A program made the position numbers and the translations under genes. Below are positions 1 through 46,901 of a stretch of DNA of 46,901 nucleotides, in pieces. Below the pieces are notes generated by a model that did no database searches, was not told the DNA's origin, and saw only the letters and a list, made by a program, of their open reading frames with translations. Location: positions 1 to 46,901 of the IMG/VR virus record IMGVR_UViG_3300013132_002601. One strand, 5' to 3'. Numbering within the stretch: position 1 is the stretch's first letter; the number at the start of each line of letters is the position of its first letter. This DNA is from a virus.

Positions 1-1
1 A

Positions 2-583
2 TCAATCGATGCAATTGTAGAGGGCATTGTGAGCATGCTTCCTCATAAGGAGTGGCGAGACGAGCATCTTGTCATTACTGGAGGCGAACCTTTGCTGGGA
101 TGGCAAAGGGCATACCCCGAACTTCTAGAACATGAGTCAATGGTTGATCTGGAACAGTTGACTTTTGAAACAAATGGTACACAAGAATTGAGTGACGAAC
201 TTGCCGACTTTCTTTTTGCTTGGTCGGGATCTTACAGAACTTGGGATGACATTACATTCAGCGTAAGTCCCAAGCTGAGTGTGTCAGGAGAGAAATGGGA
301 AGATGCTATCAAACCTGATATCATTCAACAATATTCTGAGATCGGTTATACATATCTCAAGTTTGTAGTAGAGAATGAGAAAGACCTTGAAGAAGTAGAT
401 CATGCAGTCGATGAATATAGGTCTGCAGGATTTAGAGGTACCGTATATCTAATGCCTGTTGGGGGTGTAGAAAGTGTGTATTCGCTAAATAATAGGAAGG
501 TTGCTGAAATGGCGATGGCAAAGGGTTATCGCTATTCCGACCGACTTCAAGTCCCATTGTTCAAAAACGCTTGGGGCACTTAA
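2..583 (+). CDS. queE: 7-carboxy-7-deazaguanine synthase QueE, 3' part
   Basis: This is the 3' part of a gene whose start lies before the window; the frame is open from base 2. QueE is a radical-SAM enzyme that turns carboxytetrahydropterin into 7-carboxy-7-deazaguanine, the ring-contraction step of the preQ0 pathway. The visible part has the ITGGEPL loop typical of QueE, a SVSPKLS segment, and the C-terminal SDRLQ...KNAWGT ending common to the family. The CxxxCxxC cluster motif would be upstream and cannot be checked. It is the first visible gene of a dense queuosine-type operon, with folE 26 bp downstream. Confidence 0.9.
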   Translation, partial: SIDAIVEGIVSMLPHKEWRDEHLVITGGEPLLGWQRAYPELLEHESMVDLEQLTFETNGTQELSDELADFLFAWSGSYRTWDDITFSVSPKLSVSGEKWEDAIKPDIIQQYSEIGYTYLKFVVENEKDLEEVDHAVDEYRSAGFRGTVYLMPVGGVESVYSLNNRKVAEMAMAKGYRYSDRLQVPLFKNAWGT

Positions 584-609
584 ACCATATCCGCGTAAGG
601 AAGGATAAC

Positions 610-1281
610 ATGTACAATAAAACTAAAACTGATTCTATTCTAGGTCAAATGGTCCATCAACACCTTTTGGCGTGGGGTGTTGAAACTCCCACTTTCAACA
701 ATGTACTGGATCGTAAAGAAAAGATTCGCGAAATTGAAAACAGTTTCAAGCATATTCTGCTTGTTTTGGGGCTAGACTTAGATGATGACTCATTGCGTGA
801 AACACCCAATCGAGTAGCTAAGATGTATGTGAATGAAATTTTCTATGGGTTGGATTATGATTCATTTCCCAAATGTACGACCGTAGAAAATAAGATGAAC
901 TATGATGAGATGGTCATTGAGCGCAACATCAATGTCCAATCTAACTGTGAGCACCATCTAGTAATCATAGATGGCAAGGCAACTGTTGCATACATTCCCA
1001 AGAAAAAAGTTCTTGGTTTGAGCAAGATTAATCGTGTGGTTGAATACTTCTCAAAGCGCCCTCAGATTCAAGAACGTTTGACAGAGCAAATCTATCACGC
1101 ACTTCAGTTCATTCTTGAAACAGACGATATCGCCGTTGTTATCGATGCCCAGCATTATTGCGTTAAGTCGAGAGGTATTGAAGATGTGGGATCCTCAACC
1201 ATCACTAGCAAGTTGGGGGGTGAATTCAAAACGGATCCTGCAGTCAGAGCAGAGTTTATGAACCTGGTCAATAAACGATGA
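610..1281 (+). CDS. folE: GTP cyclohydrolase I FolE
   Basis: The enzyme makes 7,8-dihydroneopterin triphosphate from GTP, the entry step to 7-deazaguanine bases. The 223-residue product has the zinc ligands C113 and H116 in NCEHH and C184 in HYC, plus QERLTEQI and DVGSSTITSKLGG segments typical of the family. I chose the ATG at 610 because an AAGGA ribosome site precedes it; an upstream in-frame TTG at 571 would run into queE. Together with queD and queE it supplies carboxydeazaguanine from the nucleotide pool independently of host levels. Confidence 0.95.
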   Translation: MYNKTKTDSILGQMVHQHLLAWGVETPTFNNVLDRKEKIREIENSFKHILLVLGLDLDDDSLRETPNRVAKMYVNEIFYGLDYDSFPKCTTVENKMNYDEMVIERNINVQSNCEHHLVIIDGKATVAYIPKKKVLGLSKINRVVEYFSKRPQIQERLTEQIYHALQFILETDDIAVVIDAQHYCVKSRGIEDVGSSTITSKLGGEFKTDPAVRAEFMNLVNKR

Positions 1282-2603
1282 ACAAACTAAACCTACAATA
1301 CGTAATTTCTGCCTGTGGGCAGATGGGGGTGTTCAGCAATCACATCTATGAAAATCATCATGGATTGCTAAAGTCAAATCTTCTTGAGTTGATGAGTGAT
1401 CTAAAGAGAAGTATTGCATCGAAGGCACGCAATACTTCTCCTACGATTGCTACTCTATTCAATGCATATACTGAAGCATCATTTTCGCCTAGGTTTGATA
1501 CGCTTGACAACTTCGGCGCAGCTGCTCGATATGCTGACTCGGGCGGATTGCAAATTGTTACTGTAGGTAAGCAGATTACTGATGAGATCAAGCAAGAGAT
1601 TTACAAGACACAAACTGCTGCAGACTACGCGATGTGTTTTGATGTGATTCCGCTCGAGTCTTTCAGTATCACACGCACACGTAACGAGCGATCTAATGTA
1701 GGAAACAAACTATTCAACAATGCAAAGCATGAAGAATCTGGTCGCTTGACGGGTCTTAACATCAAGCAACAGATCAAAACTTTTCGCGAACTTGGCGCAA
1801 AGACAAAAGTGATTCCCATCATTCAAGGCAATAACGCCGAGGATATGATGGTGTATTACACTCAGATTACAAATCAACTATCTGATGCTGACTATGACTT
1901 CATCAGCGGAATGGCAGTTGCGGATACATGCATTGGTAATGGCGTGCTTGAGTCGATTGAGATGCTTAAAGGTGCAAAGGAAATCACTAAAGTGTGCCAT
2001 GACAATATCAAGAAGCATCTGCACATTCTTGGCGTAGGCAGTATTTCCCGTATGCGACCTATTCTCTACTTGAACAAGTCAGGTTATCTGAATACCTTCG
2101 AGAAAGTTTCTTACGATAGTTCCTCGCACACCTCTACTTTTGACTATGGATTGTTGAAAGTCAATGGTACATGTACTGCATTGGGATCAGTTCGAACACC
2201 AAAAGCAGTTGCACACTTTCAGAATGTGTATCGTCTATTCAATCGATTCCTTTCTTCAAAGGTAACTGAAGGTGAGTTCATTGATATGATTCTAGGTGAT
2301 GGAAAGCGTGACTGGAAGTATTCAACAGTTAAGGAACTAGCACTTAGTTTACCTGATGAAAAGATGATGGTTGCATTTTTGATCAAAACCATTCATACTT
2401 ATTACCAGATCGATAACTTTGTGACATGCATCGACCGAGTGCTTGAAGAAGAGACATGCGGGATCAAAGAGATCGATAGTTTGCTTCGCGTCACGACTGA
2501 TCAAGAGATGGAGTCGTGGTTTAAACATATTAGTAGGTCTGTGAAAAGTAAACGCATTAAGCGAAAGGAAGATCACGGATCACTTGATGGAGTCTTTGCA
2601 TGA
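1278..2603 (+). CDS. dpdA: DpdA-like DNA-guanine transglycosylase (TGT family)
   Basis: A 441-residue tRNA-guanine-transglycosylase-like protein. It has the substrate loop ADSGG at residues 86-90, where TGT has DSGGFQ, and a later SYDSSS segment where a catalytic Asp could lie. In phages this family (DpdA) exchanges guanine in DNA for a 7-deazaguanine base, which protects against restriction. It starts in an ATGA overlap with folE and its stop overlaps the queF start, so it is translationally coupled to the precursor genes. That context favours a DNA rather than tRNA substrate. A phage-encoded tRNA TGT is the alternative. Confidence 0.85.
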   Translation: MNKLNLQYVISACGQMGVFSNHIYENHHGLLKSNLLELMSDLKRSIASKARNTSPTIATLFNAYTEASFSPRFDTLDNFGAAARYADSGGLQIVTVGKQITDEIKQEIYKTQTAADYAMCFDVIPLESFSITRTRNERSNVGNKLFNNAKHEESGRLTGLNIKQQIKTFRELGAKTKVIPIIQGNNAEDMMVYYTQITNQLSDADYDFISGMAVADTCIGNGVLESIEMLKGAKEITKVCHDNIKKHLHILGVGSISRMRPILYLNKSGYLNTFEKVSYDSSSHTSTFDYGLLKVNGTCTALGSVRTPKAVAHFQNVYRLFNRFLSSKVTEGEFIDMILGDGKRDWKYSTVKELALSLPDEKMMVAFLIKTIHTYYQIDNFVTCIDRVLEEETCGIKEIDSLLRVTTDQEMESWFKHISRSVKSKRIKRKEDHGSLDGVFA

Positions 2604-3517
2604 AATCTATTGAAGATATTGCCAGTGTTCACTTGGGCAAGGCAGGTGATGGTTCTGTAGTTAAGCCCTATGTCACACCTGATGAGGTTGACCCGTCTTT
2701 GTTGGTTGCCGTTCCTCGTATTCTGAATCGCACTCAATATGGTATCGATGAAAAGCATTTACCGTTTGTGGGATATGATACTTGGAACTGCTATGAATTC
2801 TCTACATTGCTACCTAATGGATATCCTTTGTCAGGTCTATTGAAGATTGTTTATCCTTCTAGCTCACCCGCAATTGTTGAATCTAAGTCACTTAAGTTGT
2901 ATTTGAATTCGTTCAATATGTCAAGAAACTTTAGTTCCGCGCATGTTTTGCAATCCAAGATTAGAGATGATCTACAGAAGGCACTTAATGCACCCATAGA
3001 AGTTAAGTTTCACAAACAAAGAAGTTTAAACCCTGCAACCAAACCTCTTAATAGTTATTTTTGGCATGTTGATGAGGTTGTAGATTACGCAAACTTAAAA
3101 TTTGATTCGTATAATGAAAATCCTGATCTTCTTAAAGTTATTGAAGCAAACCCTGCTAGTGATACTAGGTTCCATACCTCTTCTTTGCGTTCTAACTGTA
3201 GGGTCACTAATCAACCAGATTGGGGGGATGTTTACGTCCATATCAAGGGGAACAAAGCAATAACTCCTGATTCTTTTCTTCAATACATTATCTCAATGAG
3301 AAAGGAGAATCACTTCCATGAAGAAATTTGCGAATGCATTTATAAACGACTGTGGGATCTTCTTCATCCAGATGAGTTGTTTGTTTCTTGTTTGTACACG
3401 AGGAGAGGCGGCATTGATATCAATCCCTCTCGCGCTAGCAGCTATGAGGTTTTGATTCGTGAATCGAGTGCTCTGATCAATGTAGATGTTCTTTGTGAAA
3501 AAACTTTGAGGCAATAA
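2600..3517 (+). CDS. queF: preQ0 reductase QueF (two-domain type)
   Basis: NADPH-dependent reductase converting the nitrile of preQ0 to the aminomethyl of preQ1. The 305 residues match the long E. coli-type tandem T-fold form of about 280 residues. The ESKSLKLYLNSF motif lies at 94-105. The C-terminal half holds SNCRVTNQPDWG with catalytic C200 and D207, at the same spacing as E. coli C190/D197, then NHFHEE and YTRRGGIDINP. All catalytic residues are present, so it should be a true reductase and not an amidinotransferase variant. This predicts a preQ1-derived rather than preQ0 or archaeosine base. Confidence 0.93.
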   Translation: MKSIEDIASVHLGKAGDGSVVKPYVTPDEVDPSLLVAVPRILNRTQYGIDEKHLPFVGYDTWNCYEFSTLLPNGYPLSGLLKIVYPSSSPAIVESKSLKLYLNSFNMSRNFSSAHVLQSKIRDDLQKALNAPIEVKFHKQRSLNPATKPLNSYFWHVDEVVDYANLKFDSYNENPDLLKVIEANPASDTRFHTSSLRSNCRVTNQPDWGDVYVHIKGNKAITPDSFLQYIISMRKENHFHEEICECIYKRLWDLLHPDELFVSCLYTRRGGIDINPSRASSYEVLIRESSALINVDVLCEKTLRQ

Positions 3518-3518
3518 T

Positions 3519-4274
3519 ATGAATGTGCAAACCGTATTGAGTTCACTTCCAGACACAAAGGGGGTTGTGGTTGTTTTGTCGGGAGGTATGGATAGCACGA
3601 TCGCTATGCGATTGTGTGTAGAGAAGTATGGTTACAAGAATGTTAGGGCGCTTACATTCAACTATGGGCAGAAACAATCTCTTGAAATTGAAAAAGCAAG
3701 AGAAAGCACAAGGCATCTGATGGTCGAACACAAAGTTCTTGATCTATCCATTCTTGGCGAAATTAGTCAAGGATTCTCTGCAAATGTAGACAAGTCGATT
3801 GATATGCCCACTATCAAAGATGTTTTGGGTGATCCTACTCCTAAGACATATGTGCCCAATCGTAACATGATTCTTATGTCACTTGCTGCAGCATACGCCG
3901 AGACACAAGGCATGGAGTATGTAGTATGTGGGTTACAGGTTCATGACGAATATGGATATTGGGACACCACTGCTCGTTTTGTTGAAAAGATGAATTCTGT
4001 CTTTTCAGAGAACAGAAAAATTAAGATCAAACTAATTGCCCCCTTTGTCACTCTGAATAAGTTTGAGGAGATTAAACTTCTTGAGGAACTTGATGGGGGT
4101 GTGGGATTGTTGATGAGCACACTTACATGTTATAATCCGAATGAATTAGGTGAATCGTGTGGTAAGTGCCCATCATGTTCTGAGCGTATCGCAAACTTTG
4201 CTAAGGCAGGTCACATTGATTCTATTCCATACTCAATTGACATTCCTTGGAGTAAACTATGTGCTCAATCGTAG
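3519..4274 (+). CDS. queC: 7-cyano-7-deazaguanine (preQ0) synthase QueC
   Basis: ATP-dependent PP-loop enzyme that converts carboxydeazaguanine to preQ0 using ammonia. The 251 residues contain the PP-loop SGGMDS at 21-26, the VPNRNM segment, and four zinc-binding cysteines C204, C214, C217 and C220 in the usual C-x9-C-x2-C-x2-C order. It starts one base after the queF stop. The end overlaps the following amidotransferase gene by 16 bp, which suggests coupled synthesis of the two proteins. Confidence 0.95.
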   Translation: MNVQTVLSSLPDTKGVVVVLSGGMDSTIAMRLCVEKYGYKNVRALTFNYGQKQSLEIEKARESTRHLMVEHKVLDLSILGEISQGFSANVDKSIDMPTIKDVLGDPTPKTYVPNRNMILMSLAAAYAETQGMEYVVCGLQVHDEYGYWDTTARFVEKMNSVFSENRKIKIKLIAPFVTLNKFEEIKLLEELDGGVGLLMSTLTCYNPNELGESCGKCPSCSERIANFAKAGHIDSIPYSIDIPWSKLCAQS

Positions 4275-4891
4275 GATCTTTTAAGCCGGAAAAGATCGTT
4301 GAACTTTGTAGGATGAATGAACATCGTGGACAGGTCAGCCATTCGCTAAGCTTATTTGATATCGTTAGTGGTCAGATACAAGTGCAGCGTCGTGTGGGCA
4401 AAGTTGATTATGATGAGATCATGTCTATCGATAAAGACCCACTTACTTACATCATTGTGCATATGCAAGCCCCAACCTCGGGTGACTTAAGTCCGTCAAT
4501 CGTTCACCCTGCACATTTTGAAGGTAACTATCTTTGGCACAATGGCATTCTTAAGCAGTCGTATGTTGATAAGTTAAAGCAACAACTTGATGAAGTGTGT
4601 CCTTGGGATACGTTTCTTCTTTTGAAATCTATTACTGCTAGTCGCGACAACTTGAACTATCTAGATGGGTCATTTGCGTGTTTATTGTATAGCAATGAGA
4701 AGTTGTACGCATTTAGGAATGAGATCAGTCCTATGTTCTATGATCCTTATCTGAATATCTCATCAACTAAATTTTTGGGATCAAGGTCAACAGAACCCAA
4801 TGTCCTACAGCATATTGATTTTAACTTCGGCACCCTGTTCAACTTAAAACCATTTAAAACTGTAGAAAATCCTTACTTCTTTGCGGAGTGA
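4259..4891 (+). CDS. class II glutamine amidotransferase, 7-deazaguanine cluster
   Basis: A 210-residue N-terminal-nucleophile glutaminase. It begins MCSIVG, so Cys2 becomes the catalytic N-terminus after Met removal, and a HNG segment follows near residue 95. No synthase domain is attached, so it must hand ammonia or an acyl-transfer function to a partner. It overlaps queC by 16 bp. Class II amidotransferases linked to QueC are known in archaeosine-type pathways (Gat-QueC). Phage genes called dpdN/dpdM have also been reported to tailor preQ1 in DNA, and I cannot verify whether this is one of them. The glutaminase-like call is firm; the substrate is inference. Confidence 0.7.
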   Translation: MCSIVGSFKPEKIVELCRMNEHRGQVSHSLSLFDIVSGQIQVQRRVGKVDYDEIMSIDKDPLTYIIVHMQAPTSGDLSPSIVHPAHFEGNYLWHNGILKQSYVDKLKQQLDEVCPWDTFLLLKSITASRDNLNYLDGSFACLLYSNEKLYAFRNEISPMFYDPYLNISSTKFLGSRSTEPNVLQHIDFNFGTLFNLKPFKTVENPYFFAE

Positions 4892-4893
4892 TT

Positions 4894-5529
4894 ATGGCGT
4901 TTAGTGATAGCATTGATAAGGTTGTTTCGGTATATTTTGCATGTGTTGCTGCAGAACCTTTTACATATAAGGGTAAGCAATATGAACCTAAACAACTTAG
5001 GGTATCACCTCAAATTTGCAGGGGGTTTACCTGTCCTGCAAATTGTGGAGGATGTTGTCCTAAGTTTAGTTTAGATTATATACCATCTGAGGCAAAACCT
5101 TCTACTGGACAATTTCGAACCATTGAATTTAATGGGCACAAGATAGAAATTTTCTCAGATACACAATCAGAGAATGCTGGAAAGAAGTGTAAATACTTAA
5201 ACACAGAAAACGGTAGATGTAATAACTATGTAACCCGACCCTTTTCATGTGACTTTGAATTGATACGGTTCTTTACTACCAACACATCTACTAACCGACT
5301 CACACAAATGCTTTTTACTCGAGGGTGGAACATGATGCGGATTGATGGTGAAAGAGGTGCCCTTTGTTCTATGATTGATGCGAATGAGCAAACTAAGCAA
5401 GAAGCAATTGTTAAGATGCAGAGGTTACATGAGTGGACTCAACACTTTAAACTACAAACTAAACTTCCTAAGATCATTGATTGGATGAAGGATACGCCGT
5501 ATAATACACAGACTCCATTTCTTATTTGA
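4894..5529 (+). CDS. YkgJ-like zinc/iron-chelating Cys-rich protein
   Basis: A 211-residue protein with the cysteine pattern of the YkgJ (zinc- or iron-chelating) family: C42, C47, C51, C54 and C55, then C99 in CKYL, C109, and C119 in RPFSCD. Such proteins probably bind a metal or Fe-S cluster and often accompany modification enzymes. I start it at ATG 4894, five bases after GGAG; the upstream GTG at 4888 overlaps the preceding stop. It lies between the amidotransferase and queD, so a role in making or tailoring the modified base is likely but unproven. Confidence 0.65.
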   Translation: MAFSDSIDKVVSVYFACVAAEPFTYKGKQYEPKQLRVSPQICRGFTCPANCGGCCPKFSLDYIPSEAKPSTGQFRTIEFNGHKIEIFSDTQSENAGKKCKYLNTENGRCNNYVTRPFSCDFELIRFFTTNTSTNRLTQMLFTRGWNMMRIDGERGALCSMIDANEQTKQEAIVKMQRLHEWTQHFKLQTKLPKIIDWMKDTPYNTQTPFLI

Positions 5530-5536
5530 GGACTTT

Positions 5537-6001
5537 ATGGGCAAGTTTATTAGCACAAAAACATATGGGCATGAGCGCGGATACGCTGTTGCCTATCGTC
5601 AATGGCGAGCAGACACACATTGCAATCTTATTCATGGATATGCACTAGCATTTCATTTTGAGTTTGAGTGTGACGAGGACAAACTAGATCGCAGGAACTG
5701 GTGTGTCGATTTTGGGGGCTACAAATCCCTTAAAGAAAAACTAGATGATTGGTTTGATCATACTCTCCTTGTTGCACAAGATGATCCCGAGTTTAAAATT
5801 TTCGAGATGCTGCATGAAAAGAAACTTTGTAAAATGGTTGTTGTGGAGCGTACTGGTTGTGAAGGGCTTGCCAAGTTCCTCGCAGATTACATTCAAGAGA
5901 TTTGGATGCCTGAGAATGGATATGATGACGGGCGAGTGCGCCTACGTATGGTCAAAGTGATGGAGACTCCAACGAATTCTGCCATGTGGATTGCGGAATG
6001 A
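5537..6001 (+). CDS. queD: 6-carboxytetrahydropterin synthase QueD
   Basis: Converts dihydroneopterin triphosphate to carboxytetrahydropterin, between FolE and QueE. The 154-residue product shows a T-fold with H12, the H28-C29 pair and H33 in HCNLIHGY, a DFGGYK segment, and a C-terminal METPTNS glutamate region. The usual HGH zinc motif reads HGY here, a variant I associate with phage QueD homologues. GAGGA lies before the ATG. The last four bases overlap the gene 47 start, joining modification and recombination genes in one transcript. Confidence 0.88.
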   Translation: MGKFISTKTYGHERGYAVAYRQWRADTHCNLIHGYALAFHFEFECDEDKLDRRNWCVDFGGYKSLKEKLDDWFDHTLLVAQDDPEFKIFEMLHEKKLCKMVVVERTGCEGLAKFLADYIQEIWMPENGYDDGRVRLRMVKVMETPTNSAMWIAE

Positions 6002-7038
6002 AAGTTTGTTTGCTGGGAGATTCACATTTTGGGATTCGCAATGACAGTAAAATCTTTCATGCGTACATGCGAAGATTTTACACGGAACAATTCTTCCCCA
6101 CATTGCTTGAGCGAGGCATAACCAAGATTTTTCAGTTTGGTGATCTTTTTGATCGTAGGAAGTACGTTAACTTCTATACGCTTGATCAATGCCGTGACTA
6201 CTTCTTTGATCCTATGATGAATTATGAAATTGAGATGGTTACATTGTTGGGCAACCATGATATCTTTTGGCGTGAAAAGCTAGACGTTAATTCACCATCA
6301 TTGTTGCTAGAAAGGTACGATAACATTCGTGTCATTCAGAATCCAACTAATTATATGGGCATCGATATCATCCCGTGGATTTGTAAAGACAATGAGCAAA
6401 GCATTCTTGACTTCATCAAACAATCAACTTCACGGATATGCTTTGGGCATTTTGAACTTGAAGGGTTCGAGATGATGAAGGGTATGGAAAGTCATGGGGG
6501 TATGGATAGAAGCATTCTGTCGAAATACGAACAGGTTTTTAGCGGGCACTTTCATACCAAGTCAAACAAAGACAACATCATGTACTTAGGAACCCCTTAC
6601 GAGTTGTTTTGGAATGACTACAAAGATCCCAAAGGATTTTTTATTCTTGATACTGATACGCTTGAGATCGAATTCATTCAGAACAATGATCCTATGTTCA
6701 TCAAATACTATTACGATGATAGCAATGCGATAAATATCGATCCTAAGATCATCAAAGACAAGTATGTGAAATTGGTTGTGGTGAACAAGAAAGATTTTTC
6801 GATGTTTGATAAAGTGGTCGATACCCTGTATAATCATAATCCTGCTGAGTTAAAAATCATTGAGGACCTATCTGACTTTGATGCAGAGGTGCAAGATGAT
6901 TCAATCGATATAGAAGATACCATGTCTCTGCTATCTGACTATGTTGATGCCATAGATACTGATGCGGATAAAGCACGTCTCAAAAATATTCTTAAAGAAC
7001 TTTACGTAGAGGCGCATGATTATGCAGAGGAAAAATGA
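5998..7038 (+). CDS. 47: gp47-like recombination nuclease subunit (SbcD/Mre11)
   Basis: 346-residue calcineurin-type phosphoesterase matching T4 gp47 (339 residues), the Mre11-like nuclease that resects DNA ends with gp46 for recombination-dependent replication. Metal motifs are visible in order: GDSHFG at 7-12, GDLFDRR, GNHD, a GHF segment, and GHFHTK. I chose ATG 5998, which overlaps the queD stop; a GTG at 5986 is possible but poorer. The acidic C-terminal third probably contacts gp46. It overlaps gene 46 by four bases. Confidence 0.93.
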   Translation: MKVCLLGDSHFGIRNDSKIFHAYMRRFYTEQFFPTLLERGITKIFQFGDLFDRRKYVNFYTLDQCRDYFFDPMMNYEIEMVTLLGNHDIFWREKLDVNSPSLLLERYDNIRVIQNPTNYMGIDIIPWICKDNEQSILDFIKQSTSRICFGHFELEGFEMMKGMESHGGMDRSILSKYEQVFSGHFHTKSNKDNIMYLGTPYELFWNDYKDPKGFFILDTDTLEIEFIQNNDPMFIKYYYDDSNAINIDPKIIKDKYVKLVVVNKKDFSMFDKVVDTLYNHNPAELKIIEDLSDFDAEVQDDSIDIEDTMSLLSDYVDAIDTDADKARLKNILKELYVEAHDYAEEK

Positions 7039-8747
7039 TAAACTTTCAAACTATTCGTTGGCGAAATTTCCTTTCAACTGGAAACCAATTCACTGAGTTC
7101 AAACTAACTGAGCATCAAACCAATCTTATTGTAGGAGAGAATGGTGCAGGTAAGAGCACCATTCTTGATGCATTGTGCTTTGCATTGTTTGGCAAGGCAT
7201 TTCGTAACATCAACAAACCACAACTAGTTAATTCAATCAATCAAAAGAATTGCCTCTCTGAGGTTGAATTCACGATAGGCAAAAGATCCTATAAGGTCTC
7301 ACGAGGCATCAAACCTGCTGTCTTTGAAATTTTTGTTGACGGAGAATTGCTATCGCAGGACGCAGCATCAAAGGACTATCAAAAGCATCTTGAAGAAAAG
7401 ATTCTTAAGCTGAACTTCAAGTCGTTCACACAGATTGTTATTCTTGGGGCAGCTTCGTTTACCCCTTTCATGCAGCTTCCTCAGGGGCATCGCCGTGAGG
7501 TCATTGAAGATATCCTTGACATTCAAATCTTCACTACAATGAATACGATCTTGAAGAATCGTATGGGGGCGCTTAAGACAGAAATCGCGTCACTAGAAAG
7601 CAGTATCACAGTAGGTAAGCAATCAGTTAAGTTGCAAAAGGATTACATTGCAAAGCTAGAGAAAGATGTTCAAAAGAAACTTGAGGATAATCAAAGCGAG
7701 ATTGAACGAACAACCCGTGACTTATCTAATGCATCTCAGCAAATTAGTATTCTGCAATCTGAAGTTGATACACTTAAGCAAGGCACAGAGAATGAACAGC
7801 AATGCCTAACAAAAAAGGCAGAATACAATACATTGCTCAAAAGTCTGGTTGAGCGCGTCAAATCTGCTAATGAAACAATTTCTTTTTATACTGATCATGA
7901 CAACTGTCCTACATGTTCACAAACTATCTCGGGTGACTTGAAAGACAAGGCAATCACCAAGCATACACACAAGATCGAAGAGGTACAAGTCGCTCTAACT
8001 AAACTCACTAATAAAATTTCTTCAATGGAAACGACACTTAATGAAATTTCGAAGCGTAAAGAACGCATGTCTGAATTGCAGATGAGTATCATCGAGTACA
8101 ATTCAGACATCATTGCAAAGCAAACAGTCATCAAGAAGTTGCAAGATGAAGCCAACAAAGATAACATAGATACAACTGAGATCGACAAAGCTAAACAGGA
8201 GCTAAAGGACCTAGCCAAGGCGATTCTACAACAGGCAGATCATAAGTCGACTATGTCTGAGAAATATTACTACATGGAAGCAGCTGCCACATTGCTGAAA
8301 GATACAGGAATCAAAACCAAGATCATCAAGCAGTATATTCCTGTAATCAATAAGCTGGTCAACAAGTATCTTTCCGCAATGGATTTTTTTGTATCATTTG
8401 AGCTGGACGAAGCGTTCAATGAAACTATCAGGTCTCGGCATCGCGATGACTTCACATACGCATCATTTTCTGAAGGTGAAAAACAAAGGATTGATCTTGC
8501 TTTGTTGTTTACATGGCGAACTATTGCTAAGATGAAGAACAGTGTTAGTACAAATTTGCTGTTGCTTGATGAAGTATTTGATAGTAGTTTGGATGCGAAT
8601 GGAACCGACTATGTAATGAATCTCCTTGATACTCTTGACGATAGTACAAATGTTTATGTCATTAGTCATAAGGGAGATCAGTTGTTTGATAAGTTCAAGA
8701 ATGTCATTCGTGTAGAGAAACATCAAAATTTTAGTAGGGTGATATAA
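7035..8747 (+). CDS. 46: gp46-like SMC/Rad50-type ATPase
   Basis: 570 residues, close to T4 gp46 (560). It has Walker A GENGAGKST at 34-42 and two coiled-coil arms around a zinc hook CPTC at 291-294. The ABC signature FSEGEKQR lies near 478 and Walker B LLLLDE near 508-513. With gp47 it forms the end-resection complex needed for late replication and host DNA breakdown. The start lies in an ATGA overlap with gene 47, and the stop shares one base with the deformylase start. Confidence 0.95.
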   Translation: MINFQTIRWRNFLSTGNQFTEFKLTEHQTNLIVGENGAGKSTILDALCFALFGKAFRNINKPQLVNSINQKNCLSEVEFTIGKRSYKVSRGIKPAVFEIFVDGELLSQDAASKDYQKHLEEKILKLNFKSFTQIVILGAASFTPFMQLPQGHRREVIEDILDIQIFTTMNTILKNRMGALKTEIASLESSITVGKQSVKLQKDYIAKLEKDVQKKLEDNQSEIERTTRDLSNASQQISILQSEVDTLKQGTENEQQCLTKKAEYNTLLKSLVERVKSANETISFYTDHDNCPTCSQTISGDLKDKAITKHTHKIEEVQVALTKLTNKISSMETTLNEISKRKERMSELQMSIIEYNSDIIAKQTVIKKLQDEANKDNIDTTEIDKAKQELKDLAKAILQQADHKSTMSEKYYYMEAAATLLKDTGIKTKIIKQYIPVINKLVNKYLSAMDFFVSFELDEAFNETIRSRHRDDFTYASFSEGEKQRIDLALLFTWRTIAKMKNSVSTNLLLLDEVFDSSLDANGTDYVMNLLDTLDDSTNVYVISHKGDQLFDKFKNVIRVEKHQNFSRVI

Positions 8748-9280
8748 TGTTAGTAAAAAAGTCTGATCTAAAACTAGTTTCCAGTACTGATGCAATCCTC
8801 AATCAACCCACACAACCTTATGACTTTGCAAAGGATAGTGTTACTGCACCTATGTTTGGCAATGTTCTCTTTTCTATCATGCAAGAGCAAGAAGGTGTGG
8901 GACTAGCAGCCAATCAGGTTGGTGTGCCTGTGTCTGTATTTGTCATGGGGTTTGATAACAAAAAGTTTCTCATCTTCAATCCAACTATTCTTTCATCATC
9001 TGAGAAGATGGTTACATATGAAGAGGGATGCTTGTCGTTTCCTGGCGTGGGGTTGAAGGTTGACAGGCCCGAATCGATTGATGTACAATATCAAAATGAA
9101 AAAGGAGAGGCCATTCAAACCACCTTTAAAGGCCTTGCTGCTAGGATCTTTCAGCATGAGTATGATCATATGATAGGCATTACAATGAAGAAAAAAGTAT
9201 CGACTTTAAAGTGGGCGATGGCGGAGAAAAAGCGAGTCAAGGCCCAGAGATTGCGAATGTTGCATCAAAACAACAAATAG
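8747..9280 (+). CDS. def: peptide deformylase
   Basis: 177-residue polypeptide deformylase that removes N-formyl groups from new proteins. All three family motifs are intact: GVGLAANQ (50-57), EEGCLS with metal ligand C95, and QHEYDH with H137, E138 and H141. Phage deformylases are common in marine and freshwater T4-like phages and probably sustain protein maturation when host turnover fails. The start shares a base with the gene 46 stop. The last codons contain one copy of an 18-bp inverted repeat that belongs to the next promoter. Confidence 0.95.
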   Translation: MLVKKSDLKLVSSTDAILNQPTQPYDFAKDSVTAPMFGNVLFSIMQEQEGVGLAANQVGVPVSVFVMGFDNKKFLIFNPTILSSSEKMVTYEEGCLSFPGVGLKVDRPESIDVQYQNEKGEAIQTTFKGLAARIFQHEYDHMIGITMKKKVSTLKWAMAEKKRVKAQRLRMLHQNNK

Positions 9281-9298
9281 TGTTGCGTAAAAACAACA
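9258..9298. promoter_or_regulatory. tandem 18-bp inverted-repeat operator
   Basis: Two copies of the same inverted repeat lie five bases apart. TGTTGCATCAAAACAACA (9258-9275) is inside the end of def, and TGTTGCGTAAAAACAACA (9281-9298) is just after it. Their centres are about 80 and 57 bp upstream of the predicted start of the 9313-9340 promoter, a usual place for activator sites. The same motif precedes six other promoters in the window. Confidence 0.7.
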
Positions 9299-9312
9299 GA
9301 TAAAACAAGCGG

Positions 9313-9340
9313 TTGCAAAGCAGCGCAAGACCTGTATAAT
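9313..9340 (+). promoter_or_regulatory. sigma70-type promoter for the vWA gene
   Basis: TTGCAA and a perfect TATAAT are separated by 16 bp, with TG just before the -10 (CCTGTATAAT). The same CCTGTATAAT block occurs at 31363-31372 and at 43719-43728. It should drive the gene at 9365, which has an AAGGAG ribosome site. Confidence 0.8.
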
Positions 9341-9364
9341 TGTAGATGTTCAGAAGGAGATTAC

Positions 9365-11512
9365 ATGTCTGTAGTAGAAACCAAGTCGCTGCTTGCCAAA
9401 CTGCTCGCTGCCGAGAACATTTCGGTTGAGCATCGCAAGACTCAAACCGCATACTTTAACGTCAAGGATCGCGTTCTGGTGTGTCCTATCATGAAGGACA
9501 TGCCTGCAGAGCTTTATGACCTGCTGATGGGCCATGAGGTTGGTCATGCATTGTACACTCCCGCTGAGGGTTGGCACAACGCTGTTGCCGACGACAAACG
9601 CCCCAACTTCAAGTCGTTCCTCAATGTGGTTGAGGATGCTCGAATAGAGCGTTTCATCAAGAACAAGTTTCCTGGCATTCGCCCGTCCTTCTTCAAGGGC
9701 TACAAGAATCTGCTTGACCGCGATTTCTTTGGCGTAAACAACCTGGATATAAATACTCTCCCTCTTATTGATCGCATCAATCTTCACTTCAAAGCAGGTT
9801 CCTTTTCAGCAGTTTCGTTTGATGCTGATGAGATTCCTTTTGTAGAAATGGTTGATGCAGTTGAGACCTGGGAAGATGTGGTTCGGGTTGCTAATGCTCT
9901 GTATCAACATGCCAAAGAAAATCCTCAGCAAAAGAAGTCGTCAACTTCGAAAGGTGATGAGTTCGAATTTTCTGATGATGATAGTCAATCGCTTGAAGAT
10001 TCCTCCGACGACTTAGATGAAGATTTTCAGGATCAAGACGGCGATGAGGGGCAAGACGGACAAGAAGGTGAGGAAGAAGAATCAGATTCTTATCAGGGTT
10101 CTTCATTTGCCCCTTCTGTGCCCGAGTCGATCACTGATCGCAATTTTCGCAACAAAGAGCAAGAACTTGTAGATGATTCCTGCGCGCCTATTGTTTATGT
10201 TGATATGCCTCAGCTAAACATGACCAAGCGTATCGTATCCTACAAGCAAATTCTTGCTCGACTTGATACTGGAGTTTTTTCACTACCCCCTAGCGTAGAC
10301 ATTGGAATGTCAGTGCGTGAATTCACTGAGAAGAATTCGCGTTTCATTAACTATCTTATCAAGGAGTTCGAACTTCGCAAGAATGCATCTCAGTTTGCTC
10401 GCGCTGCTGTAAACAAGACGGGCCAGCTTGATATGCAGAAAATTTCTAAGTATCGTCTGTCAGAGGATCTTTTCAAGCGAGTGACTATTGTGCCTCAGGG
10501 CAAAAGTCATGGATTAGTGATGTTTCTTGACTTCTCAGCCTCAATGAACAGTATCCTTAATGATACGATTGAGCAGATGCTGATTGTCACGACCTTCTGC
10601 CGTAAAGTTAACATTCCTTTCTCTGTATATGCATTTTCCGACAAGAAAGACAGTTTTGAAGCGTACTGCGCGGCGGAACCTGCTACCCTTCCTTTGCAGT
10701 CAGCAACCGATAAAGAAATTGATGTAGGCAGCTCTAATCATTTCTTTCACTTGAAAGAATATCTTAGCTCTACGATGTCTAAGGCAGAGTACAATAAAGC
10801 AATGCAAATCCTTCTACAAATTGGCGGAGCGTATGCGTATGCTCGCGGATATAAAAATTATTTGCATGCTAGTGAGCAGTTGAGTGGCACTCCTTTAAAT
10901 GCGACAATTCTGGTTTCTTCAAGAATTGTGAATAACTTTCGAAAAGCAAACAAGCTAGAAGTAGTAACAGCGATGTTTCTAACCGATGGTGCCTCTAACG
11001 ATGAATGCGATTTCTATTTTGATGAAGGTAAAGCACGCAGCTTTAGATATCAAATTGGGCATACTTACAGGTTCAAAATTACTATGACCGATAAGTTGTC
11101 GCGCGCTTCTGTAACGCTAAATAATAGCGAATCCAAAACCAAAATGTACTTGATGCTAGCAAAGAAAATTACTAACGCCAACTACATTGGGTTCTACATT
11201 GGTCCTCGGGGGCATACGTTGGGGCCTGTCATAAATGAAGTTATTTCCACTTATCGCCCTAGCGCCCTCTTAACTGAAGAAGAGCGAAAATTTGCTAGCA
11301 AGAACAAATTCGCTGCTTTGACAGGCACAGGATTTGATGTTTACTATGTGATTAAAGGTGATGAACTTCAGGTGAAGAGCTCTGGGTTGTCGGTGTCGCA
11401 TGACGCTAGCAAGTCAGAACTTCGGAAGGCCTTCAGTTCTACCATGAATTCTAGGGCAAATAACCGCGTGTTTTTGTCGCGTTTTTGCAACACTTTGTGC
11501 AGTCAGCTGTAA
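9365..11512 (+). CDS. HExxH and von Willebrand A domain protein (CobT-like)
   Basis: 715 residues. The N-terminal domain has a metalloprotease-like HEVGH (57-61) preceded by LLMG. A long acidic linker rich in D, E, S and Q lies at about 198-250. A vWA domain follows with the metal-site motif DFSAS near residue 389 and TDGAS further on. The next gene is a CobS/MoxR-type AAA+ ATPase, and such ATPase/vWA pairs act together as chelatase- or chaperone-like machines; cobS/cobT-like pairs are known in T4-like phages. The substrate is unknown. The first 500 bases look GC-richer than the middle. A role in cobalt insertion is unlikely given the absence of other cobalamin genes. Confidence 0.7.
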   Translation: MSVVETKSLLAKLLAAENISVEHRKTQTAYFNVKDRVLVCPIMKDMPAELYDLLMGHEVGHALYTPAEGWHNAVADDKRPNFKSFLNVVEDARIERFIKNKFPGIRPSFFKGYKNLLDRDFFGVNNLDINTLPLIDRINLHFKAGSFSAVSFDADEIPFVEMVDAVETWEDVVRVANALYQHAKENPQQKKSSTSKGDEFEFSDDDSQSLEDSSDDLDEDFQDQDGDEGQDGQEGEEEESDSYQGSSFAPSVPESITDRNFRNKEQELVDDSCAPIVYVDMPQLNMTKRIVSYKQILARLDTGVFSLPPSVDIGMSVREFTEKNSRFINYLIKEFELRKNASQFARAAVNKTGQLDMQKISKYRLSEDLFKRVTIVPQGKSHGLVMFLDFSASMNSILNDTIEQMLIVTTFCRKVNIPFSVYAFSDKKDSFEAYCAAEPATLPLQSATDKEIDVGSSNHFFHLKEYLSSTMSKAEYNKAMQILLQIGGAYAYARGYKNYLHASEQLSGTPLNATILVSSRIVNNFRKANKLEVVTAMFLTDGASNDECDFYFDEGKARSFRYQIGHTYRFKITMTDKLSRASVTLNNSESKTKMYLMLAKKITNANYIGFYIGPRGHTLGPVINEVISTYRPSALLTEEERKFASKNKFAALTGTGFDVYYVIKGDELQVKSSGLSVSHDASKSELRKAFSSTMNSRANNRVFLSRFCNTLCSQL
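11475..11492. promoter_or_regulatory. one-mismatch copy of the 18-bp operator
   Basis: TGTCGCGTTTTTGCAACA differs from the consensus half-site at one base and lies inside the 3' end of the vWA gene. Its centre is about 70 bp before the predicted start of the next promoter, farther out than the other copies. Confidence 0.45.
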
Positions 11513-11517
11513 ACCGG

Positions 11518-11546
11518 TTGACAGAACTTGCTGAATATCCGATAAT
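11518..11546 (+). promoter_or_regulatory. sigma70-type promoter for the AAA+ gene
   Basis: TTGACA (11518-11523) and GATAAT (11541-11546) are spaced by 17 bp, directly after the vWA stop codon. A GAGAGG ribosome site follows before ATG 11573. Confidence 0.75.
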
Positions 11547-11572
11547 TAATCATCGTCAATTGAGAGGTTTCT

Positions 11573-12757
11573 ATGAGCAAGAAAGGTTTTTCGGTTGAGC
11601 AGAAAGCTGCTCTGGTTCGCGATCTGATCGCTGCTTACGGTCACGCTGTTACTCGAGGCGAGATTGTCCAGTTCTGTTCTGACAAAGGATTGGGCACCCC
11701 TTGGTTCATTCTTGACAATCCCGCACTTCGCTCGGGTCGTGGTGCGTATGATCTTTCCGCATTCACGCCTGAGGCGCCGGCGCCTGCTGTTGTCATTTCT
11801 TCATCTGCCCCCATTCAAGAGGCTGCCATGGTCGCTACGGTTACACCTATTACCCAACTTCGCCAGAAAAAACTGGTGACTGAAATCACTGAGAACCTGG
11901 TGCCTGAGAAGGATCGCACCTATGTTCCGTTCGGGTTCTTCAAAGACCTCGAAGCAGTCATTTCCAGCAATCAATTCTACCCGGTGTTTATTACGGGACT
12001 GTCCGGTAACGGTAAGACCTTCATGGTCGAGCAGGTCTGCGCTCGACTCAAGCGTGAGTGCATTCGTGTCAATATCAGTATCGAAACTGATGAAGATGAT
12101 CTCATTGGTTCTAATACCTTGGTTGATGGTAACGTGGTTTATCGCGAAGGTCCGATTCTCCTGGCGATGAAGCGAGGTGCTATCGTCATTCTTGATGAGA
12201 TTGATCGGGGGTCCAATAAACTTATGTGCTTGCAGGCGATCCTTGAGGGTAAGCCCTACTTCAACAAGAAAACAGGTGAGCTTGTTCACGCTGCACTCGG
12301 GTTCAATGTTATCGCTACTGCTAACACTAAGGGGCGCGGGACTGAGGATGGAAAGTTTATTGCTGCCCAGATTCTTGATGAGGCCTTCCTCGAGCGTTTC
12401 CCTATCACGCATGAGCAGGAGTATCCTTCGAGTTCAGTTGAGCGCAAGATCATTCTGAACAACATGGCAGCGGTCGGTGCGGTTGACGAGGACTTCGCTG
12501 ACAAGCTAGTGACCTGGGGTGAGATCATTCGTAAGACTTACCTCGAGGGAGGCATTGACGAGTTGGTTTCTACTCGCCGCTTGGTGCATATCGTTCGCGC
12601 CTTTTCTATGTTCAAGGACCGTGCTAAAGCGATCAAGTTGTGTATCAACCGCTTTGATGCTGAGACGAAAGCAGCATTCCTTGACCTCTACAGCAAGGTT
12701 GATGTAACTGCGGTGACTACTGAGCAACCTGCTGTTGCAGAAGTTCCCACTGAGTAA
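11573..12757 (+). CDS. CobS/MoxR-like AAA+ ATPase
   Basis: 394 residues. A helical N-terminal domain of about 65 residues is followed by an Ala/Pro linker and an AAA+ core. The core has Walker A GLSGNGKT (142-149), Walker B IVILDE (204-209), a sensor-1 ATANTKG segment and an LERF arginine-finger region. It is the natural partner of the adjacent vWA protein. In cyanophages and other T4-like phages the equivalent gene is annotated cobS. Codons are visibly richer in G and C (CTG, CGC, GCT) than the sugar genes that follow, which suggests strong expression. It has its own promoter and a strong terminator. Confidence 0.8.
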   Translation: MSKKGFSVEQKAALVRDLIAAYGHAVTRGEIVQFCSDKGLGTPWFILDNPALRSGRGAYDLSAFTPEAPAPAVVISSSAPIQEAAMVATVTPITQLRQKKLVTEITENLVPEKDRTYVPFGFFKDLEAVISSNQFYPVFITGLSGNGKTFMVEQVCARLKRECIRVNISIETDEDDLIGSNTLVDGNVVYREGPILLAMKRGAIVILDEIDRGSNKLMCLQAILEGKPYFNKKTGELVHAALGFNVIATANTKGRGTEDGKFIAAQILDEAFLERFPITHEQEYPSSSVERKIILNNMAAVGAVDEDFADKLVTWGEIIRKTYLEGGIDELVSTRRLVHIVRAFSMFKDRAKAIKLCINRFDAETKAAFLDLYSKVDVTAVTTEQPAVAEVPTE

Positions 12758-12775
12758 ATCTCCTACTTAGTTTTG

Positions 12776-12804
12776 GGCGCCATTGATTGGCGCCTTTTTT
12801 TATT
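12776..12804 (+). terminator. rho-independent terminator
   Basis: A GGCGCC/GGCGCC stem with an ATTGATT loop is followed by TTTTTTTATT. It ends the vWA/AAA transcript and isolates the sugar operon that follows. Confidence 0.92.
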
Positions 12805-12805
12805 G

Positions 12806-12813
12806 TATAAATA
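12806..12813 (+). promoter_or_regulatory. T4-type late promoter TATAAATA
   Basis: An exact TATAAATA box lies immediately after the terminator, 27 bases before gmd, with GTGAGG as ribosome site. T4 late promoters have this single -10 element and no -35. It makes the sugar operon a likely late transcript. Confidence 0.7.
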
Positions 12814-12840
12814 CAGTATCGTTATCGCAAGTGAGGCATT

Positions 12841-13845
12841 ATGAAAACAGCATTGATCACTGGCTGTACAGGCCAAGATGGTTCATATCTAGCGCAAATT
12901 CTACTTGAAAAAGGATACCAGGTTCATGGTATCATTCGTAGAAGTTCCTCAATCAATACAGGTCGAATCGACCACCTCTATGATCACCCTAATCTAAAAC
13001 TGCACTATGGAGATGTTACTGACTCTTTGTCGCTTACAGGAGTCATCAAAAAAGTACAGCCCCAAGAAATCTACAACCTAGCAGCGCAGAGTCATGTTAA
13101 GGTTTCGTTTGAGACACCTGAATACACTGCTATGGTCGATGGTTTGGGTACATTGAAGATTCTAGAAGCAGTTCGCCTATTGGGCATGGAATCTGAAGTT
13201 CGCATTTACCAGGCGTCTACGTCTGAGCTCTATGGGTTAGTACGGGAGGTTCCGCAAACTGAGCGCACTCCTTTCTACCCGCGATCCCCTTACGGTGTTG
13301 CAAAACTTTACGGATTTTGGATCGTAAAGAACTACCGCGAGGCATATAACATGTTTGCCTGCTCGGGCATTCTATTCAACCACGAGAGTCCTAGGCGAGG
13401 GCACAACTTTGTCACTAAGAAGATTGTTGACGGGTTGCGTAGAATTAGAGATGGCAACCAGCAAATTCTTACGCTAGGAAATCTAAATGCTCGCCGCGAC
13501 TGGGGACATGCAAAAGATTACTGTGAAGCAATGTGGATGATTCTTCAACACCATACCCCCGAAGATTTTGTAATCGCAACAGGTGAACAATACTCGGTTC
13601 GCGAGTTCGTTGAAAAGTGCGCTGAATACTTTGATATGCGTATCGAATGGTATGATGAGGGACTAGATGAAATTGGTGTGGATGTGAACACAGGCAGAAC
13701 AGTAGTAACAGTTGATCCAAAGTATTTTAGACCTGCAGAAGTTGAAACGCTGCTAGGAGATGCAACAAAAGCAAAGACTGTTTTGGGGTGGCAACCTAAA
13801 TACACCTTTGACGATTTGGTTGAGGAGATGTGTACACATGAATAA
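12841..13845 (+). CDS. gmd: GDP-mannose 4,6-dehydratase
   Basis: Extended short-chain dehydrogenase of 334 residues that converts GDP-mannose to GDP-4-keto-6-deoxymannose. It has the NADP-binding [11 protein letters not shown] at 7-17, the [15 protein letters not shown] segment specific to Gmd, STSELYG, and the YxxxK pair in PYGVAK. The family is usually 340-370 residues, so this is slightly short but complete. It opens the sugar operon behind a late promoter and overlaps fcl by 8 bp. GDP-mannose must come from the host or from genes outside the window. Confidence 0.95.
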
Positions 13846-14776
13846 AAATTCTAGAATTTACATTGCAGGTCATACTGGATTAGTTGGTTCAGCGCTATAC
13901 CGCCAACTGAAACGAGAAGGTTATGTTGATATCATTTGCAAGTCACATAATGACCTTGATCTTCGTAACCAGGATTCTGTAAATTTTTTCTTTCGCACGT
14001 ATAGGCCTGAGTATGTTTTCTTAGCAGCGGCTAAGGTTGGGGGGATCAACTATAACGCAACGGTTCCTGCTGACTTTATCTATGACAATCTGATGATTCA
14101 GAATAATGTAATCAAAGCTGCTCATCAGTATGGTGTCAAGAAGTTATTGTTTCTTGGATCCGCCTGCATCTACCCCAAAGTGACTCCGCAACCCATCAAA
14201 GAAGAATACTTGATGACTGCACCCCTCGAACCCACTAATGATGCGTATGCAATTGCAAAGATTGCAGGTATGACTATGGCAAAGTATTACACCAAACAAT
14301 ATGGTATGCCCACTATTAGTTTAATGCCTGCAAACTTGTATGGACCCAACGATAATTTTCATCCAGATCGTTGTCATGTTATTCCAGGACTCATCAATAA
14401 GTTCTGGAATGCAAAAGAAAAAGGAAAAACTGTAGTCGAGGCGTGGGGAGATGGTTCGCCTACAAGAGAGTTTCTGTATGTAGATGATCTTGCTGATGCT
14501 TGTATCTTTTTGATGAAAAATTATAATGATCCATCCCATATTAACGTGGGAAGTGATGTAGAAATTACAATCAAAGATCTATCTGAAATTATTAAGCGTG
14601 AAGTTGGATACGCGGGATCTATTTGCTGGAACACAGATAAACCCAACGGGACTCCTCGAAGAAAACTGGACAATAATAAGCTATTTGAAATGGGATGGAG
14701 ACCCAAAGTATCTTTTGATGATGGGCTAGCAAGAACAATAGAATGGTTCAAGAACAATAAGGAGCGATTCCTATGA
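13838..14776 (+). CDS. fcl: GDP-L-fucose synthase (or ColC-like)
   Basis: 312-residue epimerase/reductase. It has [10 protein letters not shown] near the N-terminus, the AAKVGGI segment, GSACIYP, a YAIAK catalytic pair and a [13 protein letters not shown] substrate loop, all typical of Fcl/WcaG. With gmd it gives GDP-L-fucose. In colitose clusters a homologous enzyme (ColC) acts after ColD, and a ColD-like gene follows here, so either product is possible. I start it at ATG 13838; an upstream in-frame start at 13760 would lie deep inside gmd. Confidence 0.92.
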
Positions 14777-15954
14777 GATGGCCTTTGATGGGTGAAACAA
14801 TCACCGTAGCAGATCGATTGAAGATGGCAGCATTCGTTCTTACAACCAAAAAGTTCACTAACGGAGAACGTGTAAAGAAGTTTGAACGTGAATGGAACGA
14901 ATGGTTGGGGTCTAAGAATTCTTTATATGTTTCTAGCGGCAGTACAGCAAACTTTCTGCTAGTTGCTGCAATGAAGGAAAAGTATGGGTTGAAGCATGGT
15001 GATAAGGTTCTTCTTCCTGCATGTACGTGGGTGACTAATGTTGCGCCCATTATTCAGTTGGGGCTTGAACCTATCTTCTGTGATATCAATCTACAGAACT
15101 TCAGCTTCAATATTCCTGATGTAAAACTTATTGCCGCAAAACACAAGATTAAAGCAATTTTTGTGACACATCTTTTGGGGTTCTCGGGACATAATGAAAT
15201 GCTAAGGGAAATTTTTCCAGATGCATTGATTATTGATGATGTTTGCGAGTCGCATGGTTGCCTAGATGCACAAGGTAGAAAGGTTGGGGCGAATAGTTTA
15301 GGTGCAACCTTCAGTTTTTACTTTGGGCATCATATGTCAACGATTGAAGGAGGAATGGTTTCCTCGAATGATGAGGAGCTGTTTGACTTGATGCGTATGA
15401 AGCGTAGTCATGGTATGGCTAGAGAGTCAACAAATTACGGATACTACGCAGCAAAGAATAATAATATTGACAAGTCATTTTTGTTTATGACAGATGGGTA
15501 CAACTTTAGAAATCATGAGGTGTGCGCTGTTCTGGGATCTTCACAGCTAAAGCGACTTGATCATATGATTGAACAAAGACGATCAAACTATGAGAAATAT
15601 GTCACAATCATTAATGACTATCCCAACCTGTTTCTTCCTCATCGCTATGAACCTACTAACAGCAGCTTCTGCTTTCCTTTCATTTGTAAGACGATTAGTG
15701 TGATGAAAGCAATGAAGGATGCATTTGGGAGACATGGAATCGAGTACAGGCCTGTGGTTAGCGGCAATCTAATGATTCAGCCCTTCCTTAGAAACAAGTA
15801 TAAGATTGCTATTCCCAAGGATGGTTACTTGGTTGATGTGGTGCAAAAGCAAGGCGTTTACATTGGGAACAATCACTTCATTAATGATGATGATATGGAA
15901 TTTTTAGAACAAGTTGTGGAGGAAATAGATGAAAGATTTAGCAATTACAATTGA
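14773..15954 (+). CDS. ColD-like sugar 3-dehydratase (PLP fold, His for Lys)
   Basis: 393-residue DegT/DnrJ-fold protein. The internal aldimine lysine of sugar aminotransferases is replaced by histidine, H186 in YFGHHMSTIEGG. This swap marks GDP-4-keto-6-deoxymannose 3-dehydratase (ColD), which removes the C3 hydroxyl instead of adding an amino group. The GDP-sugar route upstream (gmd, fcl) fits that substrate, predicting a 3,6-dideoxy sugar such as colitose. It starts in an ATGA overlap with fcl. If the His reading is misaligned it would be a plain aminotransferase. Confidence 0.75.
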   Translation: MRWPLMGETITVADRLKMAAFVLTTKKFTNGERVKKFEREWNEWLGSKNSLYVSSGSTANFLLVAAMKEKYGLKHGDKVLLPACTWVTNVAPIIQLGLEPIFCDINLQNFSFNIPDVKLIAAKHKIKAIFVTHLLGFSGHNEMLREIFPDALIIDDVCESHGCLDAQGRKVGANSLGATFSFYFGHHMSTIEGGMVSSNDEELFDLMRMKRSHGMARESTNYGYYAAKNNNIDKSFLFMTDGYNFRNHEVCAVLGSSQLKRLDHMIEQRRSNYEKYVTIINDYPNLFLPHRYEPTNSSFCFPFICKTISVMKAMKDAFGRHGIEYRPVVSGNLMIQPFLRNKYKIAIPKDGYLVDVVQKQGVYIGNNHFINDDDMEFLEQVVEEIDERFSNYN

Positions 15955-16276
15955 ACAAATTATTGAAGCAAAGGTCAATGAAGTTCTTTCTCAAAAAACG
16001 CTTCCCTTTATTGAGGAGTACATTGCAACAGATAACTTGGGTGAAGTGATTGAGAAGTTAGTCATTCTTCACATACGCACCTGGATGCTTGAAGATGCTG
16101 CACAACAAGCAAGAACGGCAGATGAACTAGCTGGTATCAAGAAAAAAATTGATATCTGTTTCAAGCAAAAGCGACCCAAGTTTGTGCAGGTAATCAATCG
16201 AATGGTCGATGATGCAATCATTCACGGCAAGTCACTAGCAGAAGATTCAGTAAAACTCTACAAAGGCGTAGAATGA
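15929..16276 (+). CDS. small helical protein of unknown function
   Basis: 115 residues, predicted almost all helical, with many K, E, I and L and no recognisable motif, signal or membrane segment. It overlaps the end of the dehydratase gene by 26 bp and the next gene by four, so it is a genuine operon member. I do not recognise a family. Its place among sugar genes does not by itself give a role. Confidence 0.6.
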   Translation: MKDLAITIEQIIEAKVNEVLSQKTLPFIEEYIATDNLGEVIEKLVILHIRTWMLEDAAQQARTADELAGIKKKIDICFKQKRPKFVQVINRMVDDAIIHGKSLAEDSVKLYKGVE

Positions 16277-17178
16277 GAATCGTTCTGTTTAACCACTTTC
16301 ATCGAGGCGACCTATTCACCCATAAGGAGTTTGCTCGCCACATGAAACAACTAATGCCTGATAGCACTTTTGAGTATTGGCATTTCAACCATCCTAAGGT
16401 AAATCTTGACCTACAGATCCCTTTAGTCAACACACCCCATAACCTAGATAAAAACGCTCATTTCATGTGGGAGGGGGAGGTTGTGGGTATTAATACATGG
16501 ATTGGTGTTTGGGGTGATATCTTTAACACGCATCAAGGTGTCAATATGTTTTCTCTATACGAAAGTTGGGAGAACATCTTTGAGAAGTTTGATTTAAAGC
16601 TACGCGATGATCCTGAATCATATTTGCCTCGCATAGATTACTCATTTTTCAACCTAGAGAACATCGATAAGTTTGTTTCTGTGCCTAGAAAAAGAATACT
16701 CTTTTGCAATGGCAAACCCATGTCGGGACAGTCGTTTGATTCAGACATGGGTGATATCATAAACATGTTTGCTGAAAAGTATTTAGACATTGACTTTATC
16801 TGCACTCAAAAGTTTCCCACAAAAGCATTGAATGTTTTGTTTACGGATGATATTATAAACGATAAACAAGAATTCTTTACGGGAGTTAACCCATATTGGT
16901 TTGACAAACCTATGAACATCTGTGACCTAAACGAGATATCTTACTTGAGCACAAAGTGTGATGCCATCGTGGGTAAGAATTCAGGACCTTTTGTTTTTTG
17001 TGAGACATATGATAACTTAAAGGATGAATCAAAGGTTATTGTATCTTTCTGCAAAGGACCTAAAGAGACTATGAGCAATGGAGTAGATGTAAAGGCAAAT
17101 TATCGACATGTGATGCATCACAGTCATTCTAGCATAACAGAAACTATCCAGTGGGTTATTAATGAAATCAAAACTTAA
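16273..17178 (+). CDS. putative glycosyltransferase-like protein
   Basis: 301 residues starting MRIVLFNHFHRGD. The C-terminal half has CDAIVGKNSGPFVF, resembling the sugar-nucleotide-binding region of heptosyltransferase or O-fucosyltransferase-like GT-B proteins. No complete catalytic motif can be assigned. It overlaps both neighbours (ATGA with the gene before, 17 bp with the GT10 gene after), so it belongs to the glycan operon. Glycosyl transfer is inferred from context and the weak C-terminal motif. Confidence 0.5.
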   Translation: MRIVLFNHFHRGDLFTHKEFARHMKQLMPDSTFEYWHFNHPKVNLDLQIPLVNTPHNLDKNAHFMWEGEVVGINTWIGVWGDIFNTHQGVNMFSLYESWENIFEKFDLKLRDDPESYLPRIDYSFFNLENIDKFVSVPRKRILFCNGKPMSGQSFDSDMGDIINMFAEKYLDIDFICTQKFPTKALNVLFTDDIINDKQEFFTGVNPYWFDKPMNICDLNEISYLSTKCDAIVGKNSGPFVFCETYDNLKDESKVIVSFCKGPKETMSNGVDVKANYRHVMHHSHSSITETIQWVINEIKT

Positions 17179-18031
17179 AATTGCGTTTACTGATATCGAC
17201 AACCATGTTGCTAGCTTTTTTGCTTCTCACCTTGCAAGGCGATATGACCTTGATATCGATTACAAGAATCCCGACTTCCTTATCTTTGCAGATAAAAACT
17301 TTGGGCAAAATAATCTGAATTATTCAAGACGAGATGTAACTAAAATCTTCTATACAGGAGAAAATCAAAGGCCCGAGGACTATGATTGCGACTATGCTAT
17401 CACCTTTGATCACAACTTCAATCCATGGCATTATCGCCTCCCTTTATATGTGATCTACATGTGGGCATTAGAACACATTCATAAGGCACCTTATAAGTTT
17501 GATTACATCTTCAATCCCGAAGTAAAACCCAAGAAAGATTTTTGTTCTTTTGTTGTTAGCAATCCCAACAGCCCTCCTCGTAACAAGTTCTATGAACTAT
17601 TGTCACAATACAAGCGAGTAGATAGTGGGGGCAGACATCTGAATAACATTGGCGGACCTTTGCAGGGAGAACAAGCAAAGATTGAATTCTTGTCTAGTCG
17701 TAAGTTCAATATTTGCTTTGAGAGCATGTCACATCCTGGATACGTAACCGAGAAGCTTCTTCATGCTTTTTATGCAGGAACCATTCCTATCTATTGGGGA
17801 AGTCCTACAGTAGGCATTGACTTCAATGAACAAGCAATAATCGATGTTAGCAGATTTAAAACATTCGAAGAAGCTATTGAAGTGATTAAAGCAGTAGACA
17901 ATAATGATGATCTTTATAACTTTGTAGTCAATCAACCCAAGTTCAAGTATAACATCCCTCCCGCATATCTTGCTATCGACAACCTTCTAAACTGGTTCGA
18001 TGCTGTGATCAATAGAAAAATTGCGAGGTAA
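17162..18031 (+). CDS. GT10 family alpha-fucosyltransferase
   Basis: 289-residue inverting fucosyltransferase of family GT10. The diagnostic region FESMSHPGYVTEKLLHAFYAGT (split around residues 190-211) is followed by PIYWGSP and a FNEQAIID segment, as in bacterial alpha-1,3-fucosyltransferases. It needs GDP-L-fucose, or a GDP-3,6-dideoxy analogue, which the gmd/fcl/ColD-like genes of the same operon can make. This is the clearest link in the window between sugar synthesis and sugar use. It lacks a signal peptide and should act in the cytoplasm. Confidence 0.85.
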   Translation: MKSKLKIAFTDIDNHVASFFASHLARRYDLDIDYKNPDFLIFADKNFGQNNLNYSRRDVTKIFYTGENQRPEDYDCDYAITFDHNFNPWHYRLPLYVIYMWALEHIHKAPYKFDYIFNPEVKPKKDFCSFVVSNPNSPPRNKFYELLSQYKRVDSGGRHLNNIGGPLQGEQAKIEFLSSRKFNICFESMSHPGYVTEKLLHAFYAGTIPIYWGSPTVGIDFNEQAIIDVSRFKTFEEAIEVIKAVDNNDDLYNFVVNQPKFKYNIPPAYLAIDNLLNWFDAVINRKIAR

Positions 18032-18032
18032 C

Positions 18033-18743
18033 ATGGACATTCAAGTATTCATTTTCAATTGGCGAAAGCAGTTTGATAAGACAGTTGAAAAAGAGAAGGT
18101 CCTTTCATCGTTGGGGTATAGAGTCACAGTCATCAATTCGGATGAAGAACATAATCAAGTTCATTGGATTAACTTAGGTGAGTCGGCGTACTTTACTGAT
18201 CAGTTTATGAAGGCTCTTGAATTGTTTGATGGCGATGTTATGTTTCACATTCAAGGAGATGCATCATATGATGATTGGAATCATATTGTAAAGGATGCAA
18301 AAGAATCGTTCGAGACATACAAGTGGGGAATCTATGCTCCCAATATTGACTACACCTGGTACACAAGAGAACGAACAGACATTGAAGGAGTTCAGCTTCG
18401 AGACAAGACAATGAAGTTGGTGGCATGTCCCGACTGCACTTGCTGGTTCATACATAAAGATGTCATCGATGTTTTCAAGCAACTGAAGATAGACATGACC
18501 CCTTATAAGATGGGCTGGGGATGGGATATCATATTTCCGGGAATTAGTTATCTGATGCGTAGATTAGTTATTAGAGACTATTATCACACCATTGATCATC
18601 CTCCAGGAACCAACTACAATAAGACACAAGCTGAAACAGAGATGCACCAGCTTTTTAGTGTTCTTCCCAATGAACTAAAGGTCTTGTTCAATTGGATCAA
18701 AGGTGATCGTCAACAAATTTTACAAATATTTCAAAATGCATAA
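18033..18743 (+). CDS. putative GT-A glycosyltransferase
   Basis: 236 residues from ATG 18033, preceded by GCGAGG. It begins MDIQVFIFNWRKQFDKT and has FDGDVMFHIQGD and a CPDCTCWFIHKDV segment, plausible for a GT-A fold enzyme with an acidic metal site. Similar small proteins occur in phage and bacterial glycan clusters, and the exact family is not clear to me. It overlaps the next gene by 8 bp. Role by context: adds a sugar in the same glycan. Confidence 0.55.
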   Translation: MDIQVFIFNWRKQFDKTVEKEKVLSSLGYRVTVINSDEEHNQVHWINLGESAYFTDQFMKALELFDGDVMFHIQGDASYDDWNHIVKDAKESFETYKWGIYAPNIDYTWYTRERTDIEGVQLRDKTMKLVACPDCTCWFIHKDVIDVFKQLKIDMTPYKMGWGWDIIFPGISYLMRRLVIRDYYHTIDHPPGTNYNKTQAETEMHQLFSVLPNELKVLFNWIKGDRQQILQIFQNA

Positions 18744-19662
18744 AAACTTTTATGAGATGAATGACTATCTATTTGAGCTTATCACTAAAGGAGCTCCAGC
18801 TTCAGTCATTCGTCTAGATAACACTGCAGGTTACATAATTGATAGCATACTAAAAGATCAACCTATTTCAGAACAATTTTTCAACCCGAAAACCATTCTT
18901 GAGGGGGGAGTTTATCCTAATACCCAACAATATGCTAAAACTTTTGTTTACTCATCTACCTTTGATTGTATGTTTAGAGCGACCTGCGTAGGATTTGTAG
19001 ACATCTCGAATGAAATTAGAAAATCTTCTCCTCTACAAGAAATTTTCAAAGATAAAGTTATGTTCTTTTGTGATGGGCATATGGTTTTTGATCCTGCAGC
19101 AATTTTGGGATATACAAACCTCTACTTTGACTTTCTTCCTCGTCAACAAATTGTAAAACCTTGGACGAGAGCTCTCACAGGAAAAAAGGTCTTAGTTATT
19201 TCTACACATGCTGAATCTATTAAACATCAATGGAAAAATAGAAAAGAGATTTGGGGGAAACATTACGAGGATATGTCAGATTTTAATCTTGTTGATGTTA
19301 TACGAGCACCTTACCATCCCTCAGTTGACTCTAGGCAATATCCTAACTGCGATCATTGGGGTCAGATGGTTGAATATGTAAAGAGATTAATTGAGCAATA
19401 TGACTTTGATGTTCTACTATCTGGAGCAACTACATCTTCTCCTTTTTTTGTTGACCATGTAAAGCAAATGGGAAAGATTGGAATTCAGACAGGAGGAGTA
19501 ATACAACTATTCTTCGGAGTTAAGGGGGGTCGTTGGGCTAAGGTAGATTCTTATTCTGATTGGCATAAGATGTTCAATGAACATTGGATATACCCCCTCA
19601 AAATAGATGAACCACAAAATAAATTACAGGGACTTGAAAGCAGCTTTGCATATTGGGGATGA
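18736..19662 (+). CDS. GT-D fold glycosyltransferase-like protein
   Basis: 308 residues. The C-terminal part reads DVLLSGATTSS...GIQTGGVIQLFFG-KGGRW...NEHWIYP, the pattern I know from GT-D fold glycosyltransferases (Gly-rich loop, QLxFGIxGxRW, NxxW.P). The ATG at 18736 overlaps the preceding stop; a GTG at 18703 is an alternative with no better ribosome site. Donor and acceptor are unknown. Confidence 0.6.
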   Translation: MHKNFYEMNDYLFELITKGAPASVIRLDNTAGYIIDSILKDQPISEQFFNPKTILEGGVYPNTQQYAKTFVYSSTFDCMFRATCVGFVDISNEIRKSSPLQEIFKDKVMFFCDGHMVFDPAAILGYTNLYFDFLPRQQIVKPWTRALTGKKVLVISTHAESIKHQWKNRKEIWGKHYEDMSDFNLVDVIRAPYHPSVDSRQYPNCDHWGQMVEYVKRLIEQYDFDVLLSGATTSSPFFVDHVKQMGKIGIQTGGVIQLFFGVKGGRWAKVDSYSDWHKMFNEHWIYPLKIDEPQNKLQGLESSFAYWG

Positions 19663-19663
19663 T

Positions 19664-20983
19664 ATGAAACAACAGATTATTGATATGGTTGGGCAGTACT
19701 TCAAAGAAAAACAATCTAATAAGACATGGGTAGCGGGAAAGGACTTTGTAAACTATGCAGGTCCCTTCTTTGACGAGAAGGAATATATTTCAGTCATGGA
19801 CACACTTCTCAATGGGTGGCTGGTCATGGGTGATAAGTGTCTGCAGTTTGAAAAGCTATTTCCACGACACTTTGGAAAGAATCATGGCATTCTTACGAAC
19901 TCAGGATCCAGTTCAAATCTTCTAATGATGGCATCTCTTGCATCTAAGCGTGGATATAATCTACCAAAGGGCACTAATGTCCTTGTGCCTATCGCAGGAT
20001 TCCCAACCACATTGAACCCCATCCTGCAGGTAGGTTTCAACCCGATCTTTGTTGACATTGAGATTGATACCCTAAACATTGACACTTCTCATGCTGAAGA
20101 GTTGATAAAAAAGCATGATATCAAAGTGTTGACTTTTGCACATGTTCTGGGTAATCCTCCAAACATGGACGATATCATGTCTTTGGTAAGGAAGTATAAT
20201 CTCGTTCTACTAGAAGATTGCTGTGATGCTTTAGGTTCTACCTATGACGGAAAACCTTTGGGGTCTTTTGGCGAGATGGCATCTTGCAGTTTCTATCCTG
20301 CACATCATATGACTATGGGAGAAGGTGGGTTCGTAGCATCAAGGACTTACGAACAAGAAGTTATCCTTCGATCCTTTCGAGAATGGGGTCGTGGGTGTTA
20401 TTGTGTGGGCCCAGAAGCAAACAAACTGCAATGTGGTACCTGCGGCAAAAGGTTTTCTGAATGGGTTCCTTGTATGCGTGGAGAGATCTTTGATCATAAG
20501 TATGTTTATGATGAAATCGGGTATAACCTCAAACCAATTGAAATGCAAGGGGCGATGGGACTCGTTCAACTTGAAAAGCTAGACACTATTCATGCTCTTA
20601 GAAGAAGGAACTACAAACTTCTGTTTGATATCTACTCGAAGTATGAAGAATTCTTCCACCTGCCTAGGCCTCTAGACAAAGCCGATCCTTCTTGGTTTGC
20701 CTTCCCGCTGACCATACGGGATAACGCACCGTTTAAACGTATTGACATTGTAAATCATCTCGAGGATAATTTGATTCAAACGAGGCCTTACTTTGCAGGC
20801 AATCTAATGTTGCAACCTGCATACAGCCATTTGATGCCACCTGAAGATGCAAGAAACAACTTTCCTGTAGCAACAAAGGTTATGAAGGACACATTCTTTC
20901 ATGGGACAAGTCCTGTAATCACTGAGGAACAGATTGTATATATAGGTAATGTTGTTGACAATTTTATGAGTTTAATCAAATGA
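19664..20983 (+). CDS. rfbH: RfbH/E1-type 4-keto-6-deoxysugar 3-dehydratase
   Basis: 439 residues, DegT fold with His instead of the PLP lysine: H214 in YPAHHMTMGEGG. It also has a cysteine set C245, C247, C257, C260 followed by GKRF and HKYVYDEIGYNLKPIEMQ. This is the signature of the Fe-S enzyme E1 (RfbH/DdhC), which makes 3,6-dideoxy-4-keto sugars from CDP-4-keto-6-deoxyglucose. The cysteine spacing is looser than in classical E1. E1 needs a reductase (E3), not seen in this window, so a host reductase or a distant gene must serve. The thiamine enzyme directly downstream fits branched dideoxysugar synthesis. Confidence 0.85.
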   Translation: MKQQIIDMVGQYFKEKQSNKTWVAGKDFVNYAGPFFDEKEYISVMDTLLNGWLVMGDKCLQFEKLFPRHFGKNHGILTNSGSSSNLLMMASLASKRGYNLPKGTNVLVPIAGFPTTLNPILQVGFNPIFVDIEIDTLNIDTSHAEELIKKHDIKVLTFAHVLGNPPNMDDIMSLVRKYNLVLLEDCCDALGSTYDGKPLGSFGEMASCSFYPAHHMTMGEGGFVASRTYEQEVILRSFREWGRGCYCVGPEANKLQCGTCGKRFSEWVPCMRGEIFDHKYVYDEIGYNLKPIEMQGAMGLVQLEKLDTIHALRRRNYKLLFDIYSKYEEFFHLPRPLDKADPSWFAFPLTIRDNAPFKRIDIVNHLEDNLIQTRPYFAGNLMLQPAYSHLMPPEDARNNFPVATKVMKDTFFHGTSPVITEEQIVYIGNVVDNFMSLIK

Positions 20984-21993
20984 GAGTATGCGACTACATT
21001 GCAAACCACCTTTATAGTATAGATGTAAATCGTGTCTATGGCCTAATGGGCGGGGGTGCGTCGGGTCTTAACGATGGGTTTATTAAGCATGGAAGCATTG
21101 AATACATATGCTTCCATCATGAACAGGGTGCCGCTTACGCCGCATACGGCGAGTCGCGGCTTACTAACAAAATTTCTGTTGTCAACCCAACGACAGGTTG
21201 TGGAGGTACAAACTGTATCACTCCCCTTTTGAATGCATGGCAAGATAGTGTTCCTGTACTTTTTATATCAGGAAATGTGCGAACATCCCATACAACGAAT
21301 TACTTAAACAGAAAACTTAATATAAATTTGAGAAAGTATGGTGTTCAAGAACACGATATTATTAACACAGTTTTGAGTATTACTAAATACGCAAAGTTTT
21401 TAGACGATCCTTCTAAAGTGCCCTTTGAACTATCTAAAGCAATAGATATCGCGCTCTCGGATAGGCGAGGCCCTGTTTGGTTAGATATTCCATCTGATGT
21501 TCAAACATCTATTATGCCTGACATATTTGAACAGTACAAGCCCCATGAACTTCCAAACGATCAAAAAAATATTTTTGAAATTATTGATCATGAAATAAGA
21601 TCGCACAGAAGGCCTTTGGTCCTTGCGGGTAATGGGATTCATCTATCTAATACAAGACAGGAGTTTAAAAACTTTCTAGAAAAGTATGATTTACCGTTTG
21701 TTTCTACTTATCTAGGAAGAGATCTGTTAGCATACGACCACCCTTCGAACATTGGAACAGTGGGTATAAAGGGTACACGTGCCGCCAACTTTATCATGCA
21801 AAACTGTGACCTATTGATTATACTAGGTTGTTCTATGAACCCTACTCACGTAGGATATGATGAAAAACAGTTTGCGCCTAAAGCGAAGAAAATTATGATA
21901 GACATTGACCCAGAAGAGTTTGGCAAAAATACCGTGCAAATAAATGCGTGCCACAAAATGAATTTGAAACACTTTTTTGAGAGCTTTTTATGA
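20980..21993 (+). CDS. thiamine diphosphate enzyme, PYR and central domains
   Basis: 337 residues equal to the N-terminal two thirds of an acetolactate-synthase-type enzyme. The PYR domain has the activating Glu in FHHEQGAAYAA, followed by the Rossmann-like central domain ending in LLIILGCSM and KKIMIDIDP. The cofactor-binding PP domain is absent here and is encoded by the next gene, which starts in an ATGA overlap. Such enzymes next to RfbH can add a two-carbon branch from pyruvate (YerE in yersiniose synthesis). The substrate is inference from neighbours. Confidence 0.75.
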   Translation: MRVCDYIANHLYSIDVNRVYGLMGGGASGLNDGFIKHGSIEYICFHHEQGAAYAAYGESRLTNKISVVNPTTGCGGTNCITPLLNAWQDSVPVLFISGNVRTSHTTNYLNRKLNINLRKYGVQEHDIINTVLSITKYAKFLDDPSKVPFELSKAIDIALSDRRGPVWLDIPSDVQTSIMPDIFEQYKPHELPNDQKNIFEIIDHEIRSHRRPLVLAGNGIHLSNTRQEFKNFLEKYDLPFVSTYLGRDLLAYDHPSNIGTVGIKGTRAANFIMQNCDLLIILGCSMNPTHVGYDEKQFAPKAKKIMIDIDPEEFGKNTVQINACHKMNLKHFFESFL

Positions 21994-22784
21994 AACAAGA
22001 TGTTTTTCTGGCGGATCGCATAACTTGGAAAACTAACTGTAAGAACCTGAGAGAATGTTGGGCAGATGAGGTGGTTAATGACTCACCACCCTATTATAAT
22101 ATTTACACTTTTTTAAAATTTTTGAATAAAAATCTACCTACTAGATGCAATGTTGTAAGTGATGCAGGCTCAGCGTTTTATTCAACCGGGCAGGTAATGA
22201 AGTTGTCCGCGGAGCAGCGCTTAATAATTTCAGCATCTCAAGCAGACATGGGATGTGCAGTTCCTGCATCAATTGGAGTATCTTTAGCAGATCCTCTTGC
22301 TAAAACTATCGTAGTTACAGGTGATGGTAGTTTTGCGTCTAATGTGCAAGAACTGGCTACAATAAAAAAACACAGCTTACCCATAACTATATTTGTTCTA
22401 AACAATGATGGGTATTTAAGCATTCGTAACACACAAAATAAATTTTACAATGGGCGTGTTTACGGCGTGAATAGTAAAACAGGATTATGGTTTCCTGATC
22501 TAGAAGACATTGCAAAGACGTTTCATTTTGATTATCGTACCATTGTCAATGACGGCGAAGATTTGAATACCAAAGTCAAGGATTGCTTAGAAATATCCTA
22601 TCCCACCATTTGTAATGTATGCTGTGACCCAGAACAAGAAATAATTCCCACGCAAGCCCTAAAGGATGTGAATGGGGTAAAGGTTCAACCTTCATTAGCT
22701 GACATGTACCCATTTAAGGATGAGGCAGAATTATTTTCGCAACAAGTTGAACTACTAAAGGGTGCTGAATGGGTCCATTGGTGA
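21990..22784 (+). CDS. thiamine diphosphate enzyme, PP domain subunit
   Basis: 264 residues carrying the diphosphate-binding domain missing from the upstream gene. The motif GDGSFASN...NN (about 28 residues apart) binds ThDP and magnesium, and SQADMGCAVPASIGV precedes it. A clean start/stop overlap and full-length motifs in both parts argue for a two-subunit enzyme rather than a sequencing frameshift. It overlaps the following SDR gene by 16 bp. Confidence 0.78.
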   Translation: MKQDVFLADRITWKTNCKNLRECWADEVVNDSPPYYNIYTFLKFLNKNLPTRCNVVSDAGSAFYSTGQVMKLSAEQRLIISASQADMGCAVPASIGVSLADPLAKTIVVTGDGSFASNVQELATIKKHSLPITIFVLNNDGYLSIRNTQNKFYNGRVYGVNSKTGLWFPDLEDIAKTFHFDYRTIVNDGEDLNTKVKDCLEISYPTICNVCCDPEQEIIPTQALKDVNGVKVQPSLADMYPFKDEAELFSQQVELLKGAEWVHW

Positions 22785-23578
22785 TTATTGGCGGAAGTGG
22801 ATTTTTAGGATCACACATACAATCATACTATCCTCTTGCAAAAAAATTCAAAATCATAAGCCTTGTTAGGGGTTCTTTAGACTTATTAAATTCGCAAGAG
22901 GTTTATGATTTTATGAAGGGTGTAAGACCCTACGCTATTGTAAATTGCTATTCATCCGGAGGTAAGGAGCGTGCAAAAGAAACCTCGCTTGATATAGTTA
23001 ATGACAATCTTATTATGTTTGACAATATCAGAAGATGTAATCATATGTTCAAAAAGTACATTAATATAGGATCTGGTGCTGAGTATGATTTTTCTGTACA
23101 TGCCGAACCTCGAGAACATGATATACTTACATCCATACCGAAAACATCCTATGGATCATCAAAGAATATTATATCAAGGCTATGTCAACTTGAAGAAAAT
23201 TTTTACACATTGAGATTGTTTGGATGCTTTGGTTCAGGAGAACCTCAATTTAGATTATTCTCAAAGTTTATGTTAGGTACAGGCATGTTTGAAGTCAATG
23301 ATAAATATTTTGACAATATATCAATAGATGATTTTCTTTCTATTCTTTATCATTTTATAGTTATTGATCAGCCCCATAAGGATGTAAACTGTACATACTC
23401 AACAAAAAGTCTCATATCAGAACAACTAGAAATTCTAAGTCTAGTTACAGGTCACAAAAGGCCTATAAAAATTAACGAAGTGAATGACTCCAATTACATT
23501 GGAAAGTCGACCTGTTTACATTCTTTAGGCATACCCCTTGAAGGGTTAAAAAAAGGTATTTTAAAACATTATGAATAA
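22769..23578 (+). CDS. NAD-dependent epimerase/reductase (SDR), YerF-like role
   Basis: 269-residue extended SDR with IIGGSGFLGSH near the N-terminus and a YGSSK catalytic pair around residue 130. It is shorter than RmlB-type dehydratases, closer to 4-ketosugar reductases. In yersiniose pathways a reductase (YerF) follows the thiamine enzyme, and the gene order here matches. That role is inference. It overlaps both flanking genes. Confidence 0.7.
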   Translation: MGPLVIIGGSGFLGSHIQSYYPLAKKFKIISLVRGSLDLLNSQEVYDFMKGVRPYAIVNCYSSGGKERAKETSLDIVNDNLIMFDNIRRCNHMFKKYINIGSGAEYDFSVHAEPREHDILTSIPKTSYGSSKNIISRLCQLEENFYTLRLFGCFGSGEPQFRLFSKFMLGTGMFEVNDKYFDNISIDDFLSILYHFIVIDQPHKDVNCTYSTKSLISEQLEILSLVTGHKRPIKINEVNDSNYIGKSTCLHSLGIPLEGLKKGILKHYE

Positions 23579-24515
23579 AATAGTTTACATTACGGGATGC
23601 CTTGGGTTCATTGGATATCATGTAACCTTAGCGTGCCTTAAGCGAGGGTGGCATGTTAGGGGTATTGATTCGCAAACATATGCCGCGAATTTGTCTTTTC
23701 TTTCTGAGCTACAACAGTATGAGAAGTTTGTTTTTGAAAAGCAAAATATCAATAGCATCACTCATCTATATGACTGTGACTATGTTATCAATACAGCAGC
23801 AGAGACACATGTTGACAACAGCATAGTGAGTTCAGATGTCTTTCTTCATAGCAACATCAATGGGGTGCATAACCTACTTGAACTCATAAAACAGAAACCT
23901 GCCTCTCGTAGGCCTACACTTTTGCATTTTAGCACCGATGAAGTTTATGGTGATATAGAAGTGGGGTCTCATACTGAAACCGATCTGCTTAAACCGAGCA
24001 ATCCTTATAGCGCAACTAAAGCTGCAGCAGATATGTTGATTTTAGCATGGGCAAGGACTTATAATATTCCATATGTGATTGTTAGACCAACTAACAACTA
24101 TGGGATTGGGCAGTATGTTGAAAAGTTCATTCCTCGAGCATGCAAAAACTTATACTTGGGTAGACTCATAAGTCTACATGATAGGGGGGTGCCCAAAAGA
24201 ACTTGGCTTCATGTTAGTGATACGGCAAGCGCAGTCATAACGATAATTGAAAGTTCAGAAAGAAATAGAATCTTCAATGTGTCTGGTAACTATGAGGAAA
24301 AGAATCTTGTTGTAGCTCAAAAGTTGATCAAACACATCTTGGGAGATGTCGATCCTCTTAGACATGTTGATTTATCAGAGACCAGGCCTGGTCAAGATGT
24401 GAGGTATGCGATTGACGATAATGCTTTAAGATCAATAGGTTGGGCACCTAAAGCTAACTTTGATGTGGAATTAGCAACTATTTGTAATTGGTATAAAAAC
24501 AACTTTGTTTGGTAA
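23571..24515 (+). CDS. RmlB-type NDP-sugar 4,6-dehydratase
   Basis: 314-residue extended SDR with ITGCLGFIG at the N-terminus, the STDEVYGD catalytic triplet, YSATKAAAD and RPTNNYG. All are typical of dTDP-glucose 4,6-dehydratase (RmlB), so it should make a 4-keto-6-deoxy sugar, a possible substrate for the E1-type dehydratase. The nucleotide specificity cannot be read by eye. It overlaps the previous gene by 8 bp. Confidence 0.85.
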   Translation: MNKIVYITGCLGFIGYHVTLACLKRGWHVRGIDSQTYAANLSFLSELQQYEKFVFEKQNINSITHLYDCDYVINTAAETHVDNSIVSSDVFLHSNINGVHNLLELIKQKPASRRPTLLHFSTDEVYGDIEVGSHTETDLLKPSNPYSATKAAADMLILAWARTYNIPYVIVRPTNNYGIGQYVEKFIPRACKNLYLGRLISLHDRGVPKRTWLHVSDTASAVITIIESSERNRIFNVSGNYEEKNLVVAQKLIKHILGDVDPLRHVDLSETRPGQDVRYAIDDNALRSIGWAPKANFDVELATICNWYKNNFVW

Positions 24516-24517
24516 TT

Positions 24518-25207
24518 ATGAAAAAAATAGTAAGCGTTAGCTCTTATGGTACAAACGCTCGTTATATAGTAGGAGCGCATAGACAATATGAACTTTCAAG
24601 AAGTTTGTATCCAGATTGGGAATATAGAATTTATGTAGATGATGCATCGAACTATAATATGCCTGATGCCACCATCATTGAAGTAAAAGACGGTTCACAT
24701 GGGGTCTTTTGGAGATTTGAACCGTTGTTTGAGAATGAGAACAATGTTGTCATCGTAAGAGACTCAGATGGAAGAATCAGCTATCGAGAATGTAAAGCGG
24801 TGAATGAATGGCTAGAATCGTCAAAGAGTTTTCATGTTTATAGAGACCATGAAGCACACTTTGAATTTCCCATAATTGCCTGTGCGTTTGGGTATAAGGG
24901 GAAGCTTTCTTCTTCCCTTCACAAAATTATGAGGGAGTATGCGACAAAGACAAACTATTACACCAATGATCAAGTATTTTTGCGAGATCATGTTTGGCCT
25001 ATTGTTGAAAGTGATACACTAATACATTCAATGAATGAGGGTTGGTTTGGTAAAACACGATCTACTCTACTGAACCCCTATTCATTTTGCGGGAATGGAT
25101 ATGATGAATTTGATATGCCTCTATATCCTGAAACTCTCGCTGAGATGGCGGGATTTGATCAAAAGAATCTACACGAAAGATACAAGTTTGATGGGGGAAT
25201 CTGGTGA
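24518..25207 (+). CDS. putative glycosyltransferase
   Basis: 229 residues from ATG 24518. It has a VIVRDSDGRISYRE segment like the metal-binding loop of GT-A enzymes, followed by FHVYRDHEAHFEFPI. Similar proteins in phages and bacterial capsule clusters are annotated as glycosyltransferases. Substrate unknown. The stop overlaps the GTG start of the following gene. Confidence 0.55.
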   Translation: MKKIVSVSSYGTNARYIVGAHRQYELSRSLYPDWEYRIYVDDASNYNMPDATIIEVKDGSHGVFWRFEPLFENENNVVIVRDSDGRISYRECKAVNEWLESSKSFHVYRDHEAHFEFPIIACAFGYKGKLSSSLHKIMREYATKTNYYTNDQVFLRDHVWPIVESDTLIHSMNEGWFGKTRSTLLNPYSFCGNGYDEFDMPLYPETLAEMAGFDQKNLHERYKFDGGIW

Positions 25208-26010
25208 AATCTTTTTTCATTCTACCTATTCATAATAAGGAAAGTTTGCTCTTAAAGGTTTTACAAGGAATCGTTTCAAGTGCATCAAGTGACTATCAAA
25301 TCTTAGCGATCCTTGACGGATGCAATGACTCATCAGAACAAATACTGCTTGACTTCATAAGTCAAAATAAGTTGTCTAATCATTTTTTAGTTTCTTACAT
25401 GGATGATGTGCATGAGATAACTTGTTTAAATCACGGGTTGACAAAAATACGACTATCGAATGCACGACCTGAAGATTTAATCTTTACTGTTCAAGATGAT
25501 GTTATTCTTCAAGAGACACAGGTAGACAAAAAATTTAATTACTTATTCACGCATGAACCCAACTTAGGTTATGTTAGTATGAGATTAGGTTGTGATATAG
25601 TTAATCTTGATCATACAATAGGTGAAAAAAATTATGTTGAATCAGAATACGGGCATTGGAAACAATTGGGATTTAATCATTTCTATTGTGCAAAACAAAA
25701 TGAACTTATCAAAGTGCCCATCGCTATTAGAAGCCCCACATGTGTTTTATGGAATAGGTATAAAAAAGTTGGATTTTATGATGCCGCACTGGCCCCTTGT
25801 GGGTTCGATTGTCATGACTTTAGTTTGCGTATGATAGAACACAATTTTCAAAATGCTGTTTATGTATTAAAATACTTAAGTGATGTGTCATGGGGAGGAA
25901 TGAGAACAGAAACAATTTCACAAATAAACTCTCGTCATGGAGAAATTTATGAACAGAATCGACGATATTTGGCAATGAAACACAGGGATTTATTAAGGAC
26001 AATTTCATGA
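25204..26010 (+). CDS. GT2-like glycosyltransferase
   Basis: 268 residues, starting with GTG in a GTGA overlap. It begins SFFILPIHNKESLL, followed by ILAILDGCNDSS, a typical GT2 nucleotide-binding start, and later FTVQDDVIL as acidic metal site. Single-domain cytoplasmic enzyme. Donor and acceptor unknown; the operon context suggests the same glycan as its neighbours. Confidence 0.72.
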   Translation: MKSFFILPIHNKESLLLKVLQGIVSSASSDYQILAILDGCNDSSEQILLDFISQNKLSNHFLVSYMDDVHEITCLNHGLTKIRLSNARPEDLIFTVQDDVILQETQVDKKFNYLFTHEPNLGYVSMRLGCDIVNLDHTIGEKNYVESEYGHWKQLGFNHFYCAKQNELIKVPIAIRSPTCVLWNRYKKVGFYDAALAPCGFDCHDFSLRMIEHNFQNAVYVLKYLSDVSWGGMRTETISQINSRHGEIYEQNRRYLAMKHRDLLRTIS

Positions 26011-26732
26011 ATCCATTAGTGACTATTGTAACCGCAACCACTTGCACTCCATATCTACGTCAAAACATTGACTCTGTTTTAGCGCAAACCTATCCCAACA
26101 TTCAGCATCTTGTGGTCATAGACGGCAAACATCACCTTGAGAAGCTAGATTACGATATCGCTGCTGATATAGTCACACTTCCATATGCAACAGGCACAGA
26201 GCAGTACAACGGGCATCGTATCTACGGGGCTGCAACTTATCTTGCAAAGGGGGACTTTATCATGTACCTTGATGAAGATAACTGGATCGAACCCAACCAC
26301 ATAGAAAGTTTAATTGAATTGCTCAAAGATACTCCCAACTCCTATGCCTGTGCGCTTAGGAAGATCACAGACATGGAGGGAAACTTTATCTGTAATGATG
26401 ATTGTGAGAGTCTTGGAAACTGGGTGTCAGTCATCAACGACTACTTTGTAGATGTGAACTGTTTCTTTCTACCTAAGAAACTTGCCCTTCAGCTAACACC
26501 TATCTGGTATCGTCGAGCAAGGCATCCAGAAGATCAACCGGAAGTTGATCGGGCATTGACAAATGTGTTAAGATACAATAAAATACAATGCTTGGTGAGC
26601 GGCAAGTATACCGTAAACTATCGTGCAGGCAATCGAGCAGATTCTGTTCGACCTGAATTCTTTTTACAAGGCAATGAACATATGAGGAAAGTATACAATG
26701 GAAAGTTCCCCTGGCAAGCCCCTGCAGTATAA
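26007..26732 (+). CDS. GT2 family glycosyltransferase
   Basis: 241 residues. A canonical GT2 start, PLVTIVTATTCTPYLRQNIDSVL, lies at 3-25, with IMYLDEDNWIEP as DxD-type site near residue 90. It is the last enzyme gene of the sugar operon and overlaps the start of the DUF3310 gene by 35 bp. Substrate unknown. Confidence 0.82.
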   Translation: MNPLVTIVTATTCTPYLRQNIDSVLAQTYPNIQHLVVIDGKHHLEKLDYDIAADIVTLPYATGTEQYNGHRIYGAATYLAKGDFIMYLDEDNWIEPNHIESLIELLKDTPNSYACALRKITDMEGNFICNDDCESLGNWVSVINDYFVDVNCFFLPKKLALQLTPIWYRRARHPEDQPEVDRALTNVLRYNKIQCLVSGKYTVNYRAGNRADSVRPEFFLQGNEHMRKVYNGKFPWQAPAV

Positions 26733-27117
26733 GTACAATGAAGAGCAACTAATTCAGCAGCTGCTTGAATACGTCAATTCAACATATAACCAACACTATG
26801 CTCAAGGTGACATTCAGACAACTGAGTTCATCATTAGTAATGGTGATGGTATTGCGTTCACCCGTGGCAATGTTATAAAATATGCACAGCGTTATGGAAA
26901 GAAGGATGGCAAAAGTCGTAAAGACATTATGAAGATCCTTCACTACGCTTTGATTTTGCTCTACACTCATGACCTAGAAAATGAAAATCCCTCTGTAAAG
27001 GAAAGTGAATATGAAAATCAGTCAAGATACGATCAACATCCTCAAGAACTTCGCTACGATCAACTCAAATCTGCTGTTTCGAGCGGGCTCTACCCTATCA
27101 ACAATCTCGGCGCCTAA
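26698..27117 (+). CDS. DUF3310 protein
   Basis: 139 residues. The core HYAQGDIQTTEFIIS...FTRGNVIKYAQRYGKKDG...DIMKILHYALILL matches the DUF3310 family found in many phages near replication genes, function unknown. The domain ends near residue 100. The last 35 or so residues are translated in another frame over the first 107 bases of gene 45. Either the long overlap is real or a base change near the end has removed an earlier stop. Confidence 0.78.
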   Translation: MESSPGKPLQYKYNEEQLIQQLLEYVNSTYNQHYAQGDIQTTEFIISNGDGIAFTRGNVIKYAQRYGKKDGKSRKDIMKILHYALILLYTHDLENENPSVKESEYENQSRYDQHPQELRYDQLKSAVSSGLYPINNLGA

Positions 27118-27661
27118 GTCGATCTTTGCAAAAGCAGAAGTTAGCGAGACCTTTCCTAAGGAAGTTGCTATCTATGATCTGAACTCGCTCTTGCAACTTC
27201 TCACTTTTAGTGAAGATCAAGAGATTGAATTTGGTGAAAGGTCAATGACTATTACCAATGACATTGGTCGATTTGAATACTTCTACTGCGAACCGTCTTT
27301 GATCATTGCAGCACCTACGAAGAATATTGAAGTTGATGAGGTATTCAAGTTCAATCTTTCAAGCAAAGATGTGCAAACTATTGCAAAGACAGCAGGTGTT
27401 CTTGCTGCACCCACCATTGCAATTGTAGCCAAGAATGGTAAGGTTACGATGAAGATTGGTGATCGTAAGAACGATAGCGCAAACAGTTTCAATAAAGTTA
27501 TTGGTGACACTGACAAGGAATTTGAATGTTTTATCTCATCAGAGAACTTTAAACTTCTTACTAATGCGTATGAAGTAACCTTGTCGAAGAAAAACTTCTG
27601 CCAATTCAAGTCACAGAAGATCAGCTATCTGATTGCTATGGAACCCGGTTCAGTAATCTAA
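27011..27661 (+). CDS. 45: sliding clamp gp45
   Basis: 216 residues, aligning by eye with T4 gp45 (228 residues): MKISQDTINILKNFATINS at the N-terminus and VAIYDLNSLL after it. The trimeric clamp holds the polymerase on DNA and, in T4, also activates late promoters through gp33/gp55. I chose ATG 27011 with AAAGGA upstream; a GTG two codons earlier is possible. It is followed by genes 44 and 62 in the T4 order. The presence of xATAAATA promoters in this genome fits its second role. Confidence 0.92.
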   Translation: MKISQDTINILKNFATINSNLLFRAGSTLSTISAPKSIFAKAEVSETFPKEVAIYDLNSLLQLLTFSEDQEIEFGERSMTITNDIGRFEYFYCEPSLIIAAPTKNIEVDEVFKFNLSSKDVQTIAKTAGVLAAPTIAIVAKNGKVTMKIGDRKNDSANSFNKVIGDTDKEFECFISSENFKLLTNAYEVTLSKKNFCQFKSQKISYLIAMEPGSVI

Positions 27662-27676
27662 TTGGAGCATTATATT

Positions 27677-28618
27677 ATGGAAGTACGTGACAATGAGTTT
27701 CTCTGGGTTGAGAAATATCGACCCAGATTGTTAGATGATTGCATTCTTCCTGAAGAACAGAAGCGAGTGTTCAAGGAGTTTGTAGAAAAGGGTGAAATTC
27801 AAAACATGCTTCTCTGTGGAGGTCCTGGTATGGGCAAAACCACAGTTGCAAGGGCTTTGTGTGAGGAACTTGAAACTGACTATATCATCATTAACGGATC
27901 AGAAGAGTCGGGTATCGATGTTCTTCGCACGAAGATCAAGCAGTTTGCATCAACTATGTCTTTCACGGGTAAGACAAAGGTTGTGATTCTAGATGAGGCA
28001 GATTACCTAAATCCCAATTCTACGCAACCTGCATTGCGAGGATTTATTGAAGAGTTTTCTAAGAATTGTCGATTCATTCTAACTTGCAACTTCAAGAATC
28101 GTATCATCGCACCTTTGCACTCGCGATGCTCTGTTGTTGAGTTCAAGTATGCAAAAAGTGAGAAGGCACAGATTGCAGGCCAAGTGCTAAAGCGACTAAC
28201 CTTCATTCTAAACAATGAAGGCATTTCGTTTGACAATAAGGTTCTTGCTGCACTCATTCTGAAACACTTTCCCGACTATCGTCGAATCATTAATGAACTG
28301 CAAAGGTATTCTGCTGCAGGAACTATTGATGAAGGCATTCTTGCGAGAGTGGGTGAAGTCAACACACAGGAACTCATTTCTTCTTTGAAAGAGAAAGATT
28401 GGAAGAAGATGCGTTCATGGGTAGTAAACAATATTGACAATGACCCTCCTGCAATCTTTCGAAAGATCTACGATGATCTGATTGAGAAGGTTAAGACAGT
28501 TCCTCAGATGGTATTGATTGTTGCAGATTATCAATACAAGTCGGCGTTTTGTGCTGATCAAGAGATCAATCTGGTTGCATGCTTGACTGAGATCATGGCA
28601 ACGGTTGAGTTCAAATGA
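27677..28618 (+). CDS. 44: clamp loader ATPase gp44
   Basis: 313 residues (T4 gp44 has 319). It shows WVEKYRP at the N-terminus, Walker A GGPGMGKTT, Walker B VVILDEADYL and the SRC arginine-finger motif in HSRCSVVEF. It loads the gp45 clamp together with gp62. Start chosen at ATG 27677, with TGGAG 10 bases upstream; an in-frame TTG at 27662 is unlikely. Overlaps gene 62 by four bases. Confidence 0.94.
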   Translation: MEVRDNEFLWVEKYRPRLLDDCILPEEQKRVFKEFVEKGEIQNMLLCGGPGMGKTTVARALCEELETDYIIINGSEESGIDVLRTKIKQFASTMSFTGKTKVVILDEADYLNPNSTQPALRGFIEEFSKNCRFILTCNFKNRIIAPLHSRCSVVEFKYAKSEKAQIAGQVLKRLTFILNNEGISFDNKVLAALILKHFPDYRRIINELQRYSAAGTIDEGILARVGEVNTQELISSLKEKDWKKMRSWVVNNIDNDPPAIFRKIYDDLIEKVKTVPQMVLIVADYQYKSAFCADQEINLVACLTEIMATVEFK

Positions 28619-29025
28619 GCGAGGAGTTCAAACTACCATCTATCAATCCTTTTGACTTTGTAAACTCAATCTCTCACACCAAAGAGAATCTCATCGTTGA
28701 CGATTGGTCAGAGCGCCAGTACAATCCCTTTATTATAAATAAAGCGTTAAGTTTTGGCTCTGATACAGTAATTCAATGTAATGAGATGAACTCGAGGCCT
28801 CACCTTGACAAGAAACTACAATTTGATTTTCTACGTCACATTATAACTAAGAAACCGCGTTATAATAAGTGGATGAAGAAGGAGAAGCTTGAGGCAATTG
28901 AAATAGTGAAACAATACTATGGGTACAATGCAAAGAAGGCCCAAGAGGCACTATCCATTTTGTCTAAGCAGCAAATTGATTCATTAAAACAAAAATTACA
29001 AAAAGGTGGATTGAAAAATGGCTGA
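28615..29025 (+). CDS. 62: clamp loader small subunit gp62
   Basis: 136 residues with NPFDFVNSISHTKENL at the N-terminus and EMNSRPHLDKKLQFDFL centrally, as in gp62 of cyanophage-type T4 relatives; T4 gp62 is longer (187). It is the non-ATPase subunit that completes the clamp loader. Position between 44 and regA is the T4 order. A TATAAATA string at 28734-28741 inside the gene may be chance. Confidence 0.85.
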   Translation: MSEEFKLPSINPFDFVNSISHTKENLIVDDWSERQYNPFIINKALSFGSDTVIQCNEMNSRPHLDKKLQFDFLRHIITKKPRYNKWMKKEKLEAIEIVKQYYGYNAKKAQEALSILSKQQIDSLKQKLQKGGLKNG

Positions 29026-29452
29026 TGAGATTTCGTTTAACGTAGATTTGGATGGATATGTCCCCCTAGAGATCAAACTAAAAGAACCTGATGACTTTCT
29101 GAAAGTCAAGGAGACTCTTTCACGTATTGGTGTAGCATCAAAGAAAGACAAAACTCTCTACCAATCATGTCACATCCTTCATAAGCAGGGTAGGTATTTC
29201 TTAGTTCACTTTAAAGAGCTATTTGCCCTCGATGGCAAGTTCGCTGATATCACAGACAACGACATTCAGCGCAGAAATACTATCGGAAAGCTATTGCAAG
29301 ATTGGGAATTAGTGACTATCATTGATCCTGCATTGTTTTCAGATCAGGCTCCTTTGTCGCAGATCAAAGTTTTGTCTTATAAGGAAAAAGGTGAATGGAA
29401 CATTCAAACCAAATATAATTTGGGAAAAAAGTCCAACAAAGCTGATAAATAA
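29018..29452 (+). CDS. regA: translational repressor RegA
   Basis: 144 residues, close to T4 RegA (122) with a short N-terminal extension. Shared stretches include DDFLKVKETLSRIGVA, KDKTLYQSCHIL and YFLVHFKEL. RegA binds mRNA near the start codons of early genes, including the clamp loader genes in T4, and shuts down their translation. It overlaps gene 62 by 8 bp. Confidence 0.95.
   Translation: MADEISFNVDLDGYVPLEIKLKEPDDFLKVKETLSRIGVASKKDKTLYQSCHILHKQGRYFLVHFKELFALDGKFADITDNDIQRRNTIGKLLQDWELVTIIDPALFSDQAPLSQIKVLSYKEKGEWNIQTKYNLGKKSNKADK
29444..29451 (+). promoter_or_regulatory. possible late promoter GATAAATA
   Basis: GATAAATA overlaps the regA stop. It is in the right place to transcribe the rubredoxin and hsp20 genes from a leader of about 90 bases. 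One base differs from TATAAATA, as in the other late-type boxes here. Confidence 0.4.
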
Positions 29453-29455
29453 TGT

Positions 29456-29518
29456 ATCCCCGGGATGGGAACTAGGCTGGCATCCTAGTCAAATCTGCCG
29501 CTACGCCTAATGGGTAGC
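29456..29518 (+). other. three adjacent small hairpins in the leader of the rubredoxin gene
   Basis: Between regA and the next gene are ATCCC/GGGAT (29456-29466), ACTAGG/CCTAGT (29471-29489, seven-base loop) and GCTACgCC/GGGTAGC (29500-29518). None has a T-tract, so they do not look like terminators. They could be a structured leader or processing signals. Confidence 0.5.
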
Positions 29519-29547
29519 AATTTCAACTCGCTGAAAAGGAGAAACCA

Positions 29548-29694
29548 ATGAGCGAAGAGCATAGCGTTTATGTTTGTGAAGTATGTGGTCATGAGTACGA
29601 TGAAGCAAAAGAAGGTAAGAAGTGGAAAAATCTACCCATGTTCTGGTTGTGTCCTGAGTGCGGTTGTCACAAGGACGAGTACGTAAAAGTTTAA
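29548..29694 (+). CDS. mini rubredoxin-like protein
   Basis: 48 residues with two CxxCG-type knuckles: YVCEVCGHEYD near the N-terminus and WLCPECGCHKDEY near the C-terminus, with the WKNLP segment between them. This is the rubredoxin iron-binding pattern, but the central loop is several residues shorter than in free-standing bacterial rubredoxins. AAAGGAG precedes the ATG at 29548. It probably binds one iron or zinc. An electron-transfer role is possible but no partner is visible. Confidence 0.75.
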   Translation: MSEEHSVYVCEVCGHEYDEAKEGKKWKNLPMFWLCPECGCHKDEYVKV

Positions 29695-29717
29695 TCTTGC
29701 TTAACAAGGAGATTCAA

Positions 29718-30212
29718 ATGACTTATCTAAAAGACGTTTTTGGTCGCGACATGTTTAAAGACTTTGACAAATACTTTGTGGGATTCGATAGTGAATACAA
29801 TCGACTCGCGAAGATGCATGATGACCTCACGAAGGGAGTTCCTAACTATCCTCCATTCAATATCAAGAAAGTTTCTGAAGATCGTTACATCATCGAACTT
29901 GCTGTTGCAGGTTTCGGAAAGTCAGAGATTGATATTGAACTAGCAGACGGAAAGTTGATTGTCAAAGGAATGTCAAAGGAAGATGCAGAAGCAAGCAATT
30001 GGATTCACAAAGGAATCGCTAATCGTAACTTCACTCGAACCTTCCTACTCAATGACAACCTAGAAGTTAAAGATGCTGAACTTTTCAATGGTATGCTTCG
30101 TATCTGGCTTGATATGATCATCCCCGAACATAAAAAGCCCAAGAAGATCGCCGTCAAAGAGACTGCATCAACTAAAGAACAACCTGCTCCCAAGCAGCTT
30201 TTGACAGAGTAA
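29718..30212 (+). CDS. small heat-shock protein (Hsp20 family)
   Basis: 164 residues with an alpha-crystallin domain. It shows NIKKVSEDRYIIELAVAGFGKSEIDIE, the KLIVKG strand, and NRNFTRTFLLNDNLEVKDAELFNGMLRI, which carries the conserved GML/I motif. T4-like cyanophages commonly carry such a gene, thought to hold folding intermediates during virion assembly. Start at ATG 29718 with AAGGAG upstream. A terminator follows it. Confidence 0.9.
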   Translation: MTYLKDVFGRDMFKDFDKYFVGFDSEYNRLAKMHDDLTKGVPNYPPFNIKKVSEDRYIIELAVAGFGKSEIDIELADGKLIVKGMSKEDAEASNWIHKGIANRNFTRTFLLNDNLEVKDAELFNGMLRIWLDMIIPEHKKPKKIAVKETASTKEQPAPKQLLTE

Positions 30213-30228
30213 AAGTCAAAAAAGTTCG

Positions 30229-30264
30229 ACGGGGCTTGACAGCTCCCGTTTTTATTTGTACAAT
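30229..30264 (+). promoter_or_regulatory. composite terminator and promoter
   Basis: ACGGGGC and GCTCCCGT (one bulged T) form a stem whose six-base loop is TTGACA, followed by TTTTTATTT, so it reads as a terminator for hsp20. The same TTGACA is a -35 box, 17 bp before TACAAT (30259-30264), so it also reads as a promoter for the next gene. Confidence 0.75.
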
Positions 30265-30278
30265 GTGTTTGTGATTTT

Positions 30279-30286
30279 GATAAATA
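30279..30286 (+). promoter_or_regulatory. possible late promoter GATAAATA
   Basis: A T4-late-like box 22 bases before ATG 30308, with AAAAGGA as ribosome site between them. It would add late expression to the sigma70-type promoter just upstream. Confidence 0.45.
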
Positions 30287-30307
30287 TAGAAAAACAAAAG
30301 GATTTCT

Positions 30308-30871
30308 ATGTCTACATCTTTTAAAGACTTTTTGCAAGAAGCTAGTCTCAGTAGAGTGCATTCCCATGTGCAGAACAGAAACATCGGAATGATTACTGCT
30401 CATCGAGGTGAGAATACTGCAAAAGAGAACTCATCTCGCAACAAGGAGCTTGAAAAAAGCATTCGTGGTGCAGGATACGGGTTCGTAAAAGTTAAAGGTC
30501 GATACATTGAAAATCACGGCACAGATAAAGCTAGAGCAGTAGATGAAGATTCTTATCTTGTTGTAGGTAAGAAGGGAGATGACAAAGGACAGTTGCTATC
30601 GTTTCTAAAGCAACATGGGCAGAAGTATGGTCAAGATTCTGTTCTTCATAAGTCTGCATCTGAAGAAAACGCGAAGTTGCATGGGACTAGAGAGGGTGGT
30701 TGGCCCGGAATGGGTGAAGTGCATGATGTAGGTAAGTTTCATGCCAATCGAGCAGGTGAATTTCATACAGCAATGCGAGGTCATCGATCCTTTGAATTTA
30801 GTGAATCAGTAGAAAGTTTTAGTTATGTGAGACCTGTTACGTATTTTAATAGAGAAGAAAGTTTGTTTTAA
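30308..30871 (+). CDS. putative internal protein with capsid-targeting-like N-terminus
   Basis: 187 residues. It starts MSTSFKDFLQEAS, close to the T4 capsid-targeting sequence MKTYQEFIAEAS that sends internal proteins into the prohead and is cut after LxE or IxE. The rest (AGYGFVKVKGRYIE, DEDSYLVVGKKG, EGGWPGMGEVHDVGKF) resembles phage proteins related to DUF3293, function unknown. A late-type box lies just upstream. If packaged, it would enter the next host with the DNA. Packaging is inference from the N-terminal match. Confidence 0.65.
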   Translation: MSTSFKDFLQEASLSRVHSHVQNRNIGMITAHRGENTAKENSSRNKELEKSIRGAGYGFVKVKGRYIENHGTDKARAVDEDSYLVVGKKGDDKGQLLSFLKQHGQKYGQDSVLHKSASEENAKLHGTREGGWPGMGEVHDVGKFHANRAGEFHTAMRGHRSFEFSESVESFSYVRPVTYFNREESLF

Positions 30872-30892
30872 TCAAGCCAAAAAAGTATACCA

Positions 30893-30927
30893 GGGGGCTT
30901 GACAGCCCCCAAATTTTTTTGTATGAT
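30893..30927 (+). promoter_or_regulatory. composite terminator and promoter before the tRNA cluster
   Basis: A perfect GGGGGC/GCCCCC stem has the loop TTGACA and is followed by AAATTTTTTT, a terminator. TTGACA also serves as the -35, 17 bp from TATGAT (30922-30927), eight bases before the first tRNA. It is the same design as the element at 30229. Confidence 0.8.
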
Positions 30928-30934
30928 TGTTTCT

Positions 30935-31025
30935 GGAAGCGCAAACCGATTGGCGACGGTACCTGTCTTGAAAACAGTTGAGTGTTAATAGCGCCTTGGG
31001 AGTTCGACTCTCCCCGCTTCCGCCA
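30935..31025 (+). tRNA. tRNA-Ser(TGA)
   Basis: GGAAGCG/CGCTTCC acceptor, anticodon loop CTTGAAA with anticodon TGA, long variable arm as expected for tRNA-Ser, and encoded CCA. It lies directly behind the composite promoter. Confidence 0.93.
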
Positions 31026-31030
31026 GATTC

Positions 31031-31122
31031 GGTGAGATGGCTGAGAGGTTTAAGGCAGCGGTTTGCTAAATCGTCGGTTCGCTAAAGCGGGCCCGTGGGT
31101 TCGAATCCCACTCTCACCACCA
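31031..31122 (+). tRNA. tRNA-Ser(GCT)
   Basis: GGTGAGA/TCTCACC acceptor, anticodon loop TTGCTAA with anticodon GCT, long variable arm, GTTCGAATC T-loop and encoded CCA. The operator of the next promoter begins at the base after its CCA. Confidence 0.95.
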
Positions 31123-31179
31123 TGTTGTAAAGATGCAACAAAGAAAACGCTTGACAAGCAGCATAATGAGATGTAGAAT
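31123..31179 (+). promoter_or_regulatory. operator plus sigma70-type promoter
   Basis: The inverted repeat TGTTGTAAAGATGCAACA (31123-31140) is followed after 10 bases by TTGACA (31151-31156) and, 17 bp later, TAGAAT (31174-31179). The predicted start near 31186 opens a stretch with no gene before the next promoter, so its direct product is a non-coding RNA or a leader. Confidence 0.75.
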
Positions 31180-31185
31180 TGATTC

Positions 31186-31316
31186 TGTTGATTGATTAAA
31201 AGTAGTTCAAAAGTCCTCTCTAAGTCGTCGGTCAAATACGGCGCTTGAGGCATGTGGAAAGGCATCGTATAGTTTGGATGCCACGCTACATGGCGGGTGA
31301 AGGGGGCCTGTAGCAA
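31186..31316 (+). ncRNA. candidate structured RNA 1
   Basis: No open frame or tRNA fits here. Two strong stem-loops are visible. At 31215-31250, CCTC and AAG.CGTCG pair with CGGCG, CTT and GAGG around an eight-base loop. At 31251-31292, CATGT/ACATG encloses GGCATC/GATGCC. Its own operator-promoter precedes it. It may be a stable RNA like the unexplained RNAs C and D of the T4 tRNA cluster, or a 5' leader of the tRNA transcript. Confidence 0.45.
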
Positions 31317-31372
31317 TGTTGTAAAAATACAACAAAGAAATCGGTTGACAAGAATCTTCTTTCCTGTATAAT
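31317..31372 (+). promoter_or_regulatory. operator plus extended -10 promoter
   Basis: TGTTGTAAAAATACAACA (31317-31334), ten bases, TTGACA (31345-31350), 16 bp, then TATAAT (31367-31372) within CCTGTATAAT. The first transcribed bases (GTTGATTGATTGAT) resemble those after the 31174 -10 box. It drives the tRNA-Leu transcript. Confidence 0.8.
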
Positions 31373-31393
31373 CGATAGTGTTGATTGATTGAT

Positions 31394-31421
31394 GAGCAAA
31401 TGCTCCTCTGTTCTTTAAAAA
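31394..31421 (+). promoter_or_regulatory. rrn-like antitermination signal (boxB hairpin and boxA)
   Basis: A small hairpin GAGCA/TGCTC (31394-31405) is followed by TGTTCTTTAAAAA (31409-31421), very like the boxA of bacterial ribosomal RNA leaders (TGCTCTTTAACA in E. coli). The boxB-then-boxA order is that of rrn leaders. It may let host Nus factors carry polymerase through the structured tRNA cluster. Confidence 0.5.
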
Positions 31422-31433
31422 GTTGATTGTCTT

Positions 31434-31517
31434 GCCCTGGTGGTGGAATGGTAGACACGCTGGTCTTAGAAGCCAGTGCTGAAAAGCGTGAGAGTTCGAG
31501 TCTCTCCTGGGGCACCA
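31434..31517 (+). tRNA. tRNA-Leu(TAG)
   Basis: GCCCTGG/CTGGGGC acceptor, anticodon stem-loop CTGGT-CTTAGAA-GCCAG with anticodon TAG, long variable arm and encoded CCA. The next structured RNA begins at the following base. Confidence 0.93.
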
Positions 31518-31638
31518 TATTGAAATACATTCTAAAACCCCGAAACTGTTAAATCTAACAGCAACGTAGTAGATACGGTAAGATCCGCAAGGGTGGGGTA
31601 GTCGCACGCGAAAGTCGTGAGAGAGTGTGTTTCAATAT
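31518..31638 (+). ncRNA. candidate structured RNA 2, abutting tRNA-Leu
   Basis: 121 bases closed by a 16-bp stem (31518-31533 with 31622-31637, two G-U pairs; a 17th pair uses the last A of tRNA-Leu). Inside, all nested: ACCCC/GGGGT (31537-31541 with 31595-31599) enclosing CTGTTA/TAACAG (loop AATC), CGTA/TACG and ATCC/GGGT with a GCAA tetraloop; then CACG/CGTG at 31605-31619. There is no open frame and no tRNA fold. Size and place recall T4 RNA C or D, whose function is unknown. Confidence 0.75.
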
Positions 31639-31654
31639 GCAATCTATCATTTGT

Positions 31655-31788
31655 TTAGTGTTATCAAGGTATCGTCTATAGACGTATAGACTACTCGGGC
31701 GCAACTGGCGAGGAATGCGTCCTGATATAACTGCTTAGTCGCTGTGGCACGGAAGCACCGGACGCCTAAATGGAGCAGATAACACTAA
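31655..31788 (+). ncRNA. candidate structured RNA 3
   Basis: 134 bases closed by a perfect 11-bp stem TTAGTGTTATC/GATAACACTAA. Inside, in order: GTCTATA/TATAGAC with a GACG loop (31674-31691), CTCG/CGAG (31694-31712), and GCGTCC/GGACGC (31717-31765) enclosing TGCTT/AAGCA. All helices are nested. It lies between RNA 2 and tRNA-Tyr with no promoter of its own, so it is probably cut from the tRNA transcript. Confidence 0.72.
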
Positions 31789-31801
31789 CCAAATGGTATT
31801 T

Positions 31802-31891
31802 GAGTGAGCGGCGAAGATGGTGAGTGTCGCGGCAGACTGTAAATCTGTTACTTAGGAACCGTAGGGGGTTCGAATCCCTCCTCACTCACCA
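31802..31891 (+). tRNA. tRNA-Tyr(GTA)
   Basis: GAGTGAG/CTCACTC acceptor, anticodon loop CTGTAAA with anticodon GTA, extended variable arm and encoded CCA. Confidence 0.92.
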
Positions 31892-31893
31892 AA

Positions 31894-31968
31894 GCCTGTT
31901 TAGCTCAGTGGTAGAGCAATGTGTTGATAACGCATAGGTCCTTGGTTCGATACCAAGAACAGGCACCA
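31894..31968 (+). tRNA. tRNA-Ile(GAT)
   Basis: GCCTGTT/AACAGGC acceptor, AGCTCAGTGGTAGAGC D-arm, anticodon loop TTGATAA with anticodon GAT, encoded CCA. Confidence 0.95.
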
Positions 31969-31976
31969 GAATTTTT

Positions 31977-32052
31977 GGGGGTATAGCTCAATGGTAGAGC
32001 AAGATGCTTTTAACGTCGAGGTTGGAGGGTTCGAGTCCCCCTGCCCCTACCA
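31977..32052 (+). tRNA. tRNA-Lys(TTT)
   Basis: GGGGGTA/TGCCCCT acceptor with a G-U first pair, standard D-arm, anticodon loop CTTTTAA with anticodon TTT, encoded CCA. One A-C mismatch in the T stem. Confidence 0.88.
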
Positions 32053-32058
32053 GTTTTT

Positions 32059-32133
32059 GCACCGTTCGACTATCGGTTAGGTCGCTACCCTTTCAAGGTG
32101 GAAAGATGGGTTCGATTCCCATACGGTGTACCA
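32059..32133 (+). tRNA. tRNA-Glu(TTC)
   Basis: GCACCGT/ACGGTGT acceptor, anticodon loop CTTTCAA with anticodon TTC, GGTTCGATTCC T-arm and encoded CCA. Confidence 0.92.
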
Positions 32134-32138
32134 TTTAT

Positions 32139-32213
32139 TCCGGGATAGCACAGAGGTAGTGCAGTTGGCTGTTAACCAATTGGTCTTAGGTTCAATCCCT
32201 ACTCCCGGAGCCA
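32139..32213 (+). tRNA. tRNA-Asn(GTT)
   Basis: TCCGGGA/TCCCGGA acceptor, anticodon loop CTGTTAA with anticodon GTT, encoded CCA. Its last nine bases are part of a 15-bp direct repeat found again after pstS. Confidence 0.93.
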
Positions 32214-32219
32214 TTTTTG
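32205..32219 (+). repeat. left copy of a 15-bp direct repeat at the tRNA-Asn 3' end
   Basis: CCGGAGCCATTTTTG covers the acceptor end and CCA of tRNA-Asn and six bases beyond. The identical string recurs at 33397-33411, bracketing the CAT tRNA remnant and pstS. Confidence 0.8.
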
Positions 32220-32220
32220 A

Positions 32221-32294
32221 TGCGGAATAGAGAAAAGGTATCTCAGGAGTCTCATAAGCTCCAGTTCTGGGTTCGACTCCAAGGAGGCCCACCA
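32221..32294 (+). pseudogene. degenerate tRNA with CAT anticodon (Met or Ile2)
   Basis: The anticodon arm GGAGT-CTCATAA-GCTCC, a GAG/CTC D-stem, GGTTCGACTCC and a terminal CCA are present. But the 5' TGCGGAA cannot pair with the 3' GAGGCCC (one of seven pairs), and the T stem has a mismatch. The 5' end abuts the left direct repeat, so its acceptor strand may have been replaced by recombination. Confidence 0.6.
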
Positions 32295-32307
32295 AATTTA
32301 TTTTGCG

Positions 32308-32344
32308 TTGTAATGGTTTTGTAATATAGTCTAAAATATATATT
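32308..32344 (+). promoter_or_regulatory. Pho-box-like promoter of pstS
   Basis: Two identical TTGTAAT heptamers (32308-32314 and 32319-32325) are separated by four bases, the exact layout of a PhoB box (CTGTCAT-4-CTGTCAT), with TATATT (32339-32344) as -10. This would put phage pstS under the host phosphate-starvation regulator. Confidence 0.65.
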
Positions 32345-32370
32345 TTATAGCCCTAAACAAGGAGATCAAA

Positions 32371-33381
32371 TTGAAAAAATTATTTTTAAGCATTACATGT
32401 GCATTGACGGTTTTGAGTACGCAAGCAGCAGATATCACAGGTGCTGGTGCTACATTCCCATATCCCATTTACGCCAAATGGGCCGAAGCCTATAAAAAGC
32501 AAACCGGTGTCGGCTTAAACTATCAAAGCATTGGCAGTTCAGGTGGCATTCGTCAAATCAACGCCGGTACAGTGGCATTTGGTGCTACTGATGCACCAGT
32601 AAAAGGTGAAGATTTAGAAAAACGTGATCAGGTACAGTTTCCTGCTATTATTGGCGGTACTGTGCCCATTGTCAATCTCGACGGATTCAAACCCGGTGAA
32701 CTACGCATCACCGGACCAGTATTGGCTGAAGTTTTCATGGGCAATATCACTAATTGGAATGATCTAAGACTAGCAGCTCTTAATCCCGGCAAACGGTTGC
32801 CCAATCAAACCATCACAGTGGTACATCGTGCTGATGGATCGGGCACAACATTCAATTGGACAGACTATTTGACTGTGGTCAGTCCTGAATGGGAAAAACG
32901 AGTGGGTCGTAGTGCCGCAGTGAAGTGGCCCGCAGCCAATAGTGTAGGTGGCAAGGGCAATGAAGGTGTGGCAGGTAATGTTCGTCGTGTCAAGGGTGCA
33001 ATCGGATATGTTGAGTATGCCTATGCCAAGAAAAACAACATGATTCATCTCAAACTTCAGAACAAGGCTGGTAACTTTGTCGATCCAGACGAAAAGAGTT
33101 TTGCCGCAGCAGCAGATGGTGCAGATTGGTTTGGTGTGCCCGGTATGGGGTTGAGTATCGTGGATCAAAAGCATCCACAAGCATGGCCTGTGAGTTCAGC
33201 CAGTTTCATCATCATGTACCGTAATCCTCGCAACAAAGAAACCAGTCAAGAAGTATTGAAGTTTTTTGATTGGGCATTCCGCAATGGCAAGGACATGGCA
33301 TTGGAATTAGACTATGTTCCGCTGCCTGACAGTTTGACTGCCGACATTCGTAGTAGAGTTTGGAGTCAAATTAAACATTGA
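32371..33381 (+). CDS. pstS: phosphate-binding protein PstS
   Basis: 336-residue periplasmic substrate-binding protein of the Pst phosphate transporter. An N-terminal signal peptide (KKLFLSITCALTVLSTQA) is followed by DITGAGATFPYPIYAKW, QSIGSSGGI and HRADGSGTTFNWTDYL, the phosphate-site motifs. By eye it is closest to betaproteobacterial PstS. It starts with TTG, after AAGGAG, unlike nearly all other genes here, and looks GC-richer than its neighbours. It is bracketed by 15-bp repeats. It probably boosts phosphate uptake during infection, as known for cyanophage pstS. Confidence 0.95.
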   Translation: MKKLFLSITCALTVLSTQAADITGAGATFPYPIYAKWAEAYKKQTGVGLNYQSIGSSGGIRQINAGTVAFGATDAPVKGEDLEKRDQVQFPAIIGGTVPIVNLDGFKPGELRITGPVLAEVFMGNITNWNDLRLAALNPGKRLPNQTITVVHRADGSGTTFNWTDYLTVVSPEWEKRVGRSAAVKWPAANSVGGKGNEGVAGNVRRVKGAIGYVEYAYAKKNNMIHLKLQNKAGNFVDPDEKSFAAAADGADWFGVPGMGLSIVDQKHPQAWPVSSASFIIMYRNPRNKETSQEVLKFFDWAFRNGKDMALELDYVPLPDSLTADIRSRVWSQIKH

Positions 33382-33396
33382 ACTTTCTCCCAGGAT

Positions 33397-33411
33397 CCGG
33401 AGCCATTTTTG
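33397..33411 (+). repeat. right copy of the 15-bp direct repeat
   Basis: CCGGAGCCATTTTTG, identical to 32205-32219 in the tRNA-Asn end, lies 15 bases after the pstS stop. It is preceded by CTCCCAGGAT, which may be a remnant of a tRNA 3' end. Confidence 0.8.
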
Positions 33412-33438
33412 CATATCAAAAGACCTAAATAAAAATCT

Positions 33439-34149
33439 ATGCTTAACTTTAAATCTTTTATTTCATTGGAAGAGGGTGTTCACGATCAAGGTATTTTTAA
33501 AGCAGTCTTTATGGCTGGTGCTCCGGGTTCTGGTAAAGACTATGTAATGAAAAAGACTGTTGGTGGTCATGGTTTGCGAGAAATTAATTCTGATGTGGCT
33601 TTTGAGCATTCAATGAAAAAACACGGTCTTGATCCAAAAATGCCAGAAAGCGAACAACCTAAAAGAGATTTTTTAAGAACAAAATCTAAACACACTACAG
33701 ACCTTAAAAAGAAACTATCTTTACAAGGTAAGAATGGATTGATTATCAACGGAACAGGCGATGATCATCATAAAATTAAAGCAATGAAAGACCACTTAGA
33801 ATCTCAGGGATATCAGACGCATATGGTATTTGTGCATACTGATAATGAAACTTCTATAAAAAGAAACATTATAAGAGGTCAGGCTGGTGGTAGAGAAGTA
33901 CCAGAAAAAGTTCGTCAACAAAAATGGACTGATGTACATAACGCAAAAGAACATTACAAAAATATGTTCGGTTCAAATTTTCATGAAGTTGACAATTCTA
34001 TAGATATGCTTCATGCTTCTCCTAGTGAAAGAGCAAAACACCAAAAAAGACTTGTTGATGTTCATAACCATTTTAGAAAAGTCGTTGCCTCAAAAAAACA
34101 CACACCTGAAGCTCAAAAATGGATTGACAGCCAATTGAAAAAGTCTTAA
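33439..34149 (+). CDS. zeta-toxin-like P-loop kinase
   Basis: 236 residues. Walker A is GAPGSGKD (27-34), followed by INSDVAFE, an NGTGDDHHK segment, and NIIRGQAGGREVPE, a layout like zeta-toxin-type kinases that phosphorylate small molecules. The N-terminus MLNFKSFISLEEG resembles a T4 capsid-targeting peptide with an LEE cleavage site. No ribosome site is visible before the ATG; CTAAATAAAAAT (33425-33436) lies directly upstream and may be a late box. The target is unknown. Confidence 0.7.
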   Translation: MLNFKSFISLEEGVHDQGIFKAVFMAGAPGSGKDYVMKKTVGGHGLREINSDVAFEHSMKKHGLDPKMPESEQPKRDFLRTKSKHTTDLKKKLSLQGKNGLIINGTGDDHHKIKAMKDHLESQGYQTHMVFVHTDNETSIKRNIIRGQAGGREVPEKVRQQKWTDVHNAKEHYKNMFGSNFHEVDNSIDMLHASPSERAKHQKRLVDVHNHFRKVVASKKHTPEAQKWIDSQLKKS

Positions 34150-34166
34150 AATTCTCAGGAGATAAC

Positions 34167-34334
34167 ATGATTGATCCAACAAAAAAACTCGATATTCAAT
34201 TAGAAAATCTAGATCCTGAAGTTGCAGAGTGGCTTAGAGAAGTTGTACTAAAAGATGAATATTATGATATTCCTGAGCCAGAGGATACAGATTTTGACGA
34301 ACGTTCTGCCAACAGTTACGCCTCCAAAGCATAG
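34167..34334 (+). CDS. small acidic protein
   Basis: 55 residues, strongly acidic (IPEPEDTDFDE), no family recognised. CAGGAG precedes the ATG at 34167. The stop codon lies in the D-arm of tRNA-Thr, so the last 15 bases are shared with the tRNA gene. A real gene is likely because of the ribosome site. Confidence 0.6.
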   Translation: MIDPTKKLDIQLENLDPEVAEWLREVVLKDEYYDIPEPEDTDFDERSANSYASKA

Positions 34335-34394
34335 ATAGCGATGCAGATGCCTTGTAAGCATCAGAGTTCGGCGCAAGTCCGGATGGGGGCACCA
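34320..34394 (+). tRNA. tRNA-Thr(TGT) with unusual D and T loops
   Basis: Acceptor GCCTCCA/TGGGGGC, D-stem GCAT/ATGC, anticodon stem-loop GATGC-CTTGTAA-GCATC with anticodon TGT, T-stem TTCGG/CCGGA and encoded CCA are all well paired. The D-loop AGATAGCG lacks GG and the T-loop CGCAAGT lacks TTC, so the usual elbow contacts cannot form in the standard way. Confidence 0.8.
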
Positions 34395-34398
34395 TCTT

Positions 34399-34474
34399 CT
34401 CGGATTGGGATAATAGGTAGTCCACCTGCTTTGGGAGCAGGAAGGTGCAGGTTCGAGTCCTGTGTCCGAGACCA
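34399..34474 (+). tRNA. tRNA-Pro(TGG)
   Basis: CTCGGAT/GTCCGAG acceptor, anticodon stem-loop CCTGC-TTTGGGA-GCAGG with anticodon TGG, standard T-loop, encoded CCA. Confidence 0.95.
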
Positions 34475-34498
34475 GACAATCAACTTTGTGAGAGTTAC

Positions 34499-34687
34499 AT
34501 GACACACAATGAAACTCCTATGCTGAAAATAATCACCTGTTCCGATTCTCTTATGTGGTATCGCGATCTGGTGGGTCAAGAGGTTCCTTTATTGAGAGAA
34601 TACGATGATTGTTACATGAGTCGTGAACCTACGGGATTTGCTAACATAGTCCGAAAACAAGACGCTGTAATAGTGGAGAAAAGATGA
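34499..34687 (+). CDS. small conserved phage protein
   Basis: 62 residues from ATG 34499 (GAGAG upstream). It has the pattern MWYRDLVGQEVPLLREYDD-CYMSREPTGFANIV, which resembles short proteins I know from several phages, function unknown. It may form a small beta-barrel. It overlaps the next gene by four bases. Confidence 0.6.
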   Translation: MTHNETPMLKIITCSDSLMWYRDLVGQEVPLLREYDDCYMSREPTGFANIVRKQDAVIVEKR

Positions 34688-35508
34688 GAAAACAGTATTG
34701 GTCATGCACTAAGTTTGCAGATTGGTTGCGAGGAACTAATAAGATTCCTGCAGGCACTTCTAAAGAATGGGCAAAATGGCAACTCGAAGCAGAAATGAAA
34801 AATCCTTTTCGTTTTTGGCTGGCTGAAGAAGGTCTTGATAGGATTCAAACTGCTATTATGTTCATTCCAGATAAGATTTACTCAGCCAAGTATGCTCTTG
34901 TAAACCGATTTGTAACTCGTACTCATACCCTCACCTCAAAATTGCCCAAGTACAAGTGGCATGAGATGGACACTCGAATGCTACATTGCATGTTCAATGA
35001 GCTGGTCAACTTTGTTGAAGTTGAACTTGCTGCATCCAACTACCGCTTTGATGAAGAGGCTAGGAAAAAATATAAGGTTCCTTTTTGGGGAACTGGATGG
35101 TTTCGTACTCGCACCTATCGCAATAAAGAAGCAGGTTTAGATTACCTCAACTGGGCAATCAACCTGAAGATGGACGAAACCTGGGGCATGTCACCTGAGG
35201 ATGAGGGGTATGGAAAAGAAACCTATCAAGCAAAAGGTGCAAAAGAAACTCTAGAACTCTACACCTGGTGGACACAAGTTTATCCTACCCGTCCTGACCC
35301 CTACGATGTTAGCGGATGGTCTAAACTATGTGACCGTAGGCGTGAGGAAGGAGGAGGATTTTTGTCTATCGAAGATACTACACCCGAACAAAAAGCAGAG
35401 AGTACAAAGTCTCTTGATCTCCTACGTGAAGTTGAAGAACGATACGAGCGCGAAGAAGAAGAGATGCTTATTCGTCTGATTAAGGTTAGAAAGTATCTCT
35501 GGACTTGA
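34684..35508 (+). CDS. conserved phage protein of unknown function
   Basis: 274 residues without signal or membrane segment. Notable parts are FRFWLAEEGLDRIQ, YKWHEMDTRMLHCMFNELVNFVEVE and a charged coiled-coil-like C-terminus EEREEEEMLIRLIKVRKYL. Proteins of this type recur in aquatic phages and have no assigned role that I know. It is the last plus-strand gene before the convergent minus-strand block, and a terminator follows. Confidence 0.7.
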   Translation: MRKQYWSCTKFADWLRGTNKIPAGTSKEWAKWQLEAEMKNPFRFWLAEEGLDRIQTAIMFIPDKIYSAKYALVNRFVTRTHTLTSKLPKYKWHEMDTRMLHCMFNELVNFVEVELAASNYRFDEEARKKYKVPFWGTGWFRTRTYRNKEAGLDYLNWAINLKMDETWGMSPEDEGYGKETYQAKGAKETLELYTWWTQVYPTRPDPYDVSGWSKLCDRRREEGGGFLSIEDTTPEQKAESTKSLDLLREVEERYEREEEEMLIRLIKVRKYLWT

Positions 35509-35727
35509 TTACTTCTTGGGAGGGACCTGAGTTCCCTCTAGTTTTTTATGCACCTTGATTTCTTTACAATCCTGCACAGGTTTACCATCCTTCCCAATGA
35601 CTTTCTTTCCGTCATTAGTGATCTTGTCTACACAAACTCGCTTAACTTCTGCAGCAAAAGAGACTCCGTGATAATTTAGTAAAGGAATAGATCCAACTAC
35701 AAGAGCGATAAATAGAATTTTTTTCAT
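35509..35727 (-). CDS. small exported protein
   Basis: 72 residues with a signal peptide (MKKILFIALVVGSIPLLNYHGVSFA) and a short basic tail with two cysteines in CVDKI and DCKE. It is the last gene of the minus-strand lysis operon, overlapping the gene before it by four bases. Function unknown; location suggests an envelope role. Confidence 0.65.
   Translation of the reverse strand: MKKILFIALVVGSIPLLNYHGVSFAAEVKRVCVDKITNDGKKVIGKDGKPVQDCKEIKVHKKLEGTQVPPKK
35520..35548 (+). terminator. rho-independent terminator for the plus-strand transcript
   Basis: GAGGGA/TCCCTC stem with a seven-base loop, then TAGTTTTTTATG. It lies 11 bases after the 34684 gene, inside the 3' end of the convergent minus-strand gene. 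Confidence 0.75.
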
Positions 35728-35966
35728 TTTGGTTCCTTAGGTTCGTTTTTGTTTGCAAATCTTTCTGCTACGGTTACACCCAACCCTGCTATTGCTATAT
35801 ACATCATGCCATCATACAGATGATGATCAACCTCGTATCCTAAAAAGATATTAGCAAAGAAAGCTATTGAGCAAAACACAAAAGCAAGAAATGTAACTAC
35901 CCTCTTGCTACTGATTCCTTGTGAGGTCTCAGTAGATTGGAAGATAGTTACAAGTTTAGACATCAT
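35724..35966 (-). CDS. small membrane protein, holin candidate
   Basis: 80 residues with two likely membrane helices (VVTFLAFVFCSIAFFANIFLG and MMYIAIAGLGVTVAERF) and charged ends. Two helices, small size and position in a lysis operon fit a class II holin, but no family signature is recognised. Starts in an overlap with the upstream gene. Confidence 0.55.
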   Translation of the reverse strand: MMSKLVTIFQSTETSQGISSKRVVTFLAFVFCSIAFFANIFLGYEVDHHLYDGMMYIAIAGLGVTVAERFANKNEPKEPK

Positions 35967-36409
35967 AGTTCAGGTTGGTGAGCAGGAGGGGGAGCTAGCT
36001 TTCCATTAAAACCGGTAACGACATTTCCACCCATGTGCATAGCAGATCCTAATGCAGGTTCTTGCCTTTCGACCTTAACTGGTTTCTTCACTTCTTCCAT
36101 AGTTGTTTTAAATGATTCTGTTGCTTGTTTCTGTGCAGCAAGCATCGCTTCCTTATCTTCTTTGCTTGTTCCTGCCAACATGATACCTGATAAGGTTCCC
36201 GTTAAAAATGTTGCAATAGGTACAATAAGTTCAAAGAACTTTTGATCAATAGGAGACATTGCATCAAGCGGTTGTGTCACAAAGATGATTGAATACAAGA
36301 CAACAAATACGATTCCAGTCAAAGTCAATGCAAGACATACGCCTACGAAAAACTTAAGACGCGCCATCAACTGTTCTTCAGTATAAACGAAGGGAGGCTT
36401 ATTTTCCAT
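35963..36409 (-). CDS. membrane protein, holin-like candidate
   Basis: 148 residues. Two membrane helices (about 19-45 and 62-85) are followed by a charged coiled-coil segment (KEDKEAMLAAQKQATESFK) and a Pro-rich tail. GGAG precedes the ATG. Its place two genes after the endolysin makes it another candidate for the lysis hole or for controlling it. Function not proven. Confidence 0.55.
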   Translation of the reverse strand: MENKPPFVYTEEQLMARLKFFVGVCLALTLTGIVFVVLYSIIFVTQPLDAMSPIDQKFFELIVPIATFLTGTLSGIMLAGTSKEDKEAMLAAQKQATESFKTTMEEVKKPVKVERQEPALGSAMHMGGNVVTGFNGKLAPPPAHQPEL

Positions 36410-36662
36410 TTTTTACTCCTGCAGGAGGTTGACAGGTATTACATTGTGCAGGGACTACATTTTCAACTGCAACCTTATTCTTGAAAATTTGTTCAGGGCA
36501 TGTCCTTGTCACTTCACATTGAGGTTTCTTGCACACCTCAGTTTCCCAATTCTTGGGATTCTGACAAGGATACCTAAATCTATCTGAAGCAAAGAATGCA
36601 AGTGTTAGTGGAATGAATAGCAATATTAGGAGTGACCAAAAGAGCTTTTTATCACTTACCAT
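36399..36662 (-). CDS. small Cys-rich membrane-anchored protein
   Basis: 87 residues. One N-terminal membrane helix (LFWSLLILLFIPLTLAFFA) is followed by an outside part with seven cysteines (YPCQNP, VCKKPQCE, RTCPE, QCNTCQ). Similar proteins sit near lysis genes of aquatic myoviruses. TAGGAG precedes the ATG. The cysteines suggest disulfides in the periplasm. Role unknown. Confidence 0.6.
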   Translation of the reverse strand: MVSDKKLFWSLLILLFIPLTLAFFASDRFRYPCQNPKNWETEVCKKPQCEVTRTCPEQIFKNKVAVENVVPAQCNTCQPPAGVKNGK

Positions 36663-36663
36663 T

Positions 36664-37284
36664 TCAAACTCCTAAAACGTGTAGAGCATGCTCATAATGC
36701 TTGATACGATCATCCAAGCCTATTGTTCCGCCATTGATACGCTTGGTCAATGTGAGAATATCACCTTTATCTGCCCATTGGTTTAACTTATTGGTTTCCC
36801 AAAACCAACACGCAGATTGTGCTGCGCCCTCGAAGGTAGTTAGATATTCTGTGGCCTCTTCAGGGCTGATTTCAAGCGATGCAGCAAACCAGGTGTAGTT
36901 GTGACGACCCGTAAGTTGAATCAATCCTCTTCCTCGAAATCTAAACCCATCTCCGCTAGCTTCATCACCATTACCCATTCGACTTGCATAGATGCGATTG
37001 GCAATTGCTTCTTGTTTATTAGGCCTTCCTGCGTAATCTTGTGCAATTTGATCGTTGGGAAAATACTTAGGAAACACTTTACGAAGCGATTGCCATCGAT
37101 AGTTTAGATTTTCAACTAACGCTGTGAATCCTCCCGACTCATGGGCACATTGAGCAACAAATGCAGCAATTCGCTGAGGAGTGTCAATTTCATACTCTGG
37201 AAGTAATTGATCAAGCGCGCTATGCCAATGCTGTACGTAAGGATTCTTGGGTAGTAGTTGTTTTAGTTGTTCTTGTGTAATCAT
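36664..37284 (-). CDS. GH19 family endolysin
   Basis: 206 residues of chitinase-like glycoside hydrolase family 19, used by phages to cut peptidoglycan. Catalytic Glu in HESGGF (near residue 50) is followed by ENLNYRW, then GRGLIQLTGRHNY and KRINGG, all conserved in phage GH19 lysins. No signal peptide, so a holin is needed for release. A good ribosome site (GGAAG) precedes the ATG. The spanin candidate genes lie directly upstream in the same operon. Confidence 0.92.
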   Translation of the reverse strand: MITQEQLKQLLPKNPYVQHWHSALDQLLPEYEIDTPQRIAAFVAQCAHESGGFTALVENLNYRWQSLRKVFPKYFPNDQIAQDYAGRPNKQEAIANRIYASRMGNGDEASGDGFRFRGRGLIQLTGRHNYTWFAASLEISPEEATEYLTTFEGAAQSACWFWETNKLNQWADKGDILTLTKRINGGTIGLDDRIKHYEHALHVLGV

Positions 37285-37547
37285 TTTACTTCCTCAAAAA
37301 TTTTCTTTTGTGCATTGTACCAATCAATCCAACCTTGACTTTTAATTGCACATTCGTGATACAATGAGTAATTCTCGTTTATTGTTTTAGCCACATCACT
37401 CAACTTTACATCTTTGGACAGCAGTTTTAAATCAGGGCATCGTTGCAGCAAAGTCGTCGGTGCACTAGGAAACTTTTGCTTTACAGGAACAGGTTTAGTG
37501 GCACACCCCGCTAAAAAAACTAGAGTAAAAAGTATAGCAAGTTTCAT
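37281..37547 (-). CDS. outer-membrane spanin-like lipoprotein
   Basis: 88 residues with a lipoprotein signal ending LAGC (Cys15), a Pro/Lys stretch (KPVPVKQKFPSAP) and a helical region NYSLYHECAIKSQGWIDWY. A small lipoprotein between endolysin and an inner-membrane coiled-coil protein is the expected place of an o-spanin (Rz1-type), which fuses the membranes in the last step of lysis. Overlaps the endolysin gene by four bases. Confidence 0.7.
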   Translation of the reverse strand: MKLAILFTLVFLAGCATKPVPVKQKFPSAPTTLLQRCPDLKLLSKDVKLSDVAKTINENYSLYHECAIKSQGWIDWYNAQKKIFEEVK

Positions 37548-37978
37548 TTGTTTCTGCCTGCCGCTTGATTGTGAGCATCAACAAAAGGTTCGGGTATTTC
37601 GCATTTATTATCATACTTGACCACTTCTCTATCAATGTACTGAATAGTGTTTTGACCTTTTTCTCTTACGATTTTTTCTTGCACCACAATTCTTTCAACA
37701 ACTTTAACTGTTTCTATTGCACCTCTTGCTTCTGCTTCAGCCAACTTTGCTTCTACTTCGCGAACCTTAGCCAACCAAGATTCATTATTTGCAATAGATC
37801 CCGACATGTAAACGCCGAATACAATCATCAGAACAGATGCAATTTGTATAGGTGTTCTGTAAACATACAATGCCGGAATAGGAATCAGTTTCAAAAGATA
37901 GGTTGCAGCAAAAGCTAGCAAACCTAATAATAGAATAGCATAAAAAATCCAGTTAGGAAGCCATTCCAGAATCCACAT
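37544..37978 (-). CDS. inner-membrane spanin-like coiled-coil protein
   Basis: 144 residues. N-terminal membrane helices (three hydrophobic stretches up to about residue 65) are followed by a long coiled coil rich in E, K, V and R (VREVEAKLAEAEARG...VERIVVQEKIV) facing the periplasm. It pairs with the adjacent lipoprotein as the i-spanin. It is the first gene behind a minus-strand late promoter. More than one membrane helix is atypical for Rz, so the call is tentative. Confidence 0.6.
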   Translation of the reverse strand: MWILEWLPNWIFYAILLLGLLAFAATYLLKLIPIPALYVYRTPIQIASVLMIVFGVYMSGSIANNESWLAKVREVEAKLAEAEARGAIETVKVVERIVVQEKIVREKGQNTIQYIDREVVKYDNKCEIPEPFVDAHNQAAGRNK

Positions 37979-37993
37979 GGTTGTCCTTTTGTG

Positions 37994-38953
37994 TTATTTA
38001 TGCGTTAGTTGATTTAAAACTATTTCCCAATCAAAAGACAGGTTAGTTTGTTTAAAATCTAAATGTAAACATCGATCTAAACAAGATTGTAAGTTGTCAC
38101 CTCTATATCCGTTTATACCATTTTCAATCACCTCTTTAGGCCCAGCCATGTCATAAGATGCTACAGGCACCTCACATGCTAATGATTCTAGTAATACTAC
38201 ACCAAAAGTGTCTGTCTTACTTGGAAATACAAATACTCGTGCAGATGCATACCACTTAGCCAATTCTTCGCCTTCGAGTTTACCTAGAAATTTTACATCC
38301 GGGTATCGCTTTTTGAGTGTATTTAGATATGGACCGTCACCAATAAGAACTTTATTGGGGTAATCTAATTTACAAAAATCGTCTAACCCTTTTTCTTGTG
38401 CGGCTCTAGAAACACAGAGAATGTAGTCACCTAAATCTCTTCTCTTTGAAGGATTAAATACTTCAGTGTCTACACCTCTACTCCAGAACATCAAGTTCTT
38501 AAATCCTCTCAATTGCAATTCGTCAATTGTTTGTTTTGATGGTACAAGCGTTCTATGTGCTCGATCATGAAACCATTTATAAAATCTAAATGATACATCT
38601 TCAGGAACTTTAAATCTTGTTTTTAGATACGCAGGAAAATTTGTATGAAAACAAGTTGAAAACGAATAACCATTCTCTGAGAGATGCATATTGGCATATA
38701 AGCCCAATGGACCTTCTGTTGCTATGTGCATTTTATCCTTGTTGATCATTGCCTCATCTAGTAAGGGTCTTATTAACCATGGGTTCAGAACAACATCGAT
38801 TTCTTTGTAAAAAGGTAATTTGACTTTTGTAAAATCGAGCGTGTTATGATGAATGATGTTAATATCACCAAACTTTCTAATGTTTTGATATGTTCTAACT
38901 ACTCCGTTTACTTGCGGTTCCCAAGCGTCGGTAATGATTGTAATTCTTTGCAT
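37994..38953 (-). CDS. GT4-type glycosyltransferase
   Basis: 319 residues of GT-B fold, family 4. DAWEPQVNGVVRT at the N-terminus, RGVDTEVFNP in the middle, ILCVSRAAQEKGLDDF, then the donor site region FPSKTDTFGVVLLESLACEVPV with the EX7E-like glutamates. It resembles SqdX/mannosyltransferase-type enzymes that act on lipids or lipid A-like acceptors. In bacteria such a gene often sits next to an LpxH-like phosphoesterase, as here. The gene order suggests transfer from a host. Substrate unknown. Confidence 0.85.
   Translation of the reverse strand: MQRITIITDAWEPQVNGVVRTYQNIRKFGDINIIHHNTLDFTKVKLPFYKEIDVVLNPWLIRPLLDEAMINKDKMHIATEGPLGLYANMHLSENGYSFSTCFHTNFPAYLKTRFKVPEDVSFRFYKWFHDRAHRTLVPSKQTIDELQLRGFKNLMFWSRGVDTEVFNPSKRRDLGDYILCVSRAAQEKGLDDFCKLDYPNKVLIGDGPYLNTLKKRYPDVKFLGKLEGEELAKWYASARVFVFPSKTDTFGVVLLESLACEVPVASYDMAGPKEVIENGINGYRGDNLQSCLDRCLHLDFKQTNLSFDWEIVLNQLTHK
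37995..38002 (-). promoter_or_regulatory. late promoter CATAAATA for the lysis operon
   Basis: On the minus strand CATAAATA lies 17 bases before the spanin-like gene, with AAAGGA between. One base differs from TATAAATA. It gives late timing to the lysis genes. Confidence 0.6.
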
Positions 38954-39111
38954 TCAGATTCCACCTTAAACTGTTTAAATTTTATCCAATAATTAATAGT
39001 TTTTCTTGCTTCTTCACATTGTTGAATAGTTGAAAATTGCATAGTCATTCTCGCTGGCACATCTTCAGGATAGTTCACATGCATCGCTGTTATTAGAAGC
39101 ACTATTAACAT
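38908..39111 (-). CDS. small protein overlapping both neighbours
   Basis: 67 residues. Hydrophobic start (LIVLLITAM), then MQFSTIQQCEEARKTI...FKVESECKEL with two cysteines. This pattern recalls short phage proteins with a paired-cysteine fold. A GAGG ribosome site six bases before the ATG supports translation, although the gene overlaps the phosphoesterase by 47 bp and the glycosyltransferase by 46 bp. Confidence 0.6.
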   Translation of the reverse strand: MLIVLLITAMHVNYPEDVPARMTMQFSTIQQCEEARKTINYWIKFKQFKVESECKELQSLPTLGNRK

Positions 39112-39853
39112 TCATTACCTCGGACCAGTTAATTACTTCCCATCTACCATCCATGTGTTCAACCAAAGCAGAGCAAGACTCTACCCAATCTCCATCATTC
39201 ATATAAGTAACACCATCGATTTGTTTTATTTCGGCATGATGTATATGCCCACAAATAACACCATCAAACTTTCTTTTTTTGCAGTATTCAGACAAGGTGT
39301 TTTCAAACTTAAAAATAAAATCTACTGCTCTTTTGACTTTCACTTTTAGATACTTGGATAAACTCCAGTATCCGAAACCCATCTTATGACGCAACCAATT
39401 GAATTTTGAATTAAAAGATAGAATAAAGTCATAAGAGGCATCACCCAAAAAAGACAACCACCGATGCAATCTAACCACTCCATCAAAGAAATCTCCATGT
39501 GTAACCAGATATCTTTTTCCATCGATCCCCATATGTATATACTGATTCACAATTTCAATATTTCCAAAAACCACATTGTATGGAATAAGAAGACGAAGAA
39601 ATTCATCATGATTTCCTGCCACATAAACAACTTTGGTTCCTTTTTTAGAAAATCCAAGAATTTTGCGGATTACTCTTGTATGAGATTCTTTCCATTTTAA
39701 TTTATTTCGTTGAACTTTCCACCCATCAATTATGTCACCCACAAGGTAAAGATTGTCACACTCAGTGTTAGAAAGAAAATCTAATAGAATGTCTGCTTTG
39801 CAATCTTTTGTGCCAAGATGAATATCGCTTATAAAAACTGATTTATACTTCAT
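39065..39853 (-). CDS. LpxH-like UDP-diacylglucosamine pyrophosphatase family phosphoesterase
   Basis: 262-residue calcineurin-type phosphoesterase with SDIHLG, GDIIDGW, GNHDEF, THGDFFDG and GHIHHAEI metal motifs, ending in NDGDWVESCSALVEH, as in the LpxH2-type family. LpxH hydrolyses UDP-2,3-diacylglucosamine in lipid A synthesis; LpxH2-type relatives are less well defined. ATG 39853 is preferred over the TTG at 39859. With the GT4 gene it could alter host lipid or lipopolysaccharide. Confidence 0.82.
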   Translation of the reverse strand: MKYKSVFISDIHLGTKDCKADILLDFLSNTECDNLYLVGDIIDGWKVQRNKLKWKESHTRVIRKILGFSKKGTKVVYVAGNHDEFLRLLIPYNVVFGNIEIVNQYIHMGIDGKRYLVTHGDFFDGVVRLHRWLSFLGDASYDFILSFNSKFNWLRHKMGFGYWSLSKYLKVKVKRAVDFIFKFENTLSEYCKKRKFDGVICGHIHHAEIKQIDGVTYMNDGDWVESCSALVEHMDGRWEVINWSEVMNVNSASNNSDACELS

Positions 39854-39855
39854 TA

Positions 39856-40476
39856 TCAATTTGCTAATGGATTATCCAACGCTTTCTTGATTTTATCATC
39901 AACTTCACGGCGTATTGTTCTAAGTTCAGCGTTCGTTTCTCTTTCTATTCTGTTAACCCTTTCATTCACCGTCTGTACTGTAGCATCTACTTGTTTTTGC
40001 ATCTCTCTTACTTGCGAATCGGTAGATCGACGAATCTCTTTTATTTCGCCGTCAACTTGTCGCCGAATGTCGTTAATGTCTTTTTCAACTTCACGTTGAG
40101 CAGTCTTACTTCCGCGTTCAACACTATCAACAATTTGTTCTATTCGACGAATATCACCTTTTAGATTAGTGTTGATCTCTCTGGTGTATTCAAGCCCCTT
40201 TTCACTATTTTGTTCTAAAACAATAATTCTTTTTTCATATTCACTAAAATCAGGCGCAGTATAGTTTTGAATTGCTTCTTTCATGTTTATGTAATCTTTA
40301 TAGACTTCAAAGGTGGCATATAATCCACCAAGCATACCTGAAATTATTGTACCAGCAATCATAAGTTTTGCTGGCGTAAATGAAAATCCGCCAACACTTA
40401 TTACCGTATTTGAATCTACTGCTGCTTCTAACTTCTCAATTTTTTCATCTATATTCTTATCTTTGGTATTGCTCAT
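39856..40476 (-). CDS. membrane-anchored coiled-coil protein
   Basis: 206 residues. A short cytoplasmic N-terminus, one membrane helix (about 36-58, LMIAGTIISGMLGGLYATF), then some 120 residues of charged coiled coil with 11-residue-like repeats (REVEKDINDIRRQVDGEIKEIRR). It could span the periplasm or tether a complex. No family recognised. It overlaps the exported protein gene upstream by 20 bp and the phosphoesterase gene downstream, so it is part of the late operon. Confidence 0.65.
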   Translation of the reverse strand: MSNTKDKNIDEKIEKLEAAVDSNTVISVGGFSFTPAKLMIAGTIISGMLGGLYATFEVYKDYINMKEAIQNYTAPDFSEYEKRIIVLEQNSEKGLEYTREINTNLKGDIRRIEQIVDSVERGSKTAQREVEKDINDIRRQVDGEIKEIRRSTDSQVREMQKQVDATVQTVNERVNRIERETNAELRTIRREVDDKIKKALDNPLAN

Positions 40477-41704
40477 CTACCATTCTCCCGTGAATTCTGT
40501 CCGATCTTTGATTCATCATTCTCAAAGCTCTTTCATTGTCACGAATTCTGGAACTGGTATATATTTCAGTTGTTGGATAAAATGGAATGTCAGGAAGTTT
40601 TACTATAGTGTATGATGAAATATCAGGCCCAGTATCTTGTATAGATTGGACTAGTTGTTCTTGTGGTCCTTTTGGGACATTTGTTTCTTGTCTTCTAGCG
40701 ATAGACACTTGTGGTGTCGTTTTTTTAGCTTCTTCTACTTTTCTTGTTTCTCTTGCTTGCTTTCTGGCTTCCTCTCTTGATTTTGGTGGTGTAGGTATCT
40801 CTACAGTTTGTGTTGTTTCTGATTTCGATGATAAAACATTTTCAATAATAGGATCAGCAATCACTTTAGGCATTGAATCTTTAATAGGATCCGATGGTAG
40901 TGCATCTGGTAATTCAATCTTTACAATATATCCAGCACACTGTGGATTAAACATGGGATTCGCTGAACATTGTTGATTAAGAAATGCTTGTTGATATCCA
41001 ACACATTCAGAACTGTATAGTGGATTTGCTGAACATTGTTGATTAAAAAATGCTTGTTGGTATCCAACACATTGAGGACTATAAAGCACATTTAAAGAAC
41101 ATTGCTGATTTAAATACGCCTTTTGATAACCCTCACAAGAAATGTTGCTTAAAGGATTGATTATGCATTCGTTTGGTTTATAAAGAATGTTTGCATATAC
41201 ATCTCGAATTCTTGGTCCATAGTTTCCGTATGCTCCGGGCCACCTGTCACCCTCAAGATATGTGAAAGCTATTTTGAAAGTTCCTAACTCATTTCCTGGC
41301 GTTTCTCTGAATGTTACGCTTACGCTTTCTCTAGAGATGTTGTTGTAGAGGTTGTAGGTGTACTGTTGGCGATATAAGTCTTCGCCGGACTTACTAGTCA
41401 AGGAAACATCTGCAATAGCGGTAGTTTCTCCACCCCTAGAACCATAATGAAAATAGTGCCATCCATAACTAAGTCCATATGCGATCACTGGAAACCCAAC
41501 AGACTCAAGCACATTTGAAACGGTTGAACTGAATATCCACGATCCCCCAAAAGGTCCAAACGTAACCCCACCACCGGGCGCTGTCATCGTTTGACCACTA
41601 GACGATGCGCTTAGTGGTAGAGGTAGTTGAGTTTGGCTATTAGAGAAGGATGAACAGAAGAGCAACGCTAAGGAAACCAGAAATTGTTTTCCAAAGTGTG
41701 TCAT
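40457..41704 (-). CDS. exported protein with Cys-containing 22-residue repeats
   Basis: 415 residues. A signal peptide (FLVSLALLFCSSFSNSQ) is followed by a Gly/Ser-rich beta-like region and about four tandem 22-residue units of the form CSANPLYSSECVGYQQAFLNQQ. The tail is charged, Pro- and Arg-rich. Each unit has two cysteines, suggesting a disulfide-stabilised rod outside the inner membrane. Start overlaps the previous gene by 65 bp. A role in the envelope or virion surface is possible; I know related repeat proteins only as hypotheticals in aquatic phages. Confidence 0.65.
   Translation of the reverse strand: MTHFGKQFLVSLALLFCSSFSNSQTQLPLPLSASSSGQTMTAPGGGVTFGPFGGSWIFSSTVSNVLESVGFPVIAYGLSYGWHYFHYGSRGGETTAIADVSLTSKSGEDLYRQQYTYNLYNNISRESVSVTFRETPGNELGTFKIAFTYLEGDRWPGAYGNYGPRIRDVYANILYKPNECIINPLSNISCEGYQKAYLNQQCSLNVLYSPQCVGYQQAFFNQQCSANPLYSSECVGYQQAFLNQQCSANPMFNPQCAGYIVKIELPDALPSDPIKDSMPKVIADPIIENVLSSKSETTQTVEIPTPPKSREEARKQARETRKVEEAKKTTPQVSIARRQETNVPKGPQEQLVQSIQDTGPDISSYTIVKLPDIPFYPTTEIYTSSRIRDNERALRMMNQRSDRIHGRMVDEQYQR
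40930..41170 (-). repeat. 66-bp tandem repeats inside the exported protein gene
   Basis: Three and a half units of about 66 bp, each coding a 22-residue Cys unit. The two central units are nearly identical at the DNA level (GCTGAACATTGTTGATTAA on the plus strand in both), the outer ones diverged. Recent duplication inside the gene is likely. Confidence 0.75.
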
Positions 41705-42182
41705 TCGAGGCCTCTTTCATTGGGACGGGTTTACGTTCTGGATTAGCATCCCAAATTTTCTTTGCTTCTTCACCAATCTTACCGTCAACAGGGCATGGTG
41801 TGCCAGCATTCATCATGGCAGTAAAAACTCTATCGTCTTGACAGAGTGTAGACACCGCAGCAACTTTCATGCCCATATCAAATAATGTCTTAGAAAGTTT
41901 TAATCTTTCACAATTCATGTCTCGAACTGTATTTCCACCAGAAATGCCGAGAATTTGCGTTTGAACAGAGCCGCTAACACCAGTCGTACAAACATCATTG
42001 TTAAGAATGTTCATACTTGGTGAGATAGCGGACGCTGGTGGTGACTTAACCGTTGTTTCGTTGATGCTAGTGCTTCTTGTTTCCACAGAACTTCTAGAAG
42101 TGGAATCTGTAACTATCACATCAGTTTGTGCTACTGCTAATGAAGATATAACAAAAAGTAGCGACGCTAACTTTTTTGTCAT
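41640..42182 (-). CDS. exported protein with C-terminal membrane helix
   Basis: 180 residues. N-terminal signal peptide (MTKKLASLLFVISSLAVAQ), Ser/Thr-rich stretch, a central domain with GVSGSVQTQILGISGG and several cysteines (DMNCERLKL, STLCQDDR, GTPCPVDG), and a C-terminal hydrophobic helix (ISGFLSVALLFILL). First gene of the minus-strand late operon with an AGGAGG ribosome site. Function unknown. Confidence 0.65.
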   Translation of the reverse strand: MTKKLASLLFVISSLAVAQTDVIVTDSTSRSSVETRSTSINETTVKSPPASAISPSMNILNNDVCTTGVSGSVQTQILGISGGNTVRDMNCERLKLSKTLFDMGMKVAAVSTLCQDDRVFTAMMNAGTPCPVDGKIGEEAKKIWDANPERKPVPMKEASNDTLWKTISGFLSVALLFILL

Positions 42183-42203
42183 GATGACCTCCTATGTTCA
42201 CTT

Positions 42204-42211
42204 TATTTATG
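42204..42211 (-). promoter_or_regulatory. late promoter CATAAATA for the exported-protein operon
   Basis: On the minus strand CATAAATA lies 22 bases before the ATG at 42182, followed by AGGAGG. Same box as at 37995-38002. Confidence 0.65.
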
Positions 42212-42232
42212 TGTAAAAAGTTTACAACAGGA

Positions 42233-42261
42233 TTGCAATACATCTAGAATGTGCATAATAT
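42233..42261 (+). promoter_or_regulatory. promoter for the 42282 gene
   Basis: TTGCAA and, 17 bp later, TAATAT within CATAATATATAC. A degenerate inverted repeat TGTGTAAAAAGTTTACAACA (42210-42229) lies directly upstream and may be a weak form of the common operator. The region is divergent with the minus-strand late promoter. Confidence 0.5.
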
Positions 42262-42281
42262 ATACAAATAAAGGAGCTCTC

Positions 42282-42584
42282 ATGACTATTCTAGATGTGA
42301 TATCTGCGCTTTTTAACTTAGTAGTTATGTACTTTACTGCTTCTGCCATTCGAAACTGGTTGCAATCTCGTAAGCAAGATGATAGTATAATTGAAATCGA
42401 TGAAGAAACAACCAAGCTAGTGACAGTCGAAGTTGTTAACCAGTCGGGCAAAACTTATTGGCTAGTTCACGGTCTACATGATAAAGAGTTTATTGCACAA
42501 GGATTTAGTGAAGAAGAGGCTTTGAAGAATACGATTGAACGGTGCCCGGGCAAGACAATTTTTCAAGTTGTAGAAGCTAACTGA
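42282..42584 (+). CDS. small membrane-anchored protein
   Basis: 100 residues from ATG 42282 (AAAGGAG upstream). N-terminal membrane helix (VISALFNLVVMYFTASAI), then a small soluble domain (TVEVVNQSGKTYWLVHGLHDKEFIAQGFSEEEALK). No family recognised. Its stop overlaps the first bases of tRNA-Arg. Confidence 0.65.
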   Translation: MTILDVISALFNLVVMYFTASAIRNWLQSRKQDDSIIEIDEETTKLVTVEVVNQSGKTYWLVHGLHDKEFIAQGFSEEEALKNTIERCPGKTIFQVVEAN

Positions 42585-42657
42585 CTGTGGTGAAAGGGAT
42601 TTATCACAAGGGTCTTCTAAACCCTTATTCCAGGTTCGAGTCCTGGCAGTCAGGCCA
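42581..42657 (+). tRNA. tRNA-Arg(TCT)
   Basis: CTGACTG/CAGTCAG acceptor, anticodon stem-loop AGGGT-CTTCTAA-ACCCT with anticodon TCT, GGTTCGAGTCC T-arm, encoded CCA. First four bases overlap the end of the preceding gene. Confidence 0.93.
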
Positions 42658-42659
42658 AT

Positions 42660-42735
42660 CTCGGTGTAGTGTTTAATGGCAGCACGCTGATCTCCAAAAT
42701 CAGAAGATGCGGTTCAAGTCCGTACACCGAGGCCA
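42660..42735 (+). tRNA. tRNA-Trp(CCA)
   Basis: CTCGGTG/CACCGAG acceptor, anticodon stem-loop CTGAT-CTCCAAA-ATCAG with anticodon CCA, encoded CCA end. Confidence 0.93.
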
Positions 42736-42770
42736 AATATATAATGCAATGAATTGATCTTGGAGCTATT

Positions 42771-43322
42771 ATGTTGGTCCTCACACTTGATGTTGGCGGT
42801 ATGCCTCGTGAATGGGTGACTGTAAAAGATGCAGTTAGTTATTACACTACCGAAAAAGTTCTATGGACTTTGGGTGATCCCATCAAAACTTTTTATGGTG
42901 GGGTTCAAAATTCTGGCATTCAGTCAACAGTCAAAACTCATCCTATCATTGCAGTAAGCAATCACAAGTACAAAAAAGAAAATCTTGGACGTGTTAACCT
43001 ATCCAATAAGACTCTTTTTGGGCGAGATCGTCATGTGTGTGCATACTGTGCTAAAACATTCAAGCCATCTTCATTGTCGCGTGATCATATCCTACCCAGA
43101 GCGCAAGGGGGAGACAATCGGTGGATGAACGTAGTTACATCATGTATTGATTGCAATACCAAAAAAGGCAATCGAACTCCTGAGCAAGCAAGAATGCAAC
43201 TTTGCTATGCTCCTTACATTCCTAACTTGTACGAACATCTGCTTTTGCAGAATCGAAACATTCTTGCTGATCAGATGGAATATTTGAAAACGGGCATTCC
43301 CAAACATTCAAGGGTGATATGA
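42771..43322 (+). CDS. HNH endonuclease family protein
   Basis: 183 residues. The C-terminal half is an HNH nuclease with zinc knuckles CAYCAKTF and CIDCNTKKGN and the core SRDHILPRAQGGDNRWMNVV. The N-terminal 90 residues are of the kind found in stand-alone bacterial HNH proteins rather than intron-homing enzymes. It follows two tRNAs, a common place for mobile HNH genes, but no interrupted gene is visible. It may act in host DNA breakdown or homing. Confidence 0.85.
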   Translation: MLVLTLDVGGMPREWVTVKDAVSYYTTEKVLWTLGDPIKTFYGGVQNSGIQSTVKTHPIIAVSNHKYKKENLGRVNLSNKTLFGRDRHVCAYCAKTFKPSSLSRDHILPRAQGGDNRWMNVVTSCIDCNTKKGNRTPEQARMQLCYAPYIPNLYEHLLLQNRNILADQMEYLKTGIPKHSRVI

Positions 43323-43642
43323 TGGAAAAGGTAATTCGAGACGGAAAGGTTGGTGTTCTCATTTCTGCCGGATATGGTGCAGGTTGGTATTCATGGCATG
43401 GCATCGAGGAGCTTCTCTATGACCCCCGTGTCATTGCAATGTTGGAAAATCCGGATGATGAAGAGGACCTTAGTGCAATCGTAAATTACTGCCACCAAAA
43501 GTATGGAGAACATGAGTATTTTGGTGGTGTAGATGGTCTATATGTTGTATGGGTGCCTGTGGGGAGTCGCTTCCTCATCGAGGATTATGATGGGGCGGAA
43601 TCTATTAGATTTGAGAATGCAATCCCCTGGATAACTGCTTGA
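43319..43642 (+). CDS. conserved phage protein of unknown function
   Basis: 107 residues with GVLISAGYGAGWYSWHGIEELLYDP, a pattern I know from many phage hypotheticals, and an acidic middle. No signal or membrane segment. Starts in an overlap with the HNH gene and is therefore co-transcribed with it. Function unknown. Confidence 0.7.
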   Translation: MMEKVIRDGKVGVLISAGYGAGWYSWHGIEELLYDPRVIAMLENPDDEEDLSAIVNYCHQKYGEHEYFGGVDGLYVVWVPVGSRFLIEDYDGAESIRFENAIPWITA

Positions 43643-43648
43643 TTTATC

Positions 43649-43728
43649 TGTTGTTTTTATACAACACTAGTGTTGCGTTTAAACAACAGTAAAATACTGG
43701 TTGCACTTTCTGCTGAGACCTGTATAAT
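43649..43728 (+). promoter_or_regulatory. tandem operator plus extended -10 promoter
   Basis: Two inverted repeats, TGTTGTTTTTATACAACA (43649-43666) and TGTTGCGTTTAAACAACA (43671-43688), precede TTGCAC (43701-43706), 16 bp, and TATAAT (43723-43728) in CCTGTATAAT. The layout matches the promoter at 9313-9340, including the tandem sites. Operator centres are about 78 and 56 bp before the predicted start. Confidence 0.78.
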
Positions 43729-43760
43729 AGATAGTGTTGAGAAATTAAACGGAGTAGTAG

Positions 43761-44468
43761 ATGAGTTTCGACTTCTCGGATGCAGATCGCGACCTGTTCA
43801 TGTCCCTTAAGGGACTGGTGAATAAGAACCATGGGTTCTTCAAGACTGCTAAGCAGGCGCAGTTCCTGCACAAGCAGTACACCACCAATAACCTTCATAC
43901 GCCCTATGAGGCGATGCGCTACTTCGGCGTGCCTCTCGCTGAAGAGCAAGTCCTAATCACCGTTACTGCACACACCCGCTGGGCTGACTACGGGTCCCGC
44001 AGTATCGTTCCGGTCATCTTCGGGTTTGTCGTGGATAAGCTGGGAGTCATCGCTCACTACAAAATCCGCGGCAACGGCAATCTGCGTGATGGCTGGGCGC
44101 CCAACCCGGAGAAGACTACTCTTGAGTGGTCTCGTCCTGAGGATGCGGCGTGTCCGTGGTCGTTTCCGACCCCCGCTGAAGTTGCTGCGACTCAGGCTCA
44201 TGAGAAGTCGAATGAGTGGCTGGGCATGCCTGGTGACAAGATCGAGGTCGAACTTAAGTTTGTTCGCTGTCGTGATCTTGGCTACTCACAGTTTGGTCAG
44301 ATGTTCATCTCTACTTTCGAGGACTCTAAAGGCAACGTAGTCAACGTCTGGAAATACTTTGACCTTGAGGCGGGTGCTTCGTTGAAGGTCAAGGGTACCG
44401 TCAAGTCGACTGACGACTATAAAGGTCGCAAGCAAACCACTCTTATCCGCATCAAGGAAATTGCTTGA
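43761..44468 (+). CDS. well-expressed protein of unknown function
   Basis: 235 residues, soluble. The C-terminal part (FGQMFISTFEDSKGNVVNVWKYFD...LKVKGTVKSTDDYKGRKQTTLIRI) looks like an OB-fold, as in some single-strand DNA-binding proteins; the N-terminal part has a helix-rich start (SDADRDLFMSLKGLV). Codons are clearly GC-richer than the neighbours, like the CobS-like gene, and the promoter is of the strongest type here. Probably abundant during infection. No family named. Confidence 0.65.
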   Translation: MSFDFSDADRDLFMSLKGLVNKNHGFFKTAKQAQFLHKQYTTNNLHTPYEAMRYFGVPLAEEQVLITVTAHTRWADYGSRSIVPVIFGFVVDKLGVIAHYKIRGNGNLRDGWAPNPEKTTLEWSRPEDAACPWSFPTPAEVAATQAHEKSNEWLGMPGDKIEVELKFVRCRDLGYSQFGQMFISTFEDSKGNVVNVWKYFDLEAGASLKVKGTVKSTDDYKGRKQTTLIRIKEIA

Positions 44469-44509
44469 TGAAGAAAGTTCCTGCTTATCTAAACTTTAAC
44501 TAGATGTGC

Positions 44510-44538
44510 TTGCAAGACCTATGAAGCAGATCTATAAT
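44510..44538 (+). promoter_or_regulatory. sigma70-type promoter for the small-gene cluster
   Basis: TTGCAA (44510-44515) and TATAAT (44533-44538) with 17 bp spacing. No copy of the 18-bp operator is found upstream. AAAGTT/AAACTTT around 44474-44497 is a weak inverted repeat only. Confidence 0.7.
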
Positions 44539-44602
44539 GATGAAGTGAAAAATTTGACGCAAGCACAAGAAGTTCTTAAAAAGTTCATGTTAGGACCAAA
44601 AA

Positions 44603-44827
44603 ATGACACTACCATACGAAAGACTCCGCGCAGTTAATTCGACTCGTGAATTCTTATTTGATCTTCTCATTCCTTCTAAGACTCCGCGAGTGCCTAAAGA
44701 GGTTCGGGATCGTGCTAGGGCACTTCTGCGACACTATCCCTTTGAATCGGACATGGAGATGGTGTGTGATACCAATAAACTTGGTGAGAATTGTCAACCC
44801 ATCTTTTCTAAGGATATGTGGTTATGA
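44603..44827 (+). CDS. BPSL0761-like small protein
   Basis: 74 residues: MTLPYERLRAVNSTREFLFDLL, then KTPRVPKEVRDRARALLRHYP. This strongly recalls the BPSL0761-type family of small proteins from betaproteobacteria, function unknown to me. It suggests gene exchange with a Burkholderiales-like host. AGGA precedes the ATG. It overlaps the next gene by four bases. Confidence 0.65.
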   Translation: MTLPYERLRAVNSTREFLFDLLIPSKTPRVPKEVRDRARALLRHYPFESDMEMVCDTNKLGENCQPIFSKDMWL

Positions 44828-45045
44828 ACGAACGAATACAACTACTTGCTGGTAAGGCGTTGGATCAAGCAGTACCAGAAACTTGGACTACTTTGACTGC
44901 CTCAGACTTGAATGAGTTTACAGAAAAGTTCGCCGAGTTGATTGTTAAAGAATGTGCTGGTGTTGTGGCTGACGCAGTAGACCATCGTGAACCTGCTTCG
45001 ACTTATGTTAGTAAGATTAAACAACATTTCGGAGTTGAAGAATGA
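44824..45045 (+). CDS. small paralogue family protein (MNERI...FGVEE), copy 1
   Basis: 73 residues with the family ends MNERIQLLAGKA and EKFAELIVKECAGVV...IKQHFGVEE. Further members lie at 45212, 45922, 46382 and 46660. Such short proteins are repeated in several phages; function unknown. Starts in an overlap with the preceding stop. Confidence 0.7.
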   Translation: MNERIQLLAGKALDQAVPETWTTLTASDLNEFTEKFAELIVKECAGVVADAVDHREPASTYVSKIKQHFGVEE

Positions 45046-45215
45046 AAAAGTTTGTGTATCGAGTTTGGTATGGGCAAGTGCCTTATCAGCAGAAAATTTT
45101 CACCAAGTATTTAGATGCGTCTCGGTTCATCAAGGAGCAAATTGATGCTGGGTTTATCATTCATTCTGTTCACAAAGAATGGGCAGAATACACAGATGAG
45201 GATGTTGAAGAATGA
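45042..45215 (+). CDS. small protein of unknown function
   Basis: 57 residues (MKKFVYRVWYGQVPYQQKIF...), acidic C-terminus, no family recognised. It starts and ends in ATGA overlaps, so it is part of the coupled run. Missed by length cut-offs but well supported by context. Confidence 0.65.
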   Translation: MKKFVYRVWYGQVPYQQKIFTKYLDASRFIKEQIDAGFIIHSVHKEWAEYTDEDVEE

Positions 45216-45409
45216 ACGAAAGAATTAAAGAACTTGCCAAGAAATCAGTAGAACGGATAGCCGAAGAATTATGTTCAGTTCAACCCATGCCCGATAAATT
45301 GTTTTCTGATCTTTATCGGGAAGGAAAAAGCACTGAAGAACTCAAGGCAGAAGGATATGAGCCTGTGTCAGGTTTAGGACTTGTGTGGATCAAGAAGGAT
45401 AAAAAATGA
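45212..45409 (+). CDS. small paralogue family protein, copy 2 (diverged)
   Basis: 65 residues starting MNERIKELAKKSVERIAEEL, sharing the family N-terminus but ending differently (EGYEPVSGLGLVWIKKDKK). Probably a recombined or diverged member. Overlaps both neighbours by four bases. Confidence 0.65.
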   Translation: MNERIKELAKKSVERIAEELCSVQPMPDKLFSDLYREGKSTEELKAEGYEPVSGLGLVWIKKDKK

Positions 45410-45600
45410 ACGAACAAGAACAATTGATCTATAATGCATGGCGAGACAGTGAAGCATATGCCGTGCCTATGACTGAAGAAGGTGAGAAGCTAGCCAAAAT
45501 GCGATGGTATGGTTTCAAACGAGGTTGGGAATACGCCGAATTCTACGCTAAAACGGGCAGCATCTACATGAAGGACTATGATGAACAGAATTACTATTAA
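45406..45600 (+). CDS. small protein of unknown function
   Basis: 64 residues (MNEQEQLIYNAWRDSEAYAVPM...RWYGFKRGWEYAEFYAK). The central RWYGFKRGWEYAEF piece is like that of short phage proteins I have seen as hypotheticals. No motif. Overlaps the next gene by 23 bp. Confidence 0.62.
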   Translation: MNEQEQLIYNAWRDSEAYAVPMTEEGEKLAKMRWYGFKRGWEYAEFYAKTGSIYMKDYDEQNYY

Positions 45601-45790
45601 TCGCAGCGAATTGAATCGAATCAATGAAATTCTTCACAAGTTGCATGGTGATATGGATCATGCAAGTGTTGAATTGATTCAAGAGGGTGATAACGGCATT
45701 GGTACTGTTCTGACTGCTAAGTTTTATCTCAACTACCAAGATATTCCTGGCGAGTTCTCGGTGGTTATTACTGATGAGAATAACTGGTGA
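45578..45790 (+). CDS. small protein of unknown function
   Basis: 70 residues, or 69 from the second ATG at 45581 (MNRITINRSELNRINEILHKLHG, then a beta-rich part). It ends the run that starts at 44603; the next promoter follows. No family recognised. Confidence 0.6.
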   Translation: MMNRITINRSELNRINEILHKLHGDMDHASVELIQEGDNGIGTVLTAKFYLNYQDIPGEFSVVITDENNW

Positions 45791-45832
45791 TGAATAATCT
45801 GTGATGAAACAATTCAGAGATAACGAATAATA

Positions 45833-45890
45833 TGTTGTTTTAAAACAACAGAAATTTTCGGTTGACAGCCATGGAATTTGGTGCTACAAT
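45833..45890 (+). promoter_or_regulatory. perfect-palindrome operator plus promoter
   Basis: TGTTGTTTTAAAACAACA (45833-45850) is a perfect 18-bp palindrome. TTGACA (45862-45867) and TACAAT (45885-45890) follow with 17 bp spacing; operator centre about 55 bp before the predicted start. The spacer GCCATGGAATTTGGTGC is identical in the next promoter at 46280-46308. Confidence 0.8.
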
Positions 45891-45921
45891 AGCATCATAC
45901 ACTAACAAAACGAAGCAAGAG

Positions 45922-46248
45922 ATGGACAAACGAATTATTGAACTTGCCAATAAGGCCGGATTCTCAGCGAATACAGATGCGGAAAAATTTGAAAAGTTCG
46001 CCGAGCTTGTCATAGAGGAACTGGTCAACTCGATGAGTGTGGAAAACAGTGATTTGTATCACAACCAAGACAATGGCTGGGGATGCATCGCCGTCAAGTT
46101 TTGGGTCGAGGGAGATCCCAGTGCGATGCGGGGTGAACAAATCCAGTCTCGATTTGCCGACGGCAGTGTCAGAGGCACAGGAAGCTATCGTCTCAACCAC
46201 GAGTTTGTCCGTCACCTGATGAGCAAACATTTCGAAAATAAAGAATAA
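45922..46248 (+). CDS. small paralogue family protein, copy 3
   Basis: 108 residues from ATG 45922: MDKRIIELANKAGFS...EKFAELVIEELV, then an inserted middle (NQDNGWGCIAVKFWVEGDPSAMRGEQIQ in two parts) and LMSKHFENKE at the end. The open frame continues upstream over the promoter, but a start there would lie before the predicted transcript start, so 45922 is chosen. Confidence 0.68.
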   Translation: MDKRIIELANKAGFSANTDAEKFEKFAELVIEELVNSMSVENSDLYHNQDNGWGCIAVKFWVEGDPSAMRGEQIQSRFADGSVRGTGSYRLNHEFVRHLMSKHFENKE

Positions 46249-46250
46249 TC

Positions 46251-46308
46251 TGTTGCCTAAAAACAACAGAAATATTCGGTTGACTGCCATGGAATTTGGT
46301 GCTACAAT
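46251..46308 (+). promoter_or_regulatory. operator plus promoter, near-copy of the preceding one
   Basis: TGTTGCCTAAAAACAACA (46251-46268), then TTGACT (46280-46285) and TACAAT (46303-46308), 17 bp apart. From ACAACAGAAAT to the -10 it differs from the 45833 element at only two bases, so the whole promoter was duplicated with the paralogue. Confidence 0.78.
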
Positions 46309-46381
46309 GTTGGTATGGTAACAAAACAGAGCAAGAACGTGAAGTTCTATAGTGAAATTCAACAACGACTTGGAGAGTAAA

Positions 46382-46663
46382 ATGAACCCATTGATTAAAA
46401 AACTTGCTGAACAAGCTGAACTACCCACGATTGATGGTGAATGGGATTACAACGACCGAGAAATTCTTCGCCGTGAGAATGGTGAATGGCGAGTTGCTAC
46501 TTCATCAGAAATCATCGCTGTTTTGTTTGAATGTGAAAAGGGCAGAGAAAAGTTCGCCGAGTTGATTGTTAAAGAATGTGCTGAAGTTGCTAGTTGTAAT
46601 GGTCACGTTAGTGGTTTTACTTTGGGCGATTTGATCAAAGAACATTTCGGAGTTGAAGAATGA
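46382..46663 (+). CDS. small paralogue family protein, copy 4
   Basis: 93 residues from ATG 46382 (GGAGAG upstream): MNPLIKKLAEQAELP, then EKFAELIVKECAEVA and IKEHFGVEE, nearly the same ending as copy 1. Overlaps the next member by four bases. Confidence 0.7.
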   Translation: MNPLIKKLAEQAELPTIDGEWDYNDREILRRENGEWRVATSSEIIAVLFECEKGREKFAELIVKECAEVASCNGHVSGFTLGDLIKEHFGVEE

Positions 46664-46901
46664 ACGAACGAATTCGAGAACTACTAACTCAAGCAGAATT
46701 TTGCTTTTGGGAAGATGAAGAATGGGGTCCTGGTCCTGGGCATATTGACTGGAGTCCGGACTATACCAAAGAAATGATTTCTTTCGTTGACCTTCTTTTG
46801 AAAGATGTTCTCAATCTTTGCGGTGATGAAATTCTATCTCAGCGTTATCTAGATAGTGAACAAGGGCAAGATGCAATTCACACTCTTAAGTCACGCATTC
46901 A
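46660..46901 (+). CDS. small paralogue family protein, copy 5, cut by window end
   Basis: At least 80 residues beginning MNERIRELLTQAEFCFWEDEEW; the frame is still open at the window end. The N-terminus matches the family, the rest (DWSPDYTKEMISFVDLLLKDVL) is diverged. Confidence 0.62.
   Translation, partial: MNERIRELLTQAEFCFWEDEEWGPGPGHIDWSPDYTKEMISFVDLLLKDVLNLCGDEILSQRYLDSEQGQDAIHTLKSRI

Follow-up and report, generated by a model that had tools for sequence, protein, structure and literature searches.

A stalk-closed, covarying RNA of about 150 nt in phage tRNA arrays

The tRNA cluster of phage T4 includes two small, stable RNAs, RNAC and RNAD (139 and 119 nt), long described yet without an assigned role. 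They are encoded in the same orientation as the tRNAs and immediately next to a tRNA gene. According to an excerpt of one account, their expression has been seen by Northern analysis (PMC9697503), and an excerpt of another states their roles as unknown (PMC3014915). GOLLD and ROOL are further phage-encoded structured RNAs found near tRNA islands, their function being given as unknown in part of a recent description (PMC12286853). Theta ribozymes, which are HDV-like, are described in an excerpt as having their 5' end directly at the 3' end of a phage tRNA (PMC10879173). Finally, in rRNA precursors a long stem joins the ends of an RNA domain within a polycistronic transcript and is cut by RNase III, as set out in a section of a review (PMC4810235).

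The stretch of DNA analysed here, hereafter the window, is the virus record IMGVR_UViG_3300013132_002601, with 46,901 bases and T4-type gene content (clamp loader subunits, a RegA-like translation repressor and Hsp20, with PstS in addition). One other contig (locus L001) holds a near-identical stretch and is referred to as the twin of the window. The tRNA cluster of the window runs from 30935 to ~32213 on the + strand. Within it, an RNA of ~150 nt is preceded by tRNA-Leu and another structured RNA and followed by tRNA-Tyr, with the following features:

31345..31372, +: sigma-70-type consensus promoter (12/12 matches), upstream of tRNA-Leu and the ~150-nt RNA
31434..31517, +: upstream tRNA-Leu (ARAGORN)
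31516..31641, +: adjacent RNA, likewise closed by a stalk but with another core (z = -5.2); not homologous to the ~150-nt RNA
31645..31799, +: whole ~150-nt RNA (covariance model R1, 152.2 bits)
31649..31665, +: 5' arm of the P1 stalk (16 pairs and 1 mismatch in the window copy)
31666..31673, +: conserved single strand AAGGTATC, between P1 and P2
31674..31691, +: P2 hairpin, 7 bp without mismatch, loop GACG
31697..31722, +: P3 hairpin (31697-31702 with 31717-31722; 31705-31706 with 31712-31713)
31708..31711, +: pseudoknot 5' strand, within the P3 loop
31723..31731, +: conserved single strand TGATATAAC
31732..31777, +: P4, proposed by the single-sequence fold (31732-31735 with 31774-31777); its register differs between copies
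31739..31742, +: pseudoknot 3' strand
31746..31766, +: P5 hairpin (31746-31748 with 31764-31766; 31750-31752 with 31758-31760)
31778..31794, +: 3' arm of the P1 stalk, pairing with 31649..31665
31802..31890, +: tRNA-Tyr that follows (ends deduced from its acceptor stem, the start being 31802; 31810-31887 in ARAGORN)

Three near-consensus sigma-70-type promoters were found, at 30899, 31151 and 31345, the last with all 12 consensus positions matched. The only terminator-like site within 30850-32420 lies at 30893, upstream of the tRNA cluster; none was found in this range between promoter 31345 and the ~150-nt RNA or at the RNA itself, and a reading of this RNA as a terminator was rejected. The promoter region is duplicated (31125-31197 and 31319-31390, ~77% identity), with a near-consensus sigma-70 promoter in each copy. 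Between two promoters, and just upstream of tRNA-Leu in most loci, lies a third conserved RNA (31213-31318), whose alignment from eight related loci (A4) showed double-sided changes at 9 of 26 pairs. The genes on the sides of the cluster (30308-30871, 32371-33381 and 33439-34149) are a SAM-lyase-like gene (PF23780, E 4e-12), PstS and a zeta/AAA_33-type kinase. Two tRNA-like sequences, 32228-32283 (marginal, with 29.3 bits against a cut-off of 29) and 34320-34391, were called by Rfam and not by ARAGORN.

By place and size, RNAC and RNAD are the closest known system, since the ~150-nt RNA also lies on the tRNA strand within the tRNA cluster of a T4-type phage. However, RNAC is closed by no more than a short helix and terminates in a T-arm-like hairpin, and the predicted fold of RNAD is on a par with shuffles (z = -0.83); searching the T4 cluster (L121) with R1 gave no match at E <= 10 and hence no homology to either. 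GOLLD, ROOL and theta ribozymes have the setting in common with the ~150-nt RNA but not the fold. The first two are self-assembling cages of ~650 to >800 nt. Theta ribozymes, whose HDV-like fold differs, occur mostly in gut phages, with tRNAs that lack an encoded CCA, whereas the tRNAs abutting the ~150-nt RNA carry CCA and its stalk joins two far ends. Unlike the rRNA stalks, that of the ~150-nt RNA belongs to a phage RNA and its cleavage is a prediction.

An earlier note on this DNA had described a perfect 11-bp stem closing a structured RNA. The two arms, TTAGTGTTATC (31655-31665) and GATAACACTAA (31778-31788), are indeed exact complements with 112 bases between them, but the stem is longer than stated there: beyond a T.C mismatch (31654/31789) the helix runs on outward for 5 extra pairs, to 31649/31794. 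The nested helices placed inside the stem were recovered as the perfect 7-bp hairpin, the hairpin at 31697-31722 and a helix near 31746-31766; the outer 5 bp and the pseudoknot (31708-31711/31739-31742) are additions to that reading. The fold of 31655-31788 has -43.3 kcal/mol (z = -3.1), equalled by 1 of 200 shuffles. Taken alone, the 11-bp perfect stem is unremarkable and within chance, the window containing 4 perfect stems of >=11 bp with a span of 60-250, compared with 2.7 in shuffles. What raises P1 above chance is compensatory evolution in relatives.

To find such relatives, 359 tRNA-array gaps were searched for homologues of the window RNA, and these were found in gaps of loci L091, L118, L094 and L093 (E 6e-11 to 3e-5). 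A first DNA pattern, derived from the core of these four copies, occurred in at least 119 contig stretches in IMG/VR. A second pattern, taken from another part of the RNA and picked to lessen the bias of the first, occurred in at least 120 stretches, with 68 new loci among the matches listed, of which R1 confirmed 34 of 43 and 13 of 25; the remainder look like chance pattern matches. R1 also matched 100 of 100 first-set sources (117-172 bits), as expected of a model trained on first-pattern copies; the second set provides a check on the family that depends less on the training copies. First-set loci beyond these 100 sources were assigned by pattern. Altogether the family comprises at least 168 contigs from uncultured phages, many of them close mutual relatives (L122-L236, 115 loci; L091, L093, L094 and L118; 47 second-pattern loci; the window and its twin). 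Loci L001, L081 and L084 were excluded as duplicates of the window or the twin, and L083, a duplicate of L006, was left out of the gap counts.

Pattern matches in two bacterial genome contigs were rejected, R1 giving 8.5 bits in L238 and none in L237, and low R1 scores of 15.5-15.9 bits against further stalk RNAs were taken to reflect stalk likeness, not homology. Searching 50,697 phage records by blastn with three copies and the window region returned nothing or chance-level fragments, and megablast of 24000-36000 gave no match. In Rfam 15, no family, GOLLD and ROOL included, matched the window RNA at gathering thresholds or E <= 10, or five further copies at E <= 1. ARAGORN and Rfam call no tRNA or tmRNA at 31655-31788, and the tmRNA of carriers lies elsewhere, so that this identity was rejected too. 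A description of the family was not found in the literature searched, which consisted mostly of papers available without subscription. We conclude that this is, almost certainly, a real, widespread and apparently undescribed RNA family.

Before alignment, 7 of 120 copies were dropped (6 cut by contig ends, 1 with N), as were a further 62 of the 113 that were >90% alike, leaving 51 copies that were aligned by MAFFT without structure (A1). RNAalifold on A1 returned 40 pairs, 32 of them with double-sided changes, and the covariation list of this alignment includes a long-range column pair involving the P3 loop. With the pseudoknot included, the covariation score of A1 was 0.578, compared with 0.187 in shuffles that ignore kinship. 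Two larger alignments were fitted to the model and are therefore biased towards structure: A2 (75 distinct rows) scored 0.649 against 0.207, and A3, which has 82 distinct rows and takes in diverged copies, scored 0.680, the shuffled value being 0.201 and 0 of 500 shuffles reaching the observed score; kinship was again ignored in the shuffles of both. Slid controls of A3 gave 0.078-0.119. Compensatory changes thus stand above both shuffled and slid controls, and the structured RNA proposed in the earlier note is borne out by covariation in 82 distinct aligned copies. The loss of pairing in relatives that the same note had named as contrary evidence was looked for, and pairing turned out to be kept by compensatory changes.

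In A3, 93.2% of cells are paired and 41 of the 49 proposed pairs show double-sided changes. P1 (helix 1) is paired in 95.9% of cells, with double-sided changes at all 21 pairs, and P2 in 98.8%, with such changes at 6 of 7 pairs; the two helices of P3 (helices 3 and 4) reach 99.4% and 98.8%, and those of P5 (helices 7 and 8) 98.0% and 82.5%. P4 is unsupported, with 36-41% of cells paired in A2 and A3, the figure for A3 being 41.1%. G-U wobble pairs occur in P1 and P3. The 4-bp pseudoknot, which was absent from the fitting model, is retained by every one of the 84 aligned copies, in the form of four different quartets (GCGA/UCGC in 41, GCCG/CGGC in 35, GCGU/ACGC in 7 and GCUU/AAGC in 1). Some of the conservation has to be read with the search patterns in mind. 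Within AAGGTATC, all 82 distinct rows share GGTA, although GGTATCG belonged to the second pattern; TGATATAAC, partly fixed by the first pattern, is mostly kept in second-pattern copies; and the invariance of CTA..CGGG, CCTGA.ATAACTGC and GGTATCG..GACG..CTAT.CGG is partly forced by the patterns. The invariance of 31769-31771 (AAT) and of the outer pairs of the pseudoknot is independent of them. Overall, the fold of the ~150-nt RNA is well supported.

Counting the tRNAs within 3 kb of 120 copies gave 1305 on the strand of the RNA and 0 on the opposite one, 3 of the copies having no tRNA in this range. P1 could be placed in 114 of the 120 copies and has 12 to 27 pairs, 18-27 in 112 of the 114, with a usual length of 19-25 bp. 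An upstream tRNA is present on the locus of 107 copies; 49 of these copies overlap it or begin no more than 5 nt away, and the other 58 are separated from it by >=30 nt. Of the abutting copies, 41 adjoin tRNA-Glu, and in 45 of the 49 the stalk overlaps the 3' end of the tRNA. The 23 distinct outer arms comprise 16 that pair CCA with UGG, 2 that pair it with UAG and 5 in which no CCA was found. On the other side, a downstream tRNA is present on the locus of 106 copies, and in 83 of these the distance to it is at most 14 nt or the two overlap by a few nt. Excision from the tRNA transcript in the manner of a tRNA, which the earlier note suggested, is a prediction that this anatomy supports. A search of 26 whole records found one copy in each of 19 carriers and none in 7 chosen non-carriers, while arrays hold up to ~30 tRNAs.

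Carriers fall into at least two groups, as indicated by the clamp loader in 14 carrier records: it was matched with E 1e-128 to 1e-130 in 2 (136-157 kb) and with E 1e-75 to 1e-81 in 8 (111-345 kb), while 2 had weak matches only and 2 none. ARAGORN predicted a permuted tmRNA in 20 carrier loci, with tags such as ANDEQFALAA and an atypical tag in one (L145); the one locus scanned with Rfam, L129, had its tmRNA (2004-2390) confirmed (RF04321 and RF01850). These predicted genes sit inside or beside the phage tRNA arrays, and they hint at Betaproteobacteria as hosts. An RNA ligase (PF09414) was found in only 7 of 16 carrier records. In 20 of the 84 copies, a comparison with E. coli rRNA revealed no clear excess of similarity or complementarity over shuffles, and a role as rRNA antisense or mimic was rejected.

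The ~150-nt RNA is one of several stalk-closed RNAs in these arrays. Its neighbour at 31516-31641, from which the earlier note had correctly set it apart in sequence, has a stalk that is a variant of CATATTGAAACACA...TGTGTTTCAATATG; the exact 28-base pattern of this stalk occurs in 32 viral contigs, with varied cores among the matches listed. In 590 distinct array gaps we counted 184 stalk cassettes, compared with 22-27 in shuffled gaps, and 241 cassettes formed 90 clusters; as loci were fetched for carrying stalk elements or the ~150-nt RNA, such counts are not frequencies in phages at large. Stalk lengths concentrate at 18-22 bp in 120 distinct cassettes other than the ~150-nt RNA, and CCATA occurs within the first 8 nt of 61 of the 120. 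In locus L147, the outer stalk of the ~150-nt RNA is of the CATATTGAA type, which links the RNA to this wider class. T-arm-like hairpins outside a full tRNA, resembling T4 RNAC, were also seen in L006 (13392-13514), L092 (6803-6900) and L111 (10829-10936).

On balance, we favour a trans-acting structured RNA that is co-transcribed with tRNAs and excised at its stalk, and consider this mechanism as a whole somewhat more probable than its alternatives combined. The RNA would be transcribed together with the tRNAs from promoter 31345, and a nuclease specific for double strands would then cut its two-turn stalk, RNase III of the host being the likeliest candidate. Substrates of RNase III are near-perfect duplexes of about two turns (20-22 bp), a length that the stalk has. 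With 18-27 pairs in the P1 of nearly all copies and mostly 18-22 bp in unrelated array RNAs, the stalks appear as if measured by one enzyme. Neither a RNase III nor a TROVE (Ro60) gene was found in any of 16 carrier records; both were rejected as phage-encoded partners, and a host enzyme must be assumed. RNase III takes part in T4 tRNA maturation, as reported in a section of a review (PMC4810235). RNase P acting at the next tRNA may free the 3' side, and the released pseudoknotted core would be stable and act in trans by binding a partner. The candidate partner most likely belongs to translation or a tRNA pathway, a reading favoured by the tRNAs that surround the RNA and by the tmRNA present in some carriers. 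Against this explanation, the upstream neighbour of the window copy is another stalk RNA, not a tRNA.

The main rival to a role in translation is counter-defence, in which the RNA would serve as a decoy or antitoxin-like molecule, binding a nuclease or toxin with which the host attacks tRNA or phage RNA. T4 counters PrrC, a tRNA-cutting defence, according to an excerpt (PMC3014915); a single-copy RNA with a pseudoknotted, conserved core would suit such a function, and the window has a SAM-lyase-like gene upstream of the RNA. However, no partner of the toxin or nuclease kind came to light, and the core is conserved across two carrier groups, more than expected of a decoy in an arms race, so that we consider this reading unlikely. 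The RNA might instead act only in cis, its stalk pairing with the terminal CCA of the preceding tRNA to time or guide maturation while the core serves as a cap, as the overlap with tRNA 3' ends and the CCA-UGG pairs of most outer arms would allow. Yet 58 of the 107 copies, that of the window among them, lie at a distance from the upstream tRNA; a mere cap would need no invariant pseudoknotted core, and one copy per record is hard to reconcile with arrays of ~30 tRNAs. We judge a purely cis-acting element improbable.

Lying directly after CCA in about half of the copies and having a pseudoknotted core, the RNA could also be a ribozyme whose self-cleavage would trim the preceding tRNA at its 3' end, in the manner of theta ribozymes. 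This is very improbable: no Rfam ribozyme model matched the window RNA or the five further copies, many copies do not abut a tRNA, and the 5' end pairs with a 3' end 150 nt away, unlike in the HDV fold. An inverted repeat acting at the DNA level (a mobile cassette or recombination site), or chance pairing, has next to no probability and is already contradicted. It is true that 11-bp stems arise by chance and that the outer stem sequence CATATTGAA is common to other array cassettes, but a chance stem is rejected by the covariation of the inner helices and pseudoknot, and a mobile DNA element by the strand bias and the single copy per record; the G-U wobbles of P1 and P3 likewise speak against a function of the DNA.

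The trans-acting, stalk-excised RNA may be part of something wider. The arrays could form a cassette system, in which unrelated trans-acting RNAs are placed between tRNAs, each within the same kind of two-turn stalk, the outer end of which often makes use of the CCA of the tRNA, so that any module is excised by the processing of the tRNA transcript; the ~150-nt RNA would then be the most widespread module sampled and act in translation in the infected cell. We put this forward tentatively, as a possibility that we would sooner doubt than expect. The question posed by RNAC and RNAD gains a second, far better sampled case, conserved, pseudoknotted and in single copy per record, which is found in T4-type and in 340-kb phages. 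If the stalk is a common excision signal, the 'empty' gaps of tRNA arrays would hold many more RNAs that annotation has missed.
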